DNA of 64,000 nt from contig NZ_CP119677.1 of the NCBI RefSeq assembly GCF_029318685.1, positions 1,714,001 to 1,778,000 on the forward strand, in the 5' to 3' direction. The notes beneath the pieces were generated by a model that searched no databases, was not told the origin of the DNA, and saw only the letters and a program-made list of their open reading frames with translations. This document shows, piece by piece, positions 1-64,000 of this stretch (position 1 is the first letter of the stretch; the number at the start of each line of letters is the position of its first letter). Position numbers and translations under genes: made by a program. This DNA comes from Ruminiclostridium papyrosolvens DSM 2782 (GTDB lineage: Bacteria > Bacillota > Clostridia > Acetivibrionales > DSM-1351).

Positions 1-815
1 AAAGATGCTATGAGCTGATGTGCAAGGAGGAACCCTTTGGTCTGTACGAATACGGTACTGTTGAGCAAATAGATGAAATAACCAATGAGAAGCTTTATGA
101 GCATTACAAGAAGAAAATAGCATCACTTCCTGCAGAGATTTTTATAACCGGAGAAATTGATGAAAAAGAGGTTGCTTTTATAAAGGAAAAACTGTCCCTT
201 GTGGAAAGAAGTATACCTCAAAAATTGAATTCTAGCATTATACTTAAATGCGTTAAAGATGTAAGAGAGTACGAAGACAAAATGGATGTTAATCAGGCTA
301 AACTGTGTATGGGCTTAAGGACACATGTACAGCCTGCTGATAATGATTACTATGCACTGTTGGTATTTAACGGCTTACTGGGAGGAGGTATGCATTCAAA
401 GCTCTTTCAGAATGTCAGAGAGAAAGCAGGACTTGCGTACTATGTATACTCCGGGTTGGAAAAGTTCAAGGGGCTGATGGTTATTGCAAGCGGTATAGAT
501 ATTAATAACAAAGATACTGCTCAGGAGATAATTATGAAACAGTTGGAGGAATTGCGTTCGGGAAATATAACGGAGTATGAATATGAGGCTACCTTAAAGT
601 CTATAAAAACAGGAATTATGTCACTAAAAGACAGTCAGCTTTATGTGGTGGATTTTTATCTGAGTCAGTTAATAAACGGCACACATGATACAATGGAAAC
701 CTTGGTAGAAAAAATAAACAGAGTAACGGTTGACGATATTATCAAGGTAGCAGATAAGATACAGTTGGATACGGTATATTTTCTGACTTCAAACACACAA
801 GAAAGCAATAAATAA
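1..815 (+). CDS. M16 family peptidase-like protein, C-terminal part (YfmF-like)
   Basis: This gene is cut by the left edge of the window; an open frame runs in from base 3 with no stop, so the ATG at 18 is probably internal. The visible 270 residues look like the second half of an M16 (insulinase/pitrilysin) protein. The stretch GGGMHSKLFQNVREKAGLAY matches the conserved C-terminal M16 signature, in which an Arg and a Tyr bind substrate. The zinc HxxEH motif would lie upstream and cannot be checked. The next gene, 26 bp downstream, is a second M16 protein with a full metal site. Such pairs (B. subtilis YfmF/YfmH) usually combine a catalytically dead and an active subunit. Family confident; exact role unknown. 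Confidence 0.85.
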   Translation, partial: RCYELMCKEEPFGLYEYGTVEQIDEITNEKLYEHYKKKIASLPAEIFITGEIDEKEVAFIKEKLSLVERSIPQKLNSSIILKCVKDVREYEDKMDVNQAKLCMGLRTHVQPADNDYYALLVFNGLLGGGMHSKLFQNVREKAGLAYYVYSGLEKFKGLMVIASGIDINNKDTAQEIIMKQLEELRSGNITEYEYEATLKSIKTGIMSLKDSQLYVVDFYLSQLINGTHDTMETLVEKINRVTVDDIIKVADKIQLDTVYFLTSNTQESNK

Positions 816-841
816 AAAAGTTATGCAAAGCGGAGGAGCTT

Positions 842-2125
842 ATGAATTTTGATACCATTGAATACAAAAAGTATAACGAATTATTTTACCGGTATGAACA
901 TCCCAGTGGTTTGAATTGTATAGTAATTCCTAAAAAAGGCTACTACAAAAAGTATGCCACATTTTCTACCCAATACGGTTCTGTAGACAATGAATTTATC
1001 ATACCCGGAGAAAACGAACCCACAAAAGTTCCTGATGGAATTGCCCATTTTCTTGAGCACAAGCTTTTTGAGCAAAAAGACGGAAGTGTAATGGACAAAT
1101 TTGCCGCTTTAGGTTCTAAACCAAATGCATTTACAAGCTTTAACCAAACAGTTTACCTTTTTTCATGTACAGACTTGTTCCATGAAAATTTCAAACTTTT
1201 ATTAAATTTTGTTCAAAACCCGTATATTACTGATGAAAGTGTTGAACGTGAAAAGAAAATAATAGGTCAGGAAATTAATATGTACCGTGACGATCCCGGG
1301 TGGAGAGTAAACTTCAACCTTTTGAAGGCAATATACAAGAACCACCCCGTAAGATATGATATAGCCGGCACTATTGAGAGTATCAGCGAAATTACAAAAG
1401 AAACCTTATATCAATGCTACAAGACCTTTTACCATCCCTCCAACATGCTGATAACAGTAGTTGGTGACGTGGATCACATTAAAGTTTTTGAACAGGTTGA
1501 GAACTGTATACAAACATCGGAAAAGGCTTCTGAAATTAAAAGAATCTTTCCAAATGAAAGCACTGATATTAACAAAAGTTATATAGAGCAAAATATGCCG
1601 GTTTCTACACCTATATTTTATATGGGATTTAAAGACAGCAATCTTGACTTAGAAGGTGCGGAAATACTCAGGTATGAGCTTGCCACAAAACTTCTGCTTT
1701 CAATGCTTATGGGTAAAAGTTCGAGACTATACGAAGAGTTGTATGACAAGGGACTTATTAATTCCAGCTTTGAAATGGATTTTTCATTGGAGAAAAGTTA
1801 TGCGTATTCAATGTTTGGGGGAGAGTCTGTAAACCCGGAAGAGGTTCAGGACAGAATTACAAAAGAAATTAAGTTACTGAAAAAACAAGGCCTTGATGAG
1901 GACACCTTTAAGAGACTTCTTAACGCTTCCAAAGGAAGATTTTTAAGGCAGCTTAACTCACTTGAAAATATTTCGAGGTCATTTATTAATTTATATTTCA
2001 AGGGTGTTACAATGTTTGATTATTTAGAGGTTTATGATAAAATGAAATTTGATTATATTACAGATGTGTTTGACAGTCATTTTGATATTAAACGCATGGC
2101 ATTATCTGTTGTTAAGCAGAAATAA
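842..2125 (+). CDS. M16 family zinc peptidase (YfmH-like)
   Basis: 427-residue cytosolic metallopeptidase. The inverted zinc motif HxxEH is intact (His69, Glu72, His73 in AHFLEHKLFEQ), and a downstream Glu in the EREKKIIGQEINMY region can act as third ligand. The C-terminal half carries the M16_C repeat (LMGKSSRLYEELYDKGLI). The start follows a good ribosome site (cggagg) and lies 26 bp after the partner gene, so the two are probably co-transcribed. In the YfmF/YfmH arrangement this is the catalytic member, and the two would form the clamshell chamber typical of M16 enzymes. The substrate is unknown; processing of peptides or small secreted proteins is an inference from relatives. Confidence 0.9.
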   Translation: MNFDTIEYKKYNELFYRYEHPSGLNCIVIPKKGYYKKYATFSTQYGSVDNEFIIPGENEPTKVPDGIAHFLEHKLFEQKDGSVMDKFAALGSKPNAFTSFNQTVYLFSCTDLFHENFKLLLNFVQNPYITDESVEREKKIIGQEINMYRDDPGWRVNFNLLKAIYKNHPVRYDIAGTIESISEITKETLYQCYKTFYHPSNMLITVVGDVDHIKVFEQVENCIQTSEKASEIKRIFPNESTDINKSYIEQNMPVSTPIFYMGFKDSNLDLEGAEILRYELATKLLLSMLMGKSSRLYEELYDKGLINSSFEMDFSLEKSYAYSMFGGESVNPEEVQDRITKEIKLLKKQGLDEDTFKRLLNASKGRFLRQLNSLENISRSFINLYFKGVTMFDYLEVYDKMKFDYITDVFDSHFDIKRMALSVVKQK

Positions 2126-2149
2126 AAAGTGTTATTGTGGAGGTTATAA

Positions 2150-3256
2150 ATGAATAGTACATTAGTCAGTTTTCCTGAACTTGGTTGGAGTTTTAATGTA
2201 CCAAGAGTTGCTTTCAACATTTTCGGCAAACCAATATACTGGTATGGAATTATCATAGCAGCAGCTTTTTTGATATGCGTATTGTGGGCTATGAAAGATG
2301 CACCCAAATATGATCTTGTTCCTGATACAATAATAGATTTGATGCTGTTTGCAGCTCCGGCAGCTATAATATGTGCAAGGTTATATTATGTTATTTTCAC
2401 CTGGTCTGATTATAGCGACAATCTTATTGATATTCTGAATCTGAGAAAAGGTGGCTTAGCTGTATACGGAGGAATAATAGGAGCTATAATTACAGCATAT
2501 TTTCTTGCAAGATACAAAAGAATTCCTATCATGAAGCTTTTTGATTTTACCATACCATATGTGGCGCTGGGACAGGCGATTGGACGTTGGGGGAACTTTT
2601 TCAATCAAGAGGCATTTGGTACAAATACGAGTCTTCCATGGGGAATGACCAGCCCTACAATAACGTCTTATTTGACAAATAAGGCAGAATCAATTCAGAA
2701 AACCGTAGGTATAACTGTAAATCCGGATTTACCCGTCCATCCTACGTTTTTATATGAATCTATATGGAATCTTGTAATATTTGCATTTCTTATGTGGATG
2801 CGCAAAAGAAAGAAATTCAGCGGTGAAATATTCTGCCTTTATTTTATAACTTACAGTATAGGAAGAGCGTTTATAGAAGGTCTTAGAACAGATAGTCTGA
2901 TGCTTGGAAATCTCAGGGTTTCACAGTTCTTATCTATTTTACTGATAGTTGTTTTCGGTATACTGGTAATAGTTCTGAGAAACAAAGCAAAAAATGCCGT
3001 TAATGAAGTAGAGTCCGAAACTGCACCAAGTGCATATGCAAATGTTCTTAAATACATGGAAGAAGAAGAGCAAGCAGAGCAAGAGCAACAAGCAGTTGAA
3101 AGCAATGAGCATAGCACTGAGAGTTTGCAGGAAGAAGAAAATACACAGGATGTTCAGGCAGAATTTGTTGAACAACAAGAACCTGATGATAGTGAAATTA
3201 AGCCTGACAGTGAAAATTCACAAGAAGATAAAAATAAAATGACAGACAGCCAGTAA
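2150..3256 (+). CDS. lgt: Prolipoprotein diacylglyceryl transferase
   Basis: Lgt transfers diacylglycerol from phosphatidylglycerol to the lipobox cysteine of prolipoproteins, the first step of lipoprotein maturation in the membrane. The signature is clear: GQAIGRWGNFFNQEAFG spans about residues 141-157, including the Arg, Asn and Glu conserved in the family. About seven hydrophobic segments occupy residues 25-275. The ATG at 2150 has a strong ribosome site (ggagg) 7 bases upstream. Odd feature: the family usually ends near 260-290 residues, but here about 90 more follow, very rich in Glu, Gln and Ser and probably disordered and cytosolic. Lipoproteins in this window that would need it include those at 41832 and 58928. 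Confidence 0.96.
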   Translation: MNSTLVSFPELGWSFNVPRVAFNIFGKPIYWYGIIIAAAFLICVLWAMKDAPKYDLVPDTIIDLMLFAAPAAIICARLYYVIFTWSDYSDNLIDILNLRKGGLAVYGGIIGAIITAYFLARYKRIPIMKLFDFTIPYVALGQAIGRWGNFFNQEAFGTNTSLPWGMTSPTITSYLTNKAESIQKTVGITVNPDLPVHPTFLYESIWNLVIFAFLMWMRKRKKFSGEIFCLYFITYSIGRAFIEGLRTDSLMLGNLRVSQFLSILLIVVFGILVIVLRNKAKNAVNEVESETAPSAYANVLKYMEEEEQAEQEQQAVESNEHSTESLQEEENTQDVQAEFVEQQEPDDSEIKPDSENSQEDKNKMTDSQ

Positions 3257-3274
3257 TTTAGGAAAAGGTGAAAA

Positions 3275-4396
3275 ATGTATTTCGTTGAAAAGTCACAAAC
3301 GACAAATCCTTATAAGAGATTTGATTATATGTTGTTTATATCAGTTCTGGTCTTATCAGGAGTAGGACTTATTGTTCTCAGCAGTGCAGTAAGAACCAGA
3401 CCGAGTATTCTGAAGTCACAGATACTTGCTATGATAATGGGAGTTGCACTGTGCCTTATCTTGAGCATAATAGATTATAGAGATTTAAAAGTGCTAAGTT
3501 TATTTATTTTTTTTGGTGCAATGTCTATGATGGTACTTGTATTGTTCATTGGTTCCGGTGATGAGTTGGGAAGCAGAAGCTGGCTGAAAATTGCCGGATT
3601 CAGTATACAACCGTCAGAATATGCAAAGATAGCTTATATTATTCTGGCTTCGGTTTTTCTGGAAAGAATTAAGGACAGTACTGAAAAAAATAAATCAGAT
3701 ATTATTAAGTTTATAGTTTACTCCGGAGTTGCCATAGGTTTTGTGCTTTTACAAAAGGACTTGGGAACAGCACTTGTATTTGGCTTTATATTTCTTCTAT
3801 TTATATATACTGTGGGTATTCCTTACAGATATATATTCATCTTGGGGGGAGGGGTGTTGCTTTCATTACCCTTCATATGGGTTTATGTTTTGAATGGTAA
3901 GAGAAGGGAAAGAATTCTGACTTTTATTTCTCCTGACAGGGACCCTCAAGGGGCAGGTTATAATGTAATTCAATCCAAGGTTGCGGTGGGCTCGGGACGG
4001 CTGTTCGGACAAGGCTACGGAAGTGGGTTGCAGACCCAAAGCAGGAATGTCCCGGTAAATGAGTCTGACTTTATTTTCTCGGTGGTTGGTGAAGAATTTG
4101 GGTTTATCGGTGGTGTAATTATTATACTTTTAGGGTTGATAATTCTTTTGAGATGTATTTATATCGCAAAAAACTCAAGTGATTCCTATGGTTCATTTCT
4201 TGCAATAGGAGTGACTGGCATGTTGGCCTTTAATTTCATGGAGAATATAGGAATGAGTATAGGGCTGCTTCCGGTAACAGGTTTGCCGCTCCCTTTTGTA
4301 AGCGCGGGAGGAACTGCTGTACTGGCAAATTATATGGCCATAGGCATTGTGTTAAGTGTGTCTTCCAGACGAAAAAAAGTAATGTTTAGTACTTAG
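3275..4396 (+). CDS. rodA: SEDS peptidoglycan polymerase, RodA/FtsW family (probably RodA)
   Basis: 373-residue polytopic membrane protein of the SEDS family, glycosyltransferases that polymerise lipid II with a class B PBP. Family hallmarks are visible: a long loop with GYNVIQSKVAVGSGRLFGQG, then NESDFIFSVVGEEFGFIGG, and the C-terminal LPVTGLPLPFVSAGG. About ten membrane segments are expected. A second SEDS gene at 13175 sits inside the dcw cluster between mraY and murG, the usual place of FtsW/SpoVE, so this copy is more likely the elongation-type RodA. It starts 18 bp after lgt and ends before a terminator, so it closes the lgt operon. The RodA versus FtsW choice rests on context. Confidence 0.88.
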   Translation: MYFVEKSQTTNPYKRFDYMLFISVLVLSGVGLIVLSSAVRTRPSILKSQILAMIMGVALCLILSIIDYRDLKVLSLFIFFGAMSMMVLVLFIGSGDELGSRSWLKIAGFSIQPSEYAKIAYIILASVFLERIKDSTEKNKSDIIKFIVYSGVAIGFVLLQKDLGTALVFGFIFLLFIYTVGIPYRYIFILGGGVLLSLPFIWVYVLNGKRRERILTFISPDRDPQGAGYNVIQSKVAVGSGRLFGQGYGSGLQTQSRNVPVNESDFIFSVVGEEFGFIGGVIIILLGLIILLRCIYIAKNSSDSYGSFLAIGVTGMLAFNFMENIGMSIGLLPVTGLPLPFVSAGGTAVLANYMAIGIVLSVSSRRKKVMFST

Positions 4397-4489
4397 TTCA
4401 AAAACAAGAGTTGAAATATATGCTTGGGAAATAAATAAGCTTTAAGGTGTTTTATTAAAATGCCCGAAAGCTAGTACTACTGGCCTATA

Positions 4490-4525
4490 AAAGGCAGGAT
4501 TAACATCCTGTCTTTTATTTTTTTT
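4490..4525 (+). terminator. Intrinsic terminator after rodA
   Basis: An 11-bp stem (4490-4500 with 4505-4515, one G-U pair, loop TAAC) is followed by a T-rich run. It separates the lgt-rodA transcript from the dcw operon that starts about 60 bp later. Confidence 0.85.
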
Positions 4526-4546
4526 ATTCCAATTGGATGAAATATA

Positions 4547-4575
4547 TTGATAATTTTAAGTTTTTGCAATAGAAT
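4547..4575 (+). promoter_or_regulatory. Sigma-A promoter of the dcw operon (Pmra)
   Basis: TTGATA at 4547-4552 and TAGAAT at 4570-4575 are separated by exactly 17 bp. Transcription would begin near 4582, directly beside the MraZ repeats. Read from the sequence against the vegetative consensus; no experimental start is known. Confidence 0.7.
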
Positions 4576-4583
4576 ATCTTTAT

Positions 4584-4612
4584 AAGTGGTGAAAAGTGGT
4601 GGGAAGTGGAGG
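4584..4612 (+). promoter_or_regulatory. MraZ operator: three AAGTGG repeats at 10-bp period
   Basis: The pentamer AGTGG recurs at 4585-4589, 4595-4599 and 4605-4609, one helical turn apart, each preceded by A. MraZ proteins bind direct repeats with a GTG core and 10-bp period in the promoter of their own operon (TGGG-N5 repeats in E. coli; related AAAGTG repeats in mollicutes). The boxes begin about 2 bp after the predicted transcription start, ideal for autorepression. They also explain why a GTG at 4586 looks like a start codon although it is operator DNA. Confidence 0.8.
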
Positions 4613-4639
4613 AAACTTATCGGATGTGGGGTGTACGAA

Positions 4640-5071
4640 TTGTTCTATGGTGAATACCAACATACAATTGACCCTAAAGGAAGAGCAATAGTACCTTCGA
4701 AGTTTCGTGAGGGGTTGGGTGAAAAGTTCATACTGACCAAGGGACTTGATGGTTGTCTATTTGCGTACTCATCTGAAGAGTGGACAAGCCTTGAAAACAA
4801 ACTTAAATCCTTACCATTTACAGATAAGGATGTCCGGGCGTTTATCAGATTTTTCTTTTCTGGAGCAACGGAATGTGAAGTTGATAAACAGGGCAGGATA
4901 TTGATACCACAGAATCTGCGTGAATACGCTGCTCTTGAAAAGGACATATATATAATTGGTGTGTCTTCAAGAGTGGAAATATGGAAAAAGGCGGCTTGGG
5001 AAGCTTACAATAGCGACGACAACATCAGTGCGGATAAAATTGCAGAAAAGATGGCGTTACTCGGTATATAG
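4640..5071 (+). CDS. mraZ: Transcriptional regulator MraZ
   Basis: MraZ is a ring-forming DNA-binding protein with two AbrB-like SpoVT domains that controls the dcw operon. Both copies of the fold show the typical DPKGR-type motif: [17 protein letters not shown] near the N-terminus and [19 protein letters not shown] in the second half. I place the start at the TTG at 4640, giving 143 residues beginning (M)[14 protein letters not shown]. This is the family's usual length and start, and a GGATGTGGGG ribosome site lies about 9 bases upstream. A longer frame from GTG 4586 would translate the operator repeats and adds 18 residues not typical of the family. First gene of the dcw operon. Confidence 0.95.
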
Positions 5072-5092
5072 CCGGAAACTTTGAGGTGAATA

Positions 5093-6034
5093 ATGGAATT
5101 TAAACATAAATCCGTATTACTTGATGAGTGCATTGAAAATCTGAACATAAATCAGGATGGTATTTATGTTGACGGTACTATTGGCGGAGCGGGACATTCA
5201 TCAGAGATATATAAAAGACTAGGTGAAAAGGGATGTTTGATAGGTCTTGACCAAGATAGCTTTGCTGTAGAAACATCGGTTAAGAGGCTTAGTGAAATTG
5301 AGTCACAGGCAGATTTCAAGGTTGTAAATACTAATTTTAAGAATATACGCAAGGCATGTTCAGAGTTGGGAATTGATGAAGTAGACGGTATTCTTCTGGA
5401 CTTGGGAGTTTCGTCCCATCAATTGGATGAAGCATCCAGAGGTTTTAGTTACCAACATGATGCACCCCTTGACATGAGAATGGATACAAAATCAGACCTG
5501 TCAGCTTATGACGTGGTAAACAAGTATTCAGAGCAAGATATATACCGTATAATACGTGACTACGGAGAAGAGAAATGGTCTTCACGGATAGCAAAATTCA
5601 TTGTGGAAGCCAGAAGTAATAAACCTGTGGAGACTACCTATGAATTGGTAGACATAATAAAAAGGGCAGTTCCAAGCTCTGCCAGAAGAGACGGTCCTCA
5701 TCCGGCAAAAAGAACTTTTCAGGCTATCAGAATTGAAGTAAATAACGAGCTTGGAATATTGAATAAAACTATTGAAGATTGTGTAGATTTGCTTAAAGGC
5801 GAAGGACGGTTATGTATTATAACTTTCCATTCCTTGGAAGATAGAATAGTTAAGCTTCAGTTTAACAAAATGGTAAATCCATGTACCTGTCCCACATCCT
5901 TTCCTGTATGTGTTTGTGGGAAAAAACCCCGGGCAAAGCTTGTAAATAGAAAGCCAATTGTTTCGGGCGTAAGTGAACTGGAGGAAAATCCAAGAGCAAG
6001 AAGTGCGAAATTAAGGGTACTACAAAAAATTTAA
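5093..6034 (+). CDS. rsmH: 16S rRNA (cytosine-1402-N4)-methyltransferase RsmH (MraW)
   Basis: RsmH methylates N4 of C1402 in the ribosomal P site using S-adenosylmethionine. The SAM-binding loop [11 protein letters not shown] is at about residues 26-36, and [18 protein letters not shown] with the following [14 protein letters not shown] is a classic RsmH block. [17 protein letters not shown] and [12 protein letters not shown] are also diagnostic. Length (313) is normal. A cysteine cluster ([18 protein letters not shown]) near the C-terminus is common in Firmicute homologs. The gene follows mraZ by 21 bp, the standard position, and is co-transcribed with it. Confidence 0.97.
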
Positions 6035-6156
6035 TATACAACCTAAAAGTATGATAACAAATGAAAAACCATAATATATCAACGTGTGAAGAAGTAATTG
6101 AAATACAAGCGACAAAGTTTGAGGAAACAAAAGCTAAAACTTCTAAAAATGAAAAC

Positions 6157-6185
6157 GGGGGTTCAGCTTAACGGCTGATTCCCCC
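6157..6185 (+). other. GC-rich hairpin in the rsmH-ftsL gap
   Basis: GGGGG at 6157-6161 pairs with CCCCC at 6181-6185, and TCAGC pairs with GCTGA inside, with small bulges. The tail is only moderately T-rich, so it may be a weak terminator, a processing site or an RNA stability element. It ends 32 bases before the chosen ftsL start. No gene is convincing in the 183-bp gap. Confidence 0.5.
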
Positions 6186-6217
6186 AATTATCTTTATTAT
6201 TGACAGGGGTGTTGAAA

Positions 6218-6700
6218 GTGGCAGAGACAAAAAATGAATATGTACACGGCTCCTTAGCGGAAAAAATAAAATATGACCCATACGAAGATAATGCCATACT
6301 CAAGTCAAAAAAGACAGCAAGAAACAACAAAAAAGTTAAAGCAAGAATTGTATTTAACATTTTTCTTGTTTTTGCAATGTTTATTGTTGTTATGTTTAGG
6401 TATGCTCAAATCAGTCAGTTGAATTATGAAAATAACATACTGAAAAGAGATTATACCAAGATACAGAATGAAAATCAATTGTTGCTTATTGATATACAGA
6501 ATGCCATGGATTTAAAGAATATAAGACAAATCGCAGAAACAAAGCTGGACATGCACAAGCCTTACAAGTCACAGATTGTTTATGTAAGTATACCAAAAAA
6601 GGATGTTACAATTACAGCAAACAAGGAGCAATCAAAGCTAACAGCACTGTTCAATGGTATACATAAAAGCTTTAACAAGTTTTTAAACATGATTTATTAG
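6218..6700 (+). CDS. ftsL: FtsL-like cell division protein
   Basis: Small bitopic protein with a basic, charged cytosolic N-terminus, one membrane helix near residues 44-64 (IVFNIFLVFAMFIVVMFRYA) and a predicted coiled coil just outside (QLNYENNILKRDYTKIQNEN). This architecture and the position between rsmH and a class B PBP identify it as FtsL, which links FtsW/PBP to the division complex. Sequence conservation in FtsL is always low, so the call leans on context. I choose GTG 6218 because AGGGG lies 8 bases upstream; the earlier TTG at 6200 has no ribosome site. Product: 160 residues. Confidence 0.8.
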   Translation: MAETKNEYVHGSLAEKIKYDPYEDNAILKSKKTARNNKKVKARIVFNIFLVFAMFIVVMFRYAQISQLNYENNILKRDYTKIQNENQLLLIDIQNAMDLKNIRQIAETKLDMHKPYKSQIVYVSIPKKDVTITANKEQSKLTALFNGIHKSFNKFLNMIY

Positions 6701-6823
6701 GCCTTATCACCTTGGCTGATTCAAACTAACATACCATGATTAATATGTATTATATCCGACAACAATAAAATTTGGATACTCATGGGGGGCTAAAAATGAA
6801 TAAAATTAACTACAAATAAGCAG

Positions 6824-6873
6824 CTATAGATTTATTAATATTATATTATATTAAGTCTATAGTTTTTATTTTT
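6824..6873 (+). terminator. Terminator between ftsL and spoVD, preceded by a 7-codon reading frame
   Basis: An 11-bp stem (6824-6834 with 6852-6862, one G-U pair) is followed by TTTTTATTTTT. Just upstream, a run of six G (6784-6789) sits 6 bases before ATG 6796, which opens a frame of only seven codons ending at 6819. The terminator splits the dcw cluster and implies separate control of spoVD and the genes after it. The tiny frame could be a leader peptide, but no coding function is demonstrable. Confidence 0.75.
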
Positions 6874-6918
6874 GGACAATTTATTTTGGATATTAATAAT
6901 ATATTTAATTAATATGAA

Positions 6919-6946
6919 ATATTATTTAGTAAACGGGACATTTTAC
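6919..6946 (+). promoter_or_regulatory. Candidate sigma-E-type promoter before spoVD
   Basis: AAATATT-like -35 (ATATT at 6919-6923), a 15-bp gap, then CATTTTAC at 6939-6946. The -35 and spacing fit the mother-cell sigma-E consensus; the -10 shares only CAT and one later base. Suggestive because spoVD is a mother-cell gene in B. subtilis, but weak on sequence alone. Confidence 0.3.
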
Positions 6947-6974
6947 TTAAATTGACAACAAGGGGGAGAATACT

Positions 6975-9179
6975 TTGGCTGGAGTAAATTTAAAAACAAA
7001 AAAACGACTTTTGTTCATACTTGGTACATTTACCGTACTAACACTTATTTTGGTGCTAAGGATTGCATGGATTCAAATATATAGCGGGAAAGAATATCAG
7101 GAGTTTGCATATAATCAACAGACAAAGAACCGTGTAATAAGTGCCAAAAGAGGTACTATATATGACCGTAATATGAAGCCTCTTGCAGTAAGCGGCTCGG
7201 TAGACACTGTCAGTGCAAGTCCTCAGGAGATAGGAAAACAAAAACTTGATATAGACAAGATTTCCGGTGAACTTGCAGGGATACTTGAGATGGACAAGGA
7301 GACTGTTAAAAAGAAACTCACTAAAAACAACCAATACGAACTCATAAAGCAAAAGATTGACAGAGAAATCGGAAACAAAGTTCGTGAATGGAAGAAAAAG
7401 AACAAAATTTCCGGCATCTATATTGATGAGGATACAAAGAGATTTTATCCCAACAGAAATCTTGCTGCTCACGTTGTTGGCTTCACAAATATAGACAATG
7501 ACGGACTTGACGGTGTTGAAAGGATTATGGAGAAGTATTTAAAAGGCGTACCCGGTAAAATTCTCAGTGAAACAGATGCAAGCGGAATGGCCCTGAGCAT
7601 GAGTGATGAAAAGTACATACAGCCTCAGGATGGCAACGACGTTATTCTTACAATTGATGAAACAATTCAGTATTTTGCTGAAAAGGCACTTGAAAAGGCC
7701 ATTTCAGATAATAATGTATTAAACGGAGCCACCGCCATAGTAATGGACCCGCGAAACGGAGAAATACTGGCATTAGCTTCAAAGCCGGATTTTGATTTGA
7801 ATAATCCCAGAGGAGTTCCCAAGGGAAAGGACCCTGCAACCTGGACAGGAAAAAGCAAGGATGATGTAGAGTATCTTCAGCAGACGGTGTGGAGGAATAA
7901 AGCAGTTGTTGATACATATGAGCCGGGCTCAACATTCAAGCCGGTTACATCAGCAGCAGGGCTGGAGGAAGGTGCTATCACACCGGACACTCAAGTTACT
8001 GACGCAACTGTAAAAGTAAGCGGATGGTCCATTAACTGCTGGAAACCGAATTTCCACTTACATGAAACCTTCAGAGAAGGGGTTTATAACTCATGTAACC
8101 CGGTATTCGTACGGCTTGCACAAAAATTAGGAGTTCCGCTGTTTTTTAAGTATGTAAAGGCCTTTGGTTTTTACGATAAGACAGGAATTGATTTACCGGG
8201 TGAAGCAAGCAGTATAATGTTTACAAATCCTACAGAGATAAACATGGCAACAGCTTCCTTCGGACAGCGTTTTCAGATTTCACCTATACAGCTGATACAG
8301 GCATATGGGGCAATTGCAAACGGTGGAGACCTGATAACACCCCATGTTGTTAAAGAGGTAGTAGACGAATCAGGCAGCGTAATAAAGAAATTTGAGCCTA
8401 ACGTTGTAAGAAAGGTAATTTCCAGACAGACCTCCGATACCTTAAAATCTATCCTGCAAGGTGTTGTTGATGTAGGTACGGGTAAAAATGCAAGGATACC
8501 GGGCTATAAAATCGGAGGAAAAACAGGAACGTCAGAAACAGTACCGGACAAAAAGCTTCAAAAACTGAATATTATAGGAAAAAACGAGAGACGTATAGTT
8601 TCTTTTTCAGCCATAGCACCTACAGATAACCCAAGCTTGTGCGTACTGGTTGTACTGGATTACCCTGATGTATACAAGCCCGGCGGCGGAATGCTGGTTG
8701 CACCTGTTGTAGGAAAATTAATAGATGATATTCTCAGCTACAAGGGTGTTGAAAAAGAATACACAGAAGAAGACAAAAAACAGCTGCTAAAGGAAGTACA
8801 GGTACCAAATGTAAAGGGCAAGACTGTAGAAGAGGCAGTTAAACTGTTGAAACAAAGCAATCTAGAGTATAAAATAGAAGGAAGCAACACTGACAAAAAG
8901 GCAATTGTACAGGACCAGACACCTAAATCAAGTGCATTGCTCCACGAAAAATCCATTGTTATACTCTATACATATAAGCCACAAGAGGAGGCAATGGTCA
9001 AGGTTCCGGATGTTAAGAACAAGTCAGTTTACGATGCGACACAAACGTTTAAGAAACTTGGACTTAATATTCGTGTAAACGGTACAGGAACAGCTGTCAG
9101 CCAGAATATGGATGCCGGTACAAAAGTCAAAAAAGGTGCTGTTATCGAAGTTATATTCAGGAATGTAGTTTCTGATTAG
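6975..9179 (+). CDS. spoVD: Class B penicillin-binding protein, SpoVD/FtsI type, with two PASTA domains
   Basis: A D,D-transpeptidase that cross-links septal or cortex peptidoglycan. Order of parts: one N-terminal membrane anchor (residues 11-33), a PBP dimer domain, then the transpeptidase with all three motifs: STFK (Ser319 nucleophile, Lys322), SCN (373-375) and KTG (516-518). Two PASTA domains follow (about 608-668 and 675-732, beginning VPNVKGK and VPDVKNK). The TTG at 6975 has AGGGGGAG six bases upstream. The PASTA pair and separation from ftsL by a terminator favour SpoVD, the sporulation PBP. However, clostridial dcw clusters often carry only one such gene, so a division role (FtsI/PBP2B) is possible. 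Confidence 0.92.
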   Translation: MAGVNLKTKKRLLFILGTFTVLTLILVLRIAWIQIYSGKEYQEFAYNQQTKNRVISAKRGTIYDRNMKPLAVSGSVDTVSASPQEIGKQKLDIDKISGELAGILEMDKETVKKKLTKNNQYELIKQKIDREIGNKVREWKKKNKISGIYIDEDTKRFYPNRNLAAHVVGFTNIDNDGLDGVERIMEKYLKGVPGKILSETDASGMALSMSDEKYIQPQDGNDVILTIDETIQYFAEKALEKAISDNNVLNGATAIVMDPRNGEILALASKPDFDLNNPRGVPKGKDPATWTGKSKDDVEYLQQTVWRNKAVVDTYEPGSTFKPVTSAAGLEEGAITPDTQVTDATVKVSGWSINCWKPNFHLHETFREGVYNSCNPVFVRLAQKLGVPLFFKYVKAFGFYDKTGIDLPGEASSIMFTNPTEINMATASFGQRFQISPIQLIQAYGAIANGGDLITPHVVKEVVDESGSVIKKFEPNVVRKVISRQTSDTLKSILQGVVDVGTGKNARIPGYKIGGKTGTSETVPDKKLQKLNIIGKNERRIVSFSAIAPTDNPSLCVLVVLDYPDVYKPGGGMLVAPVVGKLIDDILSYKGVEKEYTEEDKKQLLKEVQVPNVKGKTVEEAVKLLKQSNLEYKIEGSNTDKKAIVQDQTPKSSALLHEKSIVILYTYKPQEEAMVKVPDVKNKSVYDATQTFKKLGLNIRVNGTGTAVSQNMDAGTKVKKGAVIEVIFRNVVSD

Positions 9180-9245
9180 TTTAGTGATAAAAAAACAGGG
9201 CAATACTTATAGAAATGTATGGAATTCTAATTGGAGGTGTTTTTC

Positions 9246-10709
9246 TTGCAGCTAAAAGAGCTGGTGAAGGATTTGAATATCAAAGAAATAAATGGAAGTC
9301 TTGAAGTGGAAGTTGACAGTATAGCATATGATTCCAGAAAAACAAAACAAGGAAGTCTTTTTGTTTGTGTTGAAGGAACTGTAGTCGACGGACACAAGTA
9401 CATAAATGATGCTATAGAAAACGGAACCAAAGCGTTTCTTGTTCAGAAACATGTAGATGTGCCCGAAGGAATTACAACCATTGAGACAGATGATACAAGG
9501 TTTGGACTTGCAGCAGTATCCGATGCATTTTTTGGCCATCCGTCTTCAAAATTGAACCTTATAGGTATTACAGGAACAAAAGGTAAAACTACAACCACTT
9601 ATATGGTTAAAGCTATTTTAGAGGCTGCAGGGCATAATATGGGACTGATAGGTACCGTTGCCAATCTTATAGGAAATCAGGTGTTGTATACTTCCAGAAC
9701 AACCCCAGAATCCTATGATTTACAGAGTCTTTTTAATGATATGATTGACAATAAGGTAGACAGTGCTGTAATGGAGGTTTCCTCTCAGGGATTGGAACTT
9801 CACAGAGTAGCAAAATGTGATTTTGATATCGGAGTATTTACAAACTTTTCAAGAGACCACATTGGACCAAAGGAGCATGCAACACTGGAAGAATATTTTA
9901 ATGCCAAAGCAAAGCTGTTTAAAATGTGCAACAAAGCGGTTATAAATATAGACAGTGAACATGGAAGAAAAATGGCAGAACTGGCTGAAGGAAAAGTGCT
10001 GACATACGGCTTGAGTAGTAGGTCGGATATATGGGCTTCTGATGTTATCAAGAAAACAGGACACACTTTCTTTAAACTCAATTCTCCATGGGGCAGTATT
10101 GACATTGAAACCGATTTACAGGGTGAGTTCAACATATACAATGCTTTAGCTGCCATTGGCTCATGTTGTTTGATACCGGGTATTACACTGGAGCATGTAA
10201 AAAAAGGACTTACAAAGGTTACGGTTCCGGGCAGAATGGAATCTGTTAAAACCGATGGCAATTATTCTGTTCTTATTGATTACGCACATACCCCGGATAG
10301 CCTTGAACAGGTGCTTAAAACAGTAAAAGAATTTGCACATGGCAGAGTTGTCAGTCTGTTTGGCTGCGGAGGGGACAGAGATAAGGGAAAGAGACCTGCA
10401 ATGGGTGAGATTTCAGGAAATATAGCTGATTTTACAATTATAACTTCTGACAATCCGAGAACTGAAAACCCGGAGCAAATAATTGAAGATATTGAGGCAG
10501 GCATTAAAAACACAAATGGAAAATATATTAAAATAACAGATAGAAGGCAGGCAATAAAATTTGCACTTGAAAATGCTCAGGATGGAGATATAATTATTTT
10601 GGCAGGCAAGGGACATGAGACCTACCAGCAATTTGCCGAAAAAACAATACACTTTGATGAACGTGAGGTAGTAAATGAACTGCTGGTAGAACTCGGGAGG
10701 AGTGTATAG
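9246..10709 (+). CDS. murE: UDP-MurNAc-L-Ala-D-Glu:meso-diaminopimelate ligase MurE
   Basis: MurE adds the third stem-peptide residue with ATP. The P-loop GTKGKTTT is at about residues 110-117 of the 487-residue product, the central Mur ligase region includes MEVSSQGLELHRV, and the C-terminal domain has the DNPR motif (about 402-405). DNPR reads out meso-diaminopimelate rather than lysine, so this organism has DAP-type peptidoglycan, consistent with dapB at 62951. The start is the TTG at 9246, six bases after GGAGGTG; an upstream in-frame TTG at 9231 lies before that ribosome site. murF begins one base after the stop. Confidence 0.96.
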   Translation: MQLKELVKDLNIKEINGSLEVEVDSIAYDSRKTKQGSLFVCVEGTVVDGHKYINDAIENGTKAFLVQKHVDVPEGITTIETDDTRFGLAAVSDAFFGHPSSKLNLIGITGTKGKTTTTYMVKAILEAAGHNMGLIGTVANLIGNQVLYTSRTTPESYDLQSLFNDMIDNKVDSAVMEVSSQGLELHRVAKCDFDIGVFTNFSRDHIGPKEHATLEEYFNAKAKLFKMCNKAVINIDSEHGRKMAELAEGKVLTYGLSSRSDIWASDVIKKTGHTFFKLNSPWGSIDIETDLQGEFNIYNALAAIGSCCLIPGITLEHVKKGLTKVTVPGRMESVKTDGNYSVLIDYAHTPDSLEQVLKTVKEFAHGRVVSLFGCGGDRDKGKRPAMGEISGNIADFTIITSDNPRTENPEQIIEDIEAGIKNTNGKYIKITDRRQAIKFALENAQDGDIIILAGKGHETYQQFAEKTIHFDEREVVNELLVELGRSV

Positions 10710-10710
10710 C

Positions 10711-12090
10711 ATGATTTCTTTTGACTGCGTTGAACTGGCAGAAGCAGTAACAGGTAAACTGCTCTGGGGAGAACCCGACGTTACTTTTTTTGGTGTAACC
10801 ACTGACTCCAGAAAAGTTACCAAGGCTAGCTTATTTATCCCGTTAATCGGGGAAAAATTTGATGGACATGATTATATTGAGCAGTGCTTCAAGGCTGGTG
10901 CGTCAGTTTGTCTGACTTCTAAACCAATACCGGAGGTAGCAGGCTGTTCTGCAGTTTTAGTGGATGATACCGCCAAGGCTTTACGGGATTTGGCTGCGTG
11001 GCATCGAAAAAAATTTGATATACCCGTTGTGGGTATAACAGGAAGCGTCGGTAAAACCAGTACAAAAGATATGGTGTCGTGTGTGCTGTCTCAAAAGTAT
11101 AGTGTTTTAAAGACTCAAGGTAATTTCAATAATGAAATAGGCCTTCCCCTGACTGTTTTGAATATTGATAGCAGCCATGAAACAGCAGTAATAGAGATGG
11201 GAATGAGCGGTTTTGGGGAAATCAGCCGACTTACTGCTATTGCCAGACCTGATATTGCAATAATAACAAACATAGGAGTTTCCCATATTGAAAAACTCGG
11301 CTCCCAAGAGGGAATTTTAAAGGCAAAACTGGAAATCCTTGAGGGTTTACACAAGAATGGATTAGTAGTCCTGAACGGAGATGACCCGTTACTTAAGCCT
11401 TTAAAAGGAAAACTTCCTTTCAGGACTGTTCTCTATGGAATGCATGGAGGCAGCGATTACACTGCCTCAAACTATCAAACCATGGGAGAGCAGGGAACTA
11501 GCTTTGAGATAACAGTAAACGAAGCTCCGTATAACGTGGAAATTCCTGTTCCAGGTATACATAATGTGTATAATGCTCTGGCTGCTATAGCAGCAGGAAT
11601 CGAAATGAAAATACCTATGGAAATAATTATTAATGGAATTAAACAGTTCAGCCCTGGAAATATGAGACAGAGTATTATAAACCATAATGGCATAAAAATT
11701 ATAAATGATGCCTACAATGCAAGTCCTCAGTCCATGCAGGCTGCAATTAATGTTCTCGAAGAAATATCTTCAGGTTCACGAAGTATTGCTGTTTTGGGTG
11801 ACATGTTCGAAATGGGGAATATGTCAAAGGATTTGCACTACTCAGTGGGAGAATTTATAAAAAACAAAAAGATAAATTATATTATTACCGTAGGACAGGA
11901 TTCAGGAATGATATCACAGGCAGTGGCTGATTCAGGCAACGGTGAGATAAAATTGCGTCATTTTGAAAGCAACAAGGAAGCACTTAAATATATTCTGGGA
12001 ATAGTTATGCCCGGAGACTACATATTGATTAAAGGCTCAAGAGGAATGAAAATGGAAGAAATCGCTGACGGAATAATGAAGTCAGAATGA
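10711..12090 (+). CDS. murF: UDP-MurNAc-tripeptide:D-Ala-D-Ala ligase MurF
   Basis: MurF attaches the D-Ala-D-Ala dipeptide, completing the UDP-MurNAc-pentapeptide in the cytosol. The ATP loop appears as GITGSVGKTSTKDM (about residue 110), followed by the MurF-typical TQGNFNNEIGLPLTVL and VIEMGMSGFGEI. The C-terminal domain has INDAYNASPQSMQAAI and LGDMFEMG. I choose ATG 10711, which has GGGAGG about ten bases upstream; a GTG at 10702 directly abuts that site and is less likely. The gene is tightly packed behind murE and is the same length as homologs (459 residues). Confidence 0.96.
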   Translation: MISFDCVELAEAVTGKLLWGEPDVTFFGVTTDSRKVTKASLFIPLIGEKFDGHDYIEQCFKAGASVCLTSKPIPEVAGCSAVLVDDTAKALRDLAAWHRKKFDIPVVGITGSVGKTSTKDMVSCVLSQKYSVLKTQGNFNNEIGLPLTVLNIDSSHETAVIEMGMSGFGEISRLTAIARPDIAIITNIGVSHIEKLGSQEGILKAKLEILEGLHKNGLVVLNGDDPLLKPLKGKLPFRTVLYGMHGGSDYTASNYQTMGEQGTSFEITVNEAPYNVEIPVPGIHNVYNALAAIAAGIEMKIPMEIIINGIKQFSPGNMRQSIINHNGIKIINDAYNASPQSMQAAINVLEEISSGSRSIAVLGDMFEMGNMSKDLHYSVGEFIKNKKINYIITVGQDSGMISQAVADSGNGEIKLRHFESNKEALKYILGIVMPGDYILIKGSRGMKMEEIADGIMKSE

Positions 12091-12121
12091 TTTCCATATA
12101 AATAAACAGGGGGAAATTGTT

Positions 12122-13105
12122 TTGTTTACTTTTTCTTTGACATCTGAACATATTATAGCGTTTGCGGCATCATTTTTGCTTGCTCTGATTGCAGGCCCCA
12201 TATTAATCCCGTTTCTACGGAGGTTAAAATTCGGCCAGACAGTAAGAGATGACGGCCCGCAGACTCATTTGAAAAAAATGGGAACGCCGACTATTGGGGG
12301 GCTTATTTTTATTGTCCCGATAACGCTTACATCAATATACTTTTATCAAAGCTATCCCCAGATAATACCTGTACTGATGTCAACATTAGGATTTGCAGCA
12401 GTTGGATTTATTGACGATTTTATAAAGGTTGTAAAGAAGAGGAAGGATGGACTTTTTGCAGGTCAGAAAACGTTCTTTGAATTGATTGTATGCGTTTCAT
12501 TTGCTTTTTATGTCATGAGATATACTGAAGCAGGAAGTTCAATAGTTATTCCCTTTACAAATACATTTATTCAACCATGGGTTTACTTTATACTAATTGT
12601 GTTGTTTATGTATTTCTTCTCAAATGCGGTAAACATTACGGATGGTCTGGATGGTCTGTGTGCGGGAGTTACGTTGGTTGTGGCTATATTTTTTACAATC
12701 GTTTCTCTTACAAACGGTGAGTGGGGGTACATAAAAGTATTTTCTGCTGCCATTGCAGGAGGCTGTCTTGGGTTTCTGGCTTTTAATATTCATCCGGCCA
12801 AGGTGTTTATGGGTGATACGGGAAGCCTTGCGCTGGGTGGGGCGTTGGCATCCATAGCAGTTATGATGAGAATGCCTCTTATATTATTTCTTGTAGGAGG
12901 AATATATCTGATAGAAGCACTTTCGGTAATTCTTCAGGTTGCATCCTTCAAACTTACAGGAAAGCGTATTTTTAAAATGGCGCCTATCCACCATCATTTT
13001 GAACTGAAGGGGTGGAAAGAAACCAAGGTTGTGGCAGTATTCATTATAGTGACTGTACTGTTGGCAATTGCTTCACTGATTGTCATAGGTTCGGACATAT
13101 TTTGA
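12122..13105 (+). CDS. mraY: Phospho-N-acetylmuramoyl-pentapeptide transferase MraY
   Basis: MraY transfers phospho-MurNAc-pentapeptide to undecaprenyl phosphate, forming lipid I on the inner face of the membrane. Diagnostic motifs include FGQTVRDDGPQTHLKKMGTP near residue 37, FIDDFIKV (the DD pair), NAVNITDGLDGLC, FNIHPAKVFMGDTGS and the C-terminal MAPIHHHFELKG. About ten membrane helices. The start is a TTG with AGGGGG eight bases before it. In many dcw clusters murD follows; here ftsW does, after 69 bp with no trace of murD. Confidence 0.97.
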   Translation: MFTFSLTSEHIIAFAASFLLALIAGPILIPFLRRLKFGQTVRDDGPQTHLKKMGTPTIGGLIFIVPITLTSIYFYQSYPQIIPVLMSTLGFAAVGFIDDFIKVVKKRKDGLFAGQKTFFELIVCVSFAFYVMRYTEAGSSIVIPFTNTFIQPWVYFILIVLFMYFFSNAVNITDGLDGLCAGVTLVVAIFFTIVSLTNGEWGYIKVFSAAIAGGCLGFLAFNIHPAKVFMGDTGSLALGGALASIAVMMRMPLILFLVGGIYLIEALSVILQVASFKLTGKRIFKMAPIHHHFELKGWKETKVVAVFIIVTVLLAIASLIVIGSDIF

Positions 13106-13174
13106 TAATGGGAATTTATAGCATATTTTTTACATATAATCAATATATACAAGGTACATGGCTGGAGGGATAAA

Positions 13175-14287
13175 ATGAAGAACAAGAACACAAAGCCTTT
13201 TGATTTTTGGATATTTGCAGCAGTAATTTTGTTACTTTCATTAGGAACCATAATGGTATTCAGCTCCAGTTATTATTTTTCTACACAAAAGACTGGTGAA
13301 TCATTTATGCTGCTAAGGCCGCAGCTACTTTACATGGCGTTGAGTATTGCGGTTCTGATAGGAACTATGAATTTTGACTATCGTAAATGGGGGAAGATAT
13401 CACCTATTATACTTATGGTAAGTATAGGTTTACTTATATTGGTATTAATCCCCGGAGTAGGGCAGAACAAAAATGGTGCTCAGCGGTGGCTTGGAGTGGG
13501 TTCAAAAACTATACAGCCTTCAGAACTGGCAAAGTTAGGGGTTATTATGTTTTTGTCCTTCAGTCTATCCAAGAGAAAAGAGGTTTTACAGTCGTTTATT
13601 AAAGGACTGTTACCATATCTTATGTTAGTTGGTTTTATTGCCGGATTGGTTGTGGTAGAGCCTCATTTAAGCGGTACTCTTATAATCGTAATTACTTCAT
13701 TCATATTACTTTTCTGTGCAGGAGCAAAAATATCACATTTTATTGTTATGGCCGCACCGGTTGTTGTTGGAGTTGTAGGTGCTATACTTGTGGCTCCTTA
13801 CCGATTTAACAGAATTTTGGCCTGGCTGCATCCTTTTGATTATTACAAGGATCAGGGTTGGCAAACTGTTCAGTCTTTGCTGGCCATCGGCTCAGGAGGT
13901 GTTTTTGGAAGAGGTCTTGGACAAAGCATGCAGAAGTACCTTTGGATTCCAGAGCCTTACAATGACTATATCTTTGCAGTTTTGTCAGAGGAGCTTGGAT
14001 TTATAGGGGCCCTTGTGGTAATGCTCTTATTTCTTATATTTATATGGAGGGGTATTAAGGTTGCCATGAATGCACCGGACACCTTTGGAAGTCTCATGGC
14101 TACAGGTATAACCTGTCTTATAGGACTGCAATTTCTGTTTAACGTTGCAGTTGTAACTAACTCCATACCACCGACAGGTATCTCTCTCCCGTTCTTTAGT
14201 TATGGAGGTACATCGCTGATATTTCTTATGTATGGAGTTGGAATACTGCTTAATATATCAAGATATTCAAATTATGAACGATTCTGA
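13175..14287 (+). CDS. ftsW: SEDS glycosyltransferase FtsW/SpoVE
   Basis: 370-residue polytopic membrane protein that polymerises lipid II at the septum or in the spore cortex with its partner class B PBP. Typical blocks: GAQRWLGVGSKTIQPSELAK, the loop with QGWQTVQSLLAIGSGGVFG and RGLGQSMQKYLWIPEPYNDY, FAVLSEELGFIGA, and the closing PPTGISLPFFSYGGTSL. Its place between mraY and murG is the standard FtsW/SpoVE position; sequence alone cannot decide between division (FtsW) and spore (SpoVE). The likely partner is the SpoVD-type PBP in the same cluster. Ribosome site GGAGG lies about 8 bases before the ATG. Confidence 0.93.
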   Translation: MKNKNTKPFDFWIFAAVILLLSLGTIMVFSSSYYFSTQKTGESFMLLRPQLLYMALSIAVLIGTMNFDYRKWGKISPIILMVSIGLLILVLIPGVGQNKNGAQRWLGVGSKTIQPSELAKLGVIMFLSFSLSKRKEVLQSFIKGLLPYLMLVGFIAGLVVVEPHLSGTLIIVITSFILLFCAGAKISHFIVMAAPVVVGVVGAILVAPYRFNRILAWLHPFDYYKDQGWQTVQSLLAIGSGGVFGRGLGQSMQKYLWIPEPYNDYIFAVLSEELGFIGALVVMLLFLIFIWRGIKVAMNAPDTFGSLMATGITCLIGLQFLFNVAVVTNSIPPTGISLPFFSYGGTSLIFLMYGVGILLNISRYSNYERF

Positions 14288-14298
14288 GGTGAGATTAT

Positions 14299-15393
14299 TT
14301 GAAGGTTTTAATAGCAGGAGGAGGAACGGGAGGACATATAAATCCCGGACTGGCGATTGCAAAGTATATAAAGCAAAAGGATGCAGATGCTGATATTACA
14401 TTTGTAGGGACAAAAAAAGGCTTGGAGACTAAATTGGTTCCAAGGGAAGGATTCCCATTGGAGACCATTACTGTAAGAGGCTTCAAGAGAAAGCTTTCTC
14501 TGGACACACTTATTGCTATAAAGGAACTGATACAGAGTTTCTTTCAGGCCTCAAGACTTATAAAAAGAACTAAGCCGGATGTTGTTATTGGTACGGGAGG
14601 ATATGTGTGCGGTCCTGTGCTGTATATGGCAGCCAAAAAAGGAATACCAACACTAATACATGAATCAAATGCTTTTCCGGGTGTAACCAACAGGCTGCTT
14701 GAGAGATATGTAAATTATGTGGCTATAAGCTTCAAGGATGCGGAAAAGTACTTTAAGAACAAAAAAAAGTTGGTGCTTACGGGGAATCCTGTAAGGGAGG
14801 AACTGCTAAAATCAGACCGGGAAAATGTTATATCCGATTTGGACATTGCAGATGGAAAACCTTTGATAGTTGTTATGGGAGGCAGCAGGGGAGCAAGGAA
14901 AATTAACGAAACTATTGCAGATATGCTAAGCAACTATTTCAAGGGTGAGTTTAACATGATTTTTGCAACAGGAGAAGCTCAATTTGATGATATAAGCGCA
15001 ACTGTTAAGGTTAATGAGAAGTACAAGAGTATGGTAAAAGTTGTACCTTACATATATAATGTGGACCAGGTTTATACAGCCAGCGATTTGATGATTTGCA
15101 GAGCTGGAGCAATTACCATAAGTGAGCTTCAAGTCATGGGAATACCCTCAATTCTGATTCCGTCACCTTATGTAACGGCAAACCATCAGGAGCATAACGC
15201 AAGGTCACTGGAGAGAGAAGGCGGGGCAGTGGTAATACTTGAAAGTGAACTTAATGCTGATTTGCTTTATAAGCAAATTTGCAATTTGATATCCAACAAG
15301 GATGTATTAAAGAAGATGTCAAAAAATGCTTCTAAAAATAGCGTAACAGATTCTGTTGAAAAAATATATCACCTTATTAAGGAGATAATATAA
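14299..15393 (+). CDS. murG: UDP-GlcNAc:lipid I N-acetylglucosamine transferase MurG
   Basis: MurG adds GlcNAc to lipid I to give lipid II on the cytosolic side of the membrane. The N-terminal glycine-rich loop IAGGGTGGHINPGLAIA is exact for the family, followed by GTGGYVCGPVLYMAAKKGIP and HESNAFPGVTNRLL. The C-terminal half has MGGSRGARKINE and the donor-sugar site CRAGAITISELQ; PYVTANHQEHNA is also typical. It begins with TTG at 14299, 11 bp after ftsW, and ends at a strong terminator, so it is the last gene of this dcw transcript. murB, ftsQ, ftsA and ftsZ are not adjacent. Confidence 0.97.
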   Translation: MKVLIAGGGTGGHINPGLAIAKYIKQKDADADITFVGTKKGLETKLVPREGFPLETITVRGFKRKLSLDTLIAIKELIQSFFQASRLIKRTKPDVVIGTGGYVCGPVLYMAAKKGIPTLIHESNAFPGVTNRLLERYVNYVAISFKDAEKYFKNKKKLVLTGNPVREELLKSDRENVISDLDIADGKPLIVVMGGSRGARKINETIADMLSNYFKGEFNMIFATGEAQFDDISATVKVNEKYKSMVKVVPYIYNVDQVYTASDLMICRAGAITISELQVMGIPSILIPSPYVTANHQEHNARSLEREGGAVVILESELNADLLYKQICNLISNKDVLKKMSKNASKNSVTDSVEKIYHLIKEII

Positions 15394-15426
15394 AAAACAG
15401 CAGGAGTTAAACTCCTGCTGTTTTTC
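15392..15426. terminator. Bidirectional terminator between murG and the SASP gene
   Basis: A perfect 11-bp stem (15397-15407 with 15411-15421) has an A-run before it and a T-run after it, so it can stop transcription from both converging sides. Confidence 0.9.
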
Positions 15427-15431
15427 TTGCT

Positions 15432-15626
15432 TTAAGCCTGTGGGTTTTGATCTCTGAAAGAAGAAAAAACCTTTTTTACTATAGTACCACCGATTTTTCC
15501 TGCTTCTCTGGAAGTGATATCACCATTATAACCTTCCTTTAAGTTGACACCAACTTCTCTTGCAACTTCGTACTTCATGTTGTCAAAAGCTCCACTGCTT
15601 CTTCCACCACTTCTGTTGTTAGCCAT
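15432..15626 (-). CDS. Alpha/beta-type small acid-soluble spore protein
   Basis: 64-residue SASP that coats and protects DNA in the dormant spore. Both family signatures are present: YEVAREVGVNLKEGYNGDIT with the GPR protease site region, and SREAGKIGGTIVKKV. The start is followed by the usual Asn/Arg/Ser/Gly-rich head. AAGGAGG lies in a good position upstream and is enclosed in an inverted repeat (15622-15657). CATAATA on the coding strand just before it resembles a sigma-G -10 element. Monocistronic, ending at the shared terminator. Which of several ssp paralogs it is cannot be told. Confidence 0.95.
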   Translation of the reverse strand: MANNRSGGRSSGAFDNMKYEVAREVGVNLKEGYNGDITSREAGKIGGTIVKKVFSSFRDQNPQA

Positions 15627-15657
15627 AATAAATCACCTCCTTAGTGATTATTATGGC
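15622..15657 (-). repeat. Inverted repeat enclosing the SASP ribosome site and start codon
   Basis: 15622-15636 and 15644-15657 are complementary with one bulged base; the loop region holds the Shine-Dalgarno AAGGAG and one arm holds the ATG. The other arm contains CATAATA, which fits a sigma-G -10. A transcript starting at that promoter would lack the upstream arm, while read-through RNA would fold the start codon into a stem. Confidence 0.6.
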
Positions 15658-15782
15658 ACATAAAGTCCAAATTATAATAAGCAAAAAATGGTTTTTTCTT
15701 TAAGTAAAATTTGATAAAAAATATGTAGACTATTGTTGAAAAATATGATAGAATCATTTCCGGATAAAAAAACTTTTAAATT

Positions 15783-15876
15783 AGTCCAGAGAGGCTAGTA
15801 AGGGTATATATGGGAAAAGTGTATTTTAATGGATAGAGACCCTACCTTACTGCGCCTAGTCAGTAAGGTTTTTTTA
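15783..15876 (+). promoter_or_regulatory. PyrR-binding attenuator before the uracil permease
   Basis: AGTCCAGAGAGGCT at 15783-15796 matches the conserved PyrR binding loop of Bacillus and clostridial pyr leaders. It is followed by AGTAAGG (15797-15803), which is complementary to CCTTACT (15845-15851). That same CCTTACT is the 5' arm of a perfect 8-bp terminator (15845-15852 with 15861-15868) ending in seven T. So an antiterminator and a terminator compete, with PyrR plus UMP expected to favour termination. Confidence 0.88.
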
Positions 15877-15971
15877 TTTGCATAAATCAATTTTCGTATA
15901 TTGGATATGATTAGTATTATCATATTAGAAAATACGAGTTGATTAAAAAATTATTGGAGGGGATTTATACA

Positions 15972-17348
15972 ATGAAAAAAGAAAGACCGGTAATACAAGT
16001 TGATCAAAAAGTTCCTTTTTTAAAGGCAATACCTCTCAGCTTACAGCATTTATTTGCAATGTTCGGGGCATCTGTATTAGTACCGTTTCTATTTAACGGT
16101 TATGCTAAGACACATTTTTTAGAAAAGGTTCTTCACACAACCTTTGAAAATCTGACACCGGATCAATTAGTTCAGTATAACAATATTCAGGTTATAGACC
16201 CGGCACTTGTACTTTTACTTAACGGTATTGGAACACTGATTTATCTGCTGCTTTGTAAAGGAAAAGCTCCTGCATTTCTTGGCTCCAGCTTTGCATTCCT
16301 TTCACCTACAGCTTCATTAATTGCAAGTTCATCAAGTTATAACGATAACTTTTCAAAGGCACTGGGCGGTTTTATAATATGTGGTTTGATATTCGTAATA
16401 GTAGCTTTTATAATAGGCAAAGTCGGTACAAGCTGGCTTGATATAGTTCTTCCACCTGCTGCAATGGGCCCTATAGTTGCACTTATAGGACTTGAATTGT
16501 CCGGCAATGCTGCTAAAATGGCGGGGTTACTGCCAAATGATAAGGGTGCTTTTGACACAAAGGCCATAATTATATCTTTGGTAACTCTTGCAATAGTTAT
16601 AATAGGCAACCTTTGTTTCAGAGGATTTTTATCAGTAATCCCTGTACTGGTTGCCGTGGTTGTCGGCTACGGTATGGCAGCTTTAATGGGCAAAGTTGAT
16701 ACCACTTCAATAGCATCTGCACATTGGTTCAGTGCACCAACCTTTGCAATGCCTTCATTCAGCTTTAATGCCATGTTGATAATGGCACCTGCGGCATTGG
16801 TTGTTTTATCAGAACATATTGGACACCTTTTTGTAACCAGCAACATAGTTGGAAGAGATTTAACAAAGGACCCCGGTCTTCACAGGTCATTACTGGGAGA
16901 CGGCTTGTCGACAATTCTTTCCGGATTTTGCGGTTCATGCCCAACAACCACCTATGGTGAGAATATGGGTGTAATGGCGATAACACGAGTTTACAGCGTT
17001 TGGGTTATCGGAGGAGCAGGTGTTATCTCAATAATAATTGCTTTCATAGGAAAGCTTTCCGGAATCATATCAAGTATTCCTGAAGCTGTAATGGGCGGAA
17101 TAAGTCTCCTGCTGTTCGGTGTAATCGCCGCTTCCGGTATCAGAATGATAGTTGAAGCAAAAATAGACTACAGCAAATCAAAGAACCTCATACTTACTGC
17201 AATAGTATTTGTAATCGGTATCAGCGGTGTAACAATAAAGCTTCCCGGAAATGTAGAGCTAAAGGGAATGGTTCTTGCTACTCTGGTTGGAATAGTAATA
17301 AGTACCTTATTCTATATCCTTGAAAAATTAAAATTGACAAATGATTAA
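15972..17348 (+). CDS. uraA: Uracil permease, NCS2 family (PyrP/UraA)
   Basis: A proton-coupled uracil importer of the nucleobase:cation symporter-2 family with about 14 membrane segments. Visible family features: IPLSLQHLFAMFGASVLVPF near the N-terminus, the signature EHIGHLFVTSNIVGRDL with the substrate Glu, and CGSCPTTTYGENMGVMAITR. The ATG at 15972 has GGAGGGG 9 bases upstream; an in-frame TTG at 15939 lies before that site. The PyrR attenuator directly upstream makes the pyrimidine substrate nearly certain and predicts repression when UMP is plentiful. Ends at its own terminator. Confidence 0.94.
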   Translation: MKKERPVIQVDQKVPFLKAIPLSLQHLFAMFGASVLVPFLFNGYAKTHFLEKVLHTTFENLTPDQLVQYNNIQVIDPALVLLLNGIGTLIYLLLCKGKAPAFLGSSFAFLSPTASLIASSSSYNDNFSKALGGFIICGLIFVIVAFIIGKVGTSWLDIVLPPAAMGPIVALIGLELSGNAAKMAGLLPNDKGAFDTKAIIISLVTLAIVIIGNLCFRGFLSVIPVLVAVVVGYGMAALMGKVDTTSIASAHWFSAPTFAMPSFSFNAMLIMAPAALVVLSEHIGHLFVTSNIVGRDLTKDPGLHRSLLGDGLSTILSGFCGSCPTTTYGENMGVMAITRVYSVWVIGGAGVISIIIAFIGKLSGIISSIPEAVMGGISLLLFGVIAASGIRMIVEAKIDYSKSKNLILTAIVFVIGISGVTIKLPGNVELKGMVLATLVGIVISTLFYILEKLKLTND

Positions 17349-17366
17349 TAACTAATAACTAAAGTA

Positions 17367-17409
17367 AAAAGCTTGTTCAGATTGATATTCAATCCGGACA
17401 AGCTTTTTT
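17367..17409. terminator. Terminator after uraA (bidirectional)
   Basis: A long stem built on AAAAGCTTGT and ACAAGCTTTT (17367-17384 with 17390-17406) is flanked by A and T runs. It serves uraA and the converging glycosyltransferase gene. Confidence 0.85.
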
Positions 17410-17434
17410 GTTTAAATCAGAAGTTCATATATAA

Positions 17435-18625
17435 TCAGGAACTTCTTCTTGATTGAAGTCTTAGAGTAAGGAATTTCTTTCTGCGTCTTAACTCAGACGG
17501 ATATATAAAAATATCATTTTTAATAAGTCCTAAAACATGATTAGCAATCTTTTCTGCCGAAGCATGGTCGAAATAATTTCTTTGAGCCTGTTTTATCTCA
17601 TTTAGCCTCTTTGCATTGTCAGACAGTAAACCGGATACTACGGCAGCCAAAGATGATAAATTATCACAATATATACCAAGTTTGTTGTTAACTGCAAAAT
17701 CAGGATTTTCCTGTTCCTGTCCCGGTAATGCCCCTGTTATTATAAGCGGAACATTGCAGGCGACCGCTTCCATCATAACATTCGGACTGCCTCTGGTAAA
17801 CGCTATGTCTGATTTAAGCATAAAATCCTGAATATTGGTTACATATCCATATACTTCAACTCTTCCCGGAAATTGTTGAGAAAGAGTCTTTTCCAGTTTT
17901 TCCTTCATTGATTCATTTCTGCCCGCAATAATGCGTATATTACAGTTAAAATTGTCAAGAAGAATACGGGCTACATTATTCATATCTCCGGAGCCTTCTC
18001 CACCGCTCATAATAAGACATTCTAACGGTCTGTCCAAAGTATAGTCAGTATGCTCAATATTTTGAGAGATATGCTGTGTGAATCTGGAGCGGACAGGGAA
18101 GCCAATGACTTCCAATTTGTGTGATGGAACACCGAAGCCCATACATCTTTGCTTTGCTTCTTCAGTAGGACAGATTATACAGTCAGCTCTTGAATCCGCC
18201 CACATTGGAGATATACTTACCAAATCAGCCACAAAAGTGGCAAAAGGTATATTAATTTTATATTCTTTAAGAATGTTTATTATAGGTGTATTAAATACAG
18301 GATGTACACTTAAAATCAAATCGGGTTTTAGTTTTCTTAGCAGCTTTATAAAATTTTCCCTGATTGTCAGTTCTGTAAACTCATGAATAAAGCTAGGGTT
18401 CCTTTTGGAAATCTTCCATGCAAGCTTCCATATTTCCTTTGCATTTCTGGTTACCATACCATAGGACTTACCTACTTTTATCCACATATTGCCGCCAAGT
18501 TCGAATCCATCTATTATATTTAAGCAGACATCTTCATGCATGCAAAATTGCTCCTTCAAAGCTTCGCTAATACTTTTATGACCATGTCCTGTATAATCTG
18601 AAGATATTATTACAACATTTTTCAT
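17435..18625 (-). CDS. Diacylglycerol glycosyltransferase, MGDG synthase / UgtP family
   Basis: 396-residue GT28-type enzyme. The N-terminus ISSDYTGHGHKSISEAL is the acceptor-side motif of MGDG synthases and the B. subtilis processive glucosyltransferase UgtP, which build membrane glycolipids. The C-terminal donor domain has MSGGEGSGDMNNVARILL, then FTRGSPNVMMEAVACNVPLI and GQEQENPDF, matching UDP-sugar binding. It is expected to be cytosolic and membrane-associated. The start has GGAGG about 12 bases upstream, slightly far. The sugar (glucose or galactose) and number of units added cannot be read. It converges with uraA and is divergent from the carboxypeptidase gene. Confidence 0.85.
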   Translation of the reverse strand: MKNVVIISSDYTGHGHKSISEALKEQFCMHEDVCLNIIDGFELGGNMWIKVGKSYGMVTRNAKEIWKLAWKISKRNPSFIHEFTELTIRENFIKLLRKLKPDLILSVHPVFNTPIINILKEYKINIPFATFVADLVSISPMWADSRADCIICPTEEAKQRCMGFGVPSHKLEVIGFPVRSRFTQHISQNIEHTDYTLDRPLECLIMSGGEGSGDMNNVARILLDNFNCNIRIIAGRNESMKEKLEKTLSQQFPGRVEVYGYVTNIQDFMLKSDIAFTRGSPNVMMEAVACNVPLIITGALPGQEQENPDFAVNNKLGIYCDNLSSLAAVVSGLLSDNAKRLNEIKQAQRNYFDHASAEKIANHVLGLIKNDIFIYPSELRRRKKFLTLRLQSRRSS

Positions 18626-18858
18626 GTTTTTTCATTGCCTCCAATAAAGATTATGTATCATTTACCAAACTAATTATATAATAATACAACCCTTTAGTAA
18701 ATTGATAGGTATTTTAAACTCTTTATATTTTACGTTGCTAAAAATTAAAAGTTTGATTTATTTTCATATAATTAATATATCCAAACGTTATAATCACATT
18801 ACACTTTTCATATATTTATAACGCTTGATATTTGTCCGCTTAAAAAAAATCCGGGGAT

Positions 18859-20073
18859 GTGAGGTTTTTGAATAAAACTGCAAAAGTAGTTATAACAGTT
18901 ATGATTATTTTATCAAACCTGATATGTACTAATATGGTAATAGCAGATGATACAAATGATGATGGGCCTATTACTAAGGATATAATTAAGAATGAGAGCT
19001 GGGAGGCTACCGGAACTCAGTTGCCACGAGTTTCGGCAGGAGCTGCGATTGTAATGGATGCAAAAAGCGGCAGGGTTTTGTATGAAAAAAATGGCTATAA
19101 AAGAAATTCCATTGCAAGTACAACAAAAATCATGACTGCAATAGTTGCAATTGAAAATGGAAAAGATGATGAAGATGTTATTGTCAGTAAAAGGGCAGCA
19201 TCTATAGGAGGGTCAAGAGTAAATCTTAAAGAGGGAAAAATATATAAACTGGGAAACCTTCTCAATGCAATGATGCTCAGGTCGGGGAATGATGCTGCTA
19301 TTGCAATAGCGGAGCATATAGGCGGTTCTGTTGAAGCATTTGCTGAAATGATGAATAGAAAAGCTGCCCAAATAGGGGCTACAAATACAAACTTTGTAAC
19401 GCCTCATGGACTGGATGATCCGCAGCATTATTCAACTCCTTTTGATCTTGCTATGATTACTCAATATGCTTTGAAAAATGAGAAGTTCTGCAAAATAGTA
19501 AGTACAAAATCCTCTTCTTTTGAGGGAAATCCAATTAACAATACAAATGAGATGCTAAGCCTTTACCCCGGAGCCGACGGCGTAAAAACAGGGTATACCG
19601 GTCAGGCAGGAAGATGCCTTGTAACCTCTGCTACACATAATGGATGGAAGGTTATATCCGTAGTGCTGAATTGCTCCACAAGGTCTGTCAGAGCTCAGAA
19701 CAGTAAGATATTGCTGGATTATGCATTTGGCAACTACAGTACATACGACTATCTGAAGCAAGGCCAGCAAATATCGGAAATAGGAATACATAAAGGTTTA
19801 AACAATTCAGTTGGATTATGCTCTGATAAAGATGTTTCAATTCCATTGAAAAAGGATGAAGCAGACAGGATAAAGGCAGAATATGATATTCCTAAAACAT
19901 TGGAAGCACCAATACAAAAGGGCAGCAGGATAGGTACAGTTAAATATGTACTGGATGGTAAAGTACTGGCGTATGCTGATATCAAAGCAACTGATAATAT
20001 AAAAAGAAAGGACTTCTACTACTATTTTGACCGAATATTTAAAACATGGGCAAGACTTGTACATGAACGTTAA
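18859..20073 (+). CDS. D-alanyl-D-alanine carboxypeptidase (PBP5/DacF type)
   Basis: A secreted S11 serine peptidase that removes the last D-Ala of peptidoglycan stem peptides. A signal peptide (VVITVMIILSNLICTNMVIA) starts the protein. The three catalytic motifs are clear: SxxK as STTK in NSIASTTKIMTAI, SxN as SGN in MLRSGNDAA, and KTG in DGVKTGYTG. The C-terminal part is the beta-rich domain typical of PBP5 and DacF. The start is uncertain: GTG 18859 has GGGG almost abutting it, and TTG 18868 nine bases on is equally possible. About 230 bp of AT-rich DNA without a gene precedes it. DacF (sporulation) versus DacA (vegetative) cannot be decided here. Confidence 0.92.
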   Translation: MRFLNKTAKVVITVMIILSNLICTNMVIADDTNDDGPITKDIIKNESWEATGTQLPRVSAGAAIVMDAKSGRVLYEKNGYKRNSIASTTKIMTAIVAIENGKDDEDVIVSKRAASIGGSRVNLKEGKIYKLGNLLNAMMLRSGNDAAIAIAEHIGGSVEAFAEMMNRKAAQIGATNTNFVTPHGLDDPQHYSTPFDLAMITQYALKNEKFCKIVSTKSSSFEGNPINNTNEMLSLYPGADGVKTGYTGQAGRCLVTSATHNGWKVISVVLNCSTRSVRAQNSKILLDYAFGNYSTYDYLKQGQQISEIGIHKGLNNSVGLCSDKDVSIPLKKDEADRIKAEYDIPKTLEAPIQKGSRIGTVKYVLDGKVLAYADIKATDNIKRKDFYYYFDRIFKTWARLVHER

Positions 20074-20127
20074 AGATGGGATAATAGTAAAGTATTTTTT
20101 ACTTTTACTTACGAAGAGGGAATTTTG

Positions 20128-21873
20128 ATGAAAACACTGCTGGTAGGCATAAATTCAAAATATATTCATACGTGTCTTGCAATATGGTATCTCAAAGCAA
20201 GCATAAATGAAAATGATAATATAACTGTCAGGGAATTTACCATAAATGATTTACAGGATAATATTCTCTCGGAGATTTATAGGGAGAAGCCTGACGTTAT
20301 AGCATTTTCATGTTATATATGGAATATAGGTATTGTTCTTTCAATTTCAAAGGAGCTTAAAAAGCTATTGCCGGACTGTAGCATAATTCTGGGAGGGCCT
20401 GAAGTTTCTTATGATTCCCAGCAAATTATGTGTGCAAACGAGGCTGTTGATTTTATTATATCCGGTGAGGGAGAGGACGTAGTCCCTGTATTGTTAAAGG
20501 ATATGTATGCCGGTACTCAGGAGTATAAAGCATTACAGGGAATAGCGTATAGAAACGGCTGCTCTGTAGTGAACAATAAGGGTTTTAATCTGGTTAAAGA
20601 GCTTGATAAAATTCCTTCGCCGTATAATAGCGAATTAATGAAAACTACACTAAATAGAATTGTTTATTACGAATCTTCCAGGGGCTGTCCGTTTTCCTGC
20701 TCCTATTGTATTTCATCTACTTTTAACGGAATAAGATTCTTTAGTATGGAACGTGTAAAAAGTGATATATGCAGAATTCTTGAGTATAAGCCAAGACTTA
20801 TAAAATTTGTTGACAGGACATTTAATTGCCATAGAGAAAGGGCAAAAGAAGTATTACGCTTCTTAATATCCTTAAATTGTGAAACGGTTTTCCACTTTGA
20901 GGCAGCCGCAGACCTTTTTGACTGTGAGATGTTGGATATACTTAGAGAAGCTCCAAAAGGCAGGATACAGCTTGAAATAGGAATTCAGACTATAAACACT
21001 CAAACCTTGAAGGAAATAGACAGAGTAACGGATATTGACGTATTAACCAAGAATGTACAAAAAATCCTTAGTGCAGGAAATATCCATGTGCATCTTGACC
21101 TGATTGCAGGTTTGCCCTACGAGAATTTTGAAGGTTTTCAAAAATCCTTTAACTATGTCTATAACCTGAGACCTCACCAGCTTCAACTGGGCTTTCTGAA
21201 AATGCTGAAAGGCTCAAGAATACGGACAGAATCCGAAGAGCATGATTTTTATTTCAGAGACTATGCGCCATACGAGGTTTTGAAAAATAAGTATATTTCA
21301 TATGACGAAATACTTCTTTTAAAAGACATAGAGGAGACTTTTGAGAGGTATTATAATTCCGGCAGGTTTGGTAATTCGCTAGACTTTATTGAAGCGGATT
21401 GTTTTACTTCGGACTCATTTAATATGTATGAAAACCTGGCACATTACTGCAGGAAAAACGGTTATCTGGACAGACCGGTATCCTATAGGGAAAATATAAA
21501 GATTTTGTACAGTTTCTATAAAGACATTTGTCAAGATAGTACAGAACTTGAAAAGTTCAGGCAATACATGGTACTTGATTTTCTGAGCAAAGACAGTTCG
21601 GGAGCAATTCCCGATTGCATAAAAAGAGAAGATGATTTACTGTCCCCCTTTGATATTCATTCTATGCTCAGAAATGAAGAGTTTATTGACAGACATCTTC
21701 CTCAATACAAAGGTACTCAAGCGAAAAATATTTTAAAGAGAGTTTTCTTTGTCAGATTGAATTTATTGTATCCATCTGATGAAGTACTTTTGTTTGACTA
21801 TTCCTCCAAAGAGGAAGTTACCGAGCAATATCGGAATGTAGCAGTAATAGTTAATCCTCTGCAAGATAATTAA
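20128..21873 (+). CDS. B12-binding domain radical SAM protein (DUF4080-like)
   Basis: 581-residue iron-sulfur enzyme. Residues 1-130 form a cobalamin-binding-type Rossmann domain (GINSKYIHTCLAIWYLKA ... IILGGPEVS). The radical SAM core starts with SSRGCPFSCSYCIS, where three Cys in CxxxCxxC hold the 4Fe-4S cluster, and continues with QLEIGIQTINTQTL and LDLIAGLPYE. A further C-terminal domain of about 200 residues matches the DUF4080 arrangement. The usual cobalamin-lower-ligand His motif is not evident. The substrate is unknown; relatives methylate or rearrange unactivated carbons. ATG 20128 has GAGGG 7 bases upstream. Its stop overlaps the stop of the converging padR gene. Confidence 0.85.
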   Translation: MKTLLVGINSKYIHTCLAIWYLKASINENDNITVREFTINDLQDNILSEIYREKPDVIAFSCYIWNIGIVLSISKELKKLLPDCSIILGGPEVSYDSQQIMCANEAVDFIISGEGEDVVPVLLKDMYAGTQEYKALQGIAYRNGCSVVNNKGFNLVKELDKIPSPYNSELMKTTLNRIVYYESSRGCPFSCSYCISSTFNGIRFFSMERVKSDICRILEYKPRLIKFVDRTFNCHRERAKEVLRFLISLNCETVFHFEAAADLFDCEMLDILREAPKGRIQLEIGIQTINTQTLKEIDRVTDIDVLTKNVQKILSAGNIHVHLDLIAGLPYENFEGFQKSFNYVYNLRPHQLQLGFLKMLKGSRIRTESEEHDFYFRDYAPYEVLKNKYISYDEILLLKDIEETFERYYNSGRFGNSLDFIEADCFTSDSFNMYENLAHYCRKNGYLDRPVSYRENIKILYSFYKDICQDSTELEKFRQYMVLDFLSKDSSGAIPDCIKREDDLLSPFDIHSMLRNEEFIDRHLPQYKGTQAKNILKRVFFVRLNLLYPSDEVLLFDYSSKEEVTEQYRNVAVIVNPLQDN

Positions 21874-22178
21874 ATACCTATGGAAGAAACAATATCTATC
21901 AGCTTTCTCCAATTATCAATATCTTCGACAAGTGCATTTTTTCCTGCTTCGGTAATGTGATAGTATTTACGAGGAGGTCCATTGGAGTCTTTCCCCCAAT
22001 ATACCTCCGTAAGTTTTTCTTTGTTTAGCCTTCTAAGAATAACATAAAAAGTACTGTCGTTTACTTCAGGGAATAACGCGCCCATTTGTTTCATCACATC
22101 ATATCCGTACATATCCTGTTTAGATATGATGTGAAGAATACACATGTCAATGACTCCCTTTTTTATTTGTGCATCCAT
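21870..22178 (-). CDS. PadR family transcriptional regulator
   Basis: 102-residue winged-helix regulator. The pattern KKGVIDMCILHIISKQDMYG followed by YDVMKQM and the wing residues PPRKYYHITEAGK are diagnostic of the small PadR subgroup. Such proteins often control adjacent transporters or respond to lipophilic compounds, but no such gene is next to it: the convergent neighbour is the radical SAM gene and the divergent one is prkA. Its target is therefore unknown, possibly itself. Confidence 0.93.
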   Translation of the reverse strand: MDAQIKKGVIDMCILHIISKQDMYGYDVMKQMGALFPEVNDSTFYVILRRLNKEKLTEVYWGKDSNGPPRKYYHITEAGKNALVEDIDNWRKLIDIVSSIGI

Positions 22179-22281
22179 GTCTGGTTACCTTTCTAGAAGT
22201 AAAATAAAAATTTCATATTAGTGTCACATTTCTTTTTCTTTTTTGTAATATAAACTGACAAATAGAAAAGTGTGTAATTAA

Positions 22282-22309
22282 TAATATTTTTAAAATGAAC
22301 ACATATATT
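22282..22309 (+). promoter_or_regulatory. Candidate sigma-E promoter of prkA-yhbH-spoVR
   Basis: TAATATT (22282-22288) fits the sigma-E -35 consensus and CATATATT (22302-22309) fits the -10 except for one base; the 13-bp gap is one shorter than usual. These genes are sigma-E controlled in B. subtilis, which supports the reading. Confidence 0.35.
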
Positions 22310-22373
22310 TTAAAATGAGAAATATTTTATAAGATTACTAATAATTACCAGCGCATAAAAGGGAGGGGCTTAA

Positions 22374-24308
22374 ATGACCAAACCGGAATTTGATTTTAGG
22401 GAACTGATTAAACGAGACAGAGAGGAACATATACGCAAACAATTTGATGGAACATTCTTGGATTATTTGCAGATAGTTAAATCCAATCCGGAGGTTGCCA
22501 TGCTGTCTCATCAAAGATTGTATGAGCTTATCAGCTGCAAGGGAGTTGAAGCTGTCAAAACCGAGGAAAATCCAAGATTAAGAAGAATTTACGGAAACGA
22601 CATAATTAAAAAATACACCTTCTTTGAAGACGATTTTTTTGGTATTGATAAAACAATAATGAAAATCGTAAGGTATTTCCACTCTGCTGCCATGGCAGGA
22701 GAAGAGGCCAGACAAGTTTTATATCTTGTAGGTCCGGTCGGAGCGGGTAAATCATCATTGATGGAAGCCCTAAAAAAGGCATTGGAAGCTGCTTCCCCGA
22801 TATATTCGCTAAAGGATTGCCCTATGAGAGAAGAACCACTTCATTTAATTCCAAAGCACCTTCGAAAAGATTTTGAAGAAAAATTGAATGTAAAAATTGA
22901 AGGGGATTTGTGTCCTGTTTGCAGATACCGTTTAAAGAACCAGTATAACGGGGAATATGAAAAGTTTCCGATTGAATCAACAGGCTTTTCCATAAGGTCC
23001 AGAAAAGGTATAGGCGTAGTGCCACCCGTAGACCCTAACAACCAGGATACCTCAATACTAACAGGAAGCGTTGATATATCAAAAATAGACCTTTATTCTG
23101 AAGACGACCCAAGAGTATTATCTTTGAATGGTGCTTTTAATGCCGGAAACAGAGGTATAGTGGAGTTTATAGAAGTATTCAAAAATGAAACGGAATACCT
23201 TCATACCATGATTACAGCAACTCAGGAAAAATCCGTTCCATCGCCGGGCAAAGGGGCAATGATATATTTCGATGGAGTCATATTGGCTCATTCCAATGAA
23301 GCAGAATGGAATAAATTTAAGTCAGACCACACAAATGAGGCAATTCTGGACAGAATAGTAAGAATTGAGGTACCCTACTGCCTTGAGCTAAATGAAGAAA
23401 TAAAAATTTATAAAAAGATGCTTTCTAAAAGTAAATTCAAAGCACATATAGCTCCTCATACCATAGAAATTGCTTCCATGTTTGCAATACTGACCAGATT
23501 AAGTCCATCCAACAAAGTCGACCCGCTTACCAAGCTTAAAATATATAACGGAGAAGAAATTCTGGAGAAAGGAATGACTCGAAAAATTGATATATTTGAG
23601 CTTCGGGAGGAAGCACCCAGAGAAGGCATGACGGGCATATCAACCAGATTTATAATGAAAGCTCTAGATACTGCATTATCCGAATCAGAGAATGATTGCA
23701 TAAATCCCATTGCAGTTATGGAAGCTTTAATAAAATCCGTAAAAGAGCTTGGAATCGGTGATGATGAAAAAGAACGTTATTTAAGACTTATATATGATTC
23801 TGTAAAGAAGGAATACAATAAAATTCTTGAAAAAGAAGTTACAAAGGCATTTATACATGGCTACAGAGAACAGGCAGAGAGCCTGTTTAACAATTACCTT
23901 GACCATGCTGAAGCTTTTGTCAACAAGACCAAGATAAAAGATACGAATACAGGTGAGGAACTGGAGCCCGATGAAAAATTCTTGCGTTCCATTGAAGAAC
24001 AGATAGGTATCTCAGATACTGCAGTAAAGGGGTTTAGGTCGGATGTTACCGCATATATGTTCTTTGTTATGAGAAATGGGGGAAGTCTGGATTATACAAG
24101 CTACGAGCCTTTGAAGGATGCAATAGAAAAGAAGCTGACGGCATCCGTAAGGGATTTAAGCAGGATTATAACACAGGCAAAAGTAAGGGATAAAGAGCAA
24201 ACCCAGAAATACAATACAATGGTTGAGGAAATGAAGAAGAACGGCTACTGTGACCACTGCTGCAACGTTATACTAAAATATGCAGCAAACAATCTGTGGA
24301 AGGATTAA
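22374..24308 (+). CDS. prkA: PrkA family AAA+ protein / serine protein kinase
   Basis: 644-residue protein with an AAA domain (Walker A LVGPVGAGKSS at about residues 118-128) and a C-terminal domain resembling cAMP-dependent kinase folds. B. subtilis PrkA and E. coli YeaG belong here. It has been described as a kinase and, in B. subtilis, as an AAA protease acting in sporulation, so biochemical activity should be left open. A CxxC-type pair (CPVCRYR) near residue 182 and CDHCC near the C-terminus are seen. Strong ribosome site GGGAGGGG. It starts the three-gene operon prkA-yhbH-spoVR, conserved across spore formers and related to yeaG-yeaH-ycgB. Confidence 0.95.
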   Translation: MTKPEFDFRELIKRDREEHIRKQFDGTFLDYLQIVKSNPEVAMLSHQRLYELISCKGVEAVKTEENPRLRRIYGNDIIKKYTFFEDDFFGIDKTIMKIVRYFHSAAMAGEEARQVLYLVGPVGAGKSSLMEALKKALEAASPIYSLKDCPMREEPLHLIPKHLRKDFEEKLNVKIEGDLCPVCRYRLKNQYNGEYEKFPIESTGFSIRSRKGIGVVPPVDPNNQDTSILTGSVDISKIDLYSEDDPRVLSLNGAFNAGNRGIVEFIEVFKNETEYLHTMITATQEKSVPSPGKGAMIYFDGVILAHSNEAEWNKFKSDHTNEAILDRIVRIEVPYCLELNEEIKIYKKMLSKSKFKAHIAPHTIEIASMFAILTRLSPSNKVDPLTKLKIYNGEEILEKGMTRKIDIFELREEAPREGMTGISTRFIMKALDTALSESENDCINPIAVMEALIKSVKELGIGDDEKERYLRLIYDSVKKEYNKILEKEVTKAFIHGYREQAESLFNNYLDHAEAFVNKTKIKDTNTGEELEPDEKFLRSIEEQIGISDTAVKGFRSDVTAYMFFVMRNGGSLDYTSYEPLKDAIEKKLTASVRDLSRIITQAKVRDKEQTQKYNTMVEEMKKNGYCDHCCNVILKYAANNLWKD

Positions 24309-24322
24309 TTGGAGGGTCAAGT

Positions 24323-25519
24323 ATGGCTATATTCAGAGATTGCAGTAACATTGGCAAAGACAGGTCTGCCGAAGACAGAAGGCGACACAGGGAGCTTGTT
24401 GAGGAATCCATAAAGAAGAATCTGGGCAGTATTATTGCAGAAGAAAGCATAATAGGCAAAAGTAAGGATAAGAAAATCAAGATTCCCATCAAAGGAATAA
24501 AAGAATTTCAGTTTATATATGGTAAATCCAAGCCCGGCGTAGGAGCGGGTGACGGCAATGAAAAAAGGGGCGATAAATTTGCAGGAGAGGCACAGGCGGG
24601 TAAAGGTAAAGGAGGCGCAGGAAATCAAGAGGGAGAAGAGGTTTATGAAACGGAAATAACCATTGAGGAGGTAATAAAATACCTTTTTGACGATATGAAC
24701 CTTCCCGATATTGATAAAAAGCAGCTATCCCAATTGGAGGAAAAAAGCTACAGAAAGCTTGGTTACCAACACAAGGGTATTCCTCCGCGACTTGCCAAAA
24801 AACGTTCCGTCATTGAAAAAATAAAGCGCAAACAAGCCGCAAAAAGGTCTGAAGATGGAGAGGAAGCCACATATGATAAGGAGTCAGGGGAAGAAAGATT
24901 TCCTTTCATAGAGGAAGATTTAAGGTATTACAGAATCAAGGAGGAAAACAAAAGGGATTATAATGCAGTTGTGCTGTGCATTATGGATGTTTCGGGTTCA
25001 ATGGATCAAACAAAAAAATATCTGGCAAGAAGTTTTTATTTCCTTTTGTATCAATTCCTAAGATTAAAATATGCAAACGTGGATGTAGTTTTTATAGCTC
25101 ACACAACAACAGCAAAGGAAGTGAACGAAAGAGAGTTTTTCCACCGGGGTGAGTCCGGTGGAACCTACATCAGCAGCGGGTATGATAAAGCTTTAGAAAT
25201 AATTGCGGAAAGATACAGTCCTGCCAACTGGAACATTTATGCTTTCCACTGCAGCGACGGGGACAATTGGTCTGAAGATAATAAAAGAGCTGTAGAAAGT
25301 GCTAACAAGCTTTGTGAGGTATGTAACCTGTTTGGCTATGGAGAAATAGTACCCGGTTATTACAATATAGGCAGTACCATTAAAAACGAATTTCAGACCA
25401 AGATTAAAAGCAAGAATTTTGCAGCTATAAATATTAACAAAAAAGAAGATGTCCTTCCGGCACTTAAAAAGCTCCTTGATAAAGCAAGCGACAGGGACGA
25501 GAAGGCAATATTGAATTAG
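24323..25519 (+). CDS. yhbH: Sporulation protein YhbH (DUF444, VWA-like)
   Basis: 398-residue protein of the YeaH/YhbH family. The N-terminal third is basic and charged with a Gly-rich linker (about residues 80-100). A von Willebrand A-like domain follows, with the metal-ion motif DVSGSMDQTKKYLARSF (DxSxS). Later parts (YRIKEENKRDYNAVV, GGTYISSGYDKALEII) are typical. I choose ATG 24323, with GGAGGG 6 bases upstream; the GTG at 24296 lies inside prkA and before that site. It follows prkA by 14 bp. Its molecular task is not established; it is thought to work with PrkA. Confidence 0.94.
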   Translation: MAIFRDCSNIGKDRSAEDRRRHRELVEESIKKNLGSIIAEESIIGKSKDKKIKIPIKGIKEFQFIYGKSKPGVGAGDGNEKRGDKFAGEAQAGKGKGGAGNQEGEEVYETEITIEEVIKYLFDDMNLPDIDKKQLSQLEEKSYRKLGYQHKGIPPRLAKKRSVIEKIKRKQAAKRSEDGEEATYDKESGEERFPFIEEDLRYYRIKEENKRDYNAVVLCIMDVSGSMDQTKKYLARSFYFLLYQFLRLKYANVDVVFIAHTTTAKEVNEREFFHRGESGGTYISSGYDKALEIIAERYSPANWNIYAFHCSDGDNWSEDNKRAVESANKLCEVCNLFGYGEIVPGYYNIGSTIKNEFQTKIKSKNFAAININKKEDVLPALKKLLDKASDRDEKAILN

Positions 25520-25555
25520 CTTAAATATTAAATAAATCGGGAGGAATAAAAGCTT

Positions 25556-26944
25556 ATGGCGGATTTTAGTCTAAAGGAGCTGGAATACTGGAATGAGCGT
25601 ATAGAAAAAATAGCGGTGGAGAGTGGATTGAACTTCTATAATCAGGAGTTTGAAATAATAAATTATGAAGATATGATAGGATATGAATCATACGTAGGGA
25701 TGCCATCCCACTATCCGCACTGGAGTTACGGTAAATCCTATGAGAGGATTAAAACACTGCATAAATATAATCTTACAGGACTTCCGTATGAAATGGTTAT
25801 AAACTCCAACCCGTGTATTGCCTACCTGATGAAGGATAATTCACTTCTAATTCAGATACTAACAATAGCACATGTATATGCACATAATGATTTTTTTAAA
25901 AATAACAGGCTATTCAATAAAGGAACAAAGGCTGAGTATGCAGTTGAAACCTTTAAAAATCATGCCAACAGGATACGTGACTATATCTCTGACCCCAGTA
26001 TTGGTTATGCAAAAGTTGAAAAGATACTTAATGCCGCACATGCAGTAAAACTGCAAACGGAAAGGATAATTGACTACCGCAATAACAAAAGGGAGAAAGA
26101 AGAGTCAAAATCTGCTTTGATTGAGCATAAGTCTGATTTTCCCAATCTTGACAGGTATTCCAGAAGAGAAATGAAGTACGATACTGAGGCCGGCAACCAG
26201 GAAATAAAAATACCTGAGGAGCCTCAGGAAGACATACTCAGTTTTGTTGCAGAATATGGGCGTTTGCAGGACTGGGAAAAGGATATACTTTCTATTGTAA
26301 GAGAAGAAGCCCTGTACTTTATTCCACAGATAGAAACAAAAATAATGAATGAGGGCTGGGCAAGTTTCTGGCATTACACCATATTAAACAAGCTTGAACT
26401 TCCTCAAAATATGCATTTTGAGTTTTTAAGAAAACACAATGAGGTAATCAGGCCATTAAAATCAAGTATAAATCCATATTTCATAGGATTTAAAATTATT
26501 GAGAACCTATACAATACACAGGGAAAAGACAAGATATTCGAGGTAAGGGAAAATGAGAGAGACCAATCTTTTATAAGAAGATACCTGACTCAGGAATTGT
26601 GCAGTGAAATGAATCTCTTTGAATATATATCCACGGGAAACGAATATATGATTTCTGAAGTTTCAGATGATGAGGGGTGGAAAATGGTAAGAGATACTTT
26701 GTGTAATACAGTTGGTATTGGAAGTGTCCCAACAATAAAAGTCACCGAATGGAGCCCAAAGGAGAATACTTTGTTCCTTGAACACGAATTCGACGGCCGT
26801 GAACTGGAATTAAGCTACGCGTATGAAACTCTTAAACACCTTGTAGATCTGTGGAAGGGTAAAGTTGTACTGACTACACATCTGGAAGAAAAAATGAAAA
26901 ATATAGCATGCGATGAAATGAAAAGAATATCCCTGTACACTTGA
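25556..26944 (+). CDS. spoVR: Stage V sporulation protein R
   Basis: 462-residue SpoVR protein, required for a normal spore cortex in B. subtilis; the biochemical activity is unknown. Family landmarks: ENPCIAYL-like block (NSNPCIAYLMKDNSLLIQ), the HAHNDFFKNN-type motif (YAHNDFFKNNRLF), IMNEGWASFWHYTI with conserved Glu, Trp and His, and INPYFIGFKIIENL. It begins 36 bp after yhbH with GGGAGG about 8 bases before the ATG. It closes the prkA-yhbH-spoVR operon; no obvious terminator hairpin was seen before the CIRCE element. Confidence 0.95.
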   Translation: MADFSLKELEYWNERIEKIAVESGLNFYNQEFEIINYEDMIGYESYVGMPSHYPHWSYGKSYERIKTLHKYNLTGLPYEMVINSNPCIAYLMKDNSLLIQILTIAHVYAHNDFFKNNRLFNKGTKAEYAVETFKNHANRIRDYISDPSIGYAKVEKILNAAHAVKLQTERIIDYRNNKREKEESKSALIEHKSDFPNLDRYSRREMKYDTEAGNQEIKIPEEPQEDILSFVAEYGRLQDWEKDILSIVREEALYFIPQIETKIMNEGWASFWHYTILNKLELPQNMHFEFLRKHNEVIRPLKSSINPYFIGFKIIENLYNTQGKDKIFEVRENERDQSFIRRYLTQELCSEMNLFEYISTGNEYMISEVSDDEGWKMVRDTLCNTVGIGSVPTIKVTEWSPKENTLFLEHEFDGRELELSYAYETLKHLVDLWKGKVVLTTHLEEKMKNIACDEMKRISLYT

Positions 26945-26969
26945 GATAGAGCCACATTTAGAAAAACTG

Positions 26970-26996
26970 TTAGCACTCTTGTTAATTGAGTGCTAA
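26970..26996. promoter_or_regulatory. CIRCE operator (HrcA binding site) before htpG
   Basis: TTAGCACTC, nine bases, GAGTGCTAA: a perfect match to the CIRCE consensus, ending 7 bp before the -35 hexamer of the htpG promoter. HrcA bound here should repress htpG until heat shock. Confidence 0.95.
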
Positions 26997-27003
26997 AAAA
27001 TAC

Positions 27004-27032
27004 TTGAAACTTTACTCCATTCGGGTTATATT
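27004..27032 (+). promoter_or_regulatory. Sigma-A promoter of htpG
   Basis: TTGAAA at 27004-27009 and TATATT at 27027-27032, spacer 17 bp. The start would fall near 27039, giving a leader of about 29 bases with GGAGG before the ATG. Confidence 0.85.
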
Positions 27033-27067
27033 ATTAATAGTGTAAAAAATGAAGTGGAGGTAATATT

Positions 27068-28972
27068 ATGAAACACGAAAGCGGAAGTATTTCAATAAAT
27101 ACAGAAAACATATTTCCAATTATTAAAAAGTGGTTGTACTCTGAAAAGGACATATTTATAAGAGAACTAGTGTCAAATGCAAGTGATGCCATTAGTAAAA
27201 TGAAAAAACTTGATGTAATGGGAGAAGCCGAACTGCCCGAAGGTAATAAGTTCGAAATAAAGGTCATTGTCAATAAAAATGATAAGACCATAAAAGTAAT
27301 AGATAACGGATTGGGAATGACTGAGGAAGAAGTAAAAAAATATATAAATCAGATTGCTTTTTCAGGAGCAGTCGATTTTCTTGAAAAATATAAGGACAAG
27401 TCAGATGACGGACAAATTATAGGTCACTTTGGTCTGGGATTCTATTCGGCATTCATGGTGTCACAGCGTGTCCAGATTGACACACTTTCATACCAGAAAG
27501 ATGCGGCTGCTGTAAGATGGGTAAGTGATGGCGGAACAGAATTTGAAATGTCAGATTCCGACAAGAGTGAGAGGGGAACAACAATAACTCTCTATTTATC
27601 TGATGACAGCTTGGAATTCACTGAAGAATACACAATGAGAACTACCCTTGAGAAATACTTTGCCTTCCTGCCATATGAATTATATCTTGAGGATGCTGCA
27701 AAGGTAGAAGAGAAGAAAGAGGAAACTAAAGAAGAGGAAAAAGAAGGTGACGAAAAGGAAGTTACTGAGCCTAAAAAGCCCGAGCCTTTAAATGATACAC
27801 AACCTCTTTGGCTGAAAAATCCAAAAGACTGCACAGACGAAGATTATAAGAAGTTCTATTCAAAAGTATTCCATGACTTTAATGAGCCGCTTTTCTGGAT
27901 ACACTTAAATATGGATTACCCCTTTAACCTGAAAGGTATACTTTATTTCCCTAAGCTCAAACATGAATTTGAGACTAACGAAGGGCAGATAAAGCTTTAT
28001 TACAATCAGGTATTTGTTGCTGACAATATAAAGGAAGTAATTCCTGAATTCTTGCTGTTATTAAAGGGTGTACTGGATTGTCCTGATTTACCTTTGAATG
28101 TTTCCAGAAGCTTCTTACAGAACGATGGTTATGTTAACAAGATTTCCACACACATAACAAAGAAGGTTGCAGACAAGCTTACATCTATATTTGAGAACGA
28201 CCGTGAAAGCTATAATAAATACTGGGATGACATAAACCCGTTTGTAAAATACGGCTGTTTACGTGAAGAAAAATTCTATGACAGAGTTAAGGATGTCCTT
28301 ATATTCAAGTCAACTAAGGGCGGATACACTACTCTAAAGGAATATCTTGAAAACAACAAGGACAAGCATGAAAATAAAGTATTCTACGTATCAGATGAAA
28401 ATCAGCAGGCTCAGTATATAAAGCTGTTTAATGAAAACGGAATGGAAGCGGTAATACTTTCAAACATGATAGACAATCACTTTATGTCTCTCCTTGAAAG
28501 CAAAGGTACAGGCTTACAGTTTAACAGAATTGATGCTGATATTTCAGAGAGTATGAAGCAGGAGAACACAGGTATTCCTGAAGCTGATGTCAGCTATCTG
28601 GAAGGTTTGTTCAAGGAAACAGTAAATGATGAAAAACTAAAAATACAGGTTGAATCCTTGAAAAATGAAACTATACCGGCGGTAGTACTGCTGTCAGAGC
28701 AGTCCAGAAGAATGCAGGAAATGAGTAAAATGTTCGGGGGAATGGATATGGGACACATGTTCCCGAAAGAACAGACTCTCGTTTTGAATTCTTCAAATAA
28801 ACTCGTAAAAGCATTGCTGGATTTAAAGGAAAAGGATGAAAGAAAAGAAGATGTGAAGCTGGTAAGCGAACACATATATGATTTAGCCATGATGAGTCAC
28901 CAGACTTTAGGGCCTGAGGCTATGGCGAAATTTATACAGAGAAGTAATGAAATATTGATGAAAGTTCTTTAA
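27068..28972 (+). CDS. htpG: Hsp90 chaperone HtpG
   Basis: 634-residue cytosolic Hsp90. The GHKL ATP site is complete: RELVSNASDAISKM (Glu, Asn), KVIDNGLGMTEEEV (DxGxG) and GHFGLGFYSAFMVS (the lid glycine motif). An acidic Glu/Lys-rich linker occupies about residues 215-240, resembling the charged linker of eukaryotic Hsp90 and longer than in many bacterial forms. The middle domain has FPKLKHEF-type and LNVSRSFLQ motifs, with the catalytic Arg region. Control by CIRCE is directly visible upstream. In B. subtilis htpG is not an HrcA target, so here it has joined the CIRCE regulon. Single-gene unit ending at a terminator. Confidence 0.97.
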   Translation: MKHESGSISINTENIFPIIKKWLYSEKDIFIRELVSNASDAISKMKKLDVMGEAELPEGNKFEIKVIVNKNDKTIKVIDNGLGMTEEEVKKYINQIAFSGAVDFLEKYKDKSDDGQIIGHFGLGFYSAFMVSQRVQIDTLSYQKDAAAVRWVSDGGTEFEMSDSDKSERGTTITLYLSDDSLEFTEEYTMRTTLEKYFAFLPYELYLEDAAKVEEKKEETKEEEKEGDEKEVTEPKKPEPLNDTQPLWLKNPKDCTDEDYKKFYSKVFHDFNEPLFWIHLNMDYPFNLKGILYFPKLKHEFETNEGQIKLYYNQVFVADNIKEVIPEFLLLLKGVLDCPDLPLNVSRSFLQNDGYVNKISTHITKKVADKLTSIFENDRESYNKYWDDINPFVKYGCLREEKFYDRVKDVLIFKSTKGGYTTLKEYLENNKDKHENKVFYVSDENQQAQYIKLFNENGMEAVILSNMIDNHFMSLLESKGTGLQFNRIDADISESMKQENTGIPEADVSYLEGLFKETVNDEKLKIQVESLKNETIPAVVLLSEQSRRMQEMSKMFGGMDMGHMFPKEQTLVLNSSNKLVKALLDLKEKDERKEDVKLVSEHIYDLAMMSHQTLGPEAMAKFIQRSNEILMKVL

Positions 28973-28986
28973 TATAAAAAGTAAGC

Positions 28987-29025
28987 AAAAACCCGGAGGG
29001 CACTTAATGGCCATCCGGGTTTTTA
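28987..29025. terminator. Bidirectional terminator between htpG and the acyl-CoA synthetase gene
   Basis: An 11-bp stem (28987-28997 with 29014-29024) made of AAAAACCCGGA and its complement, with A and T runs on the two sides. Confidence 0.88.
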
Positions 29026-29031
29026 TAAAGC

Positions 29032-30693
29032 CTATTTACTATCTTTATCTGTCTGCCTTATTTCTACACGTCTTATCTTGCCGCTGATTGTTTTTGGAAG
29101 CTCAGTTACAAACTCAATGATTCTTGGATACTTATAAGGCGCCGTAACCTTTTTTACATGGTCCTGAAGTTTCTTAACCAGTTCCTCGCTTGCAGTATAG
29201 CTTTTTGCCAGTATAACTGTAGCTTTAACTATCTGACCTCTGATAGGGTCAGGAACAGCAGTTATGGCACATTCCAGAACCGCCGGATGTTCCAGCAAGG
29301 CACTTTCAACCTCAAAAGGCCCGATTCTGTAACCTGAGCTTTTAATAACATCATCAGCTCTGCCAACAAACCAGAGATAGCCGTCCTCATCTCGCCATGC
29401 CATATCACCCGTATAATAAATACCATCATGCCATACACTCTTTGTAAGAGCTTCATCTCTGTAGTAACCGCCAAACATACCGGCAGGCTTCTTTTTTGTG
29501 GTTCTTACCACAATCTGTCCTTCTTCACCGTCCTGACATGAATTTCCATTCTCATCAAGAAGGTCTATATCATATCCCGGAGACGGCTTACCCATTGACC
29601 CCGGTTTTGGCTCCATCCATGGGAACGTACCCACTGTGACAGTCAACTCAGTCTGACCGAAGGCTTCCATTAACTTTATACCGGTAGCCTTGTAAAATTG
29701 GCTGTATACTTCGGGGTTCAGAGGTTCTCCTGCTACAGTACAGTATTTCAGACTGCTTAAATCAAACTTTGAGAGATCTTCCTTGATAAAAAATCTGTAA
29801 ATCGTAGGAGGAGCGCAAAAAGAAGTAACATGGTGCTTTGAAATAACTTCAAGAAGTTCCTTTGGAACAAACTTATCAAAGTCATATACAAATACAGCAC
29901 ACCCTGATAACCATTGGCCATAAATTTTGCCCCATACAGCTTTAGCCCAACCTGTATCGGCAACTGTCAGATGCAGACCGCCTTCAGAAACATTCTGCCA
30001 GTACCTTGCTGTAAGGATATGACCCAGAGGATACTCATAATCATGCTGAACCATCTTTGGCATACCTGTAGTACCCGATGTAAAGTACAGCAAGGATATG
30101 TCACTATTGTGAGAACCCAATTCGCCCAGAGGCCTTTGAAATTCGTTGGAAGCCTCTTCGATACCGGATGAAAAATCCAACCAGCCATCCTTGGAACCAT
30201 CAATCAATGCCTTATATTTTACAGTAGGTGTTTTACTAGCGGAATCTTCAATATGCATTACAACTTCCGGCTCATTAACACACACAATCATTTTTATATC
30301 TGCTGCATTAGCTCTATAAACAATATCCTTTGAAGTGAGCAGATGAGTTGCCGGAATTGTAACGGCACCCAGCTTATGCAAAGCCAAAATACAGAACCAG
30401 AACTCATATCTTCTTTTTAATATGAGCATTACCGGGTCGCCTCTCTTAATACCCAAGGACTTGAAATAGTTAGCTGTCTTGTCGCTATACTCTTTTAGCT
30501 GACCGAAGGTGAAGGTTTTTTCGGCACCCGATTTATCACACCATACAATTGCTACCTTATCCGGCGTTGTCTTAGCATATTCATCAACAACGTCATATGC
30601 AAAATTAAAGTTCTCAGGTACATTTATTTTTAAATTTTCGTAAAAATCCTCGTAAGATGTAAAGTCTACCCGAGATAAGTATTTTTCCAACAT
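29032..30693 (-). CDS. AMP-forming acyl-CoA synthetase (AcsM-like)
   Basis: 553-residue ANL-superfamily enzyme that activates a carboxylic acid to its acyl-CoA via an acyl-adenylate. The P-loop is [18 protein letters not shown]; the adenine site appears as EAFGQTELT, and the hinge region as [20 protein letters not shown]. The C-terminal catalytic Lys lies in [14 protein letters not shown]. Overall it resembles medium-chain/acetyl-type synthetases (AcsM group); the acid cannot be deduced. The gene follows its XRE-cupin neighbour by 19 bp on the same strand, a pairing common in Clostridia, so the regulator probably senses the same ligand. Confidence 0.9.
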
Positions 30694-30712
30694 TACTTAC
30701 TCCCCCTGATAC

Positions 30713-31267
30713 CTAAAGAATAATTGCCAAAAATCTGGCTTTCTTACCATTCATAGCTTTCATTCCGTGACTTGCCGACGAATCAAAATAAATCGAGTCA
30801 CCCTCATTCATCACATGCTCACGTCCATTAATTATTATTTGAAGAGTTCCTTCTATAATATAGTTAAATTCCTGTCCTTTATGGGAATTAAAGTGGACAG
30901 TAGAATCGGAAGTATCCGGCTCAACCGTTACAATAAAAGGCTCTGCCTTTTTACCAACAAAATTGTAAGCAAGGCTGTGATATTTATAATGTTCGCGTCT
31001 CTCAACACTTACACCTTTTCCATCCCGAACAAGCTGATAAGTATGAAGCTTTGGAGCATCTCCCGTAATTATTGCTGAAAGTTCAACATTAAACTTATTT
31101 GCTATTTGATAAAGAAAACTTACCGGAATATCGGTCTCACCGCTTTCGTATGACCTGTAAGCTTCTTCAGAAATTTTAAGTTCTGCTGCAAGTGCTTCAA
31201 CAGTAATTCCAGATATTTCTCGTAACTCTTTTATTCGTGAAGCAATTAATCTGATTTGCTCAGACAT
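30713..31267 (-). CDS. XRE-family regulator with C-terminal cupin domain
   Basis: 184-residue regulator. Residues 1-65 are an HTH_3 domain (RIKELREISGITVEALAAEL, then EEAYRSYESGETDIPVSFLY). The C-terminal half is a cupin barrel (HKGQEFNYIIEGTLQIIING, then GDSIYFDSSASHGMKA) that probably binds a small carboxylate. I choose the ATG at 31267, with AAGGTGA about 5 bases upstream; a longer frame from 31306 has no ribosome site. It is the promoter-proximal gene of a two-gene operon with the acyl-CoA synthetase. Upstream, about 340 bp of AT-rich DNA shared with the divergent chemoreceptor gene shows no gene. Confidence 0.92.
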   Translation of the reverse strand: MSEQIRLIASRIKELREISGITVEALAAELKISEEAYRSYESGETDIPVSFLYQIANKFNVELSAIITGDAPKLHTYQLVRDGKGVSVERREHYKYHSLAYNFVGKKAEPFIVTVEPDTSDSTVHFNSHKGQEFNYIIEGTLQIIINGREHVMNEGDSIYFDSSASHGMKAMNGKKARFLAIIL

Positions 31268-31605
31268 GTAATCACCTTCCCATGTTTTATGTAGTTGAAT
31301 AAACAATCTTATAACAAAATAATATCATAAAAACAGTGAATAGTTGCAAAAAAAATTGGAAGATATGTACTAAATTAAATACATCAATCAATAAGCTATG
31401 TTAGCACATTTGATTTTGTAAATATATATCGTAAAGAACCTTTTGACTATAAATCTTTAACGATTTCTGCTTTTTTTATACAAAATTCCATCATAGTTTA
31501 AAAAAGTAAAAGTATCTTTAATAATATGGAATTTATTCAAATAATATGTTACTATGAACTTATGTTTAAATTTATTATATTTTTAACTTACTGGGGGCGA
31601 AAAAC

Positions 31606-32850
31606 ATGTCTATAGGCAAAAAGATACTTTGTATTGTAATCGGTTGCGTAATTATTGTGGGCGGTGGAACAGCTTTATATAGTATTTACGATTTTCCTGT
31701 ATATATAGTTACTGCAATTTTCTGTATATTTGCTGTTGCGGTGGGGTTATGGCTTACTTTTTCTCTTACTATGCCTATCAAAGTACTTTCACGGGTTGTT
31801 GAACGAACTGCAAATTTTGATTTATCACATGACAAAACATATAACCAGATTAAAGGCAGAAAGGACGAAATAGGATTTCTTGCAAGAAATCTTTCAACTA
31901 TGAGGGGTTCTCTGAGAGAAATACTTGGCCTTATGGCTGATGCATCTGAAAAAGTTATTGAAAATTCTCAGCAGGTAGAAAGAATGACAGAGAATTTAAA
32001 AGAAAAAGCAGATGACACATTATCAACTACAGAGCACATATCTGCGTCAATGCAGGAATCAGCAGCTACATCACATCAGATTAATTTCAGTACTCAGGAA
32101 ATTAAGAAAAATATAACCCTTATTGCCCAAAACTCGGAGGAAGGGGCACAAACAGCAAATGAGGTCAGTATTAAAGCAAGCGAGATAAAGGAAAGTGCAG
32201 TATTATCTGCAGAGAATGCAAATAAAGTATACCTTGAAGTTAAACAGCAGCTACAGGGCGCCATTGATAAGGCTGGAGAGGTTTCTCACATAGACCAGCT
32301 TGCTCAGGCTATACTTCAGATAACCGAGCAGACAAATCTGCTTTCACTTAATGCGGCTATAGAAGCAGCAAGAGCTGGAGAAGCAGGAAAAGGTTTTGCA
32401 GTAGTAGCAGATGAGATAAGAAAACTTGCAGACCAGTCTTCAAAAACAGCAGCTGATATAAAAAATATAGTTAAGACGGTAAATGAATCCGTAGGTGCCT
32501 TGACTGACAGTGCGGGAGTACTTCTGGAATTCGTAGACAAGGAAGTATTAAACGACTACAAGAAGCTCATTGATACCGGCGAGCAGTATTATAACGATTC
32601 AGCACAATACAGCAAGATAATGAATGCCTTTAATGACTCAGCAAAGGTTATGAACAATTCCATTGCAAACATTGTTACTGCATTGGAACAGGTTACTTCC
32701 AGTGTAAACGAAAGTGCAGAGGGAGTTGAAGTTATTACAGTTAAAACAGCTGAGGTTGTTGAACACTTTGCAAATGTCAAGGTATCTACTCAGGATAATC
32801 TTGTAGCTTCCAAAAAGTTAAAGGATCAGGTATCAAAGTTTACATTATAA
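31606..32850 (+). CDS. Methyl-accepting chemotaxis protein without a large sensor domain
   Basis: 414-residue chemoreceptor-like protein. Two N-terminal membrane helices (about residues 5-25 and 32-55) are separated by only a few residues, so there is no extracellular ligand domain. A HAMP-like segment follows ([18 protein letters not shown]). The long coiled-coil signalling region holds the conserved hairpin tip, with [20 protein letters not shown] and [15 protein letters not shown], the CheA/CheW contact region. It would sense something in the membrane or cytosol, such as energy state; that is inference. It is monocistronic and not beside other chemotaxis genes. Confidence 0.93.
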
Positions 32851-32868
32851 ATGAAGATAAAATTTAAG

Positions 32869-32918
32869 AGCCGCATCTGATAAGTTTACCATAATATTAC
32901 TGTCAGAGCGGCTTTTTT
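32869..32918 (+). terminator. Terminator after the chemoreceptor gene
   Basis: AGCCGC (32869-32874) pairs with GCGGCT (32908-32913) and inner TCTGA pairs with TCAGA; six T follow. Confidence 0.8.
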
Positions 32919-33061
32919 GGGAAATATCTACGGGCTAAAACCGCTGCATATAGCCATAAAAAAAACTGGAAAACTAATTTGTAAAATGATAGTATAATAT
33001 ATAGAGGTTTCCGTATTTAGTAATTTATACCCTTATATAATAAATAAAAGTAGGTGCTAAT

Positions 33062-34111
33062 GTGGAAAGAGAATATGTAAAAGTAAGTAAAGACATTATG
33101 GATAGTATTTTGGCTGACGATGTTTATACCCGTGGAGGAAACATGATAGTTCCGGCTGATACATTGATATCAGAGCATATTATCAAAAAGCTGGAAGCCT
33201 TTAGGGTTGAAAGAGTACCCATATACAGGTCTCACTCTATTCTTGGCAACGAATATCTTTCAGATATGAGTATCAGTGACAGCCAGAAACAATATATCGA
33301 GGATGTCAATGCTACCAAAGAAATATTGCGCAATCTGGCAATAGGTAAGGAACTTGATATTGATAATGTAAAAACCATAACAGACAATATCTATGAGAGA
33401 CTGAGCGATGTAAATACAATAATTGAATGTATCAATTCAATTAAAGTGGCCGATCAATATACATATTCACATTCTGTAAATGTTGCATTTTATTCAATGT
33501 TATTGGGTAAGTGGATGAACTTGAGCAAACTGCAGGTCAAGGATCTTGCCATGGCAGGTCTTTTGCATGATATAGGGAAATCCAAAATATCTGCTGAGAT
33601 TATGAATAAAAAGGGTCCTCTAAGCGAAAGCGAGTTTGATATTATCAAGAGACACCCCATTTACGGGTATGATATTATTAAAAACATTCCTGATATTACA
33701 ATAGAAATAAAAAGAGCAGTTATATTACATCACGAAAAGGAAAACGGTACAGGATATCCTTTTGGTATTCAGGGAAATAAAAAGAATCTGTATGCAAAGA
33801 TAATTACTGCCGCAGATATATTTGATGCAATAACCTCTGAACGGGTTTACAAGGAAAGGCAGACACCATTCTCGGCATTTAAGGAAATGGAAAAAATCGG
33901 GTACGATATTGTTGACCCTATGGTAATGGGTGTAATGTTTGATAATATGCCAAGGTATTATATCGGTTCAAAGGTAAAGCTTGACAATGGTGAAATAGGT
34001 GAAGTAGTTTACGTTCCCAGTTCTTGTGCCTACGCCCCCGTTGTAAAAATAAATGAGGACTTTGTTGACTTTGCAAAAGAAAAAGAAGCCCTCATAAGTG
34101 AACTGCTGTAA
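33062..34111 (+). CDS. HD-GYP domain protein, probable c-di-GMP phosphodiesterase
   Basis: 349-residue protein whose residues about 130-310 form an HD-GYP domain. The metal ligands are visible: YSHSVNVAFYS, LLHDIGKSKI (HD), KRHPIYGYDII, ILHHEKENGTGYPFGI (HHE plus the GYP loop) and ITAADIFDAITSER. This class hydrolyses cyclic di-GMP. The N-terminal about 120 residues are not recognised beyond a possible regulatory domain common in clostridial HD-GYP proteins, and a short beta-rich tail follows. The start is GTG with TAGGTG nearby. The last codons form an inverted repeat with the end of the converging LysR gene. Confidence 0.9.
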   Translation: MEREYVKVSKDIMDSILADDVYTRGGNMIVPADTLISEHIIKKLEAFRVERVPIYRSHSILGNEYLSDMSISDSQKQYIEDVNATKEILRNLAIGKELDIDNVKTITDNIYERLSDVNTIIECINSIKVADQYTYSHSVNVAFYSMLLGKWMNLSKLQVKDLAMAGLLHDIGKSKISAEIMNKKGPLSESEFDIIKRHPIYGYDIIKNIPDITIEIKRAVILHHEKENGTGYPFGIQGNKKNLYAKIITAADIFDAITSERVYKERQTPFSAFKEMEKIGYDIVDPMVMGVMFDNMPRYYIGSKVKLDNGEIGEVVYVPSSCAYAPVVKINEDFVDFAKEKEALISELL

Positions 34112-34131
34112 AATTATATCAGTTCACTTAT
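34094..34131. repeat. 12-bp inverted repeat formed by two converging gene ends
   Basis: 34094-34105 and 34120-34131 are perfectly complementary. Each arm encodes the C-terminal ISEL residues of one gene (ISELL in the HD-GYP protein, ISELI in the LysR protein). It can fold in both transcripts but lacks T-runs, so it is a weak terminator or a 3' RNA end structure. Confidence 0.75.
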
Positions 34132-34992
34132 AAAGGTTTTAACTGCTTTAGATAAAACTACGTTTTTCATGGTAACAACCCCTATACTCCTTGGAGGTAG
34201 GGGTTCTTTTGATATAATCTGGAATAACTCTCCTGATTTTATTGCATCCAAAGCACTTTCCTTCAGTACGCAGGCTACTCCTGTACCTATTTTTGCAAAT
34301 TCAACCAAGAGGTCCAGACTTTCCAGCTCTATTTCAGGAGAACATGTAAGGCCATAGCTTTGGAAGAAACGGTCAACAGATTTTCTGGTTGAACTGTCTG
34401 ACTGAAGTAATACAAGAGGATATTTGTTCAATTCCTGCAAGGTTATTTCCCTTTCTTTCAATTCTTTAAACCTATCTGATGCTACAAAAATATCCTGAAC
34501 TGAAATAAAAGAAACAGCATCAAACATATCCTGATTAACAGGCAGTGTAGAAATTGCGATATCAATTAGGCCACCTTTTAAAACGTCCAGTAGTTGGGGA
34601 GTAGTTCTATTGATAACCTTAACCATAATATTCGGGTACATTTGCCCAAACTTTTTTATATATGGCATTATGAAATATTTACAGATCGAATCGCTTACGC
34701 CTATTCGAATTTCGCCGGCAGTGAGGCCTTCAAATTCCTGAAGCTTTTCTTCTGCAGTTTTCAAAAAATTATAGGCCTGTGATGCATAACTGAAAAGAAG
34801 CTCACCTTCATTTGTCAGCTGAATATTTCTGGACTTTCTATGGAATAATGTCACTCCGAGCTGCTTTTCAAGGTTTTTTACAGACTGGCTTACAGCTGAC
34901 TGTGTTATATACAGTTTGCGGGCTGCCTCTGAAAAGCTTTTATTTTCAGCACACTGATAAAATATTTTATATAACTCAAAATTAATATCCAT
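34114..34992 (-). CDS. LysR family transcriptional regulator
   Basis: 292-residue LTTR. The N-terminal winged helix is typical (LYKIFYQCAENKSFSEAARK, LYITQSAVSQSVKNLEKQLG, then LFHRKSRNIQLTNEG). Residues 90-290 form the periplasmic-binding-like effector domain. It is transcribed away from purL across a 117-bp AT-rich gap, so it could control purL or only itself. No effector can be inferred. Ribosome site AGGAG is correctly placed before the ATG. Confidence 0.93.
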   Translation of the reverse strand: MDINFELYKIFYQCAENKSFSEAARKLYITQSAVSQSVKNLEKQLGVTLFHRKSRNIQLTNEGELLFSYASQAYNFLKTAEEKLQEFEGLTAGEIRIGVSDSICKYFIMPYIKKFGQMYPNIMVKVINRTTPQLLDVLKGGLIDIAISTLPVNQDMFDAVSFISVQDIFVASDRFKELKEREITLQELNKYPLVLLQSDSSTRKSVDRFFQSYGLTCSPEIELESLDLLVEFAKIGTGVACVLKESALDAIKSGELFQIISKEPLPPRSIGVVTMKNVVLSKAVKTFISELI

Positions 34993-35109
34993 AAGTACTC
35001 CTAATACAACATATTAAATATATTAATTTTACTAATATATTTTATCATAATATAATAATAATTAGAAAGCTTATTCGAATGAATTTATATATATCAGGAG
35101 GACTGCAAA

Positions 35110-38100
35110 ATGAAAAATACTGTAAAGAGATTATATGTTGTAAAGAAACATCCTTATGACGTTGAGGCACAGGGACTTTTGAAGGATTTGAGAGAAACAC
35201 TGGGAATAAAGGCATTGAATTCTTTAAAGATAGTAAACAGATATGATGTGGAAGGCATAAGCGATTCTGAATATCAACTGGCAAGAAACACCATATTCTC
35301 TGAGCCAACAGTTGATTTTGCATATGATGAGGAATATGAAATTCCTTCAAATTGCAGAGCTTTTGCAGTTGAATATCTTCCGGGACAATACGATCAAAGA
35401 GCTGACTCTGCTGCTCAATGTATACAACTTTTAACACAAGGAGACAGACCTGATATAAACACTGCCAGAGTAATTGTTTTGGAAGGCAGCATTAATGAGG
35501 AAGAACTTAATTCAATAAAAAAATACTATATAAATCCTGTTGAAAGCAGGGAAGCAAAGATGGCAAAGCCTGAAACACTTAAATCACAGGCCGAACAGCC
35601 TGAAGATGTTGCCACTCTTGACGGCTTTACATCTCTGGATGAAAAACAATTATCACAGCTTTTAAAAGAGATGGGCTTTGCAATGTCTTTTGACGACATA
35701 GTTTTCTGTCAGAGCTACTTTAAAAATACTGAGAAGCGTGATCCTTCAGTTACAGAAATGAGAATGATAGACACTTACTGGTCAGATCACTGCAGACATA
35801 CAACCTTTCTTACATGTATTGACAGTGTAACATTTGAAAAAGGCAGATTTACAGAAATCATTGAAGAAACCTATAAGGACTACATTGAAAAAAGAGAGGA
35901 TATCTACAAAGACCGTAACGACAAAGATATATGCCTGATGGATGTAGCACTTATGGCAATGAAGGCATTGAAAAAACAAGGAAAACTAGACGACCTTGAC
36001 CTCTCAGATGAAATAAATGCATGCAGTATTGTTGTTAATGCTGATGTAAACGGAAAAAATGAAGAGTGGCTTGTAATGTTTAAAAATGAGACACACAACC
36101 ATCCAACAGAAATAGAGCCTTTCGGTGGAGCTGCAACATGTCTGGGAGGCGCTATCAGAGACCCGTTGTCAGGACGAGTTTATGTATATCAGGCAATGAG
36201 GGTAACAGGAAGTGGCGACCCAAGAACCAAGCTTGAAGATACAATACAAGGCAAGCTGCCACAGAAGAAAATAACCACCGGAGCGGCTTCGGGATACAGC
36301 TCCTACGGAAATCAGATAGGCCTGGCTACCGGACAGGTAGCTGAAATATATGATGAGGGCTATGTTGCAAAAAGAATGGAAATCGGTGCCGTAATTGGTG
36401 CAGCACCAAGAAAAAACGTAGTAAGGATACAGCCGGAGGCAGGGGACAAGATAGTGCTACTGGGTGGAAGAACAGGCAGAGACGGTTGCGGAGGAGCAAC
36501 CGGTTCATCAAAGGCTCATACTGAGGAATCTCTCATGACCTGCGGTGCTGAAGTTCAGAAGGGTAATGCTCCTACAGAGAGAAAAATACAGCGTTTATTC
36601 AGAAATCCTGATGTAAGTACATTGATAAAAAGATGTAATGACTTTGGTGCAGGTGGTGTTTCCGTTGCAATTGGCGAGTTGGCAGACGGACTTGAAATAA
36701 ATCTTGACGCAGTACCAAAGAAATATGAAGGCTTGGACGGAACAGAACTGGCAATTTCAGAGTCCCAAGAGCGTATGGCAGTTGTCGTTGAAGCTTGCGA
36801 TGTAGAGAAATTCATAGCTCATGCAGCAGAAGAAAATCTGGAAGCAGTTGTTGTTGCAGAGGTAAAGGCAGAGCCAAGACTTAAAATGTCATGGAGAGGA
36901 AAGCAAATCGTTGATTTAAGCCGTGAATTCCTTAATTCAAATGGTGCAAAGCAGCGAATAGACATAGAGATTTCAGCACCAAAAGAGATAACATATTTTG
37001 ATGAATGTAATGAGATAGAGATAGACAATATAAAAGAATACTGGGTAAATAATCTGCAAAATCTTAACAGATGCAGCCAAAAAGGATTAATTGAACGATT
37101 TGACTCAACAATAGGTGCAAATACAGTACTTATGCCTTTCGGCGGAAAAACTCAGCTTACTCCTGCAGAAGGCATGGCTGCAAAGCTGCCGCTTATGGAA
37201 GGTGATACAACAACCGGAACACTTATGTCCTTTGGATACAACCCTGACATATCAAAATGGAGTCCTTTTCACGGAGCAGTATACGCTGTTGTAGAATCAA
37301 TAGCTAAAATTGTTGCTATGGGAGGAGATTACAGCAAAGCAAGGCTGACACTACAGGAGTATTTCGAAAAGCCTGGAAAAGATGCAAAGCGTTGGGGAAA
37401 ACCTCTTAGTGCTTTACTTGGTGCGTACTATGCACAGATGAGGCTGGGAACAGCGGCAATAGGCGGAAAGGACAGTATGTCGGGAAGCTTTATGGACATG
37501 GATGTTCCGCCGACCTTGGTTTCCTTTGCTGTAAACACAGTTAATGTTGAAAATGTAGTTTCAAACGAATTCAAGGCTGCGGGGAGCAAGGTTGTACTCC
37601 TAAAAGTAAAGCTTGACGATAATATGCTCCCTGATTTTGATGAGCTTGACAAAGTATACAGTCGTGTCAATAAGCTTGCAAAAGAAAAAGCTATACTCTC
37701 TGCAAGTTCTGTTCGCTCAGGCGGTATTGCAGAAATAGTCAGCAAAATGGCATTTGGAAATATGATAGGATTCAAGCTCGAAGGGATAGCGGATGTTTCA
37801 CTTCTGTTTAAACCTTTCTACGGTTCTTTACTCCTTGAAATACCTGAAAACATTGATTTGACAAAAGTTCTGGAAGGACTTAGATACACTGTAGTAGGTG
37901 TTACCACAGACAATTCGCAAATTAATATAAATGGAACTTCAATTGAACTCAGTGAGCTTGCGGCAAAATGGCAGGAGCCTTTAGAAAAGGTTTTCCATAC
38001 AAGGGTAATGGAAGAGAATAAAAATGTAGCTTCATACTGTTACGAAGCAAAAACAAAAGTAAAACCTTCTTTAAAGATTGCAAAACCAAGAGTATTCATT

Positions 38101-38880
38101 CCCGTATTTCCGGGAACAAACTGTGAATATGATACCAAAAAGGTATTTGAAAATGCCGGAGGAATTGTAGAGACACTGGTAATAAAGAACATGACCCATA
38201 ATGACATCGAAGAATCTATAAAGAGAATGGAAGCACTGATAGATAATTCTCAGATAATCATGATTCCCGGTGGTTTCAGTGCCGGCGACGAACCTGAAGG
38301 TTCAGGTAAGTTTATAGCTACAGCTTTCAGAAATCCTGTTGTCAGCGAAGCTGTTATGAAGCTTCTGAAAAACAGAGACGGATTGGTTTTGGGTATTTGC
38401 AACGGATTTCAGGCACTTGTCAAGTTGGGACTGCTTCCCTTCGGTGAAATAAGAGAAATTGACGAGGCATGTCCTACACTGACCTTTAATACAATAGGAC
38501 GTCATCAATCAAGCCTTGTTAAAACAAGAATAGCTTCAAACCTTTCACCGTGGCTTAACAACGTAAAGGTTGGTGATATTCATACAGTAGCAATATCTCA
38601 CGGTGAAGGACGCTTTACTGCAAGCAGTGACGTTCTGGCTGTACTGGAAGCAAACGGACAAATAGCAACACAGTATGTTGATTTAAACGGACAGCCAACT
38701 TATGATATAGCATACAATCCTAACGGTTCAATAAATGCCATAGAAGGTATTACAAGCCCCGACGGCAGAGTTTTGGGTAAGATGGGACATTCCGAAAGAA
38801 TAGGTACAAACCTGTATAAAAATGTGCCGGGTGAAAAGGACCAGAAAATTTTCCAAGCGGGAATTGAGTATTTTGGGTAA
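35110..38880 (+). CDS. purL: Phosphoribosylformylglycinamidine synthase, single-chain PurL
   Basis: 1256-residue enzyme of purine synthesis that converts FGAR to FGAM with ATP and glutamine. It is the large fused form: N-terminal PurS-like part, two AIRS-type synthetase halves (DTYWSDHCRHTTFL, ETHNHPTEIEPFGGAATCLG, GGKDSMSGSF) and a C-terminal class I glutaminase with the nucleophile in LGICNGFQALVKLG near residue 1097 and later His/Glu (HGEGRF). Bacillus species split this into PurS, PurQ and PurL, while the fused form occurs in many Clostridia and in Proteobacteria. No other pur genes are adjacent. Ribosome site AGGAGG before the ATG. Confidence 0.97.
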   Translation: MKNTVKRLYVVKKHPYDVEAQGLLKDLRETLGIKALNSLKIVNRYDVEGISDSEYQLARNTIFSEPTVDFAYDEEYEIPSNCRAFAVEYLPGQYDQRADSAAQCIQLLTQGDRPDINTARVIVLEGSINEEELNSIKKYYINPVESREAKMAKPETLKSQAEQPEDVATLDGFTSLDEKQLSQLLKEMGFAMSFDDIVFCQSYFKNTEKRDPSVTEMRMIDTYWSDHCRHTTFLTCIDSVTFEKGRFTEIIEETYKDYIEKREDIYKDRNDKDICLMDVALMAMKALKKQGKLDDLDLSDEINACSIVVNADVNGKNEEWLVMFKNETHNHPTEIEPFGGAATCLGGAIRDPLSGRVYVYQAMRVTGSGDPRTKLEDTIQGKLPQKKITTGAASGYSSYGNQIGLATGQVAEIYDEGYVAKRMEIGAVIGAAPRKNVVRIQPEAGDKIVLLGGRTGRDGCGGATGSSKAHTEESLMTCGAEVQKGNAPTERKIQRLFRNPDVSTLIKRCNDFGAGGVSVAIGELADGLEINLDAVPKKYEGLDGTELAISESQERMAVVVEACDVEKFIAHAAEENLEAVVVAEVKAEPRLKMSWRGKQIVDLSREFLNSNGAKQRIDIEISAPKEITYFDECNEIEIDNIKEYWVNNLQNLNRCSQKGLIERFDSTIGANTVLMPFGGKTQLTPAEGMAAKLPLMEGDTTTGTLMSFGYNPDISKWSPFHGAVYAVVESIAKIVAMGGDYSKARLTLQEYFEKPGKDAKRWGKPLSALLGAYYAQMRLGTAAIGGKDSMSGSFMDMDVPPTLVSFAVNTVNVENVVSNEFKAAGSKVVLLKVKLDDNMLPDFDELDKVYSRVNKLAKEKAILSASSVRSGGIAEIVSKMAFGNMIGFKLEGIADVSLLFKPFYGSLLLEIPENIDLTKVLEGLRYTVVGVTTDNSQININGTSIELSELAAKWQEPLEKVFHTRVMEENKNVASYCYEAKTKVKPSLKIAKPRVFIPVFPGTNCEYDTKKVFENAGGIVETLVIKNMTHNDIEESIKRMEALIDNSQIIMIPGGFSAGDEPEGSGKFIATAFRNPVVSEAVMKLLKNRDGLVLGICNGFQALVKLGLLPFGEIREIDEACPTLTFNTIGRHQSSLVKTRIASNLSPWLNNVKVGDIHTVAISHGEGRFTASSDVLAVLEANGQIATQYVDLNGQPTYDIAYNPNGSINAIEGITSPDGRVLGKMGHSERIGTNLYKNVPGEKDQKIFQAGIEYFG

Positions 38881-38994
38881 TTCCAGGTAATTGTTGAATA
38901 AACATAGCAGGTACAAATAATGGCAAAATTGGTGACAGCCCAAAGAAAACATGTTATCATGAAAAAAAGCAGTTATATTCGGAGGTGGCTATTT

Positions 38995-39795
38995 ATGAAG
39001 ATTTCGTTTTCTACATTGGGCTGTCCGGGATGGAGTTGGGAGGATATGCTTTCAACTGCAAAGGACATCGGATTTGACGGTATTGAAATCAGGGGTATCG
39101 GCAATGAACTTTATGTACCTAAAGTAAAACATTTTTCAAACGATAATATAGAACTTACAAAGAAGAAATTGACCAAAATAGGTCTTGAAATACCTTGTTT
39201 GACTTCGGCATGTTTTTTATTTGACAAGGCAAATATAGATAAACATATAAAAGAAGGCATTGAGTATATTGAGTTGGCTCAAAAGCTTGGTGTACCTTAC
39301 GTAAGAGTTTTAGGTGATGCTCAGCCGCAATCCTCTGAAATAGATATTGATTTTGTTGCTGAAAATCTTAAAAAGCTTGCTACTGAGGCAAAGGGAAAAG
39401 GTGTCAAATTATTAATTGAAACCAACGGAGTATTTGCCGATTCAAAAGTTATGAAAGCATTGCTTGATACAGTCAACTCTGACAGTGTTGGAGTGCTTTG
39501 GGATGTACATCACCCGGTGAGATTCTTTAATGAATCGTTGGAATACACATACAGTAATTTGAAGGAATACATATGTTTTGTACACATCAAGGATTCAACC
39601 GTTGTTGATGGTACCATTAAGTACAAAATGACAGGTTACGGTGATATTCCGGTGAAAGCAGCTGTTGAACTACTCAAAGAAAACGACTATAAGGGATATG
39701 TCTCCCTTGAATGGGTAAAAAGATGGTGCCTTGACTTGGAGGAACCGGGAATCGTTTTTGCTCACTTTGCAGGGTATATGAAAAGTATAATATGA
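38995..39795 (+). CDS. Sugar phosphate isomerase/epimerase family protein (TIM barrel)
   Basis: 266-residue protein of the AP endonuclease 2-like xylose isomerase family. The N-terminal STLGCPGWSWEDMLSTAKDI, the metal-site Glu and His in LLIETNG, LWDVHHPVRFFNES and CFVHIKDS, and the late SLEWVKRW pattern are typical. Substrate unknown; relatives act on keto sugars, inosose or hydroxypyruvate. I choose ATG 38995 with GGAGGTGG 6 bases upstream, rather than the upstream ATG at 38920. It follows purL by about 115 bp and ends before the terminator that the intron has targeted. Confidence 0.88.
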   Translation: MKISFSTLGCPGWSWEDMLSTAKDIGFDGIEIRGIGNELYVPKVKHFSNDNIELTKKKLTKIGLEIPCLTSACFLFDKANIDKHIKEGIEYIELAQKLGVPYVRVLGDAQPQSSEIDIDFVAENLKKLATEAKGKGVKLLIETNGVFADSKVMKALLDTVNSDSVGVLWDVHHPVRFFNESLEYTYSNLKEYICFVHIKDSTVVDGTIKYKMTGYGDIPVKAAVELLKENDYKGYVSLEWVKRWCLDLEEPGIVFAHFAGYMKSII

Positions 39796-39808
39796 TATTT
39801 AGTAAATC

Positions 39809-39845
39809 AGGGGCTGTTGCATTTTTATGTAATAGCCCCTTTTAT
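39809..39845 (+). terminator. Terminator hairpin that is the target of the group IIC intron
   Basis: A 14-bp stem (39809-39822 with 39827-39840, two G-U pairs, loop TTTT) is followed by TTTAT. The intron starts at the next base, 39846, so most of the U-tract is interrupted. Confidence 0.88.
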
Positions 39846-41749
39846 GTGCGCCCAGTATGGGCGCAATCTAACGGGTGAAAGTCCCGAGTGCGGGCTAGTA
39901 GTGCCAAGCACATAGCCAAGAGCAAGGGTGTCCTTGGTGACGAGGAATCTGAAGAAAGCTGGAGGCAAACTTCTGGTCTGACGAACAGAAATCACATCAG
40001 GCATATTTAGGTCGGGTAAGGCTGCATAACAAGCCGAAGCCCAATAACTACTCGGAGCCTATGGTGTATATGTGGCAGGTAGATGGAAGGAAAGATTGCG
40101 CTCTTACCTGGGGAGGTCTCACGGACATGCAGAAACATAAAGTATGAAGCATGATTGAAATAAGATTTATCGTGAGAAGTCAGCCGAGGTCGTAGTACCA
40201 GATGAAGTCGACGCCATTTGGGAAGGACTGAACTTTAGGAGGTGAAAGTAAATGAATGTTACCAGAAGTGAATATAAGGACAGACAACCACAAAATAAGG
40301 GCTATCTGCAAAAGGTATCTGCGGAACAGAAAGAGTATGCAGAAGCGTCCGCTCACAAGAGGATAACTGAAAACAACATCACCAATACATACCTGTCGAC
40401 AGATGATTTATTGAAAAAGATATTGGGCAAAGACAATTTAAATGCGGCATTCAAGAAAGTAAAATCCAATAAAGGTGCTGGAGGAATTGATGAAATGGAG
40501 GTAGATGAACTTCTGCCGTATCTCAGAGAAAACCGAGAGCAGCTAATTCAAACAATCAGGGATGGCAAATACCATCCTAATCCGGTAAGAAGGGTAGAAA
40601 TACCAAAAGAAGAGAAAGGAAAAGTGAGAAAGTTGGGTATACCCACTGTTGTTGACCGAGTAATCCAACAGGCAATTTCGCAAATACTTTCACCGATATT
40701 TGAAACACAGTTTTCAGAGTACAGCTATGGCTTTAGACCGAAAAGGAGTGCGCATGATGCAATAAACCAATGCCAGAGGAATGTGAACGAGGGGTACAAA
40801 TATGTCGTAGATATGGACTTGGAGAAATTCTTTGACACAGTGAGCCAAAGCAAGCTGATAGAAGTACTATCAAGAACCATAAAAGATGGCAGAGTAATAT
40901 CACTTATTCATAAATATCTGAGGGCAGGAGTTGTTGTAAGGCATAAATTTGAGGAAACAGAAGTCGGCGTACCTCAAGGAGGACCACTAAGTCCGCTGCT
41001 CAGTAACATAATGCTGAATGAACTGGATAAGGAACTGACCGCGAGAGGACATAAATTTGTCCGCTATGCAGATGATAGTATGATATTCTGCAAAAGCAGG
41101 AAAAGCGCAGAAAGAACCCTGAATAACATCATACCGTTTATCGAAGGAAAACTTTTTCTGAAAGTAAACAGAGATAAGACAACGGTTGCACGCTACAAAG
41201 AGGTGAAATTTTTAGGATTTGCTTTTTATTGGAGCAAAGGGGAATACAGAGTCAGAATACACCCAAAATCAATCAGCAAGATGAAGCACAAAATAAGAGG
41301 ACTCACAAGTCGCTCAAACGGCTGGGGAAATGAACTCAGGGCGAATAAACTAAAACAGTATATTCAAGGCTGGATAAATTATTTCAGAAAAGCCGATATG
41401 AAAGGCTTGATGAATCAGACAGATGAGTGGATGAGAAGAAGGATAAGGATGGTATACTGGAAACAGTGGAAGAAAATCAAGACAAGAATTAAAATGCTCA
41501 TGCACTTCGGAATTGAAAAGCAGAAAGCATATGAGTTTGCGAATACAAGAAAAGGCTACTGGAGGATTTCCTGTAGCCCTATACTTAGCCGAACTCTTAA
41601 TAATGATACTCTAAAGAAATTAGGGTACATCTTCTTTTCGGATTACTATAAACAAGTACGTGTAAACTAGAGAACCGCCGTATACCGAACGGTACGTACG
41701 GTGGTGTGGAAGGTCGGTAGCTGAAATAATCAGCTACCTCCTATCCGAT
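39846..41749 (+). mobile_element. Group IIC intron, apparently complete
   Basis: The 5' end GTGCGCCCAGTATGGGCGC and the following domain I bases (AAGGGTGTCC, GAATCTGAAG, GGTCTGACGAACA) closely resemble Bacillus halodurans/Oceanobacillus group IIC introns. Domain V lies at about 41672-41708 and shows the class C catalytic CGC triad (ACCGCCGTA ... TACGGTGGT). Domain VI is a hairpin at 41712-41745 (GGTAGCTG with CAGCTACC). The 3' end is CCGAT at 41749. The intron contains a full reverse transcriptase gene in domain IV. It sits immediately after a terminator stem plus TTTAT, exactly the target rule of this class. Boundaries are read from motifs, uncertain by 1-2 bases. Confidence 0.92.
40252..41670 (+). 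CDS. ltrA: Group II intron reverse transcriptase/maturase (class C)
   Basis: 472-residue intron-encoded protein that helps the intron fold, splice and copy itself into DNA. RT blocks are in order: VKSNKGAGGIDEM, PNPVRRVEIPK and RKLGIPTVVDRVIQQAI, the YGFRPKRSAHDAI block, VDMDLEKFFDTV, GVPQGGPLSPLLSNIMLN, and the active site FVRYADDSMIF. Domain X (maturase) follows, with GWINYFRKADMKG and RRRIRMVYWKQWKK. There is no HNH endonuclease domain, as expected for class C. The frame is intact with a strong ribosome site (AGGAGGTGAAAG), so the element may be active. Confidence 0.96.
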   Translation: MNVTRSEYKDRQPQNKGYLQKVSAEQKEYAEASAHKRITENNITNTYLSTDDLLKKILGKDNLNAAFKKVKSNKGAGGIDEMEVDELLPYLRENREQLIQTIRDGKYHPNPVRRVEIPKEEKGKVRKLGIPTVVDRVIQQAISQILSPIFETQFSEYSYGFRPKRSAHDAINQCQRNVNEGYKYVVDMDLEKFFDTVSQSKLIEVLSRTIKDGRVISLIHKYLRAGVVVRHKFEETEVGVPQGGPLSPLLSNIMLNELDKELTARGHKFVRYADDSMIFCKSRKSAERTLNNIIPFIEGKLFLKVNRDKTTVARYKEVKFLGFAFYWSKGEYRVRIHPKSISKMKHKIRGLTSRSNGWGNELRANKLKQYIQGWINYFRKADMKGLMNQTDEWMRRRIRMVYWKQWKKIKTRIKMLMHFGIEKQKAYEFANTRKGYWRISCSPILSRTLNNDTLKKLGYIFFSDYYKQVRVN

Positions 41750-41831
41750 AATGCAAGACAGGAAATAATTGTTAAAACATAATATAATATGTTATTATTC
41801 TTGCAACACTATGACTTGCAGGAGTGATATC

Positions 41832-42632
41832 ATGAAAAAAATACACTTGTGTCTGGTAATGGCTGCTTTTATTATATTAAGCAGCTGCGGCAGTGAAAAC
41901 ACCGTGTTTCCTAAACACAGTACATATGGCTATAGAAACGGCTCCATAAAAGTAAGTAAGTCAATAAAGACACTTAATATCAACATAGATTCAGGAAATC
42001 TGCAAATATATTGTTGGGATAATGATGAAATCAAATATGAAGCAAAACATGTTGTCAGGGGAAATAAGTCCGATGAAGCTCTCCGGAAACTTTTGAAGAA
42101 CTATTCCATCAAATCAGGTCAAAAGGAAAAAACAACATATATTACAGTCTCTTACGCCGATAAAATTAAGAAACCTCAGGATTTTTATACTGAAATAAAG
42201 CTAACCCTTCCTCGGACTATTAAAAATCTATCTATAAAAAACGGAGTAGGCTCTATATTAGTTGAAGATAAATTTGAGGGAAACATAACCGGGGACGTTG
42301 ATTCAGTTAACACTGAAATTAAAGCAATGAACGGAAAACTCATATGGAAATGTGATACAGGAAACTTTCGGCTTGGTTCAGGAAAGCTTTTGAGAGATTC
42401 CACAGTAAATATAACTGCCGGAAATATATCATCAAAAGCAGAGTGTGAGGATAATTCACAGTTTGTATTTAAAACAGGTGCAGGCAATGTGGAATTAAGT
42501 TTTCCAAAAGAGTCAGAGATTACTGTAGACAGTTATGGCACACTACAAAATAATCAGTTTACAGGGATTACAGGTAATATACAAGTTAAGGCAGCTACTA
42601 ATATGGGTAAAATAGCCATAAATGGATACTAA
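41832..42632 (+). CDS. Putative lipoprotein with DUF4097-like beta repeats
   Basis: 266-residue secreted protein. The signal peptide ends in a lipobox (AAFIILSSCG), so it is probably lipid-anchored by Lgt (gene at 2150). The rest is a run of short beta strands with repeated motifs such as SIKVSKSIKTLNINIDSGNL, LSIKNGVGSILVED and TGNFRLGSGKL. This resembles DUF4097 (putative adhesin, beta-helix) proteins. The ATG at 41832 with GGAGTGAT upstream is preferred over an in-frame ATG at 41769. Its upstream region was changed by the intron insertion. Function unknown; it is not part of the Tad operon, which has its own promoter. Confidence 0.72.
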   Translation: MKKIHLCLVMAAFIILSSCGSENTVFPKHSTYGYRNGSIKVSKSIKTLNINIDSGNLQIYCWDNDEIKYEAKHVVRGNKSDEALRKLLKNYSIKSGQKEKTTYITVSYADKIKKPQDFYTEIKLTLPRTIKNLSIKNGVGSILVEDKFEGNITGDVDSVNTEIKAMNGKLIWKCDTGNFRLGSGKLLRDSTVNITAGNISSKAECEDNSQFVFKTGAGNVELSFPKESEITVDSYGTLQNNQFTGITGNIQVKAATNMGKIAINGY

Positions 42633-42662
42633 TATAAATATGAAAAAGTACAAATAAAATTC

Positions 42663-42690
42663 TTGACAAACATAAAATATGTAATATAAT
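42663..42690 (+). promoter_or_regulatory. Strong sigma-A promoter of the Tad pilus locus
   Basis: Perfect TTGACA (42663-42668) and perfect TATAAT (42685-42690), spacer 16 bp. Transcription would start near 42697, about 70 bp before the first tad gene. Confidence 0.82.
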
Positions 42691-42767
42691 GGTTGTATTA
42701 GTAAATTCTTATTGCGTTTTGTCTTATATTTTCTTTTCAAAAATTTAAAATCTATTGGAGACATATC

Positions 42768-43886
42768 ATGGCACTCATAAAACTCTTAATTATTGATGAG
42801 GACAATGAGTATTTGATCACCTTATGTAACTTTCTTACTCATAGTTACTCAGAAACTTTTGCGGTATCATATTGCAAAAATCTCAATGAAATTAATAATA
42901 GTATAAAAAAGATTGCCCCCAATGTAATACTAGCATCAGAGAAATACTACAGTGAAATACAAAAATATACTAATATTGATTTAGTTCTGTTGACATCTAT
43001 AAAAAATTCAGAAACAACAATTGAGAAAAATTACATATACAAATACAAAGATGTCAATCAGATTGCGGCTGAAATAGTAAACATACATACCGCAACAGGG
43101 AATAAAATAAATAATACAGGAGGGAAGAATACTAAAGTAATTTCTGTATTTTCAGCTGCCGGAAATGTTGGTAAAACCTCATTGGCATTGGCAGTTAGCA
43201 GTATATGTTCATTCACCGGACTGTCAGTCTTTTACCTTAATCTTGAGCAATTCCAATCAACCGGTGTCTTTTTTAACGAAAACACCCAATATTCTTTTTC
43301 TGATATTATTTATTTTGCCAAGGAAAAAGATAAAAATCTTGTGGCAAAAATCCCTTCTATCTGTTCCAGAGAAATTGATTCCGGCGTTCATTATTTTAGT
43401 CAGGCAAACAACGTTTTTGACATAAAAGAAATGTTACCCGAGGATATTGACTTTATAGTTTCTGCCATTGAAAACTGTGGAAACTATGACCTTGTGGTAA
43501 TAGATATGGATTCGCAGCTTAACGAAAATACAATGAAGGTTTTTGAAAAGTCTGATGAAATTCTGTACCTTTTAACTAAGGAAGAAAGTTGTTTACATAA
43601 AACCAAACTGTTTATTGACAGCATAGATATATTTGCAAAAAGCTTTCAAAATAAAGTTTTCGTGAACACAAAAATAAAATACATTGCAAACAAAGTATCT
43701 CCACAGGCTCCACTGTCTGATAAAATCTGTTTTGAACAGAAGTTCTTGTCTCAAATCTTTTACGATTCTGACTTCCCGTCTTTAAGTAACCTGTCCAAAT
43801 TCAACGGAGGTTCTGAAATAATACTTAATTCTTTCGGAGATATTGCAGGAAGATATTTAAAACAAAACGAGGAGGGGATGGTGTGA
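42768..43886 (+). CDS. tadZ: TadZ/CpaE-like protein (pseudo-receiver plus MinD-type ATPase)
   Basis: 372 residues. The N-terminal about 110 look like a response-regulator receiver fold (LIIDEDNEYLITLCNFL). The C-terminal part is a ParA/MinD ATPase with a deviant Walker A (VFSAAGNVGKTSLALA), then YDLVVIDMDSQL as Walker B. This matches TadZ/CpaE, which places the pilus machine in the cell. The loop has Ala-Ala-Gly-Asn in place of the usual Lys-Gly-Gly, so the signature Lys near its start is missing and ATP use may be altered. First gene of the Tad locus; it overlaps tadA by 4 bases (ATPase genes translationally coupled). Confidence 0.85.
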   Translation: MALIKLLIIDEDNEYLITLCNFLTHSYSETFAVSYCKNLNEINNSIKKIAPNVILASEKYYSEIQKYTNIDLVLLTSIKNSETTIEKNYIYKYKDVNQIAAEIVNIHTATGNKINNTGGKNTKVISVFSAAGNVGKTSLALAVSSICSFTGLSVFYLNLEQFQSTGVFFNENTQYSFSDIIYFAKEKDKNLVAKIPSICSREIDSGVHYFSQANNVFDIKEMLPEDIDFIVSAIENCGNYDLVVIDMDSQLNENTMKVFEKSDEILYLLTKEESCLHKTKLFIDSIDIFAKSFQNKVFVNTKIKYIANKVSPQAPLSDKICFEQKFLSQIFYDSDFPSLSNLSKFNGGSEIILNSFGDIAGRYLKQNEEGMV

Positions 43887-45118
43887 ATCAGGAACTCATA
43901 AATGAAATAAAAGCCTCAATCAATGAAAAAATTGATTTAAAGAGGAATTTCTCTGACCACGAGATTAATGATTTAGTAGTTCGTACTGTATTGGATAAAT
44001 CAAAAGAAGTATTTCTGAATACGTCTGATAAAAAGCAAATAATTGAAACTGTTTTTAATTCCCTTCGCAGACTAGATATATTACAGCCCATACTTGACGA
44101 TAATCAGGTAACAGAAATAATGATTAACGGCCCTGAAAATATTTTTGTTGAAAAGAAAGGAAAAATAAGCCACCTTGAAATATCCTTTGAATCTCAACAA
44201 AAGCTGGAAGATATTATACAGATAATGGTGACGGCGGTTAACAGAACAGTGAATGAATCCAATCCTATTGTTGATGCCAGATTAAAGGATGGGTCAAGGC
44301 TTAACGTAGTACTTCCTCCTATTGCATTGAATGGTCCTATTGTAACTATAAGAAAATTCCCGGGCAAACCCATTGATATGGAAAGCCTTATTGAATTACA
44401 ATCCTTAACAATTGAGGCAGCAGAAGCGCTAAAAATGCTGGTAAGAGCAAAATATAACATCTTTGTGGCAGGTAGTACCGGTTCGGGAAAAACAACTTAT
44501 CTCAATGCCCTTTCAAACTTCATACCAACAGATGAAAGAATAATAACCATAGAAGACTCTGCCGAACTTCAAATAGCAAATATATCAAACCTTGTAAGCC
44601 TTGAAACCAGAAATGCAAATGTAGAGGGAAGAGGAGAAATCACTATTAGAAAGCTTATAAAAACAGCCTTAAGAATGAGGCCAAATCGCATAATCGTGGG
44701 GGAAGTAAGGGGTGAAGAGGCAATAGATATGTTGTCTGCAATGAATACAGGGCATGACGGTTCCCTTAGTACAGGACATGCAAACTCAACTCAAGATATG
44801 TTCTCACGACTGGAAACAATGATTCTGAGTGCCGCAAATTTACCTCTTGAAGCTGTGAGAAAACAGATAGCTTCGGCTATTGATATTATTATATTTCTTT
44901 CCAGGCTCAGGGACGGGTCCAGACGTACAATAGACATTTCAGAAGTATTGGGAATTGAAAATGGATTAATAAAACTTAACCCGCTTTTTATATTTGAAGA
45001 AGATATTCAAACAAATCACAAAGCTAATAATACTGTATCAGGAAGCTTGAAACGAACAATGAATCCATTAATTAATAAACAGAAAATGATAAATTCGGGG
45101 ATTTATGATGATTTTTAG
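43883..45118 (+). CDS. tadA: Tad pilus assembly ATPase TadA/CpaF
   Basis: 411-residue secretion ATPase of the CpaF/VirB11 group, the motor for extension (and in this family retraction) of Tad pili. Walker A VAGSTGSGKTTYLNAL, Walker B-type RMRPNRIIVGEVRGEEAIDM and the His box STGHANSTQDM are all intact. The N-terminal domain (DNQVTEIMINGPENIFVEKKG) is typical of the family. The last about 40 residues are hydrophilic. It begins with GTG overlapping the end of tadZ, with a GGAGGGG ribosome site. Confidence 0.95.
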   Translation: MNQELINEIKASINEKIDLKRNFSDHEINDLVVRTVLDKSKEVFLNTSDKKQIIETVFNSLRRLDILQPILDDNQVTEIMINGPENIFVEKKGKISHLEISFESQQKLEDIIQIMVTAVNRTVNESNPIVDARLKDGSRLNVVLPPIALNGPIVTIRKFPGKPIDMESLIELQSLTIEAAEALKMLVRAKYNIFVAGSTGSGKTTYLNALSNFIPTDERIITIEDSAELQIANISNLVSLETRNANVEGRGEITIRKLIKTALRMRPNRIIVGEVRGEEAIDMLSAMNTGHDGSLSTGHANSTQDMFSRLETMILSAANLPLEAVRKQIASAIDIIIFLSRLRDGSRRTIDISEVLGIENGLIKLNPLFIFEEDIQTNHKANNTVSGSLKRTMNPLINKQKMINSGIYDDF

Positions 45119-45129
45119 GAGGATTATAA

Positions 45130-45873
45130 TTGGTTGACTATAACGAATATTCTATTCCGCTGCAATTAAAGCTATTATATGCACTATCAGCTGCAGCGGT
45201 TGTATTTGCAGTATCTTACATGTTTTACAGGAGCATTGTCATTTCAGTGATAATAAGCCCGTCAGGTATATGTTATTTGCGGTACAAAAGAAAACAGATA
45301 ATATATAAAAGAAAAAGAGAACTTAATTTGCAATTTAAAGATTTACTCATATCTCTTGCATCATCCTTATCAGCAGGAAAACCTTTGGAAAAGTCTTTTG
45401 TAGGAGCACTTTCAGACCTTTATGTTTTATATCCCAGTGATGATGCACACATAGTCAGAGAAACGAAGATAATTATAAATAAGCTGTCTCTGAATGTAAG
45501 TATCGAGGATGCAATTTCAGAGTTTGCAGACCGTTCTGATATAGATGACATAAAAAACTTCTCAGATGTAATTATAATATGCAAAAGGACTGGTGGGAAT
45601 CTGGTTGAAGCAATTAAGAATTCATCGAGAATAATAAGCGAAAAAATTGAAATGAAACAGGAAATAGAAACCTTACTTTCATCCAGAAGATTTGAACAGA
45701 AAATTTTAAATATTATGCCAATAGCAATGATTTTTATTTTATCAACAACTGCAGGAGAATATATAAAACCGGTATTTATTACTGTTACAGGTAGAATAGC
45801 TGTAACACTTTGTTTGGTTCTTCTTATAGTAGCATATTTGATTTCAAATAAAATAATGAATATAAAACTGTGA
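45130..45873 (+). CDS. tadB: TadB-like inner-membrane platform protein
   Basis: 247-residue T2SSF-domain protein. Membrane helices near the N-terminus (LLYALSAAAVVFAVSYM) and near the C-terminus flank a cytosolic helical domain (LQFKDLLISLASSLSAGKPL, VIIICKRTGGNLVEAIKNSS). The order tadA-tadB-tadC is standard. With TadC it forms the platform that TadA drives. Start is TTG 45130 with GGAGG upstream, 11 bp after tadA. Confidence 0.9.
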   Translation: MVDYNEYSIPLQLKLLYALSAAAVVFAVSYMFYRSIVISVIISPSGICYLRYKRKQIIYKRKRELNLQFKDLLISLASSLSAGKPLEKSFVGALSDLYVLYPSDDAHIVRETKIIINKLSLNVSIEDAISEFADRSDIDDIKNFSDVIIICKRTGGNLVEAIKNSSRIISEKIEMKQEIETLLSSRRFEQKILNIMPIAMIFILSTTAGEYIKPVFITVTGRIAVTLCLVLLIVAYLISNKIMNIKL

Positions 45874-45879
45874 GGTGTT

Positions 45880-46770
45880 ATGTCTAAATTATTGATTTTG
45901 ACTGGAATTATTTTAGTTGTTTACATAATAACTTTTACTGTTATTTTAATTAAGTATTATTCTAATTACTCTAAATACTGTAGCGTATTAAAATCAAAGG
46001 AGTATCGCCTAAAAAGCTTGTTGCCCTTCGGTCTGTTTATATTGGATAAATCCAGATACTCCTTTAATTCTGCATATGACAGAAGGACTATAGGAAGGAT
46101 TAGTGAAATATACGGACAGGAATATTCAGCTTTTTATATAAGAATATTTCATGCGAAAAAAATTGTACTATTGGCTTTAATTATTCCCGTTGAATTACTG
46201 GTGGGGATTTTATCTGATTATCAGGCTGCATTTAATATTTACATAACGTTTTTATTCGGTTTAATGTTAGTTCTGGATGATACCATATTAACCAATAAGG
46301 TTAAAAAACGTCGTTTGGAAATACAGTTGGAGTTTCCTGATTTTATAAATAAACTTACACTGTTACTTAATGCAGGATTGACAATGTCTAAGGCATGGGA
46401 AAAGATTTCTTTGGACAGCAAAAAAGTGTCTGCTTTCCATAAAGAAGTGAAAAAAACAGTAGCTCAGCTAAAAACAGGTGTAAGCGAAGCAGAGGCCTTT
46501 GGAGAATTTGCAAAAAGGCTAAAAACACCTGAAATATCTAGAGTTATGTCAATAATTATTCAAAATTCAAAAAAGGGAGGGTACGATCTTGTAATGACCT
46601 TGAAGCTTCAGTCTAATGAAAGCTGGGAAATTCGAAAAAACGCTGTAAGAAGACTTGGAGAGGAAGCCTCTACAAAGCTTTTGTTTCCTATGATGATAAT
46701 GTTTTTTGCAATAATTATCATTGTAGTTACACCCGCATTAATTTCTATGCAGGGAATATCAAATTTTTAG
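45880..46770 (+). CDS. tadC: TadC-like inner-membrane platform protein
   Basis: 296-residue T2SSF-domain partner of TadB. It has membrane segments at the N-terminus, in the middle (IVLLALIIPVELLVGI) and at the C-terminus (LLFPMMIMFFAIIIIVVTPA), with the F domain between (QLEFPDFINKLTLLLNAGLT, KKGGYDLVMTLKLQS, then RRLGEEASTKLLFPM). Starts 6 bp after tadB. Complete for the family. Confidence 0.9.
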   Translation: MSKLLILTGIILVVYIITFTVILIKYYSNYSKYCSVLKSKEYRLKSLLPFGLFILDKSRYSFNSAYDRRTIGRISEIYGQEYSAFYIRIFHAKKIVLLALIIPVELLVGILSDYQAAFNIYITFLFGLMLVLDDTILTNKVKKRRLEIQLEFPDFINKLTLLLNAGLTMSKAWEKISLDSKKVSAFHKEVKKTVAQLKTGVSEAEAFGEFAKRLKTPEISRVMSIIIQNSKKGGYDLVMTLKLQSNESWEIRKNAVRRLGEEASTKLLFPMMIMFFAIIIIVVTPALISMQGISNF

Positions 46771-46803
46771 AAAATTATTTATTAACGAATAAGGAGGATT
46801 TAA

Positions 46804-47013
46804 ATGATTGCAGCATTAAAAAGATTTATAAGAGAAGAAGATGGTATGGGAACAGTTGAAGTTATTATTATCATTGCTGTTCTTGTGGGAGTGGCTCTGC
46901 TTTTTAGAAAACAGCTGATTACTTTTGTAAACGGAATAATAAAAAATTTGTTTCCTGATGCAGGCAAGCTTGAGGACAACAGAAATGGCGCTGATATAAA
47001 GCTTTTAGGTTAG
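46804..47013 (+). CDS. flp: Flp-type pilin (Flp1-like)
   Basis: 69-residue probable main pilin subunit. The N-terminus EEDGMGTVEVIIIIAVLVGV shows a prepilin cleavage site: Gly14 followed by Met, Gly, Thr, Val, with Glu at mature position +5 and then a hydrophobic helix. The mature protein would be about 55 residues with a short polar tail. This fits the Flp1-like family of Gram-positive Tad loci. A strong ribosome site (AAGGAGG) precedes it, suggesting high translation, as expected for a structural subunit. Confidence 0.88.
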   Translation: MIAALKRFIREEDGMGTVEVIIIIAVLVGVALLFRKQLITFVNGIIKNLFPDAGKLEDNRNGADIKLLG

Positions 47014-47023
47014 GTATATCAAT

Positions 47024-47620
47024 ATGAAAAATACTAAAGGCAGTTTTACTGTTGAAGCTTCACTGGTTTTTTCTGTAGTTTTTCTTATGGTGTCTGCATT
47101 TGTACACCTATTTGTAATAATGTATCAATATGTAAATGTACAAAGCATAGCTGATGAAGCAGCAACTAAAGGGGCGTACTATTATGTTAATGAGACAGCA
47201 GAAAATTACAGTTCATATAAAATAAACGAACTGTACTGGAGAATTTACGATACAGATAAAGGCAAAAAGATAAATGCGATTAGTAATTATGTGAATAAAT
47301 TATTGGACAAGTCTGTTTTTCCCGCAGAGAATAAAGTCTATGTAAGTACAAAAAACAAGATTCTCATGAAAAATATAAATATAGAAATTCAAGAGGAATA
47401 CCCTCTCACGGTGGGCAACATGCTTGATATTTTTGGTCTTTCACCTGTACTAAGTCTTAGAGCTGTGTCTACTTCTCCAATGGATGACAATACAGAATTT
47501 ATAAGAAATATGGATATTGTTAAAGACATACATAACTGTATTCAGAACAGGGATAGCAAGTGGATTGGAGAGGATACAAAGCCAGACGACATAATTAAAA
47601 AAATGTTGAAGAAAAAATAA
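47024..47620 (+). CDS. TadE-like pseudopilin
   Basis: 198-residue protein. Its start NTKGSFTVEASLVFSVVFLM has the TadE pattern: Gly6, four residues, Glu at +5, then a membrane helix. The rest is an extracellular domain without recognised fold. TadE/TadF/TadG proteins are minor pilin-like parts of Tad pili, processed by the same prepilin peptidase. Ten bp after flp. Confidence 0.82.
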   Translation: MKNTKGSFTVEASLVFSVVFLMVSAFVHLFVIMYQYVNVQSIADEAATKGAYYYVNETAENYSSYKINELYWRIYDTDKGKKINAISNYVNKLLDKSVFPAENKVYVSTKNKILMKNINIEIQEEYPLTVGNMLDIFGLSPVLSLRAVSTSPMDDNTEFIRNMDIVKDIHNCIQNRDSKWIGEDTKPDDIIKKMLKKK

Positions 47621-47630
47621 AGGAGAAATT

Positions 47631-49778
47631 ATGGTGGGCCATCATAAAACTAAAGGTGCAATAACAGTGTTTTTAAGCATAGTTTTGTCTGCTGTATTTC
47701 TGGTTATAGGAACATTCACTGAGGGAGCCAGACTAAGGCTCGCTCATTCACATGTGCAAAGGGCAAGTAAATCTGCCCTTTCCTCAGTACTTGCAAATTA
47801 TAACAATGATTTAAAAGATGAGTATGGACTTTTTGGAGTTTATTTGGATGAGGACTCAATACTGGAAACCTTTGAAGATTATTTCAGCAAAAATCTCGGA
47901 ATTGTTGGTGTGGGAAAATCCATGTATGATTTTTGCATAGATGATATTAAACTTGACAATCCATACAGTCTTGAGAATAAAGATGTATTCCATAAACAGA
48001 TAATGGAGTTCATGAAGTACAGGGCACCTTTTGAATTGGCCACTGAACTTATTGAAAAGGTAAAAGGAATCAAGAATATTTCAAAAGGAGCAAATCTATA
48101 CAGCCGGAAAATACAGACAGACAAGCAGGCAGCAGAAATAGGAGAAATACAGCTTTTACTTGAGAACAAAACACAGAGAATAAATGACAAAAATTTGCCG
48201 GTTCAACTATCAAAGCTTAAAAATGATTACAAAAAACAAAATGAAGTTCTAAATGAAAAAAATATAAGTCTACAAAACATCGAAATTGCTTTTACAGGTG
48301 AAACAGATATAAAGAAAAAAGAGGATATAGGTAAATTGCTCCAAAATATACGGGAGGAGATACAAAGTGTAAATATCAAAAAAAATAATATTAAAAGCAA
48401 TATTCTTGAGGAAGTAAATGTATTCAAATCATTAAATTCCGAAGCTTTAAAAGAAGTTGATACTATCGCTGCGAAGACAAAAGGTCTTTGTGACAGGATT
48501 AACGGGGAAATGAAACAACTTGAAGAAAATGAGGAAGAAATCCCTGAACTTCAAAATTCATATAAAGACAGTATGAAGGAGATTAAAAGCTACGTGGTGC
48601 AAGACAATTCAAAGATTCTTTTAGAGAACTTCAATCAGAATATAGAAAATTGCAATAAAATATTAAACTCTGTGGAGAGGGAAGAAGAATTTCTGAATTC
48701 ACTTGATAAATTTTCAACTACACATATGGAAAAGTACTCCTTTGGCAGAACACAAACTTCCAATTCACAGGATAAGGACAACCGTAAAATAGCCTCAAAA
48801 TTGCTAAAGGAAGCTTTTGATATGGAGGAAGCTTCAATAAAAATACCTCAGAACCTGTTAGAAAACCTGCCTTCAAAAAAATCAGGTTCCCAGGATGAAC
48901 CCCAAGTTAGAACTTGGGATAGAATGGACTTTGAAGATGAAAGCTGTGCCCTTGATAATTTTAACTATATAGCAGATAAAGATAATATTTTAGGTAATAT
49001 AATTAATAAAGTATCAGAGGAGCTTTTCTTTAACGAGTACATTATGGGAACTTTTAAACATGGAGTACCCATTTTGAAAGGCCAGACAGAGAAAGATGCT
49101 TACAATTTAAGGTCAAGAGAAAAATCAAAGAGAACATCGTTTTTTACAAACTTTGAGGTGGAATACATAATAAACGGTAATAAAGATGAAGCAGTAAATT
49201 CAAGATTAACAAAATCAGAAATATTGGCTATAAGGCTTATCGCAAATGCTCTAAACATATATTCTGACAAATCAAAAACTGCAAGGGCTACAAGTCTGGC
49301 AGCAGCATTAAGTGCTTGGTGTGCCGGTCTGTCAACACCACTGATTCAGACAATGCTGATTTTTTCATGGGCTACTTTTGAGTCACTGTATGATATTAAT
49401 GTACTTGAAAAAGGGGGAAAAGTCCCGCTATTTAAGACTAATGACCAATGGGTGACTGATATTTCAGGAGCTGTAGGAAAAAGAGAGGCAAACAAATCAG
49501 AAAATGACAACTTGTGCCTTAGTTATCAGGATTACTTAAAAATATTTCTTGTGACTATGAATAAAGACAAAAAGCTTACCAGAGTGCAAGACCTTGTCCA
49601 GTTAAACAATAATGTTAAATCTCAGGGATTTCTACTGGAGGATTGTAAGGTGTTTCTTAAAGCTGATACAACGGTTTCCATAAAACATATCTTTGTTTCA
49701 TTTCCAATGTTTACTGCTGATTCCAGAAGAAATATCAGCCGCTCATATATTAATGAAAGTATGTACCTTGGCTATTAA
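47631..49778 (+). CDS. DUF5702-type Tad-associated protein
   Basis: 715-residue protein, unusually large for the locus. The N-terminus TKGAITVFLSIVLSAVFLVI looks like the TadE/TadG helix, but the +5 position after Gly9 is Phe instead of Glu. Residues about 170-340 are rich in Lys, Glu, Asn and Leu in heptad-like order and probably form a long coiled coil. A more ordered C-terminal domain follows. This fits DUF5702 proteins seen in clostridial Tad loci; no biochemical function is known to me. A role as TadG-like extracellular or anchoring component is inference. Ribosome site AGGAG. Confidence 0.7.
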   Translation: MVGHHKTKGAITVFLSIVLSAVFLVIGTFTEGARLRLAHSHVQRASKSALSSVLANYNNDLKDEYGLFGVYLDEDSILETFEDYFSKNLGIVGVGKSMYDFCIDDIKLDNPYSLENKDVFHKQIMEFMKYRAPFELATELIEKVKGIKNISKGANLYSRKIQTDKQAAEIGEIQLLLENKTQRINDKNLPVQLSKLKNDYKKQNEVLNEKNISLQNIEIAFTGETDIKKKEDIGKLLQNIREEIQSVNIKKNNIKSNILEEVNVFKSLNSEALKEVDTIAAKTKGLCDRINGEMKQLEENEEEIPELQNSYKDSMKEIKSYVVQDNSKILLENFNQNIENCNKILNSVEREEEFLNSLDKFSTTHMEKYSFGRTQTSNSQDKDNRKIASKLLKEAFDMEEASIKIPQNLLENLPSKKSGSQDEPQVRTWDRMDFEDESCALDNFNYIADKDNILGNIINKVSEELFFNEYIMGTFKHGVPILKGQTEKDAYNLRSREKSKRTSFFTNFEVEYIINGNKDEAVNSRLTKSEILAIRLIANALNIYSDKSKTARATSLAAALSAWCAGLSTPLIQTMLIFSWATFESLYDINVLEKGGKVPLFKTNDQWVTDISGAVGKREANKSENDNLCLSYQDYLKIFLVTMNKDKKLTRVQDLVQLNNNVKSQGFLLEDCKVFLKADTTVSIKHIFVSFPMFTADSRRNISRSYINESMYLGY

Positions 49779-49792
49779 AGGGGGCTTTATAT

Positions 49793-50854
49793 GTGAAAAG
49801 AAAGGACTTGGGGGAAAAAGGGTCTATAACAGTAGAAGCTGCAATATGTTTACCATTTTTTATTATTGTTGTAGTTTCATTTGTTTTTTTAATAAAAGTA
49901 TATTTAGCACATGAGATAGTTCAACATGCTTTAACAGGGGCTTGTAACGAAATGAGCGTGTACGGTCTCATGTATTATAGTACAGATGCAGAGGAGTTGG
50001 TAGGGGGATTGGAGAAATTCTTAGATTCCGAAAAAGTAAGCAATGCACTTGAACATACGGGATTACTACCGTATGTTCAGGAATTCGGAAAGAACACCAC
50101 GGATTACCTCAGGGCGCAGGCTGTATTGGTTCCAATTTCAAAAATTCTTGTAAGAGAATATCTTGGTAATTCATTATATAAAGCAGATTTAAGACTGAAA
50201 CATTTAAACATCTCTAAAGGGTTTGAGGGGCTTAATTTTACTCACAGCAGAATGCTCGCTGATGGTAAAAGTATAGATATTGTTGCCCAATATCAGTTGG
50301 AGTTTCCGTTTCTTGCAAAATTGCTGCCCGCGATTAAAATAACTCAGACCTCTTCCGCTTGTATTTGGGCAGGGGAAGAGGGAGTAAATTCATTAAAAGG
50401 TGACAGTGAAGAGACTGAACAATGTGTCTGGAATTTGGATAAGATTAAAAGAGGCCGGGAAATACGAAGACTTCAGGGAGCAAATTTACCCTTCAATTTT
50501 CCTGTAATATCAAAGTATGAAAATGGATTAGCCGCCAGTATTAAAAGCCTTAATCTTGATGAAGTATATTACCATAACACGGTTAATCTTCAGAATAAGA
50601 TAAAGGGGTATATCAGAAAACTTCAGGAGTTTAATGGTGGGAAAAGCGGTTCAGTCACAATAGATGGCAGCCAAGTATATAGAAAAGAGCTGATATTGGT
50701 GGTACCTGAAACAGATATTACCGGTCCGCAGCTTAGAACCCTCAATAATTGTGTAGATATTGCAAAAGAGAATGGCATTAGTTTAAAAATAGTAAAGGCT
50801 TACGGTAAACAAAATAATGCAAAAAATGGAGAGGACAATGGAAAGAGTACTTGA
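49793..50854 (+). CDS. TadE/TadG-like pseudopilin
   Basis: 353-residue protein beginning with EKGSITVEAAICLPFFIIVV: Gly10, then Ser-Ile-Thr-Val-Glu with Glu at +5 and a membrane helix, the TadE-type prepilin pattern. A large extracellular domain of about 300 residues follows. It contains GSVTIDGSQVYRKELILVV near the end but no catalytic motif I recognise. Probably a minor pilin or tip protein. It starts with GTG and its 3' end overlaps the next gene by 17 bases. Confidence 0.75.
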   Translation: MKRKDLGEKGSITVEAAICLPFFIIVVVSFVFLIKVYLAHEIVQHALTGACNEMSVYGLMYYSTDAEELVGGLEKFLDSEKVSNALEHTGLLPYVQEFGKNTTDYLRAQAVLVPISKILVREYLGNSLYKADLRLKHLNISKGFEGLNFTHSRMLADGKSIDIVAQYQLEFPFLAKLLPAIKITQTSSACIWAGEEGVNSLKGDSEETEQCVWNLDKIKRGREIRRLQGANLPFNFPVISKYENGLAASIKSLNLDEVYYHNTVNLQNKIKGYIRKLQEFNGGKSGSVTIDGSQVYRKELILVVPETDITGPQLRTLNNCVDIAKENGISLKIVKAYGKQNNAKNGEDNGKST

Positions 50855-51392
50855 GAAAAAGAATATAAACTTAAGAAAATTAACAGCGGCTATAATCTGT
50901 ATTGTTGTATGGACAGCAGGGACTATTAAAACAGCCGGTTTTTTGAATATGTCAAAGATGGCGGCTGCTATAGAGGTACTATTGATTGTACAGCTTTTGG
51001 CAGCACTCTGGGATATAAACGACATGACAATCCCATTAAAAATCACTGTCCCTGCACTGTCAGCCGGCGTAGGTATTGTGGCCTTAACAGGGCGATTTTC
51101 GGAAGGAATGGCAGCTTCAATTGTTGCATTTATACTTATGAAACTTTTGACTATCATTTCTCGAAATCAGGTTGGGGGAGGAGATATTGCGATTATGACT
51201 GTAACGGGACTTTATACTGGAATAAGTACTTTGATTTCCATACTGTTTACTGCCGTAACTTTAGCCGGGATATTTTCCACAATTTTTATTCTTTGCGGGA
51301 AAGCCCATAAGAAAACGGAGATACCCTTTGCTCCGTTTATACTTTCTGCAACAGTAATGTTGATTTTAATAGGTTATGTACAGTACATATAA
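50838..51392 (+). CDS. Prepilin peptidase, A24 family (TadV/CpaA-like), copy 1
   Basis: About 184-residue membrane aspartic peptidase with five or six helices. The two catalytic Asp are in LWDINDMTIPL and in the GxGD motif (NQVGGGDIAIM). It would remove the leader of Flp and TadE-like proteins on the cytosolic side. I choose ATG 50838, just after GGAGAGG; in-frame ATGs at 50817 and 50826 precede that site. A second A24 gene follows at 52816. Compared with copy 2 this one has GGGDIA instead of GAGDIK. Confidence 0.8.
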   Translation: MERVLEKKNINLRKLTAAIICIVVWTAGTIKTAGFLNMSKMAAAIEVLLIVQLLAALWDINDMTIPLKITVPALSAGVGIVALTGRFSEGMAASIVAFILMKLLTIISRNQVGGGDIAIMTVTGLYTGISTLISILFTAVTLAGIFSTIFILCGKAHKKTEIPFAPFILSATVMLILIGYVQYI

Positions 51393-51421
51393 ATAAATAA
51401 AAAATGTCGGGGTGATGTAAA

Positions 51422-52780
51422 TTGATAGATATGCTTGAAGAAAATTATGACATTCAATATGAGAATGATTCAATATCAAATTATCTGGTATTAAGGTTAA
51501 AAAGATGCAGAGAATTAATAGACTATCAGGTTCAAATGTTGCTGAATAACAAGATACAAGGGCTTCTAGGCTTTCATGTAAATTATGTTGGCAATCAAAT
51601 AAATTGCTTTTATGATATTACCTCAAAGTGTACCCTTGTTAACATAATGAATCGAAAAAGGTATAACCGTAATGAATTTTTGATTACAATGTTAATGATT
51701 GCAAAAAGTATAATAGGAATTAAGAATTATTTATTAAATGATAACAACATAGTATTGGATGAAAATAATATTTATGTAGACCCGGAAACAATGAATTTAT
51801 TTTTTGTATATTTACCATTTGAAAACAATACAAACGACATCAAAACCTTTTTGCTTAATATAATTATTAAACTAGCCAAATTTCAAGAGGAAGACTGCGA
51901 CAATTATATTCAAAAAATTCTGGAAAACATAAAAAGTGAAATGTTTAATCTAATTCGTCTGAAAGAACTATTGGAAAATCTCTTGGGACAGGACATAAAA
52001 AGAAATATACCCAATACAAGCCCTGTTATTACAGAAAAGAAGACAGCCGAAAAGTCAAAACCTCAAATCAAAAGAGGCGAGATCAAAATACCAAATCTGC
52101 CATCAAAAGAAAGTTCCGGCACAAACGTAGACATAAAGTCTAAAGCTTCTTTAAAAGTATTCAATAAAATAAGTCTTACCCCAATAGTTCTTCAGCCGGT
52201 AGTTTTAGTTATTCTTATTTTTGTTTTATCAAGTAAGTTCGTAAGAATGTCAGAGAATCCTAAAACTACTGCAATAATTTTAGCATTAATCCTTATTGGA
52301 ATAGATATTTTAGCTATCAGAATTTTGAGTGAAAAGAAAACAGAAAGTTCAGAAGACTATAAACCTTTAAAGTACATTACTGAAAAAATGCGTGAAGACG
52401 ATAAAAAGGTTCAGGAAATGCATAATAATAAAGAAAACTGTAGTGGAGGTGAAACGGTTATTCTTACCCAAAACAGACCTCACGACACGCCATACATGCA
52501 AGAACGAGAGGGCGAGGACATAATAAAAGTTGACAAAAACAGTATATTAGTTGGCAGGATGGGAAGTTTTGTAGACCATATAATAGATAATAATGCCGTG
52601 GGAAAGGTTCATGCAGAAATTTTACACGAAGATGATTCATACTTTATTATGGATTGTAGTTCACGAAACGGAACTTATTTGAATGACGATAGAATAAAGC
52701 CTAATACAAAGGTAAAAGTTAACAATAATGATGTTATACGATTTGCGAACAAGGAGTTTACTTTTATAATTCCATTTTAG
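51422..52780 (+). CDS. Membrane FHA-domain protein with N-terminal DUF6382-like domain
   Basis: 452 residues. The first about 200 form a soluble domain resembling DUF6382 (IQGLLGFHVNYVGNQINCFY, NNIVLDENNIYVDPETMNLF). A linker leads to two membrane helices (about 262-280 and 290-310), then an FHA domain (about 380-450). The FHA fold shows LVGRMG and SSRNGTYLNDDRI, but the phosphothreonine-contact Ser of the usual SxxH motif is replaced (AVGKVHAEI). FHA domains bind phosphothreonine peptides, so a Ser/Thr kinase input to pilus assembly is conceivable; none is encoded here. Sits between the two prepilin peptidase genes. Confidence 0.78.
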   Translation: MIDMLEENYDIQYENDSISNYLVLRLKRCRELIDYQVQMLLNNKIQGLLGFHVNYVGNQINCFYDITSKCTLVNIMNRKRYNRNEFLITMLMIAKSIIGIKNYLLNDNNIVLDENNIYVDPETMNLFFVYLPFENNTNDIKTFLLNIIIKLAKFQEEDCDNYIQKILENIKSEMFNLIRLKELLENLLGQDIKRNIPNTSPVITEKKTAEKSKPQIKRGEIKIPNLPSKESSGTNVDIKSKASLKVFNKISLTPIVLQPVVLVILIFVLSSKFVRMSENPKTTAIILALILIGIDILAIRILSEKKTESSEDYKPLKYITEKMREDDKKVQEMHNNKENCSGGETVILTQNRPHDTPYMQEREGEDIIKVDKNSILVGRMGSFVDHIIDNNAVGKVHAEILHEDDSYFIMDCSSRNGTYLNDDRIKPNTKVKVNNNDVIRFANKEFTFIIPF

Positions 52781-52815
52781 TAGTTTATAATTAACATTAA
52801 AGAAGTTGGTATTAC

Positions 52816-53319
52816 ATGATTAAATACATTATTCTTTTTATAGTGTTACTGTTTTCAGTATTAAGTGACATAAGAACATCAAAAATCAGAAATATATATA
52901 CGGTATCCGCTATTATTGCCGGGATAGGGATTAATACTTATTTTTCAGGAATATATGGGTTCAAGGAAAGTATAAAAGGTAGCATTGTTCCTGTATTGAT
53001 ATTGGGGGTATTCTTTTGTGCAAGACTCATAGGAGCGGGGGACATAAAGCTGTACTCAAGCGTTGGAGCTGTTTTGGGCATAGACTTTGTAATTATGGCA
53101 GCGGCATACTCCTTCTTGGTTTGCGGCTTATATTCGTTGGCAATATTGTGTATAAAGAGGAGAGTTTTAAGCACATTGGTTCCATTTTTTTCGGAAATTA
53201 AAATATGTTTTATTACACAGAGCCTTTCTGTTTTTGAAAACAAAACAACCCGTACAGTTGTCAGAATGTCTCCTGCAATTGCAGCGGGCTGCATATTTCA
53301 GATAGTATTAACTTTGTAA
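52816..53319 (+). CDS. Prepilin peptidase, A24 family (TadV/CpaA-like), copy 2
   Basis: 167-residue polytopic membrane peptidase. The catalytic Asp are in FSVLSDIRTSKIRN and in the GxGD motif IGAGDIKLYSSVGAVLG, a better match to canonical CpaA/TadV than copy 1. Probably processes the prepilin-like proteins of this locus. Last gene of the Tad locus; its 3' end overlaps the converging patatin gene by 12 bases, and no terminator is obvious. Confidence 0.85.
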   Translation: MIKYIILFIVLLFSVLSDIRTSKIRNIYTVSAIIAGIGINTYFSGIYGFKESIKGSIVPVLILGVFFCARLIGAGDIKLYSSVGAVLGIDFVIMAAAYSFLVCGLYSLAILCIKRRVLSTLVPFFSEIKICFITQSLSVFENKTTRTVVRMSPAIAAGCIFQIVLTL

Positions 53320-54183
53320 TGAGGAAAAATTGCTGCAGTCTCCGCAAAGTTGGATTAGTTCAGAGTATTTTTCTTCGGCATCTTTGTAACCTTCAACATA
53401 GAGCTTTTTCAGATTTTCAGGATTTCTTTCAAACCTTGAGATTTCAATTGGTTTCTTCGGTCTGATAATCACGGCTTTATTTTCTTCTTCCAACTTTTCA
53501 GCCAACTTTACGCTTTCATTATAGTAAATATGCCTGTTCTTAATTGTTTGTGAAAGATTAGGGTAATTTTTGAGCTTAAATTTATACATTGGATAAAATT
53601 TATTTGGTTTCTTCTCATAACCCTTGTGCCGTGTGAGAATAACAACATGTTTGTCAAATCCGTTATGGACAGAATAGTGAATGGGAATAGAGTCAGAAGG
53701 GCCTCCGTCAACCAGTTTTCTTCCTGCGGCTTCAACTATGGGAGAAACCAAAGGAATTGAGCTGGAAGCCCTTACATAGACATCATCAACTCTCATATCT
53801 TTTACGGGAGCATAGTAACTCTTACCTGTTTCACAATCTGTAGCTACAACTGTAAGGTTGCAATCGGAGTTTTTAAATTTATCGTAATCAAAGGGAATAA
53901 GCTTATTAGGAATATCATCAAAAAGAAAGTCCATATTAAAAATAGAACCTCTTGTAAAAAGACCCTTAATACTTAGATAACGATCATCGTTGCAATATCC
54001 GGCATTAATCTCAAGATTTCTGCCACGCTGTCCTGTAATGTATGAAACGGAGTTGCAGGCTCCTGCTGATACTCCTACGATATCCTTAAAAAACATTTTA
54101 TGGTCAAGAAAGCAGTCCAAAACGCCTGCGGTATATAATCCACGCATACCGCCACCTTCAAGGACTAAATTTACTTTATTCAT
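53308..54183 (-). CDS. Patatin-like phospholipase family protein
   Basis: 291-residue serine lipid hydrolase of the RssA/YjjU type. Oxyanion loop LVLEGGGMRGLYTAGVLD, nucleophile elbow GVSAGACN and the catalytic Asp in LVDGGPSDSIPI are all present. These enzymes act on phospholipids or lysophospholipids with a Ser-Asp dyad. I choose the ATG at 54183 (MNKVNLVLEGGG), which has AAGGAG 12 bases upstream, rather than the ATG at 54210, which has none. Not linked functionally to the Tad locus as far as can be seen. Confidence 0.9.
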   Translation of the reverse strand: MNKVNLVLEGGGMRGLYTAGVLDCFLDHKMFFKDIVGVSAGACNSVSYITGQRGRNLEINAGYCNDDRYLSIKGLFTRGSIFNMDFLFDDIPNKLIPFDYDKFKNSDCNLTVVATDCETGKSYYAPVKDMRVDDVYVRASSSIPLVSPIVEAAGRKLVDGGPSDSIPIHYSVHNGFDKHVVILTRHKGYEKKPNKFYPMYKFKLKNYPNLSQTIKNRHIYYNESVKLAEKLEEENKAVIIRPKKPIEISRFERNPENLKKLYVEGYKDAEEKYSELIQLCGDCSNFSSLQS

Positions 54184-54270
54184 TATTACGTTACTCTCCT
54201 TTACTTCCATGCTGTTTTAATGAATTATAACTCTTTTGTCTGAAGGATTCAATGGAGCAAATTTAGTTTT

Positions 54271-54684
54271 TTATAGAATCATAATAAATGTACCGAGTGT
54301 TATAAAAATTCCTCCTAGGACAGTTTTAAATGTTATGGCTTCGTGTAATATAACAAATGCAAGCACTATACTTATTACTACACTGAATTTGTCAACAGGG
54401 ACTACTTTTGAAGCTTCACCTATTTGCAGAGCATAATAATAAAACAGCCAGGAAAGGCCAGTGGCTATTCCAGATAAAACAAGAAACAACCAGCTTTTAA
54501 TGCTAATGTTTGTAATACCGTGGTGTGATCCCGTTATAAATACAAGACCCCAAGCAACAACCAATACAACTATGGTTCTTATAGCAGTTGCAAGATTAGA
54601 GTTTATCCCTGTTATACCAATTTTAGCAAGAATTGATGTAAGTGCAGCAAAGAACGCTGACAAAAGAGCAAATGTAAACCACAT
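54271..54684 (-). CDS. Half-size EamA/DMT family transporter
   Basis: 137 residues with about five membrane helices, equal to one EamA unit (full DMT transporters have two). The start SAFFAALTSILAKIGITGINSN and the later LSWLFYYYALQIGEASKVVP are typical of the single-domain subgroup, which is expected to dimerise. The frame is intact from a well-placed ribosome site (GGAGG) to the stop, so it is a real small gene rather than a fragment. Substrate unknown. Confidence 0.85.
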   Translation of the reverse strand: MWFTFALLSAFFAALTSILAKIGITGINSNLATAIRTIVVLVVAWGLVFITGSHHGITNISIKSWLFLVLSGIATGLSWLFYYYALQIGEASKVVPVDKFSVVISIVLAFVILHEAITFKTVLGGIFITLGTFIMIL

Positions 54685-54826
54685 ATTTTTACCTCCTTTA
54701 AACGTAAGTCATTCGCCTCCCAAAATGTACTTTAAAAATATTAACTGATATAATAAATATAAAGTAAGTTTATTAAAAAAGTTTAATATTTACAAGGTTT
54801 TAGGAAATTTATAGGAGGGTTATAGT

Positions 54827-55243
54827 ATGAAATCTTTCAGAAAAGAGTTGTTTTTTAATACACCACGCAGAAGAGGCTACATAAATATAACACATCAGGT
54901 TCAACAGTGTATTGTCGAAAGCGGTATTAAAGAGGGTATGGTTTTGGTTAACGCAATGAATATAACTGCAAGTGTATTTATAAACGATGACGAAGCCGGG
55001 CTTCATGCTGATTTTGAAAAATGGCTTGAAAAACTGGCACCTGAAAAACCCTATAGTCAATACAATCATAACGGTTATGAGGACAATGCCGATGCACATT
55101 TGAAAAGACAAATAATGGGCAGGGAAGCGGTTATAGCAATTACTAACGGCAAGTTGGATTTTGGAACCTGGGAACAGGTCTTTTATGGCGAGTATGATGG
55201 CAAAAGAGAAAAAAGGGTGCTTATAAAAATTATCGGGGAATAA
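54827..55243 (+). CDS. YjbQ family protein (UPF0047)
   Basis: 138-residue small beta-sandwich protein. [36 protein letters not shown] with [19 protein letters not shown] and [20 protein letters not shown] are standard for the family, and the conserved His and Glu/Asp are present. Members have been reported to show thiamine-phosphate synthase activity in complementation tests, but the physiological role is unsettled. Ribosome site GGAGGG before the ATG. Single gene. Confidence 0.88.
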
Positions 55244-55297
55244 AAAACATTTGAACGGGACATTTATAATATATGTTTAATTCATAGAGGTAAAATA

Positions 55298-56023
55298 ATG
55301 CTGAATCAGGAAATTAAAGAACTTCTTACCCAATGTGGAATTGAAAGAGAAATGCAGGAATTGGAAGACTGCTTTTCCGAATATTCTTCAAGATTTATTT
55401 ACAAGATGTATCCAATGCCGGAAAATACCACAAACCTGTTGGGCAGAAACAGTATGCATTATATTCAAATGGCATTGTGCAGGTCGAAATTACTGGCTGA
55501 AGGTGTAATAACCTCACTTAATGCAAAAAATGTACTGCTGGCAATGCTTTCTGCCAGAGCACATTTGGAGGTAACAGGGGCTTTAGCTTTTTTCTTTAGG
55601 AAACTTCACAATTATTATAGTAACGTTATACCCTACGAAATTCTCAATAAAGCTCTACAAAGGTTAATACTGGGCAGTAAATCTTTTGAACTGTCCGGTA
55701 GTGCTCCTGCACCTGTAAATGTAATGACACTAATAGATGCGGCTGACGAGTACCTTGGCAAAAAAGAAAAAAGGGATATAAAGAATTTCAGAGAGAATTA
55801 TAATTATTTATCAGAATACTGTCATCCGGATTTTTTTGGTATAACTATGCAAAGTCATATTGATAACACGGGAATAACAACATACAGTTTTTTTAATCAT
55901 TTAAAAGAACAGGACTTTACGTTTTTAAAGAGTCTTTTGATAAGCTTATCCACGTTCTTTTTCCTATATGACAGTATTCTTGAACTGCTTAAGCAAAATG
56001 AGAAACTACCGGAATATGAATGA
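55298..56023 (+). CDS. Hypothetical protein, helix-rich
   Basis: 241-residue protein that I do not recognise. It is predicted mainly helical and soluble, with one hydrophobic stretch near the C-terminus (LLISLSTFFFLYDSILELL) that could be a buried helix. Notable short motifs are LSARAHLEVTGALAFFFRKL in the middle and NYNYLSEYCHPDFFGI, whose SEYCHP pattern recalls proteins of the DUF5677/HEPN-like type, but this is only a resemblance. AGAGG sits 8 bases before the ATG. Base composition is like its neighbours. It is followed by a deaminase remnant, so it lies in a less conserved part of the chromosome. Confidence 0.6.
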   Translation: MLNQEIKELLTQCGIEREMQELEDCFSEYSSRFIYKMYPMPENTTNLLGRNSMHYIQMALCRSKLLAEGVITSLNAKNVLLAMLSARAHLEVTGALAFFFRKLHNYYSNVIPYEILNKALQRLILGSKSFELSGSAPAPVNVMTLIDAADEYLGKKEKRDIKNFRENYNYLSEYCHPDFFGITMQSHIDNTGITTYSFFNHLKEQDFTFLKSLLISLSTFFFLYDSILELLKQNEKLPEYE

Positions 56024-56030
56024 CATTTAC

Positions 56031-56324
56031 TTAAAAGGTTAAGGTTATTTCTTTAATATCGGTATCCAGTTTTCTGAATATAACACCTGCTTTTTCAAAC
56101 ATTCTTTTAGAAGCTTTTACATTATCTATATCAGCATATTTATCGCTCAAATAGATTACTTCCTTTATACCTGATTGAATTATAGCCTTAGCACATTCAT
56201 TGCAGAGAAATAGAGCCGTATAAATTTTACTGCCATCAAGTGAAACTCCTCTGTTATTTGGAATTGCATTAAGTTCTGCATGTACAACATAAGGGTATTT
56301 GGTACAAAGGGTATCTCCTTTGGA
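56031..56324 (-). pseudogene. Remnant of a dCMP/cytidine deaminase gene (C-terminal two thirds)
   Basis: The minus strand encodes 97 residues with no start codon, running from a stop at 56325-56327 to a stop at 56031. It reads TKYPYVVHAELNAIPNN, the zinc motif HAE of dCMP deaminases, then LFLCNECAKAIIQSGIKEVI and KASKRMFEKAGVIFRKL. This is the ComEB/dCMP deaminase C-terminal region. The N-terminal about 60 residues of the family are absent. The zinc motif PCxxC has Leu in place of Pro. The dCMP-to-dUMP function must therefore be lost here or supplied by another copy. No gene prediction of usual type would list it. Confidence 0.8.
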
Positions 56325-56373
56325 TTAGTTTGTAATTAATTATACAATAATTGTGAACTGGAAGGTAAGAGGG

Positions 56374-57582
56374 TTAATTTATACCGGTAATGTGGACAAA
56401 GTAGGTCTTGTACGCATTATTAGTCCATGGTGTAAACCACGAGTCTTCGGTATGTTCAGCTATTACAGGCTCATATCTGATTTTTGCACTATTGTAAATC
56501 ATTCCAACAATAACGGCTGCATGGGATATAGCTGATTTGTTTTTCCAGTGATACTGAATAATATCGCCTGGAATTACATATTCCCCTATTGAGGCGTCAT
56601 ATTGATTATCTCCAATAATTACTTTCTGAGTGGCTTTTGGACCAAATTCATTATTTTTATAGTTACCGGACAGAGTGCTGTTAAGTCCTCTGGAAGTACT
56701 CCAAGTCCAAGAATAATCATCATTGGTGGTTGCCAGAGCTGCTTTTCTATAATAGTACCATTGGAAAGCTCCTGCTTTGTCATTGGCAGCACCTCCGGCT
56801 CTTAAACATTGAGAAACAAAGTTAGTACAGTCTCCGCCTTTCCATTTTTCATCACCGAAATTCAGGTATTCCTTTGAGTAATTGTTCCAGTGACTGGATG
56901 CCCAGTTATAAGCTTCATCCCTGTTATATTCATTACTTGTTCGGGAGCTTTTCCATTTTGGTGCCACAGGGAACAGTTTGGAAGGTTTGCTTTTTTTAGC
57001 ATTATCCAAAAAAATTTTTGCTTCGGTTTTTAGTGCGAGAATCTGCTCATTTAATGCATAGAGGCTATCTCTGAATAGTTCGTCAGAGTTCCCTTTTTTT
57101 GTTTGAAACTTATCCTGTGTAATTTTCCAGACACCTTTGTCCATAGATAGTAATAATGAATGCTTCTCTGCTTTATTGCCATTGATAGGATTACCAAAAG
57201 GATTTGCAGCATTCCATAAAATATCTGCCGTCAGGGTCGCCTTAATGTGTGCAGAAGTACCATCAAAAAGTGCTTCATTTATTTGGACCTTGGGATTAAC
57301 CTTTTGTATTACATAGTCGTTAGAAGCATAAGGAATTATATAATCCTCCAGTACATGTTTTTTTACAAAAATAAGATTCTTTTGAGAGGTCTCAGAATTA
57401 TCGACAAAAAAATTATCCAAAGTATCAACATTATGGGAAACAGCAGACTGCATTTTGGCACATAAGAATTCTTTTGCTACTTGCTCTGCAAGGTTTATTT
57501 CTGTGGGATTAGCCTGTAGACTTATACCACCACATGAAATAAAAAGACTTAAAAAAATTACAGCTATAACCTTTTTTTTCAT
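56374..57582 (-). CDS. Secreted protein with C-terminal amidase-like domain (Amidase_6)
   Basis: 402 residues. A signal peptide (KVIAVIFLSLFISCGGISLQA) is followed by an unrecognised N-terminal domain (about 25-215). The C-terminal about 170 residues form a cysteine-type amidase fold: NRDEAYNWASSHWNNYSKEY, WKGGDCTNFVSQCLRAGG (likely nucleophile Cys), VIPGDIIQYHW and SHAAVIVGM with His. This fits Amidase_6, related to NlpC/CHAP peptidoglycan hydrolases. The start at 57582 has CAGGAG at good distance; a longer frame from 57633 would overlap the ger gene before it. It lies 25 bp after gerAB on the same strand, so it may belong to the germination operon. Confidence 0.85.
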   Translation of the reverse strand: MKKKVIAVIFLSLFISCGGISLQANPTEINLAEQVAKEFLCAKMQSAVSHNVDTLDNFFVDNSETSQKNLIFVKKHVLEDYIIPYASNDYVIQKVNPKVQINEALFDGTSAHIKATLTADILWNAANPFGNPINGNKAEKHSLLLSMDKGVWKITQDKFQTKKGNSDELFRDSLYALNEQILALKTEAKIFLDNAKKSKPSKLFPVAPKWKSSRTSNEYNRDEAYNWASSHWNNYSKEYLNFGDEKWKGGDCTNFVSQCLRAGGAANDKAGAFQWYYYRKAALATTNDDYSWTWSTSRGLNSTLSGNYKNNEFGPKATQKVIIGDNQYDASIGEYVIPGDIIQYHWKNKSAISHAAVIVGMIYNSAKIRYEPVIAEHTEDSWFTPWTNNAYKTYFVHITGIN

Positions 57583-57607
57583 AAAAACTCCTGTTTTTGC
57601 TACTATT

Positions 57608-58699
57608 TTATGCAGATTGAATTTTTTGCCCATTTTGTTGTTTTTTGTTTTTGATTAATGAAATTATTAGTAATATCAATGGCAGTAATACTTGAGGCGG
57701 CAAGGAAATTAATGTTTCCGCAAAACTATGCTCCCAACTGTATAATTCCATGGCATTTGGAAATGCCCAGATAGATAGTGTAATTATAAGCAAACCAAAG
57801 GCAGGGACAAGGGGCTTATATTCTATGTTAAATATTTCAGCAGTTATTCTTGAAATTGCGTATAATGATACTAGAACCTTAATACCTCCGCCAATGAGAA
57901 GATTCATATCCACAAGAGGGTCAATGCTAATAGCAGGAATAAGCTGAGCTGCAATATGTGAAGGATATCTTACGTATTCAATGAGTGCCGGTCCTATTAT
58001 TTGCAGGTTACGGGAGGAGATTACCAGAAGTATAAGTCCTGTAATGCCTGTTGCCCAATAAGTTGCTTTAAATCTCCCTTTTTCGCTGTTAGTGTACGGC
58101 AATATCATAAGAAAAACTATATAGTCTGCAAAAACAGAGCTAACCAAATCAACGGCACTTTTAATAACAGGAGGTATATCAATTAAAGATGGTTTAAGTC
58201 CTGTAAAATCAGTTACATTAAGCAATGAAAGAGTAACCACTGCAATTGCCATAGGAAGCAGGGGTACAAGAACTTCGCAGCTTTTTGCAATTACTGAAAG
58301 ACCGCTTCTGGCTGCATATACTGCTATAATTATTAACACCAATACAATTACAACAATTGGTGTTTCTGGATAACTGACAGTTACCATAAATTCGCTAAAT
58401 GCTTCAGTCTCCAATATTGCTGCATGTAAAAAATATAAGATATAAATAAGACATAAAATTTTTCCGGTTGTTTTGCCAAAACAATACTCAATTATTTCAA
58501 CAAGGTTTTTCCCTTTGTTGACTTTTGATAGATATAATAGCATGGTAATAACTATAAATCCTCCCAGAGTTCCTAAAATTATTGCTAACCATGCATCTCT
58601 TTTCGCTCCTATAGCAGGGTTTGAAATTGTAGTACTTGCATGAAAATAACCGATGGCTATTACTGCAAGCTGAAAATTAGATAGTTTGACCTTGTTGAT
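57608..58699 (-). CDS. gerAB: GerAB-family germinant receptor permease subunit
   Basis: About 363-residue membrane protein with ten or so helices, of the APC-like spore germination permease family; it forms the germinant pocket of the receptor in the spore inner membrane. VKLSNFQLAVIAIGYFHAST and VEIIEYCFGKTTGKILCLIY are typical. The start is unclear: GGGAGGTG lies six bases before an ATC at 58699, exactly where relatives have Met (INKVKLSNF versus MNKVKLSNF-like). GTG 58708 overlaps the ribosome site, and ATG 58750 lies deep in the previous gene. I list the ATC position. The stop is 25 bp before the amidase-like gene. Confidence 0.85.
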   Translation of the reverse strand: MNKVKLSNFQLAVIAIGYFHASTTISNPAIGAKRDAWLAIILGTLGGFIVITMLLYLSKVNKGKNLVEIIEYCFGKTTGKILCLIYILYFLHAAILETEAFSEFMVTVSYPETPIVVIVLVLIIIAVYAARSGLSVIAKSCEVLVPLLPMAIAVVTLSLLNVTDFTGLKPSLIDIPPVIKSAVDLVSSVFADYIVFLMILPYTNSEKGRFKATYWATGITGLILLVISSRNLQIIGPALIEYVRYPSHIAAQLIPAISIDPLVDMNLLIGGGIKVLVSLYAISRITAEIFNIEYKPLVPAFGLLIITLSIWAFPNAMELYSWEHSFAETLISLPPQVLLPLILLIISLIKNKKQQNGQKIQSA

Positions 58700-58700
58700 A

Positions 58701-58916
58701 CTATTCACCTCCCAAACCAATGTTATAAAGTAAATCAGAAATAACTTCATAGGGACTTGGAGGTGCTTTTTTAGTAGAAATAAGAATACCTAGTATTAAA
58801 GAAATCCCAACAACCGTAAAATATACACCCATAACTTTACCCCTTGATGTGGATGCTAACAGTTCTTTTAGATTTATAAGTACAAGTATAAAAACACCAA
58901 TAATTATTTTTAACAA
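58701..58916 (-). CDS. Small two-helix membrane protein, probable germinant receptor D subunit
   Basis: 71 residues with two membrane helices (about 2-20 and 29-49) and a short tail (KKAPPSPYEVISDLL). It lies between gerAC and gerAB. Small two-helix D proteins of this size are known in several Bacillus ger operons and modulate receptor activity. Starts with TTG, AAGGTGA about 6 bases upstream. Its stop TAG is two bases before the putative start of gerAB, and it lies 11 bp after gerAC, so it is translationally linked to both. Confidence 0.75.
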   Translation of the reverse strand: MLKIIIGVFILVLINLKELLASTSRGKVMGVYFTVVGISLILGILISTKKAPPSPYEVISDLLYNIGLGGE

Positions 58917-58927
58917 GTAATTTCACC

Positions 58928-60100
58928 TTACCTAATCTTTATTGTTTTATTCAAAAGCCCGGTTCTGTTAATTTTTGCATCTACATTTACTTTTATTTTA
59001 ATGGTAGGAAAAATTTTCTCACTCCAAACGCTTGTAACTTTTCTCCAATAATTCGGATATTTATCAAACACGTGAATTCCAAAGCCAAATATGTCACTTT
59101 TATATTCATTCTGACACTTAGCAATTGCACTGTAACATTCTTTTGTTATTTTTTCTTCAAGACAGTTAGTAAGAGATTTACATACTTTTTCGGCACTTTG
59201 CCCAGAATAACTATGCTGTTCACCAACATTGCCTTCAACTTTGATTTTAACGGAAACTTCTATAGGCTTATTATCTGAGACACTAACTTTAAATTTTGAA
59301 GATACCTTCATTAATTCAATTCCGATTATTTCTTTAGGATTATCAGTACTTTCAACCTCTACAATTGCTGACTTAACACGGCCTGTTAAAAACATATATC
59401 CGCGGGTTTCATACTTGTCAAGCCAACCAATCATTTTATCTTTCCGAAAAACGGCCAAGCCTTCAGTAGAAGTTAAGTCATCGGTTTTTTCTATAGTACC
59501 AATAGATAGCTCACGGCCTTCTGTTGATAATTCTCTTGCCATGCCCAGCAGTGGTATTTCTTTCGTAAATCCTCGGGATTTAGAATTCTTTATTGTTTCT
59601 CTTATATAACCGCCGGGAATTTTAGAAAGCTTGTACGCCTGTTCTACTATTTCTTTTGCAGTTGTCCCCTTGGCTACTACAACAAGAGACTTAAATTGAG
59701 TTTCATGGTCTCTTAAAATAAAATCTACGTAATCCTTAATTCCTGATTTAGCAAGTTCTTCACTATAAACTATAACTTGTGAAGAACTGTAAAATATCTT
59801 TTTATTTATTTTGGAAAGAAGGCTTCTTAAAGCTGCAAAAATAGTACGTTCTGTAGAACTGACAGTTACAAAGCTTTTCTCACCGCCACCGCCTCCACCG
59901 GAAACTCCTGCACCGGAACTGCTGACATCGACAGGCTTGATAATCTGTGCTGTTACCATTATTTTGCCATCCTCAGTCTGGTCAATTCCCATAGCTGTAA
60001 GAATAGACAATTCACTTAAATCCCTGTTGTTCCAGCAGCCTGTTGTTAAATACATAATCATACTCGTAGACAGCAAAAGCAGAATTATCTTTTTAATCAT
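58928..60100 (-). CDS. gerAC: GerAC-family germinant receptor lipoprotein
   Basis: 390-residue Ger(x)C lipoprotein. The lipobox LTTGCW is followed by the family signature GCWNNRDLSELSILTAMGID. A Gly/Ser-rich loop (GAGVSGGGGGG) lies near residue 70. The body shows the three-domain pattern with FGFGIHVFDKYPNYWRK near the end. It is anchored to the outer face of the spore inner membrane and essential for receptor function. Its start overlaps the end of gerAA by 4 bases (translational coupling). The gene order A, C, D, B differs from the common A, B, C. Confidence 0.94.
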   Translation of the reverse strand: MIKKIILLLLSTSMIMYLTTGCWNNRDLSELSILTAMGIDQTEDGKIMVTAQIIKPVDVSSSGAGVSGGGGGGEKSFVTVSSTERTIFAALRSLLSKINKKIFYSSSQVIVYSEELAKSGIKDYVDFILRDHETQFKSLVVVAKGTTAKEIVEQAYKLSKIPGGYIRETIKNSKSRGFTKEIPLLGMARELSTEGRELSIGTIEKTDDLTSTEGLAVFRKDKMIGWLDKYETRGYMFLTGRVKSAIVEVESTDNPKEIIGIELMKVSSKFKVSVSDNKPIEVSVKIKVEGNVGEQHSYSGQSAEKVCKSLTNCLEEKITKECYSAIAKCQNEYKSDIFGFGIHVFDKYPNYWRKVTSVWSEKIFPTIKIKVNVDAKINRTGLLNKTIKIR

Positions 60101-61671
60101 TTTTTACTCCCCCTTGGAGCAAAAGTTTTCCCTGTTGTACGTTTTCTATTCTGGTTTTGGGTTAGTGAACGGGGGCGGCTATGCATTGACCAAATAGGTG
60201 CAATTATAAAGGTATCCTTTAGGCTTTCTCCACGGAAAGGGGCAAATGGGGAGAGAATAGGCACAAAAAATGATTTCTTACCACAAAGGTAAATAGTAAA
60301 CATATAGGTAACAAAGCCTATTCCCAATAACCCAAGAATATTGGCTGCTATTAATATAATAATTCTTAAAACCGAACCTATTTTCATAAGAGGAGGTACA
60401 ATAAAACTGCAAATTCCTGCTAAAGCAGCAACAATAACCAACGGAGCAGAAGCTATACCTGCACTTACAGCAGCATCTCCCAGAACGATAGCTCCTACAA
60501 TGCTGACTGCCTGACCTATAGCCCTTGGCATACGTAAACCGGCTTCACGAAGAATTTCAAAAGTAATTACCATAATTAAGGCTTCTATAAAAGACGAAAA
60601 GGGGATTCCTTCTCTGGTCGCTGCCATTGTCAGCATTAACTTAAAAGGTATTATGGTTTGGTGAAAGCTGGTAACCGCAACATATAAGCCGGGTAAGTAT
60701 ACTGATACAAAAAAAGACATTAATCTGAGTAACCTCATAAAGGACGCAAAATAGTATTCTCCGAAGTAATCCTCCTGAGCTTGAAAGCTCTCAATTATCA
60801 GAAAGGGAACCGTCAATACCGTAGGAGTTCCATCTGCTAAAATGGCAACTCTTCCTTCCAGAAGTTTAGCTGCAACCTTATCAGGCTTTTCACTGTTTCC
60901 CACCATAGGGAAAACAGGCATTTTGCCATCTTGTATAAATTGTTCCATATATCCGGTAGCAAGGATTGCATCAGTATTTATTCTGTTAAGACGGTTTTTT
61001 ACTTCTTCAACAACTTCAGGTGCTGCTATACCTTGAATATAGCATATTGCTATATCAGTATTTGTTTGCTCGCCTAAAACGAGGCTTTCAACTTTAAATT
61101 TAGTATTTTTTATTCTTCTCCTAAGCAGAATCAAGTTTGTCTTGAGATTTTCTGAAAAGCCTTCTCTTGAGCCTTTAATACTAATCTCGGTATCTGGTTC
61201 GCTGACAGCCCTTTTTTCAGGAGATTTTAGTCCTATTTTAAAGGCCTTATCCTGTCCGTCAATGAATAAGACCACATCGCCAGTGAGAATACCGCTCAAA
61301 CATTCTTTAAAGGAATATAAGTCTTTAACATCGCTAACACTTAATATACTCTCGCTTAAGAGTGTGAAAACAGATGAATAGTTTTTATCGCCTGAATAAT
61401 TTATAATAGGTTCAATAATATTCTCTGCAAGGATTGCTTTGTCAAAAAAACCTTCTATAGAAGCTATGACAATTCTTGTATTCAGCGTTCCCAAATTTAT
61501 TTCACGCAGATTAAAGTCACTGCACAGGGAAAATTCCTGATTCAGCATTCCTTTTACTTTCTCTATGGATTTAGGAATTTGAGTATTGCTTCTATTACTA
61601 CTGTCTGCAGGTTTTTCTGTACCCTGAGTTTTTGCATTTTTAGGACCTTTGGTTTTAAAAAAATTAAACAT
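60097..61671 (-). CDS. gerAA: GerAA-family germinant receptor subunit
   Basis: 524-residue protein with a hydrophilic N-terminal half and about five membrane helices in the second half. Typical stretches: AILAENIIEPIINYSG, GDVVLFIDGQDKAF, DGTPTVLTVPFLIIESFQAQ with EDYFGEYYFASFMRLLR, and LREAGLRMPRAIGQAVSIVG. GerAA and GerAB together sense the germinant and open an ion path. I choose the ATG at 61671, preceded by GGGTGAT; the TTG at 61698 has no ribosome site. First gene of the ger operon (gerAA-AC-D-AB-amidase). Confidence 0.94.
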   Translation of the reverse strand: MFNFFKTKGPKNAKTQGTEKPADSSNRSNTQIPKSIEKVKGMLNQEFSLCSDFNLREINLGTLNTRIVIASIEGFFDKAILAENIIEPIINYSGDKNYSSVFTLLSESILSVSDVKDLYSFKECLSGILTGDVVLFIDGQDKAFKIGLKSPEKRAVSEPDTEISIKGSREGFSENLKTNLILLRRRIKNTKFKVESLVLGEQTNTDIAICYIQGIAAPEVVEEVKNRLNRINTDAILATGYMEQFIQDGKMPVFPMVGNSEKPDKVAAKLLEGRVAILADGTPTVLTVPFLIIESFQAQEDYFGEYYFASFMRLLRLMSFFVSVYLPGLYVAVTSFHQTIIPFKLMLTMAATREGIPFSSFIEALIMVITFEILREAGLRMPRAIGQAVSIVGAIVLGDAAVSAGIASAPLVIVAALAGICSFIVPPLMKIGSVLRIIILIAANILGLLGIGFVTYMFTIYLCGKKSFFVPILSPFAPFRGESLKDTFIIAPIWSMHSRPRSLTQNQNRKRTTGKTFAPRGSKK

Positions 61672-61788
61672 TATATCACCCAAAATCATTGTCCCCAAAT
61701 AAAATATTGTTATTCTATATGTATAAATACTGCTATTTTGGAAAATAATCCATAATAGGTTAATTTATTTAATAAGGAGTTTGCATAT

Positions 61789-62580
61789 ATGACCGAAAAA
61801 GACAATCAAAAGTCAGTAGATATTTGGATGTTCAAGATATTAACTATAGTTTTGGTATTGACAAGTACTTTACTTGCTTTTTTCTGTATCAGGGTAAACA
61901 ATGTAGTTAACCAGTACAAAGAAAAATATAATAATGAATGTGCTCAATCCATGCTTATTATGAAATCGAATCAATCATTAACGACAAACACTAATAATTA
62001 TAAATCTCAAAGTGATGAACTAGGTAAACTTAACAAAGAACTTAAGAAACAAAATGAAGAGATAAAAAAACAACTTGAAGATTTGAAAAAACAAAATAAG
62101 CAATTGGAGTCTACAAAGAGGGAACTGGCAGATGATAATCTTCAGCTTCAGAAATCACTTAAAAAGGCAGCAGCGGTAGGTGTAAAACCTCAATCATACA
62201 AGATTTACAGTGGTGATAATCTTGAAAATAACAGCAAAAAAAAGTATATTGGTAAATTTCTTGGTACGGCATACACTCCATGTGCTGAGGAATGTGGAAA
62301 TAACAAGGGCATAACAAGCTCAGGTAAACCAATAGTACCGGGTGTATCCGTAGCAATAGATAAAACACATTGGCCTTATGGTACAATATTCTACATTAAG
62401 GGGCTGGGGTACACAATTGCTATGGACACGGGCAGTGCTATAAAAGGTAAAAACAGATTTGATTTTGCTGTATTGGATAAAAAGTTCGCATATGAGCTTG
62501 GACAACAATATTATGACGTGTACTTAGTAAAGATAGGAAACGGCAAGATTAATGAATCTATTATAACCAAATCGGCTTAA
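61789..62580 (+). CDS. Membrane-anchored 3D-domain protein with coiled coil
   Basis: 263 residues. One N-terminal membrane helix (WMFKILTIVLVLTSTLLAFF), a Lys/Glu/Gln-rich coiled coil at about 60-125, and a C-terminal 3D domain (about 155-250). The 3D fold is recognised by FLGTAYTPCAEECG, GVSVAIDKTHWPYGT and the three Asp of MDTGSAIKGKNRFDFAV, as in YocH, YabE and the MltA-like lytic enzymes. It probably cleaves peptidoglycan at the cell surface or acts as a cell-wall hydrolase accessory. Divergent from the ger operon (about 90 bp apart) and upstream of, so not controlled by, the c-di-AMP riboswitch. Confidence 0.87.
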   Translation: MTEKDNQKSVDIWMFKILTIVLVLTSTLLAFFCIRVNNVVNQYKEKYNNECAQSMLIMKSNQSLTTNTNNYKSQSDELGKLNKELKKQNEEIKKQLEDLKKQNKQLESTKRELADDNLQLQKSLKKAAAVGVKPQSYKIYSGDNLENNSKKKYIGKFLGTAYTPCAEECGNNKGITSSGKPIVPGVSVAIDKTHWPYGTIFYIKGLGYTIAMDTGSAIKGKNRFDFAVLDKKFAYELGQQYYDVYLVKIGNGKINESIITKSA

Positions 62581-62611
62581 ATAAAAGAATGTTAATAAAA
62601 ATCAGGAAATA

Positions 62612-62640
62612 TTGACTTATTTATAGAAATGGTATATACT
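62612..62640 (+). promoter_or_regulatory. Sigma-A promoter of the dapB leader
   Basis: TTGACT at 62612-62617 and TATACT at 62635-62640, spacer 17 bp. Transcription would start about 30 bases before the c-di-AMP aptamer. Confidence 0.8.
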
Positions 62641-62671
62641 AACAGTGGATTTAAGTCTAAAAATTAATAAT

Positions 62672-62800
62672 TTATCGCTGAATTATAGCAGTTTGATTGC
62701 TATAAGCGGGGGAACCATTTAATGGGGTGAATCCTGGATTACCAGGTAGGGTTAGTCTCTTACAACCCGAATCCGGCAGCTAACTTCGTAAGCGTTGGGG
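62672..62800 (+). ncRNA. c-di-AMP riboswitch (ydaO-yuaA class) before dapB
   Basis: The conserved ydaO core is present in order: CGCTGAA (P1 5' strand, 62676), GGGGGAACC, then AATGGGGTGAATCC, AGGGTTAG, CAACCCGAATCCGGCAGCTA and CGTAAGCG (P1 3' strand, 62787-62794). AGCGTTGG (62791-62798) can instead pair with CCAATGCT (62835-62842) to make an antiterminator. Ligand-stabilised P1 would free the terminator that follows, so it should be an OFF switch. Confidence 0.92.
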
Positions 62801-62836
62801 AGAAAGTGAATTTTTACATTATGTAATTTTCTAACC

Positions 62837-62870
62837 AATGCTACAGTTTACCTGTAGCATTTTTAAGTTT
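62837..62870 (+). terminator. Riboswitch-controlled terminator before dapB
   Basis: A perfect 10-bp stem (62837-62846 with 62852-62861, loop TTTAC) followed by a T-rich tail. Its 5' arm overlaps the proposed antiterminator pairing CCAATGCT (62835-62842), so the two folds exclude each other. Confidence 0.88.
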
Positions 62871-62950
62871 ATCCTTATTCATTTTCTTCAAAATTTAATT
62901 ATTCAATTTTAATTCTTACTTATAATTTGAAAGGGAGGGGAACTTATTTG

Positions 62951-63808
62951 ATGAAAGTTTGTATATCAGGCTTGGGCCGTACCGGAAAGGAAATTGCAAG
63001 GGCAATTTTAGCACAAAAAGAAATCCAGCTTGTTTCTGCTGTTTGCAGTCCGGGCAGTAAATCTTTAAATAAGGATTTGGGAGAAATTCTTGGAATGAAT
63101 AAAACAGGAATTACGGTTACCGGATCTGATAAACTGGAGGAAGTAATATTCAGAAATAAACCGGATGTTGTTATTGATTTCTCAAATCCCAAATCAGCGT
63201 TGAAAAATGCTTTAATTTTCTCAAGATATAGGATAAATATTGTAGTGGGAACTACAGGATTCTCAGATTATCAGCTTAAGAAGCTCTATGTAATTTGCAG
63301 AAAGTTCAAAAACGGCATTGTTTATGCACCAAACATAACTATGGGTGTAAATGTTCTGATGCTTCTGTCAAATCTAACAGCAAGTTTGCTAAGCAGCTAT
63401 GATTTTCAGATAACAGAGTTGCATCATAAAAACAAATTGGATTCACCATCGGGAACAGCTAAAAAAATAGCCGGTGAAATTCAGAGCGGTCTTTTAAATA
63501 AAGGGGTGGTGGTGTCACATAAAGACATCCCCATAAATTCTGTAAGGGCCGGAGGGGTAATAGGAAAGCATGAAGTAATGATTGTAGGTCAGGAAGACAA
63601 AATAGAAATCAGTCATGAGTCTTTTTCAAGAAAGGCTTTTGCACAGGGAGCAGTAAGTGCTGCGAAATTTATTCATAAGAAATCAGGGTACTATGAAATG
63701 AAGGATGTCCTTGATTTGGAAAAAGTATTAAAAACGTATATTGAAAATAATAACAAGTGGTCTTCAAAGCGCCACAACAAATATAATGCCAGACCGGCTT
63801 CAAATTAG
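62951..63808 (+). CDS. dapB: 4-hydroxy-tetrahydrodipicolinate reductase
   Basis: 285-residue DapB, which reduces (hydroxy)tetrahydrodipicolinate with NAD(P)H on the way to meso-diaminopimelate and lysine. In spore formers the same pathway branch feeds dipicolinic acid. N-terminal Rossmann motif ISGLGRTGKEIARA (the usual GRMG is GRTG here), IDFSNPKSALKNA, VVGTTGFSDYQL, then the catalytic stretch ITELHHKNKLDSPSGTAKKI with His and Lys. The C-terminal about 25 residues are an unusual basic, Asn-rich tail. Start ATG 62951, after GGAGGGG. Single-gene transcript under the c-di-AMP riboswitch; dapA and other lysine genes are not adjacent. The divergent loop residue leaves room for a paralog. Confidence 0.93.
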   Translation: MKVCISGLGRTGKEIARAILAQKEIQLVSAVCSPGSKSLNKDLGEILGMNKTGITVTGSDKLEEVIFRNKPDVVIDFSNPKSALKNALIFSRYRINIVVGTTGFSDYQLKKLYVICRKFKNGIVYAPNITMGVNVLMLLSNLTASLLSSYDFQITELHHKNKLDSPSGTAKKIAGEIQSGLLNKGVVVSHKDIPINSVRAGGVIGKHEVMIVGQEDKIEISHESFSRKAFAQGAVSAAKFIHKKSGYYEMKDVLDLEKVLKTYIENNNKWSSKRHNKYNARPASN

Positions 63809-63850
63809 AAAAAACAAGAACCCTGCTACTACTGGGTTCTTGTTTTTTTT
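63808..63850. terminator. Terminator after dapB (bidirectional)
   Basis: AAAAACAAGAACCC (63810-63823) pairs with GGGTTCTTGTTTTT (63834-63847), with A and T runs. The stop of the converging gene (63829-63831) lies in the loop, so this stem encodes its last residues. Confidence 0.9.
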
Positions 63851-64000
63851 GCTCTAAACATAAATTTAAAAAGATTTTTTATTATCAGTACGAGTTCGAT
63901 GATTACAAGAATACTTACAATCGCCATTAAATCCCTGTTTTCAGTAATAATATCTTTTATTTTTGTTCTGTAATCCTCTGGCGCTGAAACAGTCTTATCC
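63829..64000 (-). CDS. C-terminal end of a membrane protein (cut by the window edge)
   Basis: 57 codons of a minus-strand gene that continues past the right edge. The visible end is polar (DYRTKIKDIITENRD), then one membrane helix (LMAIVSILVIIELVLII), then a basic cytosolic tail (KNLFKFMFRAKKTRTQ). The stop is inside the dapB terminator loop. The open frame, polar-helix-basic layout and terminator support a real gene, but the family cannot be named from this piece. Confidence 0.6.
   Translation of the reverse strand, partial: DKTVSAPEDYRTKIKDIITENRDLMAIVSILVIIELVLIIKNLFKFMFRAKKTRTQ

Follow-up and report, generated by a model that had tools for sequence, protein, structure and literature searches.

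What is a c-di-AMP riboswitch doing in front of a dapB gene? The question is raised by the window, the whole stretch of 64,000 nucleotides analysed here from Ruminiclostridium papyrosolvens DSM 2782 (contig NZ_CP119677.1, positions 1,714,001 to 1,778,000), near the end of which such a leader precedes a gene that we call dapB2. c-di-AMP is best known for its control of potassium and of the uptake of ready-made solutes. In the present study we arrive, with a probability of roughly 0.7, at the reading that dapB2 encodes a DapB isozyme that is repressed by c-di-AMP and serves osmolyte synthesis, the sensor being either an RNA or a protein.

The leader carries the ydaO-class aptamer that the original prediction had read from the letters alone: cmscan returned a full-length RF00379 match (E 3.8e-23, gathering threshold 38 bits; Table 1), with no non-standard pair marked in the alignment and the core consensus bases kept. 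The predicted promoter, 10-bp terminator and 8-bp antiterminator sharing bases with both P1 and the terminator were likewise borne out by scan and folds. The antiterminator arms pair with one G-U, and the minimum free energy fold of 62785-62845 (-19.3 kcal/mol, z -4.64) contains an extra helix of 7 bp (62801-62807/62826-62832); the terminator region 62833-62866 folds at -12.7 kcal/mol (z -6.25), with TTTAAGTTTA directly 3' of its stem. The antiterminator competes for the P1 3' strand (62791-62794) and for the bases that open the 5' arm of the terminator (62837-62842), by which the platform is coupled to P1. Such a leader would act as a transcriptional OFF switch. At high c-di-AMP, which would signal no osmotic need, P1 of the bound aptamer would hold 62791-62794, the hairpin 62837-62861 would form and RNA polymerase would stop; at low c-di-AMP, 62791-62798 would pair with 62835-62842, the terminator would be blocked and dapB2 transcribed. 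The ligand response of the leader RNA is itself predicted from sequence.

Table 1. Features of the dapB2 locus, in positions of the window
Feature	Position	Strand	Basis
Sigma-A-type promoter TTGACT-17-TATACT	62612..62640	+	10/12 matches
c-di-AMP (ydaO) aptamer	62666..62809	+	RF00379, 102.1 bits
P1 5' strand CGCU, partner AGCG 62791-62794	62676..62679	+	Rfam alignment, positions counted on the sequence
Antiterminator 5' arm AGCGUUGG, bases 1-4 being the P1 3' strand	62791..62798	+	Sequence, folds, alignment
Antiterminator 3' arm CCAAUGCU, 62837-62842 being also the first part of the terminator 5' arm	62835..62842	+	Fold, alignment
Intrinsic terminator, perfect 10-bp stem 62837-62861, loop of 5, then TTTAA	62837..62866	+	Scan, fold
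Shine-Dalgarno-like AAGGGAGGGG	62931..62940	+	Read from sequence
dapB2, dapB paralogue; 4-hydroxy-tetrahydrodipicolinate reductase isozyme (by family match), 285 aa	62951..63808	+	TIGR00036, DapB_N, DapB_C, own clade
Hairpin ACAAGAACCC/GGGTTCTTGT and T-run 3' of the stop codon	63814..63849	+	Read from sequence

Conservation points the same way, within limits. Consensus alone finds 11 promoter-like sites in 61800-64000, against 9.0 expected, so the support for the promoter comes from its conservation: the hexamers are kept as TTGAC(T/C)...TATA(C/A)T in seven of the nine genus leaders listed (exceptions G003 and G007). CAATGCT is identical in 10/11 aligned leaders, the outgroup L165 being the exception, and in G004 the first C of CCAATGCT is replaced by T; the terminator 3' arm, unlike CAATGCT, is variable. 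Since the antiterminator pairs hardly vary, the alignment fits a switch but gives no proof by covariation.

The target of this OFF-type architecture is a dapB, as had been claimed. The gene starts at ATG 62951 (the listed open reading frame opens at TTG 62927), and its product scores 213.4 bits against TIGR00036, for which the equivalog cut-off is 122, and contains both Pfam domains (PF01113, PF05173). The hairpin behind the stop codon, whose loop of 10 exceeds the limit of the terminator scan, is probably the terminator closing a one-gene unit. The wall-hydrolase-like 3D gene ends at 62580, before the promoter, and thus lies outside the switch, also as predicted. No match to the DapB2 protein was found in a search of viral_contigs.

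This dapB is not the only one of its genome. Two DapBs pass the cut-off. The other, about 12 kb from dapB2, belongs to a dapA-dapB-ACT operon preceded by a lysine riboswitch (RF00168, 118 bits); the c-di-AMP-switched gene is thus an accessory isozyme. In the tree DapB2 forms a clade distinct from the dapA-linked housekeeping DapB (SH-aLRT 100), and the two differ in their regulators. A lysine riboswitch lies within 4.5 kb upstream of at least 48 of 59 housekeeping matches, a lower bound under strict filters, against 0/41 for DapB2. Conversely, a survey of relatives (60 related genomes, own included; matches at 58% identity or more) gave 42 DapB2 matches in 39 genomes, and RF00379 stands upstream of all 41 genes that keep their 5' side, the 42nd being the 3' half of a gene at a contig end; upstream of housekeeping dapB it was found in 0/59, with full listings for 20 genomes included. 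In 40 of the 41 the riboswitch lies 103-573 nt upstream, and the last one was located separately. Under strict filters it is the sole RF00379 match in six genomes (G033, G039, G047, G049, G051, G055).

The expression platform varies, a terminator being present in 36/45 related loci, and in two (L119, L143) 8-9 nt separate the end of the aptamer from the gene; across Clostridia the riboswitch would thus be mostly terminator-based and in a few loci apparently act at the ribosome-binding site. The terminator 5' arm clearly pairs with the P1 3' strand in 11 of the 36 terminator loci (5 Ruminiclostridium, 6 other), with a mean of 8.7 in the pairing test against 7.2 for shuffled sequences, and the lack of clear pairing in the other 25 counts against our reading. 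Arms of the latter kind, often of the AAAGCUGCAGA type, might pair with CAGCU of the aptamer instead.

Beyond the riboswitch loci, relatives appear to control the same DapB copy by c-di-AMP through a protein instead of an RNA. Among 72 DapB2 loci (79 in all, less the seven whose identity is at most 37%: L166, L167, L169-L173), 43 have the riboswitch only, 22 only an operator, 2 both and 5 neither. The operator is a palindrome over the promoter, expected by chance about 0.1 times per 71 upstream regions; we discarded an RNA hairpin as its explanation, since transcription probably starts downstream of its first arm. A BusR gene is found in the locus in 12/22 operator-only and 2/2 double cases but in 0/43 riboswitch-only ones, and in the operator-only loci it adjoins dapB2 in 11 and stands two genes off in L122. 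Anywhere in the genome, BusR occurs in 17/17 operator-only genomes searched and in 10/36 riboswitch-only ones. The BusR-like neighbour combines GntR with RCK_C/TrkA_C in all three rows scanned with Pfam, and the one row searched against solved structures matches S. agalactiae BusR (7B5T/7B5Y/7OZ3) along its full length (7b5t, 134.5 bits, residues 7-203). A BusR-family c-di-AMP repressor is therefore the candidate sensor at the palindrome, its binding there being predicted.

The outer left triplet of 25 operators is AAC in 12, GAC in 7 and another in 6, and the half-site interval, counted from the N13 pattern, is 23 bp in most, with 22 in L169 and in one copy of L220. The published exact BusR site (GAC, 22 bp), tried as the operator model, misfits most operators, the spacing being off by 1 bp. 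In L220 and L210 an opuC beside BusR is preceded by the dapB2-type operator. At up to two mismatches the operator shows no genome-wide excess over a reversed control in 19 genomes, and we thus claim no large regulon; in G068 and G064 the dapB2 promoter has the only exact copy among the matches listed, which run from the best downwards. At ten BusR loci away from DapB2 promoters, the operator at two mismatches or fewer is present in 3 and absent from 7, including that of our own genome.

On the tree, the starred branches require the riboswitch to have been gained or lost at least 3 times. Changes in its presence number 6 with all 73 rows, 5 (3 forced) without L135 and L169, and 3 after ten further deep or long rows are dropped; double-device loci are scored here as riboswitch loci, and the tree leaves out L123, six of those seven low-identity loci (L169 kept) and five housekeeping rows, and holds L143 as a shorter open frame. 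Clostridium magnum and Clostridium sp. OS1-26 have both devices, and C. carboxidivorans probably holds a riboswitch remnant. It seems fairly likely, then, that in Clostridia a dedicated osmotic DapB has stayed under c-di-AMP while the device was repeatedly swapped, riboswitch against BusR-type repressor. Relatives with the riboswitch only, with both devices or with the operator only, among them several named species in culture, would form a natural series on how a regulatory link outlives the replacement of its sensor.

The purpose of the isozyme is suggested by its company, which across relatives comprises ablA/ablB, OpuC, BusR and the Na+ riboswitch. ablA and/or ablB lie downstream of dapB2 in 13/43 riboswitch-only loci (three genes intervene in L103), and a Na+ riboswitch lies upstream of the c-di-AMP riboswitch in 3/16 loci scanned (L102, L106, L108). 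In our own genome ablA and ablB (AblA TIGR03820, 616 bits; AblB TIGR03827, 276 bits; both over cut-off) follow a c-di-AMP riboswitch other than that of dapB2, in a run of riboswitch, amino-acid ABC transporter, ablA, ablB and a c-di-AMP receptor gene (PF06153). DapB2 would set the flux of the DAP/lysine branch by osmotic state and not by lysine level, and most likely feeds lysine-derived compatible solutes, the solute being presumably N-epsilon-acetyl-beta-lysine where ablA-ablB are present, own genome included. Co-occurrence is weak: DapB2 is present in 11/12 genomes with AblB and in 28/48 without (p 0.04, relatedness ignored). Moreover, at the family cut-off ablA/ablB are missing from ten of eleven Ruminiclostridium genomes, all ten with riboswitch-dapB2, and in G043 the ablA/ablB next to riboswitch-dapB2 are truncated; acetyl-beta-lysine therefore cannot be the sole purpose of dapB2. 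What also counts against our reading is that no second DapA or aspartokinase was found beside dapB2, which leaves a gain in flux from DapB2 alone unaccounted for.

The original prediction had c-di-AMP limit meso-DAP synthesis and so join turgor to the wall. As a limit on the supply of the cell this is unsupported, given the second dapB behind a lysine riboswitch and the osmotic partners. A narrower version, in which c-di-AMP tunes meso-DAP through the isozyme and low c-di-AMP gives more DAP for the wall under turgor stress, is rather unlikely; what likelihood it has is owed to the ten Ruminiclostridium genomes lacking ablA/ablB over cut-off and to three of the five c-di-AMP riboswitches of our own genome, which by eye precede SH3/NlpC-P60-like secreted proteins. 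Peptidoglycan is also put forward as a reason for the riboswitch-dapB link in the accessible text of White et al. (2022, PMC9337991). In 18/79 loci dapB2 has a D,D-carboxypeptidase gene as a neighbour (Peptidase_S11 in the one member scanned), but this gene lies downstream and convergent in Ruminiclostridium and stands upstream as a gene of its own in Acetivibrio, and thus looks like synteny and not an operon. Against the wall stand further the identified operon partners of non-solitary dapB2, which are ablA/ablB and OpuC, the lack of any recognised Mur or other Dap cluster among the 26 neighbour clusters (clustered genes only), and the housekeeping DapB, already able to serve it.

The reduction of HTPA by DapB2 is itself predicted by family, and a changed chemistry, with cofactor or substrate shifted (e.g., NADPH-only, or another cyclic imine reduced to an osmolyte), was weighed too. 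At the position where an acidic residue of E. coli DapB, as we take it, binds the cofactor ribose, DapB2 has Cys in 71/71 rows that are ungapped there, out of 72, the housekeeping DapB has Asp in 20/21, and the solved DapBs shown have D or E. Nevertheless, the HHxxK and PSGT motifs, presumably the catalytic and substrate residues, are kept in the DapB2 of the window and in almost all DapB2 rows, as is GTTG in nearly all, although 14/72 have Phe or Tyr in place of the second His; with the TIGR00036 equivalog cut-off passed as well, we consider such a shift improbable. A spore role, in which the isozyme feeds dipicolinate or cortex synthesis, is very improbable. The dipicolinate that the prediction had allowed for finds no support besides nearby ger genes, namely a GerA-type operon found in the window 1-7 kb upstream and, in Ruminiclostridium loci, genes near dapB2 that look ger-like by eye (c6, c11). 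Among the 79 loci, however, such clusters are confined to the genus of the window; the regulation, by c-di-AMP riboswitch, BusR and Na+ riboswitch, is osmotic, and the promoter is of the sigma-A type. Finally, a decayed or idle leader with dapB2 run from elsewhere is hardly credible: neither reading nor the terminator scan revealed a terminator separating the 3D gene from the leader, so read-through is possible, but such RNA would still cross the leader terminator, the genus conserves both the aptamer core and the switch bases, which are intact here, and the riboswitch linkage is complete.

The link of a c-di-AMP riboswitch with dapB is already published, while our literature search found neither the dapB2 paralogue nor the alternative protein sensor. 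If dapB2 is indeed tied to c-di-AMP, the signal would steer the biosynthesis of an osmolyte (or wall precursor) through the choice of isozyme, with the housekeeping copy under lysine, and would, on our reading, tie the making of a protective solute to osmotic state. The window leader shares with the ydaO/yuaA class (RF00379) the full aptamer, the sequestering of antiterminator bases by P1, terminator control and OFF logic; the target differs, being a dedicated dapB paralogue, and the platform varies among related loci. Tandem Na+/c-di-AMP riboswitches before dapB in Acetivibrio cellulolyticus and before ablA in Dehalobacter sp. CF are described in the accessible text of White et al. (2022, PMC9337991), with which we have in common the c-di-AMP riboswitch before dapB, the osmoprotectant reading and, in L102, L106 and L108, the Na+ element; the dapB2 locus of the window differs, as cmscan found no Na+ riboswitch there over cut-off. 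That text treats dapB as the gene of the pathway enzyme and, as far as it goes, mentions no second DapB, lysine-riboswitch counterpart, dapB2-ablA-ablB operon or BusR. In Salinicoccus halodurans, DAP-pathway genes including dapB were proposed to serve a compatible solute, N-alpha-acetyl-alpha-lysine (PMC4685198); unlike dapB2, that is a whole DAP cluster, heat-induced, with no link to c-di-AMP in the portion available. BusR itself was described in S. agalactiae as a GntR-RCK_C c-di-AMP repressor with the site 5'-GAC-3' at 22 bp (Bandera et al. 2021, PMC8517857, as far as available). The candidate BusR here has the same domain plan, a full-length match, a spaced two-part operator and, in several loci, osmolyte ABC genes nearby, as in that system; it differs in being mostly divergent from the gene that it would control, dapB2, and in half-sites that are mostly (A/G)AC at 23 bp and to which its binding is predicted.

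What surprises at this locus is the target, a separate DapB isozyme that probably belongs to an osmotic regulon, together with an apparent exchange of RNA and protein sensors in front of it. The element in the window is itself a real, correctly read riboswitch of a class already known: the covariance search returned the c-di-AMP aptamer recognized in the original prediction, and promoter, antiterminator and terminator all fall where they had been placed. In the antiterminator 3' arm CAATGCT is invariant in 10 of 11 aligned leaders and the terminator 3' arm drifts, which fits a 5' arm obliged to pair with two partners; with antiterminator pairs so nearly invariant, the alignment is not evidence of covariation. 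Both promoter hexamers (-35 and -10) are conserved in 7 of 9 genus leaders. As to the 3D-domain gene (neighbour cluster c10), it stands upstream of dapB2 in Ruminiclostridium loci only, among 79 loci compared.

Elements located in the window
Feature	Position (nt)	Basis or remark
PyrR binding site leader, RF00515	15769-15878	59.6 bits
Group II intron fragments	39931-40228	RF02001 (138 bits) and RF01998 (47 bits), adjoining
3D-domain protein	61789-62580	N-terminal membrane segment and coiled coil (both by eye)
Promoter	62612-62640	
c-di-AMP aptamer, RF00379	62666-62809	cmscan, 102.1 bits
Antiterminator	62791-62798 pairing with 62835-62842	
Terminator	62837-62861	
dapB2 start codon	62951	ATG

The gene behind this leader encodes a protein of 285 aa, identified as DapB through TIGR00036 as well as the two Pfam domains, which we call DapB2 for the present analysis only, dapB1 being already a C. 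difficile gene name; among the best 80 of 301 relatives, its closest named species is R. papyrosolvens C7 (96% protein identity). On the single 5.03-Mb contig of its own genome, which genus codes assign to Ruminiclostridium, there is a second DapB, the housekeeping enzyme (254 aa), encoded in a dapA-dapB-ACT operon (G000:C1:1789.6-1791.9 kb, minus strand) preceded by a lysine riboswitch (118 bits). The two enzymes fall into separate clades (split SH-aLRT 100) and are distinguished by residue 32, which is Cys in 71 of the 71 DapB2 rows with a letter there (72 rows) and Asp in 20 of 21 housekeeping rows. Solved DapBs shown in the alignment have Asp or Glu in this column, the cofactor-ribose contact of E. 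coli DapB. The DapB2 catalytic motifs are present in nearly all rows.

Linkage between riboswitch and dapB2 was followed through 60 relatives, own genome included, with DapB2 matches defined as at least 58% identity. There were 42 such matches in 39 genomes, all 39 also having a housekeeping match. For 40 of the 42, a same-strand RF00379 match precedes the gene by 103-573 nt (median 163; by script from listed coordinates); the match G032:C140 also has its partner, located separately from the first listing, and the remaining one is a 3' gene fragment, the matching 5' half and its riboswitch lying on another contig. A c-di-AMP riboswitch thus stands upstream of 41 of 41 DapB2 genes having their 5' side. 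None was found near the 59 housekeeping matches of the 60 genomes; 150 of the 182 RF00379 matches were listed first, then the 20 genomes with the remainder completely, and none of the matches so added lies near housekeeping dapB by contig and position. Of the 59 housekeeping matches, at least 48 have a lysine riboswitch no more than 4.5 kb upstream (a lower bound, owing to strict filters), against 0 of the 41 DapB2 genes. Six genomes have no RF00379 match other than the dapB2 riboswitch among those listed under strict filters.

Over a broader tally of 72 loci (at least 41% identity), an upstream riboswitch was found by our model in 45; its match list holds 46, L129 (C. carboxidivorans), a probable remnant of 32 bits, below the Rfam cut-off, being left out. 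In 36 of the 45 a terminator separates the aptamer from the gene (7.6 expected), and in L119 (C. magnum) and L143 (Clostridium sp. OS1-26) the aptamer ends 8-9 nt upstream of the gene, a gap that suggests translational control. Around the -10 box of riboswitch-less loci there is a palindrome, ACAACTT-N13-AAGTTGT, first spotted by eye; with at most two mismatches this putative operator occurs in 22 of 27 riboswitch-less loci and in 2 of 45 riboswitch loci (the double loci L119 and L143), with a chance level of 0.1 per 71 shuffled upstream regions, and since the motif was derived from the same loci these counts describe it and are no independent test. Five loci showed neither device: L123 lies at a contig edge, L135 has what looks by eye like a riboswitch fragment, the operator of L145 carries three mismatches, L146 combines a poor operator with an adjacent BusR gene, and L154 is the fifth. 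Riboswitch presence needs five changes, gains or losses of direction not given by the count, on a tree built by a quick method and with long branches, at least three being forced by starred branches, when double loci are scored as riboswitch present and L135 and L169 omitted.

More independent support for the operator than the motif counts comes from the adjacency of BusR. A GntR-TrkA_C neighbour protein resembles S. agalactiae BusR over the full length (7b5t, 134.5 bits), and its gene lies in 12 of 22 operator-only loci, adjoining dapB2 in 11 and two genes off in L122, in both double loci and in 0 of 43 riboswitch-only loci (12/22 vs 0/43, Fisher p 1.6e-7, relatedness ignored). Genome-wide, all 17 operator-only genomes covered by the search (of 22) have a BusR gene, as do 10 of 36 riboswitch-only handles (one species being represented twice); in our own genome it adjoins an OpuCA-type gene. 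Two operator copies precede opuC beside BusR in region L220, with no dapB2 there; in L210 the operator lies between BusR and opuC, and dapB2 follows two genes on with its own operator; in L218 it precedes a dapB-like gene. At seven other BusR loci away from DapB2 promoters no operator with at most two mismatches was found (L208 ends at a contig edge). In a Brevibacillus MAG (L169 2682-4747) a BusR-family gene lies upstream of a 34%-identity dapB, together with an exact operator spaced by N12, possibly an independent recruitment.

Neighbour genes were surveyed by scanning genome contigs with 29 DapB2 proteins (best 80 of 301 relatives, 79 loci), cluster representatives being named by Pfam and NCBIfam. 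Of the 43 riboswitch-only loci, 13 have ablA (lysine 2,3-aminomutase) and/or ablB (acetyltransferase) downstream, three genes intervening in L103; none of the 22 operator-only loci does. An OpuC-type osmolyte transporter (c7) is nearby in 1 of the 43 riboswitch-only loci, in 4 of the 22 operator-only loci and in 1 of the 2 double loci. By coordinates, 8 of the 12 genomes whose AblB passes the cut-off have dapB2, ablA and ablB in succession, with opuC genes interposed in G032. At L102, L106 and L108 (16 loci scanned) the c-di-AMP riboswitch has a Na+ riboswitch ahead of it. Our own ablA-ablB lie apart from dapB2, behind another of five own c-di-AMP riboswitches, in a run (L201 1172-5902, minus strand; G000:C1:2444500-2451000) of riboswitch, three-gene amino-acid ABC transporter, ablA, ablB and a PF06153 gene for a PII-like c-di-AMP receptor; spacing is similar in G035:C6:37826-42647, with the riboswitch ~2.6 kb before ablA-ablB. 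The remaining three c-di-AMP riboswitches of our own genome lie upstream of SH3/NlpC-P60-like genes (by eye).

Further genes and RNAs were seen in these surroundings. Beside dapB2 in 11 of 79 loci lies a gene (c3) for a small GGDEF protein carrying a ribbon-helix-helix tail, and such a gene also adjoins the own abl riboswitch (by eye; L201 6161-6475, minus strand). Aminomutase-like genes below the AblA cut-off, which may be glutamate 2,3-aminomutase, start ~300-650 nt downstream of RF00379 in G011:C349, G015:C3, G016:C36, G020:C71, G037:C222 and G038:C49. A c-di-GMP-I riboswitch lies ~1.5-3.2 kb downstream of dapB2 in the Acetivibrio-type loci L110, L116, L117, L161 and L168 (16 scanned).

Ten other Ruminiclostridium genomes, all with riboswitch-dapB2, have no AblA or AblB over the cut-off, and G043:C10:99070-100751 carries an intact riboswitch-dapB2 followed by truncated pieces of ablA and ablB, an apparent loss in progress; DapB2 consequently exists without acetyl-beta-lysine genes. 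It may serve a more general rise of lysine or DAP in osmotic stress. That c-di-AMP instead tunes meso-DAP for peptidoglycan through DapB2 is unlikely, and this explanation keeps the standing it has because DapB2 is present where acetyl-beta-lysine genes are absent. In an osmotic role of DapB2, high c-di-AMP would halt dapB2 transcription through the riboswitch or, elsewhere, through a BusR-type repressor. c-di-AMP drops under hyperosmotic stress, and its fall would switch dapB2 on. Housekeeping DapB would remain under the lysine level, so that growth lysine would be kept apart from osmotic lysine-branch flux.

Riboswitch-dapB pairs have likely been noticed earlier. White et al. 2022 (PMC9337991) describe, for Acetivibrio cellulolyticus, a dapB preceded by Na+ and c-di-AMP riboswitches in tandem, propose that it has an osmoprotectant or peptidoglycan function and read high c-di-AMP as absence of osmotic distress; theirs was the only published riboswitch-dapB link found in a literature search to which subscription papers were mostly closed, and which returned no mention of DapB paralogy or BusR control of dapB. 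A different c-di-AMP/dapB link is the Leptospira operon with dapA-dapB ahead of cdaA, according to PMC12974146. Published BusR sites, as described by Bandera et al. 2021 (PMC8517857), consist of two GAC half-sites 22 bp apart, whereas our predicted operators are mostly (A/G)AC and GT(T/A/C) at an interval, counted from the pattern, of 23 bp, or of 22 with N12.
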